From NCBI RefSeq assembly GCF_030684215.1, contig NZ_JAUXOV010000058.1:1-33452 (forward strand): a stretch of 33,452 bases of DNA. The letters run 5' to 3'. The notes under the pieces were generated by a model. It searched no databases. It saw nothing but the letters and a program-made list of their open reading frames with translations, and was not told where the DNA came from. Made by a program: the position numbers and the translations under genes. Within the stretch, counting starts at the first letter, position 1, and each line of letters opens with the position of its first letter. Origin of the DNA: Pseudotabrizicola sp. (lineage in GTDB: Bacteria > Pseudomonadota > Alphaproteobacteria > Rhodobacterales > Rhodobacteraceae). This document shows positions 1 to 33,452 of this stretch, piece after piece.

Positions 1-5
1 ACGCC

Positions 6-371
6 TCAGTTGTCGAGGGAAGTGAAAATCTGGATCAACTGCAGGATCTTGTAGCTTTCAGCTTCGATCACCACGATCCGGTCGTCAACGATCGCATAGC
101 GCTGTCCATAGGGCAGCGGTGGCAGGTCATAACGCAGGAAATCGTCCAGATAAATCAGGTCAACTCTGTCTATGACCTCCCCGGTCCGGTCGCCGTTCAG
201 CCATTGATCAGTGGTCACACCCTTCTTGGCCTGACCCGGAGGCACACACGGTGGGTTTTTCTTGGCCAGACCCGGAGGGCAACCTTTGGTGTCTGCAAAT
301 GCAGCACCTGCGCTTATCACAGGCGTAAAGGCCATAAGGGAAATAGCAAGCAGGCTAGGGACAAATTTCAT
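6..371 (-). CDS. small exported protein of unknown function
   Basis: This is a protein of about 121 residues with a clear Sec signal peptide (Met-Lys start, hydrophobic core, Ala-rich cleavage region near residues 22-27). The mature part begins with a short Cys/Pro/Lys-rich repeat, CPPGLAKKNPPCVPPGQAKK, followed by an acidic C-terminal domain. Small exported proteins with this Pro-Pro-Gly-x-Ala-Lys-Lys motif and an RcnB-like tail are common in alphaproteobacteria, and some are linked to metal stress. I cannot name a specific function. Two in-frame ATGs lie six bases apart. The AAGGA ribosome site is about 8 bases before the second one and only 2 before the first, so I start at 371. It is followed in this window by a long untranslated gap and then the copper ATPase gene, on the same strand. 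Confidence 0.65.
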   Translation of the reverse strand: MKFVPSLLAISLMAFTPVISAGAAFADTKGCPPGLAKKNPPCVPPGQAKKGVTTDQWLNGDRTGEVIDRVDLIYLDDFLRYDLPPLPYGQRYAIVDDRIVVIEAESYKILQLIQIFTSLDN

Positions 372-579
372 GGTCATGGTCCTTTTTGGGCTTCAAACCA
401 TTAACGTGCAGATCGTGAACTGGTTCCGTTCCGTGCTTCGGACAGGGCAATTGGACACACCACCGAGGCCTGGGATCGTACATAGAAAAGCGGTCTGAAT
501 TGAAATCGGTGTACGCCGCGTTGGGACGTTGAGTGGTCGTTGGTCGTAGCGATCCGGTACATTGATATCCGGAAAGGCC

Positions 580-790
580 GCTGTGCCAGTCGGCCATCCA
601 CAAACCGCCCTCCAAGCGCGAGGTTCCTGCAACCACATCAACAATCTCGCCAGTACCGCCGACTACGGTCGCGGCGATCAAGTCAAGCGGCGCCTGCGGA
701 TGGTCTTCAAACCAACTCGCCTGGCCAATTCCCTGCCCTGACAGACGCCTTCCCAGCAGTTCGTCTGCGCGGGCAAAGTCCGCTGTGCCT
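580..790 (-). pseudogene. remnant of a class I SAM-dependent methyltransferase
   Basis: Read on the minus strand, this stretch gives a continuous peptide that includes ASWFEDHPQAPLDLI and then GEIVDVVAGTSRL. It resembles the N-terminal part of small class I methyltransferases, in which a VSWFQ-x-x-P segment precedes motif I (VDVGGGxSRL). After about 70 codons the similarity stops and no plausible C-terminal half follows. I see no credible start codon, because the upstream frame runs into the end of the copper ATPase gene. I read it as a decayed fragment. The rest of the gap at 378-580 holds no gene I can support. Confidence 0.45.
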
Positions 791-3166
791 TCAAAGAACC
801 ACTCGCCGCAGCCGCAATGCGTTGGTGATGACCGAAACCGACGACAGGCTCATCGCCGCAGCCGCAATCATCGGTGACAGCAAAAGGCCAGTCACGGGAT
901 AAAGCATTCCTGCTGCGATCGGCACGCCAAGCGCGTTGTAGGCGAAGGCGAAGAACAGATTCTGCTTGATGTTGCGCAGGGTGGCGCGGGCGAGTTTGCG
1001 GGCTCGTACGATGCCCATGAGATCTCCGCCCAGCAGGGTGATCCCGGCGCTTTCCATCGCCACATCTGCCCCCGTGCCCATGGCGATACCGACGTCGGCC
1101 GCGGCCAGCGCAGGCGCGTCATTGACGCCGTCGCCGGCCATGGCAATCTTGTGACCTTCACGGCGCAACTGGTCGATCAAGTCCTTTTTGGCCTCGGGGA
1201 GCACGCCTGCCCGCACCTCGTCTATGCCAAGCGTGCTCGCCACAGCTTGCGCCGTGCGTTCGTTGTCGCCGGTTGCCATGATGACGCGCAGCCCCTGCGC
1301 ATGCAGTTCCCTGATCGCCTGTGCGGTCGACTCCTTGATCGGATCTGCGACGGCGACGATGCCTGCAAGCACACCATCAACAGCGATGAACATCGCGGTC
1401 TTGCCCTCGGCGCGCAGAGTGTCGGCCTGAACCTCCGCACGCGCAGTGTCCAAGCCCATTTCCTGCATCATAGCTGCGTTGCCAAGCGCAACAGAGCGGT
1501 CTTTGACCTTGCCGCGGACACCCTTGCCGGTGACCGCCTCGAATCCTGTAGCCTCTTGTCGGGACGCGCCCTGCGCGTCAGCCCCCTCGACAATGGCTTC
1601 GGCAAGCGGATGTTCCGACCCACGTTCCAGCGCCGCAGCAAGGGACAACAGGTCTGCGACTGCCACGTCCCCAAGCGTCACCGTATCGGTGAGCTTGGGC
1701 TTGCCCATGGTCAACGTGCCAGTCTTGTCGACGATCAGCGTATCGACTCCCGCCATCCGCTCCAGCGCCTCAGCGTCTTTGATCAGCACGCCCGCCTGCG
1801 CGCCGCGTCCGGCCGCCGTCGTAATCGAAATCGGGGTGGCAAGACCCAACGCGCAGGGGCAGGCGATGATCAGCACCGACACCGCCGAGGCGATGGCAAA
1901 GACGAGGGCAGGCTCAGGGCCAAAGATCATCCAGGCTGCGAAGGCCAGAATTGCGATGCCGACCACGGTCGGTACAAAGATCGCGGACACCCGATCCGCC
2001 AGCCCTTGGATTGGTGCGCGCGACCGGCGCGCGTTCGACACCATGGCCACGATCTGCGCCAAAACGGTGTCGGCGCCAACCTTGCCAGCCTCGATAACAA
2101 GACTTCCGTTCTTGTTGATGGTGGCCCCGGTCACTGCATCGCCCGGCCCTTTTTCGACCGGCATCGACTCGCCGGTCAGCATGCTTTCGTCCAGGGATGA
2201 ATGACCTTCGATCACCACGCCGTCGACTGGCACCGCGTCTCCGGGGCGCACACGCAGCCGGTCGCCCTCCATGATGTTTTCCAAAGGCGCATCATATTCA
2301 GTGCCGTCCGGCAAAATGCGCCGCGCCGTCTTTGGCGCGAGGTCGAGAAGCGCGCGGATTGCATCGCCGGTGCGTTCGCGTGCGCGCAGTTCCAAGACCT
2401 GGCCGACAAAGACCAAAGCCACAATCACCACCGCCGCTTCATAGTAGGTGCCAACGCCGTGACCCATCCGGTAGACTTCAGGGAAGACGCCAGGCAGGAA
2501 TGTCGCGACCAGAGAATAGAGGTAGGCCGCCGCCACCCCAAGGCTGATCAGCGTCCACATGTTGGGCGACCGGTTCACCATGGAGTCCCAGCCTCGCTTG
2601 AAGAAAGGAAGGGCCGCCCAAAGGATGATCGGCGTCGCCAACGCGAACTCCAGGTAACTGGCCACCTGATGCCCGATCCAGTCGCGCACCGGCAGAGCCA
2701 CGAACTCTCCCATCGTCAACACAATCAGCGGCACCGCTGCCGCAACTGAGATCCACATGCGTCGGGCGAAATCGGTCAACTCGTGGCTGGGCTCGTCCGT
2801 GGGCAGCATCGGCTCCAGCGCCATGCCGCAGATCGGGCATGAGCCGGGCGCATCGCGGATGATCTCGGGGTGCATCGGGCAGGTATACTGCACATTGGCC
2901 GGGGCAACTTTCTTGCGCCCCGCCGCACGGCCGGAGGCGTAGAACCACGGATCGGCCTGAAACTTCGTCTGGCACTTGCCCGAGCAGAAATGGAAGTCCT
3001 TGCCACCAAACGCCTCGGTCCGCGTGTCGGGTTTCAGCGTGACGGTCATGCCGCAGACTGGGTCGATGGACGTTGGCCCGGTGCCAGTTTCTGGAACACC
3101 CCCCCGGCCCTCGGGCATATCGGGGTCTGGATGGGCGTGGCTGCTGTGCGGATCGGTGGATTTCAT
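791..3166 (-). CDS. copA: copper-translocating P1B-type ATPase
   Basis: This 791-residue protein should export Cu(I) from the cytoplasm using ATP. The domain order is: a His-rich N-terminus, a YHS domain (about residues 33-77, with CGM and FCSGKC), and a heavy-metal-binding domain (about 93-119, CPMHPE and CPICGM). The core follows: TGES actuator loop (331-334), the intramembrane CPC metal site (436-438), the phosphorylated Asp480 in DKTGT, the His-Pro pair of the nucleotide domain (519-520), and GDGVNDAP (678-685). The last helices carry a YN pair and MSLSS, the pattern of Cu(I) transporters. The usual N-terminal HMA (CxxC ferredoxin-like) domain is absent and replaced by YHS plus HMBD. An AGGAGA ribosome site precedes the ATG. 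The promoter just upstream looks CueR-type, so induction by copper is likely. Confidence 0.95.
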
Positions 3167-3224
3167 AGCGTTCTCCTGTCGCGGTCAGCGCCGCGCGAAG
3201 GCAGATGCAAAGGCCTACCGACTC

Positions 3225-3257
3225 ACGATGCTCCCTCCCATCATTGGAAGGTCAAGC
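3225..3257 (-). promoter_or_regulatory. CueR/MerR-type promoter of the copper ATPase gene
   Basis: On the minus strand there is a -35 element TTGACC (3250-3255), a 19-bp spacer, and a weak -10 region (3225-3230). Inside the spacer lies the imperfect dyad ACCTTCC-N7-GGAGGGA (3232-3252; 5 of 7 pairs match). A stretched 19-bp spacer with an ACCTTCC dyad is the standard layout of copper-responsive MerR-family (CueR) promoters. No MerR-family gene is present in the window, so the regulator must be encoded elsewhere. The element lies between the stop codon of the DUF302 gene and the ATPase start. Confidence 0.7.
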
Positions 3258-3280
3258 GAAGATTGCAGCTGCTGGTGCAA

Positions 3281-3667
3281 TCAAATTGCCGCAACAACTT
3301 TGTCCAGTAGGTCGCGCACCTGACCTGCGACGGCATTCAATGCGGGATTTTTGATGGCCTGCATCGACACCACCGGATCAATCGCACTTACCTCGACCCC
3401 GTCTTCGACCTCGCGCAGGATAACGTTGCAGGGGAGCATCGCACCGACGCGGGGTTCCATCCCGATAGCTTCCAGAGCCATCTTCGGGTTGCAGGCCCCG
3501 AGAATCCGGTAGGCTGACATACTCACGTCCAGCTTCTTCTTCATCGTTGCCTTGACGTCGATTTCAGTCAATACGCCAAAGCCGTTTGCGGATAGTGCGG
3601 CCCGCGTCCGGGCGTCGACCACGTCAAAATCGACACCCGTGATCAGGCGGTTGATCGTGTAGTCCAT
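3281..3667 (-). CDS. DUF302 domain protein
   Basis: This 128-residue soluble protein fills a single DUF302 domain. Recognisable features are the opening 'YTINRLITGVDFDVV' strand, the central GFGVLTEIDVKATMKKKL, and the 'ILGACNP' and 'MLPCNVILRE' segments. The family is small and cytoplasmic or periplasmic, often sits next to copper, silver or redox-stress genes, and has no assigned biochemical activity. There is no signal peptide here. An AAGGA ribosome site precedes the ATG by 7 bases. It lies in a same-strand run with the 37-residue membrane peptide and the EF-hand protein upstream, and the copper ATPase downstream. Two conserved cysteines (in GACNP and LPCNV) could bind metal, but that is inference. 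Confidence 0.85.
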   Translation of the reverse strand: MDYTINRLITGVDFDVVDARTRAALSANGFGVLTEIDVKATMKKKLDVSMSAYRILGACNPKMALEAIGMEPRVGAMLPCNVILREVEDGVEVSAIDPVVSMQAIKNPALNAVAGQVRDLLDKVVAAI

Positions 3668-3682
3668 GGGGTTTCCTTTAAG

Positions 3683-3796
3683 CTATTTGCGCAAGTATTT
3701 GACCAGCGCCGCAATCGCGAGGCCGACCAGCACAATGGTCACGATCATCCAGAGCCAGCCGAAGCCCATTCCAAATCCCATACCATAGCCGTTCAT
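3683..3796 (-). CDS. 37-residue single-pass membrane peptide
   Basis: This is a short gene for a 37-residue peptide beginning MNGYGMGFGMGFGW. It continues into one hydrophobic helix (LWMIVTIVLVGLAIAALV) and ends with a basic tail, KYLRK. Two in-frame ATGs exist, at 3802 and 3796. The strong AGGAGG lies only 2 bases from the first and 8 from the second, so translation should begin at 3796. The Gly/Met-rich N-terminus would face outward or bind metal. Small Met/Gly-rich membrane peptides like this are common in metal-resistance islands. Its position between the Met-rich EF-hand gene and DUF302, all on one strand, supports a role in the same response. No function is known to me. Confidence 0.7.
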   Translation of the reverse strand: MNGYGMGFGMGFGWLWMIVTIVLVGLAIAALVKYLRK

Positions 3797-3824
3797 CTTC
3801 ATGGCCTCCTGATCTGTGTTGGGA

Positions 3825-3866
3825 TTTCTCCCGCTACCCGGAGCTTCGCCCAGTTAGCGGGAGAAA
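3825..3866. terminator. strong intergenic hairpin between EF-hand gene and membrane-peptide gene
   Basis: A perfect 12-bp inverted repeat, TTTCTCCCGCTA / TAGCGGGAGAAA, with an 18-base loop lies directly after the EF-hand stop codon and before the next gene's ribosome site. In the minus-strand transcript it is not followed by a U-run, so it is more likely an mRNA-stabilising or partial-attenuation structure than a strong intrinsic terminator. Confidence 0.55.
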
Positions 3867-3874
3867 AAGGCGCG

Positions 3875-4378
3875 TCAGTTGTTGCCCATCATTCCATGAC
3901 CCATGCCCGGCATGTTGCCCTGCTGCCCACCCATGTTGCTTTGCATCATGTCTGCCATGGCGGCCATTTCAGCCTCCGTCACTTGCGCATCCCCATCGGC
4001 GTCGTGCATCTGGAAGGCACGCACGGTCATTGGTCGGGTATGAGCCGCGTGCATCACCGCAAATTCCTCCAGCGACAAAGTGCCGTTGGCGTCGGTGTCG
4101 TAGGTCTTGAGTTCAGCCTGAATTCCGGCTGTCATTTCCTCGGGGATGAGCGTGCCGTCTTTGTTGGTATCGAATGTGGCCATCGCATAGCTCTGGCCGC
4201 CGGCCATCATTCCCATGGCGCCACCCATCATACCGCCATGCTGGCCCATCATTCCCATGCCTCCGTCCATCATACCATCATGCTGCATCTGGCCCTGCTG
4301 GGCGACGACCGGTACGGCGACAGCGGCAACGCCAAGGGCGGCAACGGTAGCGAGGGCGAATTTTGTCGAACGTTTCAT
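3875..4378 (-). CDS. exported Met-rich EF-hand protein
   Basis: This is a 167-residue periplasmic protein with a signal peptide ending near VVAQQ (residue 27). Two Met/Gly/His-rich segments (31-59 and 141-165) flank three EF-hand-like loops: DTNKDGTLIPEE (70-81), DTDANGTLSLEE (94-105) and DADGDAQVTEAE (126-137). All three keep Asp at position 1 and Glu at position 12. The EF loops should bind calcium. The dense methionines suggest binding of Cu(I) or Ag(I), as in other periplasmic copper-buffering proteins. AGGAGAG precedes the ATG by 6 bases. It is transcribed away from the response-regulator gene, across a gap that carries an inverted repeat, which suggests control by that regulator. Confidence 0.85.
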   Translation of the reverse strand: MKRSTKFALATVAALGVAAVAVPVVAQQGQMQHDGMMDGGMGMMGQHGGMMGGAMGMMAGGQSYAMATFDTNKDGTLIPEEMTAGIQAELKTYDTDANGTLSLEEFAVMHAAHTRPMTVRAFQMHDADGDAQVTEAEMAAMADMMQSNMGGQQGNMPGMGHGMMGNN

Positions 4379-4469
4379 TCTGTCTCTCCTGGATCAGATT
4401 GCGATGGGTCCAATCTGGGAGCGAGGTGTCCCACAGGTTTGTCAGGGCGACGCCTGTTTTGTATCAAAC

Positions 4470-4505
4470 TGTCGCAAGCCAAGGTCCTGAGAGAGGTTTG
4501 CGACA
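4470..4505. promoter_or_regulatory. inverted repeat between the EF-hand gene and the two-component genes
   Basis: A perfect inverted repeat, TGTCGCAA (4470-4477) and TTGCGACA (4498-4505), has its half-site centres 28 bp apart. It lies in the 181-bp divergent gap between the Met-rich EF-hand gene and the OmpR-type regulator. It is a good candidate binding site for that regulator, giving both autoregulation and control of the divergent effector genes. No experimental evidence is available from sequence alone. Confidence 0.5.
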
Positions 4506-4559
4506 ATCTTCTGTCCGCAGTTCCACTGCGTTCAGCTAGGGTCGACATCAGGAGACAAG

Positions 4560-5285
4560 ATGATGACCCCGCCGCCGCATATTCTGATCGTCGATGACCA
4601 CCGCGATATCCGCGATGCGCTGGTGAAGTATCTGGAAAAGAACGGCATGCGCGCGACTTCTGCCGCCAATGCCGTGGCAATGGATGCTGCGATGAAGGTG
4701 GGTCAATTTGATCTGATCGTATTGGACGTGATGATGCCAGGCGAAGATGGCCTTTCGGTCTGCCGACGTTTGCGCGCACAGGGTGCCATTCCGATCTTGA
4801 TGCTGACCGCCCTGGGTGACGAAACTGATCGTATCGTGGGGTTGGAGGTCGGGGCGGACGACTATCTGCCCAAACCCTTCAATCCGCGTGAGTTGCTGGC
4901 CCGGATCAAGGCGATCCTGCGCCGATCCGACCGGGGGGGCGTCGTGGGTGGCAGTCTTGCCGGGCACAAATTGGCCTTCGACCGATGGGTGCTTGATACC
5001 GACCGCAGGACCCTGACCGACGACGATGGCATCGAGGTCGCACTGACAACCGCAGAATTCCGTCTGCTGACCGTGTTTCTGGAACGGCCGCGCTTCGTGC
5101 TCAGCCGCGAACAACTTCTCGATCTTACATCGGGTCGCGCCGCACAGGTGTTTGACCGTACCATCGACAACCAGATTAGCCGCTTGCGCCGCAAGATCGA
5201 GGCCGATCCGGCCAAGCCTAAACTGATCGCAACTGTTTGGGGTGGTGGCTACAGCCTTGCCGCTGACGTCAGTGCAATGCCATGA
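4560..5285 (+). CDS. OmpR-family response regulator
   Basis: This 241-residue regulator has an N-terminal receiver domain with the acidic pair Asp12-Asp13, phospho-acceptor Asp56 (in VLDVMMPGEDG), Thr83 and Lys105 (PKPF). Its C-terminal winged-helix domain ends in the typical RRKIEADPAKPKLIATVWGGGY recognition-and-wing region. It should be phosphorylated by the adjacent kinase and bind DNA as a dimer. A CAGGAGA site precedes the ATGATG start. Its stop overlaps the kinase start as ATGA, so the two are translationally coupled. Its place beside copper genes suggests a CopR/CusR-like role, but the receiver sequence alone does not show the signal. I therefore assign no symbol. Confidence 0.93.
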   Translation: MMTPPPHILIVDDHRDIRDALVKYLEKNGMRATSAANAVAMDAAMKVGQFDLIVLDVMMPGEDGLSVCRRLRAQGAIPILMLTALGDETDRIVGLEVGADDYLPKPFNPRELLARIKAILRRSDRGGVVGGSLAGHKLAFDRWVLDTDRRTLTDDDGIEVALTTAEFRLLTVFLERPRFVLSREQLLDLTSGRAAQVFDRTIDNQISRLRRKIEADPAKPKLIATVWGGGYSLAADVSAMP

Positions 5286-6685
5286 GCGCGCGCTTCCCGA
5301 TATTGCGCAAGCTATTCCCGCAATCTCTTGGCGGGCAGTTGCTGATCATGTTGCTTTTGGCGTTGGCCATCACACAGGGTCTTGGCCTGTTGCTGCTGAC
5401 AGACGAGCGAAACCGGGCAGTTCGTGCAGCCCTCGGGCTGGAGGCGGCAGGGCGCGCCGCGAATGTTGTCTTGCTTCTGGATGGCGCCCCCAGTGATCTG
5501 CGCACGTCGATACTCCGCGCGGCAGATTCTCCGCTTGTCCGTTTTGAAGTCGGGCCCGAGCCCGCAGCGTCCCACGACAGCGCCGAGGCGGACATGGTTC
5601 TGCGCCAGATCCGCCAAATCCTTGGCGAGCCGGAACGGGAAGTTCGCGCCGATGTTCATGCGCTTTCCCTTGCGTCCCTGCCATTGCCAGAGGGAGTACC
5701 TGCGTCCATGCGCCCGATGCATGAGGCGATGATGGCGGGGCGGACTGACCCCATTGAGCTGACGCTGTCGATCCGTCTTGCGGCGGGCGATTGGCTCAAC
5801 GTGCGCACGATGTTTTACCGCCCTGCCCTGCAATTGACCCCGCAGGCCCTGCTGCCAGTGGTGTTAATGGCCGTGGCGGTAGCTTTGGTGGCATGGTGGA
5901 CCGCGCGGCGCGTCGTCGGCCCGATGCGTGCTCTTGCTATTGGCGCCGACCGCTTGGGCCGTGGACTTGATGCCGATCCGCTGCCGATGACGGGGCCGTC
6001 CGAGGTGCGCGAGACGACGCAGGCCTTCAACCGGATGAAAGCTCGACTGACCCGCTTTGTGAACGAGCGCACGCACATGCTCGCAGCCCTGAGTCATGAT
6101 TTGCGATCGCCCCTTACAGCAATGCGGCTCAGAATCGAAATGCTGGACGAAACCGAGGATAGCGTACGCCTGAGGGCATTGGTCGAGGAAATGCAGGCCA
6201 TGGTCGAGGCGACCTTGGAATTCGCACGCGGGGTTGCACGGGCAGAGCCCACCGCTGAAGTCGATCTTGTCGCCCTGCTCGCTGATCTGGTCAACGACGT
6301 AGGGGAAGATCGGGCCAATCTTGCCCCGTCGTCGCCTCTGCCAATTACCATTCGCCCGCACGCCCTGAACCGCGCTCTAAGGAACCTGATCGATAATGCT
6401 GTCCGCTATGGCGGTGTCGCGATGGTTACGTTGGACCGAGCGCCGGGATTGGCCGTCATCACCATCGCGGACAAGGGCCAAGGATTGCCAGAAGAACAGC
6501 TTGAAGCGGTCTTTGAACCGTTCGTGCGGTTGGAAGGGTCTCGCAGCCGAGATACCGGCGGCGTCGGTCTCGGGCTGGCAATCGCACGCACAATCATTCA
6601 GGCGCACGGCGGGACAGTCGTTCTCCGCAACATGGCGGCAGGTGGGCTGGAAGCAGTTGTGTGTTTGCCACTCGGTGATGCGTGA
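5282..6685 (+). CDS. sensor histidine kinase
   Basis: This 467-residue membrane kinase has TM helices at about 18-39 and 188-207, and a periplasmic sensor of about 145 residues between them. A HAMP linker (about 209-260) follows, then the H-box with His272 (AALSHDLRSPL) and the ATPase domain: N-box Asn368/Asn372, G1 DKGQGLP (397-403) and G2 GGVGLGLAIA (426-435). The sensor is unrelated to known folds by eye, but it has a Met/His cluster, MRPMHEAMM (143-151), close to TM2 that could bind copper or silver. It overlaps the response-regulator stop by 4 bases. I infer a metal-sensing kinase controlling the divergent Met-rich EF-hand gene. Confidence 0.93.
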   Translation: MSARFPILRKLFPQSLGGQLLIMLLLALAITQGLGLLLLTDERNRAVRAALGLEAAGRAANVVLLLDGAPSDLRTSILRAADSPLVRFEVGPEPAASHDSAEADMVLRQIRQILGEPEREVRADVHALSLASLPLPEGVPASMRPMHEAMMAGRTDPIELTLSIRLAAGDWLNVRTMFYRPALQLTPQALLPVVLMAVAVALVAWWTARRVVGPMRALAIGADRLGRGLDADPLPMTGPSEVRETTQAFNRMKARLTRFVNERTHMLAALSHDLRSPLTAMRLRIEMLDETEDSVRLRALVEEMQAMVEATLEFARGVARAEPTAEVDLVALLADLVNDVGEDRANLAPSSPLPITIRPHALNRALRNLIDNAVRYGGVAMVTLDRAPGLAVITIADKGQGLPEEQLEAVFEPFVRLEGSRSRDTGGVGLGLAIARTIIQAHGGTVVLRNMAAGGLEAVVCLPLGDA

Positions 6686-6763
6686 TCTCACCTCACAAGA
6701 GCGTCCAACATTCTTGGGCTATCGAAGCCGACCCTCAGAAAAAGCTGTGGTCACATCTGGCTG

Positions 6764-6962
6764 CTAAACCTCCGCACGCCACATCCTGAATCGCCCCTGT
6801 CCAGTCACCTCGCGGATCAGCCCACGCGCCTCTATCCAAGCCAGGTTTCGCTGGACAGCCGCACGGCTGGCGCCGATCAGAGCCTCAGCAATCGGTGCAG
6901 AGACCAAGGGCCATTCGGTCAATGCAGCGCGCAAAGCTGGAGGCGTACGGCCGGACAACACC
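6764..6962 (-). pseudogene. C-terminal fragment of a DUF1612/HTH protein
   Basis: The reading frame ends with about 64 residues nearly matching the C-terminal helix-turn-helix of the intact gene at 28501-29496: LSGRTPPALRAALTEWP, then SRAAVQRNLAWIEARGLIR and EVTGQGRFRMW. Upstream of about 6962 the similarity stops and the remaining N-terminal residues look random. It is therefore a 5'-truncated relic rather than a small gene. The DNA differs from the intact copy at many third positions, so it is an old paralogue and not a recent duplication. Confidence 0.75.
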
Positions 6963-7143
6963 GACAATGGCGAAGAATTTAGCGATGTTGGTGCTGAGGC
7001 GCTGCGCCGGGCATCGGTCCATCGACCGCTTGAACAGGCGTATCTCAGCCACATGCCGGAGGCTTGGAAAGCGGTATCCGTGATGCAGTCTGGGAGTTTG
7101 GCGTCAGCAAGATCGCAGCCAACCGTTCAACCCCGTAAAACCT

Positions 7144-7977
7144 CTACTGAACTGGCTTTCTACAGATGATCTGAACCGGGCGCGTTCTTTGCTCTTCAAT
7201 GTTGCGCGCGGCGTTGCGGATCTTCTGTGGGGCTGTTTTGCCCAAAAGGATGTGAACCCCGAACAGGGGCAATTCTCCTTTCTCCGCCAGCGCCATCGCT
7301 CCTTTGTAACCTTCGAGATACTTGTCACCAGTATCGGTGACTTCAATTCCGGCGAAGCCCGCTTTTTCCAGACGCACCTCCGTTTCGGACGGGGTCACAA
7401 GAAACGCGCCAGTGCCATCATCGGACCAGGGCACCGGATGGTGCGGAGAGCCTGCAGCGCCAAGGCCGTGTTCCGTCAAGGCAAAGAAAGCTCCGGGCTT
7501 CAAAACGCGAAATGCTTCGCCAAAAAAGCTGTCGCGATCGGCCACGTTCATCGTGACGTGCTGCGCATAGGCGCCGTCGAACACCTCGTCGTCGTAGAGC
7601 AGCTTCTGGCCATCCCCACACTGTATCGTGACACGCCCTTCCAACCCTACAAGTTGGGTTAGCTTGTTTGCTGCCTCGACGAACGGTTCTGTTATGTCGA
7701 TGCCGTCCACTTGGCAGTCAAATCGATCGGCAAGATACCTCGCCGGCCCGCCGATCCCGCAACCAATGTCCAGAACATGGTCCCCTTGGCGGATCGGCAG
7801 TATGTCGGCCAACTCCTTGGTTGCGGGAAAGCCCCGCGCATGAAAGTGATCAACTGGCGCCAACTGTGCGATGGTGACCGTCGCAGGATCGATCCCCGCG
7901 GCCTTCATCGCATCAAGCACCATTGAAAAGACGTCGCCCCTGCCCCAGTGGTCCGAGATTGATTGTGGATCCGCCAT
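7144..7977 (-). CDS. class I SAM-dependent methyltransferase
   Basis: This is a 277-residue methyltransferase. Motif I is VLDIGCGIGGPARYLA (residues 68-82). The acidic ribose-binding residue follows at DGIDITE, and the adenine-contact segment is CGDGQKLLYDDEVFDGAYAQH. The N-terminal extension and the HVTMNVADRDSFFGEAFRVLKPGG-like region resemble the sarcosine/dimethylglycine and tocopherol/ubiquinone methyltransferase group. The acceptor substrate cannot be told. GGAGG lies 7 bases before the ATG. It stands alone: downstream is the DUF1612 relic and upstream a gene-poor gap, so no operon partner indicates a pathway. Confidence 0.88.
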   Translation of the reverse strand: MADPQSISDHWGRGDVFSMVLDAMKAAGIDPATVTIAQLAPVDHFHARGFPATKELADILPIRQGDHVLDIGCGIGGPARYLADRFDCQVDGIDITEPFVEAANKLTQLVGLEGRVTIQCGDGQKLLYDDEVFDGAYAQHVTMNVADRDSFFGEAFRVLKPGAFFALTEHGLGAAGSPHHPVPWSDDGTGAFLVTPSETEVRLEKAGFAGIEVTDTGDKYLEGYKGAMALAEKGELPLFGVHILLGKTAPQKIRNAARNIEEQRTRPVQIICRKPVQ

Positions 7978-8548
7978 GGCCGCCCTCCTCTGGTGATGTG
8001 CCGCTGATTCACGCTTCAGGCGGCATTGACGTTGCCGTTGGGATCAACCCCCTTGATCCCGTAGCCTTATACACTGCCTTGCGTGACTTCCCGACGGGAA
8101 ACTGTGAACGTTGGCGTTTTTCGGAGGAATGCTTGGCGCAAGCCGTGGCGCGGTACGGGCTTCCTATTCGGCAACAGCGCGATCGCCACTGGCATCCGGT
8201 GGCAACACAGCTATATCGCTAGCGACAGTTTTCTGCATCGATCTCTCCTAATCCGCGAAGTTCCTCCCGCTGTGGCCAAGCGTTTGTCCCGAGGTGCGAT
8301 ATCCGAAGCTGCCGTACAGATCGCCAGTCGCAGCAACATCCATTCGGCGCATTTGAGCAGGTTTGGCCAGCACGCATCCGAGGGAAGCGGGACATGGTCG
8401 GTGAGCTTTCACAGGCAAAGCGGTTGTTATGTGCTTTGAGGACAGGTCAGATGCCCCAGACGGAGGCAAGATCGTCCCATGCCGGCGCTCTGAAGCTGTA
8501 GTTGTGACTGATGTCAGGACGCAGCCCACAGCCTCACTTGACGGCCCA
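7978..8548. other. gene-poor gap of 571 bases
   Basis: No reading frame here has a convincing ribosome site, family motif or coding-like composition. Short open frames exist on both strands but look like chance or decayed sequence. The methyltransferase promoter must lie at the left end. The rest follows the stop of the winged-helix/TPR regulator, so it may be debris of older genes. Confidence 0.4.
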
Positions 8549-10099
8549 TCAAAAGCCTTGGCGGGTCAATTCGTCTGCGATCTTCGATCTGGACGCGGTG
8601 TCGCGGGTCGGAAATGCGGTGAAGTAATGCGCGGCGCTTGCATCCGGCTTTAGCCGCCGAACCGTTTGCCGCCAGCGCTTTGCCTGTTCGTGCCGCCCGT
8701 CCATGCCGTTCGCAGCCATCGCAATCATGGCGATCAAGTAGTGAGCACCTGGCGTGGTGGCCGCCCTGTCACCCCAGCGGGCAGCAGCGGCATAGTCACC
8801 GGTCTGCATGAACATCTGCGACCGAACGCCGTGGATGCCGTAGAGCAACGGGTCAAGCGGACTCAGCTGTAACGCCAGGTCCAGGCCGGTTTCGGTGGCT
8901 GCAATGTTACCGGTCAACATCGAGGTCATGGCCGAAGAATAGTACGCCTGCGCATAATTTGGGTTCAGCCGGGTCGCACGGTCTAGCCATTCCGCCGCCA
9001 CATCAAGGTCATGGGTCAGCCAATGGGCACGGCCCATGGTAAAATTCGCGAACGGGTCCAGCGGGTCCAGCTCCAGCGCTTGTTCGGCATGGCGCCTTGC
9101 CGCGCGCCTTGCCTCTGCCACATCAGGGCCAAGTCTAAGAAAGGCCTCCAGAAAACTTGTGAAAGACAAGCCCGCATGGGCACGGGCAAATCGCGGGTCC
9201 AGCTTGACCGCTCGCTCAAAGCAACCTGTCGCACGCAGATTATCCTGGGCTGTAAACCGATACAGATTCTGCAATCCCAGATGATAGTTGGCCCAGGCAT
9301 CCAGCGTATCGATAGGGGCCATCTGGGCGACCGTCGCTTCGTTCAGCGGAATGTAGACCTCCAGCGCCGTGACAAGATGCGTGACGATGCGGTTGCGCAG
9401 ATCGTCGATGGCATCAAGCGGTGCAGCAATCCGATCCCCCCAGATCACCTCACTCCGGCTGGCGTCTGAAAGTTCCAGCGTTGCAGCAAGCCTGCGCCCA
9501 TTGGCTTCGATGATCCCGGACAGCACATAACGGGCTCCAAGCGCGGTTGCGACAAATCCCAAGTCCGGGTCAGGCTCGCGGAACCGGAAGGAAGACCCGC
9601 GCGCAATGACTGCCAGCCAGCGCAGATGCGACAGCGCCTGAATGATTTCGCAGGGAATTGCTTCTGCAAGGATCGCGAGGTCTGGTGCCATCGCCAGCGG
9701 ACGAAACGGCAGAATGGCGATCGAAGGCTTGCCGGTCAGCACGTTTTCCGGTTCAGCGGCAGGAAATACTGTGGTGACCTTCGCGGGTGCAGTTTCCTGA
9801 ACTTCGCCCACGAACCGGAAACCCTTGCCGTGCACGGTACGGATCGTCGTCTGCTGGTGGCCATCGTCGCCTACCGCCTGCCGTGCCGACTTTATGCGAC
9901 TGGAAATGCTGGCATCAGAGGCGATGCGCCCCGGCCAGACCTCAGTGGCGATCTCGTCCTTTGTCACCATGCGATCGCGATAACGGACCAGATACACAAG
10001 AAGCGCGAGCACCTGCGGCTCCAACCTCACCGGATCGGTGCCGCGGCGCAATTCGAACCGTTCCCTGTCCAGTTGAAAGTCACCAAAAATCCATGTCAT
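8549..10099 (-). CDS. winged-helix transcriptional regulator with TPR effector domain
   Basis: This is a 516-residue cytoplasmic protein. Residues 1-100 form an OmpR/CadC-type winged-helix DNA-binding domain: FGDFQLDRERFELRRG, then VLALLVYLV, EVWPGR and GKGFRFVGEV. Next comes a TolB-N-terminal/adenylate-cyclase-associated segment beginning SIAILPF (about residue 124). TPR-like helical repeats follow from about 265 to 500 (for example ARAHAGLSF, and LDPLDPFANFTMGRAHW). There is no membrane helix, unlike CadC or ToxR, so it should sense a cytoplasmic ligand or protein through the repeats. It is divergent from the cysteine-synthase-like gene, across a 137-bp gap with a direct repeat, and is the obvious regulator of that cluster. 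Repression or activation cannot be told. Confidence 0.88.
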   Translation of the reverse strand: MTWIFGDFQLDRERFELRRGTDPVRLEPQVLALLVYLVRYRDRMVTKDEIATEVWPGRIASDASISSRIKSARQAVGDDGHQQTTIRTVHGKGFRFVGEVQETAPAKVTTVFPAAEPENVLTGKPSIAILPFRPLAMAPDLAILAEAIPCEIIQALSHLRWLAVIARGSSFRFREPDPDLGFVATALGARYVLSGIIEANGRRLAATLELSDASRSEVIWGDRIAAPLDAIDDLRNRIVTHLVTALEVYIPLNEATVAQMAPIDTLDAWANYHLGLQNLYRFTAQDNLRATGCFERAVKLDPRFARAHAGLSFTSFLEAFLRLGPDVAEARRAARRHAEQALELDPLDPFANFTMGRAHWLTHDLDVAAEWLDRATRLNPNYAQAYYSSAMTSMLTGNIAATETGLDLALQLSPLDPLLYGIHGVRSQMFMQTGDYAAAARWGDRAATTPGAHYLIAMIAMAANGMDGRHEQAKRWRQTVRRLKPDASAAHYFTAFPTRDTASRSKIADELTRQGF

Positions 10100-10146
10100 G
10101 CGGCAGAATACCGCAGAATCGCGCTTTTCTTCAGGGAATCTTCAGG
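10100..10146. promoter_or_regulatory. candidate operator: inverted repeat plus tandem TCTTCAGG repeat
   Basis: TCTTCAGG occurs twice in the same orientation (10128-10135 and 10139-10146) with an 11-bp period, one helical turn. OmpR/PhoB-type winged helices bind tandem direct repeats with this period. A short inverted repeat, GCGG-N7-CCGC (10100-10114), overlaps the regulator's start. Both lie in the gap between the winged-helix/TPR regulator and the PLP-enzyme genes. Confidence 0.5.
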
Positions 10147-10236
10147 AACAGATCAAGCATTTCTCTCCCTGGGACGTACCCTTGCCGACATCGCGGGGCA
10201 TTGGGCCGCGCAAACTGAACAGCGGGGGCCAAGGCT

Positions 10237-11316
10237 ATGGACGCGATGCCGATACGGACCACCAAGGGGCGCGGGATGCTCTACGAGAGCATTCTTGACA
10301 CCGTGGGCGATACGCCCGTCGTGCGGATCAACAACCTCGCGCCCAAGGGAGTGCGAGTTTACGTCAAGGTCGAAGCGTTTAATCCGGCAGCCTCGGTCAA
10401 GGATCGGCTGGCGCTGAACATCATCGAGGCGGCGGAACGCTCGGGCACCTTAAAGCCCGGGCAAACCGTGGTGGAGGCAACCAGCGGCAACACCGGCATC
10501 GGGCTGGCCATGGTCTGCGCGCAGAAGGGCTATCCGCTGGTCGTGACCATGGCCGATAGCTTTTCAATCGAGCGGCGGCGGTTGATGCGCATGATGGGCG
10601 CAAAGGTTGTGCTGACGCCCCGCGCGCAAAAGGGAACCGGCATGTACATGAAGGCGGTGGAACTCGCCGAGAAACATGGCTGGTTTCTGGCGCGTCAGTT
10701 CGAAACGTCTGCAAATGCCGACATCCATGAGGCTACAACAGCGCGTGAAATCATCGGCGATTTCGCGGGAGATCGGCTTGACTATGTTGTGACTGGCTAT
10801 GGCACCGGTGGCACAGTGACAGGTCTTGCGCGCGTGCTGCGCAAGGAAAGGCCGGATACGCGGATCATCCTGACCGAGCCTGTGAACGCCCAACTGGTCG
10901 GCAGTGGCGTGGCGCAGGCGCGCGGCATAGGTGGTGCGCCAGCCGCCAGTCACCCGAGCTTTGAGCCGCATCCGATACAGGGATGGACACCCGATTTCAT
11001 TCCCAACGTCCTTCAGGAATGTCTGGACAGTGGCGGCTATGATGAGCTGATCCCGGTCACGGGCGCGGACGGCGTCGCTTGGGCCAAGAAGCTTGCGCAG
11101 CGCGAAGGCATTCTGACCGGCATCTCAGGCGGCGCGAGCTTTGCCGTAGCGATGGGCATCGCAGAACGAGCAGAGCCGGGGTCCGTCATCCTCGCGATGC
11201 TGCCCGACACAGGCGAGCGCTATCTGACGACGCCGCTTTTTGCCGACATTCCCGAGGACATGGATGCGGACGAGGTGGCGCTGTCGCAATCGACACCTGG
11301 CTTTCAGCTTGGCTGA
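10237..11316 (+). CDS. cysteine synthase-like PLP enzyme (fold type II)
   Basis: This 359-residue enzyme is of the cysteine synthase/cystathionine beta-synthase family. The PLP lysine is Lys55 in NPAASVKDR. The substrate loop is ATSGNTG (81-87) and the phosphate-binding loop is GYGTGGTVTG. Beta-replacement on an activated serine is expected. The nucleophile is uncertain: the MADSFSIERRRLMR region replaces the usual cysteine-synthase MPETMS stretch. An alternative start at 10276 (MLYESILDTVGDTP) begins where most family members begin, and has GGGGCGCGGG just before it. The first 13 residues may therefore be untranslated. A decarboxylase gene follows 34 bp later, suggesting that the product amino acid is decarboxylated rather than used for protein. 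Confidence 0.88.
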   Translation: MDAMPIRTTKGRGMLYESILDTVGDTPVVRINNLAPKGVRVYVKVEAFNPAASVKDRLALNIIEAAERSGTLKPGQTVVEATSGNTGIGLAMVCAQKGYPLVVTMADSFSIERRRLMRMMGAKVVLTPRAQKGTGMYMKAVELAEKHGWFLARQFETSANADIHEATTAREIIGDFAGDRLDYVVTGYGTGGTVTGLARVLRKERPDTRIILTEPVNAQLVGSGVAQARGIGGAPAASHPSFEPHPIQGWTPDFIPNVLQECLDSGGYDELIPVTGADGVAWAKKLAQREGILTGISGGASFAVAMGIAERAEPGSVILAMLPDTGERYLTTPLFADIPEDMDADEVALSQSTPGFQLG

Positions 11317-11350
11317 ATGCAGCAAAAGATCGCAGCGCCGGGGGTAGGTC

Positions 11351-12844
11351 ATGACAATGCAAGACACCAATTTCGCGGAAGAGACTCTGGATCCCTCCAA
11401 CTGGGATGCCACCCGGGCACTGGCCCACCGGATGGTCGACGACGCCATCGACCATCTGAACAGTGTGCGCGACCGACCCTTGTGGCAAGAGATGCCCTTG
11501 TCTGCCCGCGCGGGCTTTGACGGCCTGTTGCCGCAAGTGCCGCTGCCGCTGGACGAGGTCTATTCCGAGATCACCGCCCATCTGATGCCGCATCCGATGG
11601 GCAATATCCATCCACGATTCTGGATGTGGTACATGGGGGCCGGGAACTTCACCGGCGCGCTGGCCGATTTTCTGGCGGCAATCGACGGGTCGAACCTTGG
11701 CGGCGGCAATATGGCGGCAGGTTTGGTGGATCGACAGGTTACCGGCTGGATCCGCGACATGATGGGTTTTCCCGAAGGTGCCAGCGGCACGCTGGTGAAC
11801 GGCGGATCGATGGCAAATATCATCGGCCTGATGGCGGCCCGCAACGCCATGGCCGGCGTCGATCTGCGACAAGAGGGGGTGGACGCCATGCCGCAGTCCT
11901 TGCGGTTCTACGCCTCGGATCAGGTTCACAGCTGCCATTACAAGGCGATGAACCTGCTGGGCTTGGGGAAGAAATCCCTGTGCAAGATCCCATCAGACGA
12001 CGCCTTCCGCATGGATCTGGGCGCGCTGAAGACCCAAATCCGTGCAGACCGTGATCATGGCATCAAACCGGCTTGCGTGATCGCAACGGCAGGTACCACC
12101 AACACCGGATCGATCGATAATCTGTCCGCCATCGCCGACCTTTGCGCAGCGGAAGGGCTGTGGATGCATATCGATGGTTGTATCGGCGCGCTGATCGTTC
12201 TGGCACCCGAGCATCGCCATCTGGTCACGGGCATTGAACGCGCGGATTCCCTTGCCCTCGATCTGCACAAGGGGCTTCAGGCGCCCTTCGACGTGGGGTG
12301 CACGCTGGTGCGCGACCGCAGACAGCATCGGATCACCTTTGCCGAAGATGCTGAGTATCTGCAAAAGATGTCACGCGGCATCGCGGCGGCGGAATTCCTG
12401 CATGACTATAGCCTGGACACGACGCGCGGCTTTCGCGCGTTGAAGGTCTGGATGATGCTCAAGGAACAGGGGGCCCAGAAATTCGGGCGGCTGATCGATC
12501 AGGGAATCGCACAGGCGCAGTATCTGACGGGACTGATCGCGCTCCAACCGCTGCTGGAGCAGATGGCACCGACCGTGGTCGACATCGTCTGTTTTCGCTT
12601 CAATCCCGGCGGAATTGACGAAAGCGCGCTGCGCGCGTTGAACACCGAGATCATGCTGCGGATGCAGGAGACAGGTGTTGCCGCCGTCTCGGACACCACG
12701 GTGAAAGGGCGTCACTGCCTGCGTGTAGCGATCTGCAACCACCGGACCAGACGCACGGATCTAGACCTGTTGGTGCAAGAAGTTCTTCGGATCGGCAGCG
12801 AACTTGTGGCAACTTCGATTGCAACGACGTCAGGCAGTCGATGA
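11351..12844 (+). CDS. group II PLP-dependent amino acid decarboxylase
   Basis: This 497-residue enzyme is of the aromatic-L-amino-acid/glutamate/cysteine-sulfinate decarboxylase family (fold type I). The PLP Schiff-base lysine is Lys307 in LDLHKGLQAPF. MHIDGCIGA supplies the cofactor-binding Asp, and HPRFWMWYMG and TLVNGGSMANI are family landmarks near the substrate and phosphate sites. It should remove the alpha-carboxyl group of an amino acid, giving an amine. Specificity is not readable from sequence. Coupled to the upstream cysteine-synthase-like enzyme, cysteate, cysteine sulfinate or 2,3-diaminopropionate would be chemically sensible substrates; this is inference. A decayed second copy lies at 16575-17090, beyond the FAD-enzyme gene. 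Confidence 0.9.
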   Translation: MTMQDTNFAEETLDPSNWDATRALAHRMVDDAIDHLNSVRDRPLWQEMPLSARAGFDGLLPQVPLPLDEVYSEITAHLMPHPMGNIHPRFWMWYMGAGNFTGALADFLAAIDGSNLGGGNMAAGLVDRQVTGWIRDMMGFPEGASGTLVNGGSMANIIGLMAARNAMAGVDLRQEGVDAMPQSLRFYASDQVHSCHYKAMNLLGLGKKSLCKIPSDDAFRMDLGALKTQIRADRDHGIKPACVIATAGTTNTGSIDNLSAIADLCAAEGLWMHIDGCIGALIVLAPEHRHLVTGIERADSLALDLHKGLQAPFDVGCTLVRDRRQHRITFAEDAEYLQKMSRGIAAAEFLHDYSLDTTRGFRALKVWMMLKEQGAQKFGRLIDQGIAQAQYLTGLIALQPLLEQMAPTVVDIVCFRFNPGGIDESALRALNTEIMLRMQETGVAAVSDTTVKGRHCLRVAICNHRTRRTDLDLLVQEVLRIGSELVATSIATTSGSR

Positions 12845-12910
12845 AGCCGTTCCGGATTTGAGCCAAGGCGCAAGCCCGGGCAAGGCTGCGGCAAAAGCAG
12901 GAGGATCAAC

Positions 12911-14554
12911 ATGGACTACTTCGATCTGGGAAGCTTTTCACGCAAGATCACCACGAGCCGGACCGAGGCGCAGCTCTGGTTCGACCGGGGCTTGGTCTGG
13001 CTCTACGGTTTCAACCACGAAGAGGCGATTGTCTGCTTCGAGAACGTGCTGCAGTACGATGCCGATTGCGTCATGGCGCACTGGGGGATCGCCCATGCCA
13101 TCGGGCCGAACTACAACAAGCTATGGGAGTTCTTCAGCCCCGAGGAGAAGGTTGCCGCGCTGGACAGGGCGCATCTGTCGCTGAAACGGGCGGCAGCGGT
13201 GGCTGACCGCGCCACACCGGCAGAACATGCGATACTGATGGCACTGGCCGCGCGGTTTCCGACCGATCCCGCGATCGAGGATTACGGGCCGTGGAACGAC
13301 GCCTTCGCCGAAGAGATGCGACGGGTCCATGCGGCGTTTCCCGATGATCTGGACGTGACGGCGATCTATGCCGAGGCTCTGATGAACCGCACCCCTTGGA
13401 AGCTCTGGGATCTGCAAGCGCGCGGACCGGCTAAGGGGGCATCGACACTTGAAGCGCAGACAGTGTTGGAGGGTGCCTTGGCCCATGACCCCGCCGCGTG
13501 GGATCATCCGGGCCTTCTACACTTGTATATCCACCTGATGGAAATGTCGCCGACACCCGAAAAGGCCCTGCGGCACGGTGACCGGCTGGTGGACCTGGTT
13601 CCCGACTCGGGCCATCTGGTGCACATGGCCACACATATCGACGTCCTATGCGGCGATTATCACAACGTGATCTCGCGCAATCTGCGTGCCACAGTCGTTG
13701 ACCGGAAATACTTCCACCATGCTGGCGGTGAGAATTTCTACACGATCTACCGCATCCACAATCTGCATTTCGTGATCTACGGCGCGATGTTCCAAGCCCG
13801 CCCGACCACGGCCCTGGCAGCGGCTGCGGCGCTGCGCGAGGCACTCCCCTACCCGGTGGTCCGATATATGCCCGAATTCTTTGAGGCATTCATCGGCATG
13901 AAATTCCACGTGCTGGTCCGGTTTGGCCGCTGGCACGAGATCTTGGACGAGCCTTTTCCCCCCGACCCCGCACTCTACTGCTTCACCACCGCCCTGCTTC
14001 ATTATGCCCGGACAGTCGCACTGGCAAATCTTGGTCGTATCGAAGAGGCCCGCGCTGAGCGCGAGGCCTTTGCATCCGCTCAACAGGCCGTTCCTGAGGG
14101 GTGGATGATGTTCAACAATCCCTGCTCGGCGGTCTTGCTGGTGGCCGAACAGATGATGCTTGGCGAACTTGCCTATAAATCGGGACACACCGAGAAGGGG
14201 CTGGAACACCTGCGCTCCGCCGTACTGTTGGACGACGACATGCTGTATGACGAACCTTGGGGCTGGATGCAGCCGACTCGCCACGCTCTTGGCGCCTTGC
14301 TTATGGAGGCAGACAGGTATGCCGAAGCCGAGGCGGTTTATCGAGCCGATTTGGGCCTTGACCAGACCCTGCCACGCCCCTGCCAGCATCCGCGCAACGT
14401 CTGGAGCCTGCACGGGCTGGACGAATGCCTGCGCCGACGCGACGAAACGGTAGAAAGGCGTCATGTGAGGCAGCTGCTGGATCAAGCGTTGGCGCGGGCC
14501 GAGGTGGTTATCCTGGCGTCTTGCTATTGCCGCGCCAAGAAGGGCGCCGCGTGA
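12911..14554 (+). CDS. TPR-repeat protein of unknown function
   Basis: This 547-residue soluble protein has no signal peptide and consists almost entirely of helical TPR-like repeats. Examples are EAQLWFDRGLVWLYGFNHEEA near the start, then ENVLQYDADCVMAHWG, and LLHLYIHLMEMSPTPEKAL in the middle. His-rich positions (HLVHMATHIDV and HHAGGENFYTIYRIHNLHF) are conserved-looking and could bind a metal or substrate, but no catalytic motif is recognised. AGGAGG lies 7 bases before the ATG. It follows the decarboxylase by 66 bp on the same strand, so a shared transcript is likely. The family is widespread as a TPR domain protein without a known role. A scaffold or chaperone for the neighbouring enzymes is possible. 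Confidence 0.85.
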   Translation: MDYFDLGSFSRKITTSRTEAQLWFDRGLVWLYGFNHEEAIVCFENVLQYDADCVMAHWGIAHAIGPNYNKLWEFFSPEEKVAALDRAHLSLKRAAAVADRATPAEHAILMALAARFPTDPAIEDYGPWNDAFAEEMRRVHAAFPDDLDVTAIYAEALMNRTPWKLWDLQARGPAKGASTLEAQTVLEGALAHDPAAWDHPGLLHLYIHLMEMSPTPEKALRHGDRLVDLVPDSGHLVHMATHIDVLCGDYHNVISRNLRATVVDRKYFHHAGGENFYTIYRIHNLHFVIYGAMFQARPTTALAAAAALREALPYPVVRYMPEFFEAFIGMKFHVLVRFGRWHEILDEPFPPDPALYCFTTALLHYARTVALANLGRIEEARAEREAFASAQQAVPEGWMMFNNPCSAVLLVAEQMMLGELAYKSGHTEKGLEHLRSAVLLDDDMLYDEPWGWMQPTRHALGALLMEADRYAEAEAVYRADLGLDQTLPRPCQHPRNVWSLHGLDECLRRRDETVERRHVRQLLDQALARAEVVILASCYCRAKKGAA

Positions 14555-14863
14555 AATCAGGCGAAGTTGTTCGCATGATCGCCATACTTCGAACATTCGC
14601 TGAGGCCGGCCATTTGATCCATCTCAAACAAAAATGCTCCTGTTACTTGAAAACTTGTATAGTCGAAGCGAAAAATACGAGGTGCCTGCCATTCCTGCCA
14701 CCGGCGCAATATGCTGAGCGCGCACGGACCTGCACCTGCCCTTCAGCGATAAGAGAGTCTTCGGACAGCGCTATGTAAACCTGCTATGATAATCCGATCT
14801 TGGTGACTGACGGGGACATGATTATGGCGCCCGGAATCGGGCCTAAGAGGGGAGTACACGGTA
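14555..14863 (+). promoter_or_regulatory. 309-bp gap with a hairpin before the FAD enzyme
   Basis: No gene is seen in this gap. Just before the AGGGGAG ribosome site of the FAD enzyme there is a small hairpin, GCCCG-GAAT-CGGGC (14829-14842). It would sit in the leader RNA and could affect translation. The gap is long enough for the FAD-enzyme gene to have its own promoter, although I could not pick one with confidence. Confidence 0.4.
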
Positions 14864-16246
14864 ATGACAGCACTGGTGAACCGCGCCGGGCATTCGGTCG
14901 CGGAAGAAGCAATTTCGGCTTTGGCATCGGACCTCGCAGGCAAGGTCATCGGTCCTGACGATGCGGACTACGATCAGGTACGGCGGATCTGGAATGCAAT
15001 GATAGAACGCCACCCCGGTCTGATAGTGCGGTGCCGAGGCGTGGCGGACGTCATCCAGGCGGTCAAATTCGCGGCCGAACATGATATTCTGGTCGCCGTG
15101 CGCGGCGGTGGGCACAATGTCGCTGGCCGTGCGCTTTGCAATGGTGGGCTGGTTATCGACCTTTCCGACATGCGCGGCGTATTCGTCGATCCCACGGAAC
15201 GCGTCGTGCATGTGCAGGGAGGCGCTACACTCGGCGACGTCGATCGTGAGACCCATCTTCACGGGCTGGCTGTGCCACTTGGCGTTGTATCGAAGACAGG
15301 CATCGGCGGGCTGACTTTGGGCGGCGGCGTCGGCTGGCTGGTCCGTCGCTACGGGCCTACCTGCGACAATGTCGTGGCCTTTGACGTGGTCTCTGCCAAC
15401 GGCGTGCTGATGACTGCCAGCGCGACCCAGAATCCGGACCTGTTCTGGGCGCTCCGTGGCGGCGGCGGCAATTTTGGCGTCGTCACGGCGTTCACCTACC
15501 GGGCCTACCCGGTCTCGACGGTCACGGGCGGCCTGCTCGTTTACCCGCGCGAAATGGCAGTCGCAGTGCTGCGCAATTATCGGGACTATGTGGCCGGCGC
15601 GCCCGACACAGTCACTGCATATGCAGCAATGCTGACTACGCCAGACGGGATGCCGGCTGTTGCGATAGTTGCGTGTCATTCGGGTGACCCGGACGAGGCC
15701 CAGCGTGACCTCGCCCCTCTCAGGACCTTCGGCCCACCGATTCTGGATGCGATCCAGCCGATGCCATTCCCGGTAATGCAGAAACTCCTTGATGGTGCTT
15801 TCCCGGACGGCACCCGCAACTACTGGAAGTCGGCCTTCGTCAACGAACTGAGCGACGCTGCAATCGATGTGCTGGTTGCCCAAGCCGATGCCATGCGCTC
15901 ACCTTTGTCGAGCGTTGTCATCGAGTATTATTGCGGCGCCGCTGGTCGCAGTGGTGCAGCGTCAAGCGCGTTCGGGCACCGTTCGGCCGAATTCGATATC
16001 GGCCTCATGCCGCAATGGACCGATCCGGCCGAGGATCACCTGCACATGGACTGGGCCAAATCGACGAGCGATGCGCTCCAACCCTTCTCGAACGGGGGCT
16101 ACTATGCCAATTTCCTGGCCGACGAGAAACCGGATGTCATTCGCGCCGCTTTTGGCGAAAACTATGACCGGCTGGCGAAGATCAAGGCGACCTATGATCC
16201 GAAGAACTTCTTCAGCCAGAACCTGAACATCAGCCCTGCTGCTTGA
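14864..16246 (+). CDS. FAD-linked oxidoreductase, BBE-like
   Basis: This 460-residue protein is of the vanillyl-alcohol-oxidase/berberine-bridge (BBE) superfamily. The FAD domain has the R-GGGHNVAG motif, in which His84 is the usual site of covalent FAD attachment. GIGGLTLGGGVGWLVRRYG follows at about 146-164. The C-terminal BBE motif is YANFLADEKP with YDPKNFFSQNLNI at about 440-455. The cysteine that makes the second bond in bicovalent members appears to be Ser143 or absent, so FAD is probably bound through His84 alone. No export signal is seen. Such enzymes oxidise alcohols, sugars or amines with O2. Being downstream of the decarboxylase, it could oxidise the resulting amine or a derivative, but this is inference. 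Confidence 0.88.
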   Translation: MTALVNRAGHSVAEEAISALASDLAGKVIGPDDADYDQVRRIWNAMIERHPGLIVRCRGVADVIQAVKFAAEHDILVAVRGGGHNVAGRALCNGGLVIDLSDMRGVFVDPTERVVHVQGGATLGDVDRETHLHGLAVPLGVVSKTGIGGLTLGGGVGWLVRRYGPTCDNVVAFDVVSANGVLMTASATQNPDLFWALRGGGGNFGVVTAFTYRAYPVSTVTGGLLVYPREMAVAVLRNYRDYVAGAPDTVTAYAAMLTTPDGMPAVAIVACHSGDPDEAQRDLAPLRTFGPPILDAIQPMPFPVMQKLLDGAFPDGTRNYWKSAFVNELSDAAIDVLVAQADAMRSPLSSVVIEYYCGAAGRSGAASSAFGHRSAEFDIGLMPQWTDPAEDHLHMDWAKSTSDALQPFSNGGYYANFLADEKPDVIRAAFGENYDRLAKIKATYDPKNFFSQNLNISPAA

Positions 16247-16380
16247 CCAGTCTGGAGCCACGGCGGAACGTGAACCAAGAGTTACCGGCTCATTCAATCG
16301 TGCTCTTCACGGAGATGGCTCGCAACCGAAACCTTTTTCATTTGGATGCCCGTCTGAAGAGTCACAGCCGTCTGGTTGCA

Positions 16381-16488
16381 TCACCATGTAAGAGCATGCT
16401 GTCGCAACGTGACAGCGTGTCCGAGACGCTTGGTGTTCCGGCAGATGTTGACGGTGGCGAGCAGATTCAGACCTGCAATGCGGAGGCG
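16381..16488 (-). pseudogene. C-terminal scrap of a Tn3-family transposase
   Basis: The minus strand encodes LRIAGLNLLATVNICRNTKR and continues LGHAV up to a stop codon. It matches the conserved Tn3 TnpA C-terminal pattern (AGLNLLxAxIxYWNTxxLxxAV), in which 'NT' and 'LNL' are the anchor residues. The usual SPLGWEHI and TGDY/EY motifs beyond it are missing. Only about 30 residues remain, so this is a relic of a transposon that once adjoined the locus. The flanking 16247-16574 stretch has no gene I can support. Confidence 0.5.
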
Positions 16489-16574
16489 TTTCCTTCAGTA
16501 GTGGGGTCACAGATTTCGTCTTGGCGCCGGATGTGCAAGGCGTCCTTCAACGCGTGATGTGGCTCGCCCTTGTT

Positions 16575-17090
16575 GATGCCGATCTGTGCGCTGAGCAAGG
16601 GCTGTAGCTGCATGCCGATGGCAGCATCTGAAGATCTTCGCGGAAGATGCCGAGTACCTCCTAGAAAATGTCACTTGGCATTGCTGCGGCAGAGTTCCTG
16701 TGCTGTTACAATCTGGATAGAACACGGAGATTCCGGGCGCTCAAGATCTGGATGATGATCATGGCGCGTGGCCAAGTTCGGGCGGCTGATCGATCAGGGC
16801 ATCGCTGAGGTCCAGTATCGGATCAGGTTGATGGCGCATGAACCTGCCTTGGAGTTGTTGACCCCGAGTTGAACGACCTCGTGTGTTTTCGGTTCAATCC
16901 CGGTGTTCTCGATGAGGGGACGCCGCCAGCCCTCAACGTTGAGATCATGTTACAGCGCTCGGATGCGGGAATTGCAGCCGTGTCAGATAGCACCGTGAAG
17001 GACACCTCTGCCTGCGTGACACAATCTGCAAGGACTGGACAACGAGCAAAGACATCGACCTGCTGGAGGAAACAGTGTTGCGATTGAGTG
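16575..17090 (+). pseudogene. decayed second copy of the group II PLP decarboxylase
   Basis: Translated piecewise, this stretch matches the intact decarboxylase at 11351-12844: DADLCAEQGL, then FAEDAEYLLE, then FRALKIWMMI, FGRLIDQGIAEVQY, CFRFNPGVLDEGTPPALNVE and SDAGIAAVSDSTVKD. Stop codons, frameshifts and a deletion spanning the PLP lysine region interrupt it. The N-terminal half is missing. The similarity to the intact gene is moderate, so the duplication, or the import of a related cluster, is old. Confidence 0.85.
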
Positions 17091-17170
17091 TCGTCGCTCC
17101 ATCGACTTTACGATCCTGAAATAGCTGTCGCGCTGCTGGAAACGGCGAACTCGCGGTGTCAATGGGAACG

Positions 17171-18286
17171 TCAGGCAAATGTCCTTTCCACTGCCCAGTA
17201 GGCGGCGATTAGAGCGATGGCAGTGGAACCAGGAATGATGACGGCCTGCCGATAGATCGGGCGCTGCATCGCCCAGCCGACGCCCAGCAGGCAGGCCGCG
17301 ATGACCGAAAGCTGGCCCAGCTCTACTCCGATGTTGAAGGCGACGAGGCCGGTCACGAAATGGCCGGTGGTCAGACCGACCTCACCCAGCACACTTGCAA
17401 AGCCAAGGCCGTGCAGCAGCCCGAAGCCAAAGATCACAACCGGACGCCATGCGCTCAGGCGGGTCGCCATCAGATTCTCGACCGCGACATAGACGATTGA
17501 CAGCGCGATCAGGGGTTCCACGATGGCGGGCGAAAGCTGAACGATCCCAAGAGAGCCAAGGGCGAGCGTGATCGTATGCGCCACGGTGAAGGCGCTCACT
17601 TGCCACAACAGGACCGATGGCCGCGTGGACAAAAGGAACAGGCCCACGACAAACAGGATGTGGTCCAGCCCGCGCGGGATGATGTGGATGAAGCCAAGCC
17701 GAAGATATTCGGCAAAGACCGATGCGACCGACCTTTCGACACCGGGAACCAGCGAGATCGGGGAGCTTGCCGGGCCACTGACGTATTGCGAGTGGAAGAG
17801 GTCCGTCTCGCCCGCGCGCCGCAGCCTGATGACGCTATCGCCAAAGACAGGGTCGAACGACCACCGGACCGTATCGGTGTTCGGTGGCAGGAGGCCTCGC
17901 AGGGTGATTTCGGAAATCCGGGAGGTTTCAAGATCGCCGACGGGTGGGATGCTCAGGCCGGTTGTCGTCAATTTGGTCTGCGGACCCGCCGCAGGCGAAA
18001 GGGAGATTTCGCTTTCCAACCGGGGCGCAAAGGCGCTGAACCTGTCACGCAGTTCCTCGGGTGGCAGCGCGCGCAGTCCGTCATACTCCAGGGCTTGCGG
18101 GCTGTCCTTCGTGTCGGCGTGTTCGGGCCCCACCCCGGCCATGATAGCCTCAAGGTTCAGCGAAATCACCAGATCGAAACTTCCGTCCGCGCGAAGGTCT
18201 GCCGTGGCGATCGCCGGGCGCATTTCATGCGCTGCCAGTTGCGCGGGAAACAGGATCAGAACCAGAAGCGCAAATATCGCTCTCAT
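17171..18286 (-). CDS. HupE/UreJ-family membrane protein
   Basis: This 371-residue protein has a signal peptide (MRAIFALLVLILFPAQLAAH), an exported N-terminal domain of about 170 residues, and a C-terminal membrane domain of about six helices. The family signature IHIIPRGLDHILFVVGLFLL opens the membrane part, and HTITLALGSLG and FGFGLLHGLGFASVLGEVGL carry the conserved histidines. HupE/UreJ proteins are nickel/cobalt permeases, and this larger HupE_2-type group is thought to move metals, but its substrate is unproven. The start is placed at 18286 because the ATG overlaps the upstream gene's stop (ATGA). A longer frame upstream has no ribosome site and lies over the DUF4198 gene. Confidence 0.85.
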   Translation of the reverse strand: MRAIFALLVLILFPAQLAAHEMRPAIATADLRADGSFDLVISLNLEAIMAGVGPEHADTKDSPQALEYDGLRALPPEELRDRFSAFAPRLESEISLSPAAGPQTKLTTTGLSIPPVGDLETSRISEITLRGLLPPNTDTVRWSFDPVFGDSVIRLRRAGETDLFHSQYVSGPASSPISLVPGVERSVASVFAEYLRLGFIHIIPRGLDHILFVVGLFLLSTRPSVLLWQVSAFTVAHTITLALGSLGIVQLSPAIVEPLIALSIVYVAVENLMATRLSAWRPVVIFGFGLLHGLGFASVLGEVGLTTGHFVTGLVAFNIGVELGQLSVIAACLLGVGWAMQRPIYRQAVIIPGSTAIALIAAYWAVERTFA

Positions 18287-19098
18287 GGCTTCACCCCCGC
18301 TGCCCAGCCAAAGGACAGCGAGGCCCAGGTGCTGTGCCAGACCTCGCCGCTTTCTGCCGGGCGTTCCTCCATGTGGACGGCGCTGAGAAGGTAGGTGCCG
18401 CTGGCCGTGAACGGGATCAGGGCACCACCGCCTGCATCGGTGCGGAAGATTTGGCGCGTGACCTCGCCCGATGTGGGTCGATGAAAGAGTGTCACCTGCG
18501 CATCGGCGAACGGTGCCCCTTGCCACAGCAACCGCACATGAAGCTGGTCCTGCGCGGCATAGGGATTTTCCAACGCGACCAGTTCGAAAGGCAGGCCTGC
18601 CACCCGGTCGGTCTGTCCTTGCTCGGGCGCGCCGACCTGAACCAATGCTTTGGCGTTGCGGCTGTAGCCTTCGGAAAACCCGGTCTCCAGCAGCCCGCGC
18701 GCACGGTGGCGCAGAATAACCTCTGCCAGCCCCTCTTCTTCGAGGAAGGCGGCAAAATCGGCAAAACTGTCGTAGGTCAGACGTTCGGGCAGCGCATGAT
18801 AGCTGATGACATGCAGGCCCGGCGTATCGGCCTGATAGGTCATTGCGGGGATGTCGCCCTCATTCCCTGCCAATGGGTTGATGTGGGTTGCGTCGTCCAC
18901 AGTAAACCGGGCAAACTTGTGCGAAAGATAAGGATAAGAGCGGCCCTCGAGCATCTGGCCAACGCGAAGGTCAAGTTGGAGCTGTTCGCCGACCAGCACC
19001 TGAAAAGGCTGCGGCTCGACCCAGAATTCGTGCGCCTGCACGCCGGTTGCGCAGAACGCCCAGGCCGTCGTCAAAACAAGTTGTTTCAGCATCAACAT
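18283..19098 (-). CDS. DUF4198 exported protein
   Basis: This 271-residue protein has a signal peptide (residues 1-23, ending VQAHE). The mature protein starts HEFWVEP, the hallmark of DUF4198, and is beta-rich with Ig/transthyretin-like repeats: PFQVLVGEQLQLDLRVGQ, DTPGLHVISYH and GAPFADAQVTLF. DUF4198 proteins are periplasmic or outer-face partners of nickel/cobalt uptake systems. Its stop overlaps the HupE-like start, so the two are made together and should act together in metal uptake. The N-terminal His-x-Phe-Trp of the mature protein may be metal-binding. Two in-frame ATGs (19098 and 19092) are possible starts. Confidence 0.85.
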   Translation of the reverse strand: MLMLKQLVLTTAWAFCATGVQAHEFWVEPQPFQVLVGEQLQLDLRVGQMLEGRSYPYLSHKFARFTVDDATHINPLAGNEGDIPAMTYQADTPGLHVISYHALPERLTYDSFADFAAFLEEEGLAEVILRHRARGLLETGFSEGYSRNAKALVQVGAPEQGQTDRVAGLPFELVALENPYAAQDQLHVRLLWQGAPFADAQVTLFHRPTSGEVTRQIFRTDAGGGALIPFTASGTYLLSAVHMEERPAESGEVWHSTWASLSFGWAAGVKP

Positions 19099-19125
19099 CC
19101 CCGCGTTGTCGATCGGTCACTCTGT

Positions 19126-19150
19126 CCGGCGACCCCAAAGGGACCGCCGG
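19126..19150. terminator. GC-rich hairpin between the small exported protein and DUF4198
   Basis: CCGGCG (19126-19131) pairs with CGCCGG (19145-19150), and an inner CCC/GGG closes an AAA loop. There is no U-tract on the minus-strand transcript. It lies between the stop of the 19184-19462 gene and the start of the DUF4198 gene. It may limit read-through or set the level of the downstream pair. Confidence 0.45.
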
Positions 19151-19183
19151 GTCAGATCGTTTACGGCAAAGATCTGCCGGACC

Positions 19184-19462
19184 TCAGTTGCTGGGGTGAC
19201 CGGGAGCCGATCGGTCGCGGGCAACATTGCTTTTGCCTTTTACATCGTCCTTCGCCTCGATCGAAGCATCGGTCTTGCCATATGACGTTTCGGCGCCCAT
19301 GCCGTCACGGTTGCTCTGGCCATCATCGACCTTGCCAGCGGTCGCCGGACCTGCAAGCTGAGCGCCGAAACCTTGGTCATGGCCTTTGGCAAAGCTGGAA
19401 GTCGCGGCGCCGATGGTCAGCGCGAACAGAGCCACGGCGGCTCCGATTGTCTTCGTATTCAT
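19184..19462 (-). CDS. small exported hydrophilic protein
   Basis: This is a 92-residue protein with a signal peptide (MNTKTIGAAVALFALTIGAA, cleavage near SSFAKG). The mature part is charged, low in complexity and rich in Gly, Asp, Lys and Ser, with no cysteine. It is probably disordered in the periplasm. AGGAG precedes the ATG by a normal distance. I recognise no family. It lies 85 bp upstream of, and on the same strand as, the DUF4198 and HupE-like genes, with a hairpin between them. It may be co-transcribed with them. Confidence 0.65.
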   Translation of the reverse strand: MNTKTIGAAVALFALTIGAATSSFAKGHDQGFGAQLAGPATAGKVDDGQSNRDGMGAETSYGKTDASIEAKDDVKGKSNVARDRSAPGHPSN

Positions 19463-19536
19463 GATCTTACTCCTGCTGGGTTCTGTGGTCTAAGGCTGAA
19501 CCACATCGGAGTTACGCGACGGCGCAGGTAAGAGTT

Positions 19537-19803
19537 TCAGAACGTAGGGAGAATCTTTCGGCAGAAGTGTTTCTGTAGCGAGTTGCCGGACGTTAGCAGC
19601 ACTTCCCAGAGGGCTGCTGTCCAAAAGCCTGCCACTGTTGTGTCGCGCCTCGACCGGAAATGCCGCAGCGTCAAAGGCGAACTGCCAATTTCTATACCGC
19701 ACCTCCCGAAAACCTCATAGCCGTCTCTTGTCAGCCGGTCGGAAATTGCGCGACCAATCCCGTAAGACGCGCCGGTGACGATAGCGATAGGTCTGTCAGT
19801 CAT
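19537..19803 (-). pseudogene. N-terminal fragment of a short-chain dehydrogenase (SDR)
   Basis: From the ATG at 19803, preceded by AAGGAG, the frame reads MTDRPIAIVTGASYGIGRAI and then SDRLTRDGYEVFG. This is the classic SDR start with the TGASxGIG dinucleotide loop. After about 33 residues the similarity ends abruptly, and the remaining frame to 19537 looks random. The Tyr-x-x-x-Lys catalytic site is missing. The promoter and ribosome site are intact, so a short peptide may still be made. It lies next to the IS element, although the truncation itself is at the other end from the insertion. Confidence 0.8.
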
Positions 19804-19832
19804 GGGGAAACTCCTTGCGGTCGCTACCCCAT

Positions 19833-19860
19833 GACGTTCCGGACCCCTGCGATTCCTACA
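19833..19860 (-). promoter_or_regulatory. candidate ECF sigma promoter upstream of the SDR fragment
   Basis: On the minus strand, TGTAGGAATC (19851-19860) is followed by a 14-base spacer and then CGTC (19833-19836) within CGTCATGGGG. The same layout occurs at 23371-23398. Transcription would begin about 20 bases before the SDR start codon. The IS element inserted 8 bases upstream of the -35-like part. Confidence 0.6.
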
Positions 19861-19885
19861 GCCGCGATGACCTGCCACGGGTCTT

Positions 19886-20800
19886 TCATCCAGCCATGAC
19901 CGGAGCCCGGTGGTCATTTACGCCTGTTGGCGCGGGTTGAGCAATCGCCCGGCGCGCGGAACTCTCATCGAGTGCAGCGGGTCGGGCGATTGCGGTGGTC
20001 AGATGCAGGGCGAAACCTGCGGGGGTCTGGTAGCCGAGGGCCGAGTGGGGCCGCGCGGTGTTGTAGTCGGTGACCCAGGCGGCGATCAGGTCGCGGGCAT
20101 GGGCGAGGTTTCGGAACAGCGTTTCGTTGAGAAATTCGTCCCGCATCCGGCCGTTGAAACTCTCGACGAACCCATTCTGCATCGGCTTTCCCGGCGCGAT
20201 GTAGTGCCACTCGATCTTGGTCTCGGCGCACCACTTCAGGATCGCATCCGAGGTCAGTTCCGTCCCGTTGTCGGAGACGATCATCCCGGGCTTGCCACGC
20301 CGTTCGATCAACGCCGTCAGTTCCCGTGCCACGCGGCGGCCCGAGATCGAGGTGTCGGGGATCGCAGCGAGGCACTCGCGCGTGACGTCATCCACCACAT
20401 TCAGCACCCGGAACCGCCGTCCGCAGGCGAACTGATCGTGGACGAAATCCAGCGACCAGCGGGCGTTTGCACGGGCTTCGACCAGGATCGGGGCCCTTGT
20501 GCCAAGCGCCTTGCGGCGCGCTTTGCGTTTACGGACGGTTAACCCTTCCTCGCTGTAGAGCCGGTAGATGCGGTTGATCCCTGACGGTTCTCCCTCGCGT
20601 CGCAGCAGCACGAACAGCCGCCGGTAGCCGAACCTGCGCCGCTCATTGGCCAGATCCCGCAACCGGCCCCGCAGGGCCGTGTCCGGCGCACGCTGCGGTT
20701 GATACCGCACCGTCTTCCGGTCCGCCCCGGCAATCCGGCACGCCCGCCGTTCCGACAGCCCAAGCAGGGCCTTCAGATGCGCGACTGCCTCGCGCTTCAC
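19886..20800 (-). CDS. IS3-family transposase OrfB
   Basis: This is a 304-residue DDE integrase-type transposase. The N-terminal HTH region is [18 protein letters not shown], and the catalytic residues are the Asp in [10 protein letters not shown], the Asp in IVSDNGTE and the Glu in GFVESFNG. The C-terminal [18 protein letters not shown] is typical of the family. Translation appears to start at a GTG at 20798-20800, a few bases after the orfA stop. The OrfB frame is +1 relative to orfA, not the usual -1. An A6G slippery-type run does occur before the orfA stop (20811-20817), but -1 slippage there leads to a stop after four codons. Coupled re-initiation is therefore more likely than frameshift fusion. 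Confidence 0.92.
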
Positions 20801-20804
20801 GGCG

Positions 20805-21071
20805 CTACCACTTTTTTGACAAGAGTTCCTTCATCGCCGCCATGTCCCGCATCTGCTCGGCCAGCAGCTTCTTCAGCTTCGCATTCTCGTCCTCCAGCGC
20901 CTTTAGCCGCTTGGCCTCGGACACCGTCATCCCGGAATACTTCGCCTTCCAGGCGTAGAACGTGCCTTCCGACATCCCGTGCTTGCGGCAGAGATCGGCG
21001 CACTTCGCACCGGCCTCATGCTCCCGCAGGATGCCAATGATCTGCTCTTCGGTTCATATCGTTCGCTTCAT
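20805..21071 (-). pseudogene. IS3-family OrfA with an in-frame stop at codon 6
   Basis: The frame reads MKRTI, then a TGA stop, then continues TEEQIIGILREHEAGAKCAD and onward through a leucine-zipper segment (LKALEDENAKLKKLLAEQM) to SKKW and a stop. It matches the normal 88-residue OrfA of the family, in which the sixth codon encodes an aromatic residue. The nonsense codon should abolish the DNA-binding HTH subunit unless a weak start downstream is used. The copy is therefore probably non-autonomous. Confidence 0.85.
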
Positions 21072-21097
21072 CGTCCGTCCCTTCCTTGGGGCGGACT

Positions 21098-22366
21098 CTA
21101 GTCGCTGGTGGAGGAAAAATCCCGTGGCAGGTCAGCGAGACAGGACGACCGAAGATTTGCCTTCTTCCTTTCAAGAAACGCGCGGGCCGCCGGATCGGGG
21201 CACAGGGCGATCGCCCGGTCGTAACAGGCGATGGCCTGCCCCGAGGCACCCGCGAGGGCCGACAGATGCGCGCGCACCGCCCACCAGGGCTGATAGGCGG
21301 CAGCGTGGGTGGCGTCGGCGGCATCAAAGACAGTAAGCCCGGCGGCAGGATCTCCCGCCTCTCCCAGTGCCGCGGCAAGCCCGGTCAGCGCCCCCGTTGT
21401 CGGATGCAGTGCTGCTAGGCCGCGATAGAGCCCGGCGATGGCACCCCAATTAGTCGGATGGCCGTGGCGCCGGTCGGCGTGGGCGGCGGCGATCGCGGCC
21501 TCGATCTGGTAGCGGCCCAGTGTGGGTGCGCCGGCGGCCAACCGCAGCGCAAGGTCGGCATCCGCCATCATGCGCGCATCCCAAAGACTCGTGTCCTGCT
21601 CATCCAGCGGGATCAGGCAGCCCGATCCATCGACCCGCGCCGGCCGACGCGCCTGCGTGTAAAGCATCAGCGCGAACAGGGCTTGCGCCTCCGACGCTTC
21701 GGGCATCTGTGCGGCGATCAGGCTGCCGAGCCACAGCGCCTCACGCGCGAGCGAGGTGGATTTGGCATCCCCAGCGCCCTCGCCGTCGATGCCGACGGTA
21801 AATGCGGCATAGACAGCGTCCAGCACATTGGCGAGGCGCGGGGCCAGTTCGTCCCCGTCCGGCAGTGCAAAGCCTATGCGCGCGGCCTCGATCTTGGCGC
21901 GCGCGCGGGTCAGCCGCTGGCCGAGCGTGCCGGGCGCAATCAGGAAGGCCCCTGCCATCCGCCGCGCATCGAGGCCTAGCACCAGTTGCAGCATCAGCGG
22001 CGTTCGCATCCGCGCCTCAATGGCCGGATGGGCGCAGACGAACATCAGGTTCAGGATGCGGTCCGGCGTTGCGGCATGCCCCATGTCCATGCGCTCCTCT
22101 TCCATAAGGGTCAGAGCCTCGGCTGCCGCGGCGGCGCGGGCGGCGGTGCGCCCGGCATCCGCCGCGCGGTGGCGGGCCGTCGCGATCAGCCATCCCTCAG
22201 GTCTGGCCGGGACGCCCTGCACCGGCCAGACCTCCAGTTCGCGGTCGACCGCATCCGACAGCGCATCCATGGCCGCCGTCACATTGCCAGTGCGGCTGGC
22301 CAGAATGGCGACGAGCCTGCCATGCGACAGGCGCGCCACCCTTTCGATCTCGTCAGTCGCGCTCAC
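21098..22366 (-). CDS. ECF42-type sigma factor (DUF6596)
   Basis: This is a 422-residue extracytoplasmic-function sigma factor with the long C-terminal extension of group ECF42. The sigma2-like part is residues 1-100. LNLMFVCAHPA (106-114) and LGLDARRMAGAFLIAPGTLG (about 130-149) form sigma4. The extension has GRYQIEAAIAAAHA and ends near RAFLERKKANL, with TPR-like helices that are thought to control activity in this group. I start at the GTG at 22366, overlapping the YCII gene's stop (GTGA). The last 11 or so residues (from about position 412) and the stop at 21098 come from the IS element. Without the insertion the frame would end at a TAG in the SDR leader. Confidence 0.88.
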   Translation of the reverse strand: MSATDEIERVARLSHGRLVAILASRTGNVTAAMDALSDAVDRELEVWPVQGVPARPEGWLIATARHRAADAGRTAARAAAAAEALTLMEEERMDMGHAATPDRILNLMFVCAHPAIEARMRTPLMLQLVLGLDARRMAGAFLIAPGTLGQRLTRARAKIEAARIGFALPDGDELAPRLANVLDAVYAAFTVGIDGEGAGDAKSTSLAREALWLGSLIAAQMPEASEAQALFALMLYTQARRPARVDGSGCLIPLDEQDTSLWDARMMADADLALRLAAGAPTLGRYQIEAAIAAAHADRRHGHPTNWGAIAGLYRGLAALHPTTGALTGLAAALGEAGDPAAGLTVFDAADATHAAAYQPWWAVRAHLSALAGASGQAIACYDRAIALCPDPAARAFLERKKANLRSSCLADLPRDFSSTSD

Positions 22367-22719
22367 GCCGACCCGCGCATCACGACAGGCCGCACCTCGA
22401 CCGCGCCCGAGGATGCCGCTGGGTTCAGGGCTGCCCAGTGCAGGGCAGTGTCGAGGTCGGGCACGTCGATGATGTAGTAGCCGCCGAACTGTTCCTTGCT
22501 GGCGGCATAGGGGCCGTCCTGGATGTCGCGCCCCTCGCCCCGCACGCGCAGGGTGGTGGCGGTATGCGACGGGTGCAGGGCATTGCCGCCCACTAAAACC
22601 CCCGCCTCGATCAGCGCACGGGTATAGGCGCCCCAGACCACGCCTTCGGCCGCGGCGGCAACCGCATCGGCATCGGCATATTCGGACGGCGGGGTATAGT
22701 TCAGGATCATGTAGTGCAT
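22363..22719 (-). CDS. YCII/DGPF-domain protein
   Basis: This 118-residue protein opens MHYMILNYTPP, carries the DGPYAASKEQFGGYYIIDV signature (residues 68-86) and ends ALNPAASSGAVEVRPV. Members of this DGPF/YCII family are almost always encoded beside ECF42-type sigma factors and are thought to be their regulatory partners or targets. They have no established enzyme activity. AAGGACG precedes the ATG. Its stop overlaps the sigma start, so the two are translationally coupled. Confidence 0.9.
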   Translation of the reverse strand: MHYMILNYTPPSEYADADAVAAAAEGVVWGAYTRALIEAGVLVGGNALHPSHTATTLRVRGEGRDIQDGPYAASKEQFGGYYIIDVPDLDTALHWAALNPAASSGAVEVRPVVMRGSA

Positions 22720-22733
22720 GGCTTTCGTCCTTT

Positions 22734-23315
22734 TCAGCGGGCCACAACGGCAGTGAGCAGCGCCGTCGGCGTGCGGTCAGCGGTGCACATGTCGTTGTCG
22801 GCGGGGCGCTGGCCGAAGTGCAGGCCATCCGCCGACAGCGCCAGCAGGTCGTGATCCTGCCCGCAGTCTGCCACGGGACGCCATGCCGCGCAGCCGGTTT
22901 CCGAAATGTCGGCCTCGAGGTTCACGATCAAGCCACAATCGGCCATGCCCATGGCGGCGGCGATTTCGGGCACAGGGGTCAGCAGCGTCAGGTGCTTCCA
23001 GCCCTGGTCAAACACCGTGTGAAAGGCCCCCGGCACGGCTCCGGACGCCTCTCGCACCTCGTAGGCGCCCCCGGTGCGGAACTGGAAGGTGCGCTGCGTC
23101 ATTCCGGGGTCGATTGCGTGGATGAAGGTCAGGCTCCACCGGCCATCAGCGAAGACGAACTCTCGGGTGCCATAGCCGCCATACCAGTCCTCGACGGATG
23201 GGCTGTGGAACGTGCCAGACAGCGTTTGCAGCACGGTGCGGTCAGCGGATTGCGCGGCGACGGGACATGCCAGCGCGGCGGCGGCAATGGTGAGAGCGGG
23301 AAGCAGGGCGTTCAT
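22734..23315 (-). CDS. exported protein, possibly APCDD1-like
   Basis: This 193-residue protein starts MNALLPALTIAAAALACPVA, a clear signal peptide. The mature part reads as a beta-rich domain: LSGTFHSPSVED, then GTREFVFADGRWSLTF and FQFRTGGAYEVREA. It has four or five cysteines that could form disulfides. The 'W/F-HS ... R-FTF-x-x-x-WxL' pattern resembles APCDD1-like domains, but I hold this only weakly. An upstream in-frame ATG at 23324 lies just 2 bases from AGAGG, so 23315 is the better start. It is the first gene after the ECF-type promoter and leads the secreted-YCII-sigma operon. Confidence 0.7.
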   Translation of the reverse strand: MNALLPALTIAAAALACPVAAQSADRTVLQTLSGTFHSPSVEDWYGGYGTREFVFADGRWSLTFIHAIDPGMTQRTFQFRTGGAYEVREASGAVPGAFHTVFDQGWKHLTLLTPVPEIAAAMGMADCGLIVNLEADISETGCAAWRPVADCGQDHDLLALSADGLHFGQRPADNDMCTADRTPTALLTAVVAR

Positions 23316-23370
23316 GGGATCCATATCCTCTCTGGTGTGGCAGTGCCCGGAATGGGCGCCGATACCCCAT

Positions 23371-23398
23371 GACGATCAGGATGGTCCCGATTTCTACA
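23371..23398 (-). promoter_or_regulatory. candidate ECF sigma promoter of the secreted-YCII-sigma operon
   Basis: On the minus strand, TGTAGAAATC (23389-23398), 14 bases, then CGTC (23371-23374) in CGTCATGGGG. Spacing and flanks match those at 19833-19860 exactly. It lies about 50 bases before the secreted-protein start, consistent with an autoregulated ECF promoter. Confidence 0.65.
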
Positions 23399-23458
23399 TC
23401 CTGCATCGGGTTTTCGCGGTGCCACCGCTTCGTTCCGAGGATCGAAGTCTCTATTTCG

Positions 23459-24196
23459 TCACCGGCCCAACGTTTGCACCACCAGTTCCGCCGCCGCAGC
23501 GCCTGAGAACTGCTGCTGGCCGGTGATCAGGTTGCCGTCGCGCACCGCGAAGGCCTTGAACATCGAGTTCACCACGAAATTGGTGTCGGGTAAAATCTTC
23601 GCCTCGTCCTCGATCCAGAAGGGCTGGACCTTCATCCCGACGAACCCGTCTGCAAAGGCCTCCTCGGAATTGGCGAAGCCCGTCCAGGTCTTGCCCTTGA
23701 CCAGAAGATCACCCTTGGACAGCCGGGTCTTCAGCAGGATGCAGGTGCCGTGACAGACGACCGCCACGATCTTGCCTGCCTCGTAGGCGCGCGCCACGAA
23801 AGCGAGCAGGTCCGTGTCGTCAATCATGGTGATCATGGGCGACTGCCCGCCTGTCACGAAGATCGCGTCATAATCGGAAAGATCGACCTCGGCGATGGAG
23901 CGGGTGCCTTGCAGAAGTGCCGCATGGGGCGGGCTTTTCTTGAAGCCCAGCGAGATCAGGTCATGCGCGGAATATCCGCTGGCATCCTCGGGGTCGGAAT
24001 AGCTATCGGCTATAAGGTCGCCGCCCTTCGGGCTGACGATGTCCACGCCGTAGCCTGCCTCGGTGAAGGTCCAGAACGGGTGGGTCAGTTCGGCCCACCA
24101 GAACCCCACCGGCCAGCCAGTCGTGGGAGAGGTGCCGGGATTGGCGGCGATGATGAGGACTTTCTTCTTTCCGTGCGTGTCGATTGCGGCGGTCAT
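23459..24196 (-). CDS. DJ-1/PfpI (Hsp31-like) type 1 glutamine amidotransferase-fold protein
   Basis: This 245-residue protein has the nucleophile elbow AVVCHGTC, with Cys148-His149. Glu36 (WWAEL) is in the position of the acidic partner in Hsp31-like members. GYGVDIVSPKGGD is the typical N-terminal strand/loop of this group. Such proteins act as glyoxalase III, deglycase or chaperone, and respond to aldehyde and oxidative stress. Exactly which applies here is unknown. AAAGGGA precedes the ATG. It ends the LysR-linked run: reductase, hydrolase, monooxygenase, then this gene, 12 bp after its neighbour. Confidence 0.9.
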   Translation of the reverse strand: MTAAIDTHGKKKVLIIAANPGTSPTTGWPVGFWWAELTHPFWTFTEAGYGVDIVSPKGGDLIADSYSDPEDASGYSAHDLISLGFKKSPPHAALLQGTRSIAEVDLSDYDAIFVTGGQSPMITMIDDTDLLAFVARAYEAGKIVAVVCHGTCILLKTRLSKGDLLVKGKTWTGFANSEEAFADGFVGMKVQPFWIEDEAKILPDTNFVVNSMFKAFAVRDGNLITGQQQFSGAAAAELVVQTLGR

Positions 24197-24208
24197 GGCC
24201 GTTCCCTT

Positions 24209-24769
24209 TCAATGGGTTGATATCTTCGGATAGATGAATCGCGCTATCAGCGGCGTCAGGCTGGGCATAATGACATAGGTCATCAGCCCGATCTGGATTG
24301 TGACCAGCACCAGCAACCGCAGCGCCAGCGGCCAGCCCGACATCACCGGGCCAAGCACAAGGTTCAGGATCAGCACCAGCGCGAACACCACCGCGATCAG
24401 AACCAGCGCCATGCGGTGCGGGCTGGGCTGCGGGAGGCGGGTGCCGGGCGGCGCGTCGAACCAGAATTCAAGGCCGGTCATCCGTTCCCAGGCCGCATCG
24501 GCGGCGAAGATCGGCGCGGCCTCGGCCAGCATCCGGGCGCGAAACTCGGACCCTTCGAAGGCTTCCAGTTGCTCCGGCGTGTCGAAGCGGAACACGTTGC
24601 GATAGATGCCATCGGCCCCGGGGCGGTGGAACTCGGCGCCCAGATAGCCGGGGAACGCCTCGGCCGCGCCCTGGGTCAACCGTTGCAGCCACGCTTCGTA
24701 GTCCGTTTCGCGCCCCGGCCTGACCCTGCGGCGAACGGTGATCGTGACGGGGGCCGAGGGCAAGGTCAT
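24209..24769 (-). CDS. antibiotic biosynthesis monooxygenase-domain membrane protein
   Basis: This is a 186-residue protein. The N-terminal half (about 5-100) is an ABM ferredoxin-like domain: ITVRRRVRPGRETDYEAWLQ, then FPGYLGAEFHRP and NVFRFDTPEQLEAFEGSE. The C-terminal half has two membrane helices (about 118-138 and 148-168) followed by FIYPK. This ABM-plus-two-helix layout is a known family of membrane-anchored ABM proteins. ABM enzymes are cofactor-free oxygenases of quinones and similar compounds. Whether this one is active is unknown. Its start overlaps the hydrolase stop (ATGA), so the two are co-translated. Confidence 0.88.
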   Translation of the reverse strand: MTLPSAPVTITVRRRVRPGRETDYEAWLQRLTQGAAEAFPGYLGAEFHRPGADGIYRNVFRFDTPEQLEAFEGSEFRARMLAEAAPIFAADAAWERMTGLEFWFDAPPGTRLPQPSPHRMALVLIAVVFALVLILNLVLGPVMSGWPLALRLLVLVTIQIGLMTYVIMPSLTPLIARFIYPKISTH

Positions 24770-25575
24770 TCGACCTCCGGCGTCGCGGCGCGGATCAGGG
24801 CGGCGGCCATGGCCTGCGGGTCCACCTGATGGGGCGCATGGCCGGTGTCCATCGGCACCGCCTCGGCCACCGATCCGCGCCCCAGCATGGTCAGTTGCAG
24901 GTCGGTCGACACGGCCCGGTCGCGCAGCGTCACGACATAGGCCGCACGGACCTGCCCGAAGCGCGCCAAGGTCAGGGCCACCGGCGTGGCGATCGGTGCA
25001 AGCGGTTCGTCCACCATCGCGGCCGCGATGGCGGCCGCCAGATCGGTGTCTGCATCATTGGCAAAGAGCGCCGCCCGGTCGCGCGGGTTGACCGAGGCGG
25101 TGGCATAGTCGGGTGCCACGACAAAGCTGTCGGCCTGCCAGCCGCCGTGGCGGTCCGACAGCGCCAGATCCTGCATCGACTCGCCTGGGTTCTGGTCCAC
25201 CGCCGGCAGATAGGCCGCCACATAGACCAGCGTGGCGATCCGGTCGGGCGCAGCCTCAGCCACGGCCGAGATCGTCATGCCGCCGAAACTGTGCCCGACT
25301 AGAACGACAGGGTCAGGGCCGGCCGCCTCGATCACGCTTATGACGTTTGCGACGTGATCGCTCATCGTGACCTCGCCGGGGATGCGGCCGTCACCAGGAC
25401 GACCAGGCAGATCGACAGCGATAGCCGAATGCCCGGCCGCTTCGAGGGCTGCGACGGTTCCGTCCCACACCGCGCCGGTCTGAAACGCGCCGTGCACAAG
25501 AACAAAGGTGTCGGCCATTGCCGTCGCAGGCACGGCAAGCGCGGCAATCAGGGTAGCTGTCTTGAGGCGGGTCAT
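24766..25575 (-). CDS. exported alpha/beta hydrolase
   Basis: This 269-residue enzyme has a signal peptide (residues 1-21, ending AMADT). The oxyanion turn is HGAFQTG (28-34), the nucleophile Ser96 is in GHSFGG, and the catalytic His lies in TGHAPHQVDP near the end. It belongs to the small salicylate/esterase-like (RsbQ/EstC type) branch. The substrate is probably an ester or lactone, but it is not determined. The start at 25575 has AAGGAC upstream. A longer frame upstream would run through the next gene. It overlaps the ABM gene by 4 bases and follows the reductase gene by 31. Confidence 0.88.
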   Translation of the reverse strand: MTRLKTATLIAALAVPATAMADTFVLVHGAFQTGAVWDGTVAALEAAGHSAIAVDLPGRPGDGRIPGEVTMSDHVANVISVIEAAGPDPVVLVGHSFGGMTISAVAEAAPDRIATLVYVAAYLPAVDQNPGESMQDLALSDRHGGWQADSFVVAPDYATASVNPRDRAALFANDADTDLAAAIAAAMVDEPLAPIATPVALTLARFGQVRAAYVVTLRDRAVSTDLQLTMLGRGSVAEAVPMDTGHAPHQVDPQAMAAALIRAATPEVE

Positions 25576-25606
25576 CCAGATGGTCCTTTGTGAGAGGGTG
25601 ATTGGG

Positions 25607-26257
25607 TCAGACGCCCTGCGCTCCATGGCGATCGACGGCGGCAAAGGCCCACGCGCGACCCTTGCCGCGCGCCATCGCCTGATTGATCCAGAGCATCCCG
25701 AAGGGCTCGAGCAGGCGGGCCTTGGTGATGTCGCCGGCGTCCAGCGGCTCGAAACCAAGGTCGGCCAGCAGTTGGGCGACGGCCTCCTTGGCGGCCGGGT
25801 CGTTCCCGGCCATGAACATGACGGGGCGGCCGGGCAGAGCGGCGGTGTCGGCCATGATCTCGGCGCCGACCTGATTGAGCGTCTTGACCACGCGCGCCTC
25901 GGGTAGCCAGTCCTGCACCGTCTCACCGCCCGATGAGGTGTGGCCGAGGACAAGCGCCAGCGCGCCATCGACCATGCCCAGCGGGTTCATGCAGTCGATC
26001 ACGATCTTTCCGCGGAGGTCACCAAGCGTCGCCACGGCTGCGGCGGCCGCGCCCCAGGGCAGGGCGAGGATCACGATGTCAGCGCCCTGTGCGGCTGTTG
26101 TCGGGTCTGCCACTGTCGCTCCGGTCGCGTCAGCAATGGCGGCGACCTTGGCCGCCATCGGGTCGCGCACACCCAACGCGACGACATGACCTTTGCCTGA
26201 GAGGCTATGCGCAATGGCGCTCCCGACCTTGCCCGAACCGATGATCGCGATCTGCAT
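25607..26257 (-). CDS. NAD(P)-binding oxidoreductase, F420-dependent NADP reductase fold
   Basis: This 216-residue protein starts MQIAIIGSGKVGSAIAHSLS, an NADP-binding Rossmann fold. It continues with ALPWGAAAAAVATLGDLRGK and IVIDCMNPLG, the pattern of the F420-dependent NADP reductase family. Many relatives in proteobacteria lack F420 and act on other electron carriers or quinone-like substrates; I cannot pick one. A short AAGGCGAG-like site precedes the ATG at 26257. It is the first gene of a four-gene operon opposite the LysR regulator gene, which begins 70 bp away. Confidence 0.88.
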   Translation of the reverse strand: MQIAIIGSGKVGSAIAHSLSGKGHVVALGVRDPMAAKVAAIADATGATVADPTTAAQGADIVILALPWGAAAAAVATLGDLRGKIVIDCMNPLGMVDGALALVLGHTSSGGETVQDWLPEARVVKTLNQVGAEIMADTAALPGRPVMFMAGNDPAAKEAVAQLLADLGFEPLDAGDITKARLLEPFGMLWINQAMARGKGRAWAFAAVDRHGAQGV

Positions 26258-26327
26258 GAAATCTCGCCTTGCTTCACTCTGCCCGCAAGAGATACTGATC
26301 TGAAGAAAGACACAAAAATGAATAAGC
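26258..26327. promoter_or_regulatory. 70-bp divergent intergenic region between reductase operon and LysR gene
   Basis: The gap holds both promoters and is the expected binding site of the LysR regulator. It is AT-rich beside the LysR start (aaaatgaataagcatgatg). A weak T-N11-A dyad can be drawn in it, but nothing is striking. The short gap supports mutual control of both directions by the regulator. Confidence 0.45.
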
Positions 26328-27269
26328 ATGATGTCTGACTTAAGCACATCGCAACTCCGGAGACTGGACCTGACGCTGCTTCTGGTGTTCCTGGGGCTGC
26401 TTCGGCACCGCAAGGCACTGGACGTGGCCACTGAACTGGGCCTGACACAGTCGGCCATCAGCCAAGCCCTGAAGCGTTTACGCGACATCTTCGAGGACGA
26501 ATTGTTTCTGCGCCGCCCCTACGGGATGGAACCGACCGCGGTCGCGTTGACACTCGAGGCACCGCTGGCGCAGGCGGTCGAGGCGTTGCGCGGAGCGCTG
26601 GGTGCGGCGCGTTTCTTCGATCCCGGCGTGGCCACTGGAGTTGTGCGGATTGCCGCCCTTGACGCCCAGCAGGCGGTGCTCATCCCGCCCCTTGTCGCGT
26701 GCTTGCGCGCACAGGCGCCAGGCCTGCGCCTGTCCGTCCTGCCGCTAGCGCGCAGCGACGCGGTTGAGGCGCTGATCGACGGGCGGGTCGACCTGTCCCT
26801 CGGGTTTCTGTGGAACGTGCCCGACACGATCCTGGGCGAACGACTCTATGAGGAAAGCTACCTCGTCGCGGGGAGGCCGGGCAGCCTGTCGCGACCACTC
26901 GATCTCGATAGTTACTGTGCAGCGGATCATGTCCTCGTGGCACCGGGCGGCGACCTGCGCGGGGTCGTGGATGAGCAACTCGAGGCCGTCGGGATGTCAC
27001 GCAATGTGGTTCTGGGCTTGCCCGGGTTCCTTCCGGCCCTTGCAGCCGTTGCCGCGTCGGACGCTCTGGTGACGCTGCCATCTCGCGTCGCACAGGCCTT
27101 CGCGCCGTCCTTCGGGCTTGTCACCTTTGGGGCGCCTCTGGAAATTAGACGCTTCCCTGTGTCGGTCTTCTGGCATCGAAGGAACGACGCGGATCTGCGC
27201 AACAAGTGGCTGCGACGGCAGCTTGCCGACTGTGCAAGGGTGCCGTTGCATTCTATGGGCGGGCCGTGA
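26328..27269 (+). CDS. LysR-family transcriptional regulator
   Basis: This 313-residue LysR regulator has its HTH at about 10-70: LDLTLLLVFLGLLRHRKALD, then TQSAISQALKRLRDIFEDELF. A type 2 periplasmic-binding-like effector domain follows from about 95 to 300. It is divergent from the reductase-hydrolase-monooxygenase-DJ-1 operon and is the likely regulator of it. The inducer is unknown. I see no strong ribosome site before the two adjacent ATGs. Confidence 0.92.
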   Translation: MMSDLSTSQLRRLDLTLLLVFLGLLRHRKALDVATELGLTQSAISQALKRLRDIFEDELFLRRPYGMEPTAVALTLEAPLAQAVEALRGALGAARFFDPGVATGVVRIAALDAQQAVLIPPLVACLRAQAPGLRLSVLPLARSDAVEALIDGRVDLSLGFLWNVPDTILGERLYEESYLVAGRPGSLSRPLDLDSYCAADHVLVAPGGDLRGVVDEQLEAVGMSRNVVLGLPGFLPALAAVAASDALVTLPSRVAQAFAPSFGLVTFGAPLEIRRFPVSVFWHRRNDADLRNKWLRRQLADCARVPLHSMGGP

Positions 27270-27359
27270 CATCTAGCGAGATCGCGCGATTGCAGGGGAC
27301 CAGCTGACGATAGCGAAGCCGAAAGGTGGCCGTCCAAGATAGGAACGCGGAGGCGCTGA

Positions 27360-27912
27360 TCAAAGCAGGTCGGCGAACTGCTCCAGGTCGGCAACCGTGG
27401 CGACCAGCCCTTGCTGCGTCAGGATCGCGAGATACTCGTCGACGCTTTTGGGCGGATTCTTGAGGCGCGCGCGAACTTTGCGGAGCGCGGAACAGACCAG
27501 ACCGGGCGCGAGAGACAGTTGGTTGCGGAAGAAGTCGTCAGGGTGCTGGGTCTCGATGCCGAAAGGCGAAAGTGTCTCAGGTGGGAAGTCCTTCAGGTTT
27601 TGAGTGACGATGGCGTCACAGCGCCCAACGATTGCGGCCGCCAGAACATGTCGATCGTCGGAGTCCGGCAGTGATAGGGCCGGCACCAATGCCGCGTAGC
27701 AGGTGACCAGGCAGTCGCGTGTTGCCCTGTCCATCAAGTCGCGAGTTCGTTCCAGCGCCGCCCGGTCCCGATGAGGTTCGTTGCGCAGAAGGGCGTCAAT
27801 CCATTCCCGATGGATGTCGGCCGTCCACTTGGCCTTGAAAAGGTCCGTGACCGCCAATTGTTGGAGCGGGACAAAGGACGTTCGCGTCGAACAGGACCGT
27901 GTACTGGCTCAT
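27360..27912 (-). pseudogene. PIN-domain toxin (VapC-like), broken by a deletion/frameshift
   Basis: The coding region begins at the ATG at 27912, which overlaps the antitoxin stop (ATGA). It reads MSQYTVLFDANVLCPAP and then falls out of frame. The family's intact protein continues with a short helix and QLAVTDLFKAKWTADIHREW. That part resumes in another frame, from the TTG at 27857 through to 27360 (165 residues). About 17-20 bases are therefore missing after the first beta strand. Asp9 (LFDAN), the first catalytic acid of the PIN nuclease, is separated from the rest (SDDRHVLAAAI). A nuclease made from 27857 alone would lack it and should be inactive. Confidence 0.85.
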
Positions 27913-28388
27913 TTCGAGCCGTAGCCCATGTCCTGCTCTTGAGCGTCGGCGGCTAGTTGGTCGAGCACCGCTTCACGCTCGTTGTCGATCGCGGCCTTGT
28001 AGGACATCACGTCCTCCATGCGGACGCGGCGATGCTTGCCTACCTTCCAATGCGGGATGCTTCCATTCTCGAGTAGTTTGATCAGGAACGGCCGCGAGAC
28101 GCTCAGGACCTCAGCTGCCTGCACTGTCGAGAGCTCTGCATTCTCGGGGATGATGGTGACCCCGCGCCCCGCTGCCATCGCCTCGAGGATTTCCATGAGC
28201 AGCGATACAGCGTCTGCAGGAAGCTCTATCGGCTCCATCTGCTCGGAGTCTGTCACGCGAAGCTTCAACGGCGCGCGCGCCCGGGCAAAGCGTGACAATG
28301 CCTGCCCAGAGACGCGTGCGATCGCTGCGTCCTGCGGGGTGGGCGGAAGGTGGTGGTCTCCTCTCCGTTTTCTGTTCTCTACCACCAT
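27909..28388 (-). CDS. excisionase-like antitoxin with HTH
   Basis: This 159-residue protein has a linker-type N-terminus. It continues MEPIELPADAVSLLMEILEA and GVTIIPENAELSTVQAAEVL, and then an excisionase/MerR-like HTH: SVSRPFLIKLLENGSIPHWK followed by VGKHRRVRMEDV. The HTH binds the operon's own DNA and the C-terminus (QEQDMGYGSK) binds the toxin in related pairs. Its stop overlaps the PIN start as ATGA. The antitoxin is intact even though the toxin is not. It is transcribed from an AT-rich region at 28389-28420. Confidence 0.88.
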   Translation of the reverse strand: MVVENRKRRGDHHLPPTPQDAAIARVSGQALSRFARARAPLKLRVTDSEQMEPIELPADAVSLLMEILEAMAAGRGVTIIPENAELSTVQAAEVLSVSRPFLIKLLENGSIPHWKVGKHRRVRMEDVMSYKAAIDNEREAVLDQLAADAQEQDMGYGSK

Positions 28389-28500
28389 ATATGAAATAAG
28401 TGCAACAAATGCATTAAGTGTCGGTGATTTTCTGCGCGCCCTGCCGCGCGCTCGCGGTCACCGCTACTGCCAACTGGGCCGTCAACACCCACGCTAACCT

Positions 28501-29496
28501 TCAGTTCGCAGTGCACCACATTCTGAATCGCCCCTGTCCTGTCACCTCGCGGATCAGGCCGCGCGCTTCCAGCCATGCAAGGTTGCGCTGGACGGCGGCG
28601 CGGCTGGCGCCAGTCAGGGCCTCGGCCATCGGTGCAGAGACGAACGGCCATTCGGTCAGCACCGCGCGCAGAGCCGCGGGCGTCCTGCCCGAGAGCGATG
28701 CCATCTCGGCCACTGCCCGCGCCGACCATGCCTCGATATCGTCAAGCTGCCGCATCGCGGTCAGGCATGCCGTCTCCATCCCGTCGAGCCAACGCACAAG
28801 ACGGTCGGCGGGTGGGCCACCGGCGCGAAGACCCCCTGCCCCGCCCATTGCCAGAGGCGCGAAGACTGCTCCTCTCCCCTCGCTGGCAGCGATCCGCGCA
28901 GCTGTGACAGCCGCTTCCATCCGGTCGCCGTGCTGCCCGAGCCCCGCTAGGCCCCATAGGTGAAAGCCCATAGCGGCGCGGGTGATCGGGTGCAGGTCGG
29001 CGGCTTGCCCCATTAGATCCAGCCAACCGCTCGCACGATCCACGAACGGCTCGGTCACATCACCTAGGTTCTCGGGGTCGCGACGGTCGAGGAAGGCGGA
29101 CAGGTCCTGCTCCGGTCCCGGTCCACCCGTCAGCCGCCGCACGGCCCATCCGACCCGCGCCAGCGCGGCCGTGTCGTCCTGCACGCCGGACAGGCGCATG
29201 GAGATCCAGAGCGCCAGCCGATCTGGGCCAATGCGGTCACCCACAAACCAGCAGAGGTCTGCCGCTTCGATCAGGGCAAGCCTATGACGCCAGCCTTCCG
29301 GGCTGCGCTTCAGACGGTCGTCCAGAGCGCCGACGCGACCGGCCACAAGAGCAAGACGCGCGGCTTGACCGGCCTCTGCTTTCCGCCAATCGTCGAGGGC
29401 TTCGGCTTCGCGCGGTTCGGCCCGTGGTCCGGGCGGCAGGTAATCCGGCTCGTCGTCCATCGGACCGGGCAGGAACCAATGTCGCTTTTCCTTCAC
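28501..29496 (-). CDS. DUF1612/HTH (RHE_PE00001-type) DNA-binding protein
   Basis: This 331-residue protein has a central DUF1612-like region (ADLCWFVGDRIGPDRLALWI, then SGVQDDTAALARVGWAVRRL) and a C-terminal helix-turn-helix: SAPMAEALTGASRAAVQRNL, AWLEARGLI, then EVTGQGRFRMW. The family is found on plasmids and mobile elements of alphaproteobacteria, and its function is unknown. The start is a GTG (29494-29496) with a weak ribosome site. The next in-frame ATG is at 29460 (MDDEPDYLPPG). The gene begins 120 bp from tniA, divergently. The first six codons fall inside a repeat that may be the transposon end. Confidence 0.8.
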   Translation of the reverse strand: MKEKRHWFLPGPMDDEPDYLPPGPRAEPREAEALDDWRKAEAGQAARLALVAGRVGALDDRLKRSPEGWRHRLALIEAADLCWFVGDRIGPDRLALWISMRLSGVQDDTAALARVGWAVRRLTGGPGPEQDLSAFLDRRDPENLGDVTEPFVDRASGWLDLMGQAADLHPITRAAMGFHLWGLAGLGQHGDRMEAAVTAARIAASEGRGAVFAPLAMGGAGGLRAGGPPADRLVRWLDGMETACLTAMRQLDDIEAWSARAVAEMASLSGRTPAALRAVLTEWPFVSAPMAEALTGASRAAVQRNLAWLEARGLIREVTGQGRFRMWCTAN

Positions 29497-29573
29497 GATT
29501 TCACTGCATGGTTATGACGAGTTTTCAGGATGGTAGCGCCGGAATCGGCGCACTTTTCTGCTTTGCGATTTCA
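29480..29573 (+). repeat. candidate transposon end and TniA-binding repeats
   Basis: Two imperfect direct repeats lie upstream of tniA. The first is CTTTTC-CTTCA-CGATTTCA (29485-29503) and the second is CTTTTC-TGCTTTG-CGATTTCA (29553-29573). The first is preceded by TGTCG (29480-29484), a TGT start typical of Tn5053/Tn402/Tn7-type ends. Multiple transposase-binding repeats near an end are expected for TniA/TnsB-type transposases. No matching inverted end is seen on the far side of tniQ within the window. Confidence 0.45.
29536..29551. other. short hairpin in the tniA leader
   Basis: A perfect 6-bp stem GCGCCG/CGGCGC encloses a GAAT loop, between the two end repeats and 65 bp before the tniA start. 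It might be a regulatory site or a TniA-binding element. It is not followed by a U-run. Confidence 0.35.
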
Positions 29574-29615
29574 ATTTCAATTCGGACTTCAATAGGTTTC
29601 GAAGGGCACGGTGGC

Positions 29616-31277
29616 ATGACAGCGCTCAGCAAAGATCGGTCATTGGAACGGGCAGCTTACCGCGCTTCTGACGAGGTCTGGTCAAAGGCCGTTCGGATCG
29701 CTCGCGAACTTGACCGGGTTCTCGACGGCGACCTGCCAATGCGGGCGTCTGTCAGCCGGGCAGCGACAGAACTGCGCCTTTCGGCCCGGCAGGTCTACAA
29801 TCACCTCGCCCGGTATCGCGAGGAGCGTCGTGTCTCGTCGCTCCTGCCTCGGACGAATGGGGCGCGGCGTGCGAGGATATCGACCGGCGTTGAAGCCATC
29901 ATTTCCGAGACGTTGCGGGAGATGTGGCTGCAGCCGGAGCAACCCGACCTCGCGCCAATCGTCGACGAGATCCGCGCGCGCTGTGCCGGCCAAGGCTTCA
30001 AGCCCCCGGCCTATGTCACCGTGGCCAAGCGGATTCCGCTCATCTTCACTCCCGAGGAGATCGCGCGGCGGCGGCTTTCCGGTGGCAAACATTTTCACCG
30101 CCTGAAACCGCGTCCGGGATACATCCGTGCAGCACACGCCCTTGACGTCGTCCAGATCGATCACACACCGGCCGATATCCAGTTCGTCGAGGTGATCGAC
30201 GACCACGGCGTTTTCGTGGGCAGACCCTATCTGACCATCGCAGCCGATGTGGCGACCAGTGCAATCATCGGCTTTTGCCTCACCCTCGAGCGCCCTTCCC
30301 GACTCTCGGTGGCATTGTGCCTTGCGCACGCGATGTGCCGCAAGGATGACTGGCTGGCCGAACGCGGGATTGCGCATCCATGGGCGATGCATGGCCGCCC
30401 CAAGCAGATCGTCGTGGATTCCGCCAAGGAATTTCAGAGTAGCACGTTCACGACGGGATGCGCCGACTTCGGCATAACCGTCCGCACCCGGAACAAAGGA
30501 ACCGTTCACCGGGGTGGCGTTGTCGAACGGCTGCTGGGCAAGGTGAACACGGTGCTCAGATCCCTTCCCGGCAAGACCGGGCGGTCCATCGCGGACAGAG
30601 GAGATTATTCGTCCGACAAGCGGGCAAGTCTGACCTTCGCGGCCCTTGAGCTCTGCATCGCACTGGCAATCATCGATCACAACCAGACACAGAACGCACG
30701 CAAGCTGACCGTTCCAGCCATCGAATGGGAGTGGCGGCTTCCACCGACGGACCGGCCGATCGACGAGCCTGACCATGTCCTGCTCAACTTCTTACCTCGC
30801 AAGACGCGGCGGATCTCACCGCAAGGCGTCAGCCTGTTCGCCATGGACTACTTCGAACAGTGGCTTGGGCCGCTTGTCGCCCGCCGTGACCGCTTGGCAC
30901 CGTTGGATCTGTGCTATGACCCCCGGGACATCAGCCGGATCTATATTGCCGATCCCGACACGCGTGTCTGGCTCCCGGTCGGACGACGGGACGGCGTGAC
31001 GATGCCGCTCACCCTTTGGCAGCATGAAGCCGACCGAGCGCGCAAGCGTGAGAGCCAGCAGCGCCCCGTGCAGGACAAGACCATCCTGCGCCGGGAAATC
31101 GCGGCAACCGTCGCCGGGGCCAAATCCACGAAGGCCCAACTGCGGGAAATGGCCCGGGCCCGACACGCCGCAGACACGCCAAAGCCGTTTCACAGTGCCG
31201 GGCGCGTTTCAGAGGCGACTAATCCTGGACCGGCGCCTGACCGACCCCGCCGCGTCTTTCCCGTCGAGACCTGGTGA
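29616..31277 (+). CDS. tniA: TniA-like transposase (Tn5053/Tn402/Mu family DDE)
   Basis: This 553-residue transposase has an N-terminal HTH region (VSRAATELRLSARQVYNHLA) and an RNase-H-fold catalytic core. The DDE triad is Asp182 (VVQIDHTPAD), Asp268 (IVVDSAKEF) and Glu304 (GGVVERLLG). A Mu-type beta-barrel follows, with DLCYDPRDISRIYIAD and RVWLPV. It cuts and joins the transposon ends and works with the TniB ATPase and TniQ. I start at the ATG at 29616, because upstream codons lie in end-like repeats with no ribosome site. Its stop (31275-31277) is followed 1 base later by the tniB ATG. Confidence 0.93.
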   Translation: MTALSKDRSLERAAYRASDEVWSKAVRIARELDRVLDGDLPMRASVSRAATELRLSARQVYNHLARYREERRVSSLLPRTNGARRARISTGVEAIISETLREMWLQPEQPDLAPIVDEIRARCAGQGFKPPAYVTVAKRIPLIFTPEEIARRRLSGGKHFHRLKPRPGYIRAAHALDVVQIDHTPADIQFVEVIDDHGVFVGRPYLTIAADVATSAIIGFCLTLERPSRLSVALCLAHAMCRKDDWLAERGIAHPWAMHGRPKQIVVDSAKEFQSSTFTTGCADFGITVRTRNKGTVHRGGVVERLLGKVNTVLRSLPGKTGRSIADRGDYSSDKRASLTFAALELCIALAIIDHNQTQNARKLTVPAIEWEWRLPPTDRPIDEPDHVLLNFLPRKTRRISPQGVSLFAMDYFEQWLGPLVARRDRLAPLDLCYDPRDISRIYIADPDTRVWLPVGRRDGVTMPLTLWQHEADRARKRESQQRPVQDKTILRREIAATVAGAKSTKAQLREMARARHAADTPKPFHSAGRVSEATNPGPAPDRPRRVFPVETW

Positions 31278-31278
31278 C

Positions 31279-32160
31279 ATGGCCGACCATCTCCTGCCGA
31301 CAAGCTCAGCGCTTCTTGAGGCCGATACTGCCGCCCGCATCGCGCATGTCAGGGCGCCACGCTGGATTGGGCATCCGGTGGCCGTAACTGCGCATGACGC
31401 GATGCGACAACTGCTCGAGCGGCCGCCATCGCTGCGTCCACGCGGCTTACTGATTGCCGGTCCCTATCACAACGGCAAGACCATGATCGCCGAACGCTTT
31501 GCGATCGAACATCTGCGCCTCGCCGACCGACAAAAGGTGTGGGTGATCCAGACCCGGGAAGGTGCCGGCCTGTCGCATTTCTACGCCAGCATCTTGTCCG
31601 GACTGCGCGCCCCGCAGGCTGCCGGCTGGCGCAGCCTGTCCCGTGCCAGCGAACAGGTCGATCATCTCCTCGACAGCCTGAAGCCGCGGTTGCTGATCTT
31701 TGACGAGTTCCACAGCGCGTTGCGTGGGCGCAGGCAGGATGTGAAGGCGATCTTCTCGTTCTTGCGGCGGATCGCACGGGTGCATGACATCTCGCCCGTG
31801 CTTGTCGGCGAAATCGCCGTCTACGATGCGCTGCACGACACAGAAGAAATGGGATCACGATTTGATACGGTCCCGGTGCCGCGGTGGGGTTTCGACGAGG
31901 ATTTTGCAGCCCTTCTCGACAGTCTCGAGGCGAGCATTCCGCTTGCCCAGGCCTCTAACCTCTCGCGGTTGCCCCTTGCCAGAATGATCCATGATCTGTC
32001 GGAAGGGCTGATCGGAGAGGTGGTCGACATCGTCACCCGGGCGGCGGTTGCAGCTATTGAGAGCGGTGAGGAACGGATCACGTCCAGCACCGTCATGGCC
32101 CTCGGCTATGTGCCGCTGTCACGGCGACGGAACTCGGCCTTGCGCCATTCAATGACATGA
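31279..32160 (+). CDS. tniB: TniB-like AAA+ ATPase
   Basis: This 293-residue ATPase has Walker A GPYHNGKT (61-68), Walker B LLIFDEFHSA (138-147), and sensor regions near ISPVLVGEIAVYD and RWGFDEDFA. TniB/TnsC-type proteins form ATP-dependent filaments that link target choice to the transposase. It follows tniA by one base and its stop overlaps the tniQ start, so the three are one operon. Confidence 0.93.
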   Translation: MADHLLPTSSALLEADTAARIAHVRAPRWIGHPVAVTAHDAMRQLLERPPSLRPRGLLIAGPYHNGKTMIAERFAIEHLRLADRQKVWVIQTREGAGLSHFYASILSGLRAPQAAGWRSLSRASEQVDHLLDSLKPRLLIFDEFHSALRGRRQDVKAIFSFLRRIARVHDISPVLVGEIAVYDALHDTEEMGSRFDTVPVPRWGFDEDFAALLDSLEASIPLAQASNLSRLPLARMIHDLSEGLIGEVVDIVTRAAVAAIESGEERITSSTVMALGYVPLSRRRNSALRHSMT

Positions 32161-33188
32161 CCAGCAAGGCGCCGAGCATCACCGTCTCCCCGGCCCGCCG
32201 CTATAGAGTGGCGGCGGGACATCGCTGGCCGGTGGAGGTCAGGCCAGCTCCAGGCGAGCTTTTGTCAAGCTGGCTGCATCGGCTTGCGCATGCCAACGGT
32301 GTGCCGCCGCGTTACTTCGGAGCAGTGCTCGGTGCGGCCGGCGAGACATGGTCGGCACAACTTGACAGGCATCTGCCGGATGCTGTTCGTCGCTTGCTGC
32401 TCGACCATACGTCGATCTGCCCCGAAGAGATCGACGGTCTTTGTCTGGCCTACAGTGCACTCTCGACCCTGCGCTTGCGGCTGCGTTCCCGGCCGCAAGA
32501 TGCAGGGACATCGACGGCGCAGTCCTGTTGGCTGCAGTTCTGTCCCACCTGCCTGCGGGAAGACGAGGTGCCCTATTTCCGGCGCAGCTGGACCTTGGCA
32601 ACCCGCGTGTCCTGCTTTCGCCATGGCTGCCGGCTGCGCGACCGCTGCCCGTCTTGTGGTCAGGGCCTTGCGCCGTTCAGGCGGGATCGCCTTGTGCCAC
32701 AGCAGTACTGCGCCTACTGCGACGCTTCTCTCGCCAAACCGACGGACCCGGTAAACTCAGGCGCCCGGCGCCTCGAGCGGCTGATCGACGATCTGCTTCG
32801 CCTTGACTCAGCTGGGCGCGCGCATGACGACCGGAAGTCCCTCGCCGAGAGGCTTGCGAGATGCCTGGTGCCTGTTGGTCCGAAGACATCAACGATCCCG
32901 CATCTGTCGCAGCGGGTTCGCCACGATTTCTTACGACGGCTGTCCGAGCGGCAGATCGAGGCGAGAGACCCCACAGAACGCTGCCCGCTGAACCTCTGGG
33001 ACCGGCTTGCCAATGCCGCTGGAAACCACAACGGGCTGGTCAAGGCGCTCACGGATCAGCTTGCTGAAACTGCCGGCTTGCAGCGAACCACCTGCAGTAG
33101 AACCCCTGATCTAGCCGCCTTGCTGCGGGCCGCAACCCGGCTTCATGAAGACTGCCGATCTCCTGTCGAAGCCCTAGCTGCCTCTTAA
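32157..33188 (+). CDS. tniQ: TniQ-family target-selection protein
   Basis: This 343-residue TniQ protein opens with the family's PAPGELLSSWLHRLAHANGV, which keeps the helical core. It then carries zinc-binding pairs: FCPTCLRED, SCFRHGCRLRDRCPSCG and QYCAYC. TniQ/TnsD-type proteins bind DNA and direct insertion. The C-terminal part (about 200-343) is less conserved and may decide the target. The ATG overlaps the tniB stop. The stop (33186-33188) overlaps the convergent ScpB-like gene's stop (33185-33187), leaving no room for a transposon end, res site or tniR resolvase. Confidence 0.92.
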   Translation: MTSKAPSITVSPARRYRVAAGHRWPVEVRPAPGELLSSWLHRLAHANGVPPRYFGAVLGAAGETWSAQLDRHLPDAVRRLLLDHTSICPEEIDGLCLAYSALSTLRLRLRSRPQDAGTSTAQSCWLQFCPTCLREDEVPYFRRSWTLATRVSCFRHGCRLRDRCPSCGQGLAPFRRDRLVPQQYCAYCDASLAKPTDPVNSGARRLERLIDDLLRLDSAGRAHDDRKSLAERLARCLVPVGPKTSTIPHLSQRVRHDFLRRLSERQIEARDPTERCPLNLWDRLANAAGNHNGLVKALTDQLAETAGLQRTTCSRTPDLAALLRAATRLHEDCRSPVEALAAS

Positions 33189-33452
33189 ATGTCCAGTGCC
33201 TCCGACGGGCCCGCCAAGCCGGCATCTGCGAGTTGCTCGGGATCGGGCAGGTCGCGCAAGGACTCCATCCCGAAGACGGCCAGAAAGGTATCCATGGTGA
33301 CGAATGTATAGGGCGCGCCGCGGCGAGGCTCCCGCGGGCCGGTCCCGATCAGGTCTCGGTCCGCCAGCCGCCCGATCAGGTCACGGCTGATCTCTTTCCC
33401 GAAAATCTCCTTCAACCCGTCACGGCTGATCGGTTGGTGAAAGGCGATCGCC
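33185..33452 (-). CDS. ScpB-like protein, 3' part (runs off the window)
   Basis: The visible 88 codons, open at the window edge, read AIAFHQPISRDGLKEIFGKE, then ISRDLIGRLADRDLIGTGPR, RGAPYTFVTMDTFLAVFG and MESLRDLP. This is the second winged-helix of ScpB-family proteins (R-G-x-P-xx-Y-x-T/V-T-xx-F-x-x-x-F-G-x-x-SLRDLP). Chromosomal ScpB is the kleisin-binding subunit of SMC-ScpAB. This version, with 'FGKEISRDLIGRL' repeating the preceding motif, belongs to the plasmid-type copies that usually lack a linked scpA. Its role may be DNA binding or regulation rather than condensation. Its stop overlaps the tniQ stop. Confidence 0.85.
   Translation of the reverse strand, partial: AIAFHQPISRDGLKEIFGKEISRDLIGRLADRDLIGTGPREPRRGAPYTFVTMDTFLAVFGMESLRDLPDPEQLADAGLAGPSEALDI

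Follow-up and report, generated by a model that had tools for sequence, protein, structure and literature searches.

A Tn402/Tn5053-like transposon with a probable captured tyrosine recombinase resolution module shared with alphaproteobacterial plasmids

Results

The window (the whole stretch of DNA analysed, 33,452 nucleotides) is the entire contig C37 of the assembly, and its 3′ end falls inside a mobile element, the right part of which is therefore absent here. Judged by its sequence, this is a Tn402/Tn5053-like transposon of about 6.5 kb with its left end at 29480. The two terminal inverted repeats agree at 20 of 24 bases, as read from the left repeat of the window, TGTCGCTTTTCCTTCACGATTTCA (29480..29503), and the right end of the G. 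fulvus copies. Immediately before the left end lie the final five target bases, ACCAA (29475..29479), in a position homologous to the ACCAC duplications of L020, L029 and L038; their duplication partner is beyond view in contig C37. Within the element, the plus strand encodes the DDE transposase TniA (29616..31277; Mu-transpos_C, 5e-12), the AAA+ ATPase TniB (31279..32160; PF05621, 1e-43) and TniQ (32157..33188; PF06527, 6e-24). These are followed on the minus strand by the C-terminal 88 codons of a ScpB-like gene cut by the window end (33185..33452; PF04079, 2e-12). Outside the element, also on the minus strand, is the target gene for a helix-turn-helix (HTH) protein (28501..29496), designated DUF1612 in the initial annotation; the insertion has cut its 5′ end, and the start of the open reading frame is now within the left end. 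The positions previously given for the HTH gene, tniA, tniB, tniQ and the ScpB C-terminus agree with our calls, except that the tniQ and ScpB reading frames share four bases, not three. This overlap is not peculiar to the genome: among the 46 copies with both stops measurable (of 58, two records being counted twice), the stop-to-stop distance is −4 in 18, +16 in 20, +15 in 3 and another value in 5.

The same genome has a second, complete copy (C46:33544-40102) with the remainder of ScpB, a DUF1403 gene, a palindrome, a tyrosine recombinase (YR) gene and the right end. A search of the genome by end motif for the missing half of the C37 copy gave matches in C46 only. In relatives, as in C46, the genes past ScpB are DUF1403 and the Xer-like YR, and the right end lies 2.8–2.9 kb past tniQ. 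In one strain, two plasmids have an identical stretch of exactly 6,547 bases in common, which runs from one inverted end to the other with ScpB, DUF1403 and YR inside, and contig L023 is the element exactly, end to end. The initial annotation had proposed that ScpB is integral to an element devoid of tniR, and both points hold; the layout recurs in many copies beyond this genome. The gene after tniQ is ScpB in 41 of the 42 copies that could be read, and DUF1403 follows ScpB in all 36 copies with 2 kb of room. Neither tniR nor res is annotated in the element of four plasmids, nor in that of a fifth, save for a nested Tn3-family insertion.

The palindrome between the DUF1403 and YR genes, GTCC(A/G)ATAA-7-TTATCGGAC, has core arms ending in ATAA/TTAT, which we take as a likeness to dif. 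It is present upstream of 70 of 77 DUF1403 genes, in 60 cases at one fixed distance of 78 bases, and absent upstream of the other seven; within the 78 bp separating it from DUF1403, CGGCGCTT is nearly invariant. Elsewhere in 1.8 Mb, the single further match is likewise upstream of an annotated DUF1403 gene, and in the window's own genome the palindrome is confined to two DUF1403/YR loci (C46 and C57). The YR carries a recombinase domain (PF00589, 1e-14), and the catalytic motifs of tyrosine recombinases are kept in 47–48 of 48 proteins. Its nearest named relatives are the XerC and XerD models, with scores under the NCBIfam equivalog cut-offs (57.6 bits against 335, and 50.5 against 330).

Comparisons between copies show allele exchange at the palindrome. 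An initial change-point histogram over all pairs was uninformative owing to the lower conservation of the YR side, and was replaced by scans with stricter thresholds. In these scans, 70 of 112 windows with an identity switch fall in the two 100-bp bins containing the palindrome, of roughly 60 bins as estimated from the element length, and break points within 20 bp of the palindrome were seen for 26 of the 27 pairs compared; the pairs are not mutually independent. By this pattern, element copies swap their YR halves at the palindrome, a likely trace of site-specific recombination. The other 42 of the 112 windows place sharp switches in different parts of the element, which indicates that ordinary recombination occurs as well.

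The YR–site–DUF1403–ScpB arrangement also stands alone, without this type of tni, on many alphaproteobacterial plasmids, which suggests that the transposon acquired its module from plasmid resolution systems and carries it where res–tniR would otherwise be. In a survey by order of 32 opened DUF1403 modules, some on short contigs, a YR faces DUF1403 in 21. A pairing of ScpB with DUF1612 on rhizobial plasmids had been suggested earlier; instead, ScpB is paired with DUF1403 in all seven further plasmid contexts opened, of which five come from Hyphomicrobiales, the order that includes the rhizobia. ScpB matches occur in 720 of 72,556 plasmid records, some of which may represent chromosomal-type copies on large replicons. 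The arrangement would be a widespread plasmid resolution module, apparently undescribed before. A search of literature with few subscription papers did not find DUF1403 and had no match for plasmid ScpB together with a tyrosine recombinase. Among tniQ, ScpB, DUF1403, DUF1612 and RHE_PE00001, only the last two shared a paper in that literature, one on R. etli.

An alternative that we consider unlikely is that ScpB and DUF1403 form a device for partition or compaction by recruiting host SMC to the plasmid, the YR being a separate neighbour. The ScpB-like protein contains an ScpB domain (PF04079, 5e-32) and resembles ScpB proteins of solved structure in its sequence, several records place the modules close to repABC-type genes, and the YR is missing from 11 of the 32 modules surveyed. 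Against this, no ScpA or SMC gene is annotated beside the plasmid modules opened, although host SMC could be the partner of plasmid ScpB. A second ScpB, about 35–41% identical to the plasmid subfamily, is present and is taken to be the chromosomal one. The fixed 78-base spacing and the YR facing DUF1403 tie the ScpB/DUF1403 pair to the recombination site. We judge it somewhat less probable still that ScpB, DUF1403 and YR are passive cargo, unneeded for transposition. A more distant relative (L067, TniA 57%), whose right end is not mapped, does have other genes past tniQ, but the near-universal retention of ScpB and DUF1403 and the allele exchange at the palindrome both count against such a status.

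In the reading drawn from the initial annotation, the element ends at or near ScpB, and this protein replaces the resolvase as a factor for target selection or stability. Despite the nearly constant position of ScpB after tniQ, this is very unlikely: the right inverted repeat lies beyond the YR, which rules out ScpB as the last gene, DUF1403 invariably comes next where there is room, and the three genes also occur without this tni. Moreover, the tni relative L136 has no ScpB within 992 bases past its tniQ match, yet adjoins the HTH gene, which argues against target choice by ScpB. The place of the resolvase would instead be taken by the YR and its palindromic site.

At the empty sites L071–L074, the HTH gene, in its full-length form of 355 amino acids, faces a serine recombinase gene, and insertions are mostly concentrated in about 20 bp at the 5′ end of the HTH gene. 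Together, these features suggest that the element behaves like a res-site hunter, with a putative res region as its target. Of the 17 right ends that were inspected, seven have the serine recombinase gene 315–322 bp farther on; in the other 10 it is missing, out of reach or differently spaced. Of 16 copies with both flanks, five have exact target duplications of 5 bp and one has a duplication of 6 bp, while 10 have no matching duplication. A half-exchange at the palindrome, or a deletion, would account for these cases; an indirect sign of this is that the left flank of p4 equals the right flank of p5.

In 36 of 47 copies, the left end has the HTH gene as its neighbour; no copy has this gene at the YR end. 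The earlier suggestion that it may mark the insertion site was correct, but it is not locked to the element, since it lies outside the left end, is absent there from 11 of the 47 copies and faces the serine resolvase gene at empty sites. That it belongs to a larger mobile unit with tniABQ is barely credible, for all its frequent adjacency and the start of its reading frame within the left end in many copies, and the gene is ruled out as a component of the element: copies without it (p4, C57) break exactly at TGTCGC, its protein is only 82% identical between L019 and L020 while TniA, TniB and TniQ are 99.8–100% identical, indicating independent variation, and it also stands, free of tni, beside a serine recombinase. 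In L045, the HTH gene beside the left end is a C-terminal fragment only, and in L060 it shows a 47% N-terminal match.

The label DUF1612 is not strictly valid for the HTH protein. The Pfam DUF1612 model gave no match to the window protein with E values allowed up to 0.01, nor to two full-length relatives with the limit raised to 1. The matches obtained were to the C-terminal HTH_13 and HVO_A0261_N, neither of them above its cut-off, and RHE_PE00001 scored 22–24 of 250 bits, below its curated cut-off. Fold searches with low-confidence models returned Fic proteins for DUF1403 (pLDDT 56, best E 0.035) and, separately, Fic proteins first for the HTH protein (pLDDT 51, best E 0.005). SoFic-type Fic proteins, the top fold match of both, resemble them in having a C-terminal HTH; unlike these, however, none of 61 DUF1403 and 43 HTH proteins contains the HxFx(D/E)GN motif, and the models compared are of low confidence. 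Between DUF1403 and the HTH protein, shallow profiles matched weakly (probability 25) and deeper profiles with probability 88 (E 3.5e-6 over 244 columns). The two proteins thus resemble Fic proteins that have no such motif and are related to each other. The idea that DUF1403 is a ScpA-like kleisin found no support, the fold search with its low-confidence model yielding Fic proteins; a comparison of DUF1403 with the ScpB profile gave nothing.

Discussion

We consider it probable that the element is a Tn402/Tn5053-like replicative transposon which has captured a YR resolution module and targets the region of serine resolvases. The sequence itself displays the ends, duplications, target site, module conservation, palindrome and allele exchange, while catalysis, cointegrate resolution and the role of ScpB and DUF1403 are inferred. 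TniA, TniB and TniQ would place the element, with a single orientation, in the resolution region of those plasmid modules whose serine resolvase gene faces an HTH (DUF1612-like) gene. The captured plasmid-type module would replace res–tniR, with the Xer-like YR resolving cointegrates at the dif-like palindrome that separates its gene from DUF1403; on free-standing copies, the YR would probably resolve plasmid multimers. The paired genes of ScpB and DUF1403 adjoin the site, and their products may be accessory DNA-binding proteins that regulate the YR or give it topological direction, in the manner of ArgR and PepA, the accessory proteins of Xer at plasmid sites.

The element shares with Tn5053/Tn402 the order tniA, tniB, tniQ, the TGTC-type inverted ends and 5-bp duplications and, apparently, the single orientation beside a serine resolvase gene, with the end away from tniA nearest that gene. 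It differs in lacking tniR and res, in place of which it has the palindrome, YR, DUF1403 and ScpB, and its TniA has about 32% identity to the tniA proteins of enterobacterial plasmids, which we take to be of Tn402 type. Compared with XerCD–dif and plasmid Xer systems, the YR is nearest to the XerC/XerD models and the palindrome arms likewise end in ATAA/TTAT; however, the scores are far under the cut-offs, and each module has one recombinase, linked to DUF1403 and ScpB. With SMC–ScpAB the module has a ScpB family protein in common, but this belongs to a distinct plasmid subfamily, and the plasmid modules opened have no annotated ScpA or SMC. In the Tn402 family, the end away from tniA is called IRo. 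One account describes the gene order, the TGTC-type ends, the 5-bp duplications and the insertion in one orientation beside a serine resolvase gene, with IRo nearest that gene, as family traits (PMC7765201). The Tn7-like clade 3 elements, in the passages available, are similarly Tn5053-related and have a tyrosine resolvase, by which TnsA-less branches are predicted to resolve cointegrates (Benler et al., PMC8649781). In contrast to the present element, section 11 names neither ScpB nor DUF1403, a word search of the main text returned no ScpB or SMC, and those passages give no site or target for such elements (PMC8649781).

A broader reading can be offered tentatively. ScpB (a kite protein) and DUF1403, as a dead Fic-like DNA-binding protein, might jointly control an Xer-type YR in a widespread, undescribed alphaproteobacterial plasmid resolution system, perhaps with host SMC brought to the site and recombination coupled to replicon segregation, and two kinds of transposon might interact with it, one capturing the system and others hunting it. 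The frequent annotation of ScpB genes on plasmids, which has been puzzling, would find an explanation in their place beside an Xer-like recombinase and a specific, directly testable DNA site, and Tn402-type elements would gain a second solution to resolution. If ScpB steers the recombinase, a link between SMC-type proteins and the resolution of dimers could be tested on small plasmids. Res hunting would be extended too, as the ends of other Tn402-like elements begin at a fixed 42–43 bp from the palindrome centre at five loci.

Structure and limits of the element

The five genes that the initial annotation described are all present: a minus-strand HTH gene (28501-29496, its "DUF1612"), tniA, tniB, tniQ and a convergent ScpB gene, which is cut at base 33452 because the window spans the whole of assembly contig C37 (1 of 81 in the genome) and stops there. 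The left end of the element lies at base 29480, and the HTH ORF now starts within it as an in-frame fusion. The overlap of tniQ and ScpB is real, but its size is 4 shared bases, measured on the ORFs, and not 3. It is not unique to this genome, since among the 46 of 58 copies with both stops readable the stop distance is -4 in 18, +16 in 20 and +15 in 3, the remaining 5 having other values. The 58 pooled tniA copies include two records counted twice (L048/L125 and L054/L137, same lengths), and counts over this pool are possibly one or two too high. Elsewhere in the window, ~450-base stretches at 12323-12773 and 16622-17066 are 69% alike.

The reading in which the element finishes at ScpB does not hold, as the right end was found 2.8-2.9 kb beyond tniQ in 13 copies. 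The order tniA tniB tniQ (plus strand), ScpB and DUF1403 (minus strand) and an Xer-like tyrosine recombinase (YR, plus strand) occurs on plasmids of Gemmobacter fulvus, Actibacterium, Pseudosulfitobacter and Roseovarius; the Roseovarius ScpB is unannotated and was recovered by tblastn as two pieces, and the Actibacterium copy has a Tn3-family transposon between DUF1403 and the recombinase. Two G. fulvus plasmids, p4 and p5, have exactly 6,547 identical bases in common with different flanks, a stretch that opens with TGTCGCTTTTCCTTCACGATTTCA and closes with the inverse of TGTCGCGTTTGGTTCCCGATTTCA. One contig, L023, is the element exactly, end to end, as would be seen if a repeat had been collapsed during assembly. 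Within the source genome, contig C46 carries a full second copy (33544 to 40102, ~72% DNA identity) and contig C57 a left part (91%).

The layout recurs widely. When the 46 loci from a scan of genome contigs were pooled with the plasmid and own-genome copies, ScpB followed tniQ in 41 of the 42 copies with 900 bases of room, DUF1403 did so in all 36 with 2,000 bases, and YR was within reach in 28 of 32 with 3,000 bases. Several copies are disrupted by other insertions or deletions (L034, L054, L062, L064 and L065). The only copy where ScpB was missed is L136, a relative at 70%, and its contig stops 992 bases past the match.

The target site

In 36 of the 47 copies where 600 bases ahead of tniA are available, and in 4 of the 5 plasmids opened, the HTH gene adjoins the left end, G. 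fulvus p4 being the plasmid without it; no copy examined had it at the YR end. As had been suggested, it marks the insertion site. It is outside the element: copies without it (p4 and C57) break exactly at TGTCGC, and between loci L019 and L020 the HTH proteins are 82% identical, whereas TniA, TniB and TniQ are 99.8-100% identical. Of the 36 copies, L045 retains only a C-terminal fragment of the gene and L060 a 47% N-terminal match.

At four empty sites (L071-L074), an HTH gene of 355 codons faces a serine recombinase gene, which in L071 is a tblastn match with no annotated gene. Of the other HTH records opened, L070 has the gene at its very start, and L075 carries a distant relative, with no serine recombinase found there. 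At occupied sites, 17 right ends were examined. Seven of them (L008, L020, L039, L042, L044, L045 and L046) have the start of the serine recombinase 315-322 bases further on; the remaining 10 have none within 1,500 bases or before the contig end, or have it at a different spacing, with off-distance cases at 990 (L035), at 30 (L036), at the start codon (L052) and truncated (L053). The insertion points are mostly several different bases within ~20 bp of the 5' region of the HTH gene. Exact 5-bp duplications were found in L020, L029 and L038 (ACCAC), L044 (CCACA) and L039 (ACAGG), and a 6-bp one in L042; 10 of the 16 copies with both flanks have none.

These features agree with the published description of the Tn402/Tn5053 family (PMC7765201), which lists 5-bp repeats, replicative cointegrates and a preferred orientation with the IRo end nearest the resolvase gene. 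The element behaves like a res-site hunter, as a variant with another putative resolution module. The layout in the initial annotation is confirmed, and the interpretation given there is supported in part.

Two further observations concern the surroundings of HTH genes. Solitary C-terminal HTH (DUF1612-like) gene fragments, 80-84% alike in protein, lie at window 6773-6958 and L016 8393-8671, both directly after a histidine-kinase-type gene; they may be what is left of resolution modules that were lost. At window 27360-28388 and in Phaeobacter gallaeciensis (L069 9113-10143), the HTH target gene is followed by an excisionase-type HTH gene and by a PIN-domain gene, possibly a toxin-antitoxin pair belonging to the plasmid module that serves as target.

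A probable recombination site between DUF1403 and YR

A palindrome, GTCC(A/G)ATAA-7-TTATCGGAC, lies between DUF1403 and YR. Of the 77 DUF1403 genes with room for 200 bases or more, 70 have it upstream with at most 2 substitutions (54 of them as exact matches) and 7 lack it; it sits at one distance in 60 of the 77, a set that includes the elements themselves and a few repeated records. The 1.8 Mb of fetched sequence held one other match (L146), also upstream of an annotated DUF1403 gene. A search of the entire source genome found the exact pattern at the C46 and C57 modules and nowhere else. The C57 module is a separate, decayed YR-DUF1403-ScpB stretch (L010, 30304-32742) with no tniABQ beside it, a spacer of 5 bases instead of 7 and a truncated DUF1403.

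The 47 copies with an adjacent YR include 17 pairs that resemble each other on the YR side alone and 10 that do so on the DUF1403 side alone. In 26 of these 27 pairs, which share copies and are not independent, the break in identity comes no more than 20 bp from the palindrome centre. A scan of 24 aligned elements placed 70 of 112 sharp identity switches in two 100-bp bins around the palindrome and 42 elsewhere. Judged from sequence, these switches are a trace of site-specific recombination, short of proof. The flank to the left of the element in p4 is identical to the one on its right in p5 (GCCGG), as expected of a half-exchange between insertions; the remaining two flanks do not match.

The ends, duplications, target, module, site and exchange trace can all be read from the sequences compared. 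In the mechanism that we propose, TniABQ would choose the site of a serine resolvase, cointegrates would form, YR would resolve them at the palindrome, and ScpB and DUF1403 might regulate or orient the YR reaction. A tyrosine resolvase in such an element is already known in kind, since Benler et al. (PMC8649781) note that Tn5053-clade elements can carry them.

Foreign Tn402-like elements (TniA ~32-35%) adjoin DUF1403 on the palindrome side in several copies. On the YR side, the distance between the palindrome centre and the start of a TGTCG end is 42 or 43 bp in L038, L040, L048 (= L125), L058 and L143, and a different end (TGTCGGA) starts at 57-70 bp in L036, L058, L111 and L142. Constant spacing to a recombination site is the behaviour expected of res hunters, and these foreign elements apparently hunt the tyrosine recombinase site.

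Origin of the module

Among 149 genomes surveyed in the order, 34 have DUF1403 (31 with scores exceeding the family cut-off), and only 4 have tniA of the element's family (at least 67% identity). ScpB lies next to DUF1403 in all 32 survey places opened, one of which is a copy of the element itself (L125). YR is present in 21 of the 32, some contigs being too short to tell; in 2 of the 21 Tn402-like genes lie in between, and in 1 (L123) YR is 4.4 kb off. DUF1403 directly precedes ScpB in 7 of 7 further plasmid contexts (Ruegeria, Bradyrhizobium, Sinorhizobium, Nitrobacter, Ketogulonicigenium, Agrobacterium and Methylocystis), and in 3 of these (Sinorhizobium, Nitrobacter and Methylocystis) DUF1403 is itself immediately preceded by other tniAB or tniABQ genes. 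The element's ScpB matched 720 of 72,556 plasmid records by tblastn, some of them maybe chromosomal-type copies on large replicons. Since ScpB-DUF1403-YR is widespread without this tniA, the transposon most likely captured a pre-existing plasmid module. The literature searched yielded no description of this module and no mention of DUF1403.

The relative L136 (G023:C77; TniA ~70%) has tniABQ adjoining the HTH gene, and the 992 bases that follow its tniQ yielded no ScpB; it may represent the state preceding module capture, or a rearranged copy. In other plasmids, the gap between YR and DUF1403 holds VapBC-type or Fic genes (L141 4098-4759, L143 96-736 and L144 4086-4894), and therefore it also gathers toxin-antitoxin-like modules.

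Proteins of the module and target

The best models for YR are XerC/XerD, with scores far below the cut-offs, and its catalytic motifs are retained in 47-48 of 48 sequences. ScpB has matches to PF04079 and to solved ScpB chains. Weak HTH_13 matches lie at the C-terminus of both DUF1403 and the HTH protein, and the profiles of these two proteins align over 244 columns (E 3.5e-6, probability 88; 25 with shallower profiles). The top fold matches of their low-confidence structure models (pLDDT 56 for DUF1403 and 51 for the HTH protein) are SoFic-type Fic proteins, with best E values of 0.035 and 0.005, neither significant alone. The HxFx(D/E)GN motif occurs in none of the 61 DUF1403 and 43 HTH sequences. 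On these models, both proteins look like motif-less Fic relatives. Each type of resolution module, YR or serine recombinase, faces a member of what seems to be one HTH superfamily across its site, and for this reason we take the DUF1403 and HTH proteins as site-linked regulators or accessory factors. Fic-annotated genes also adjoin HTH or DUF1403 genes (L016 10744-11946, L074 9005-10207, L075 6815-7945 and L144 4086-4697), and the three adjoining Fic genes that were aligned carry the motif HPFxDGNGR.
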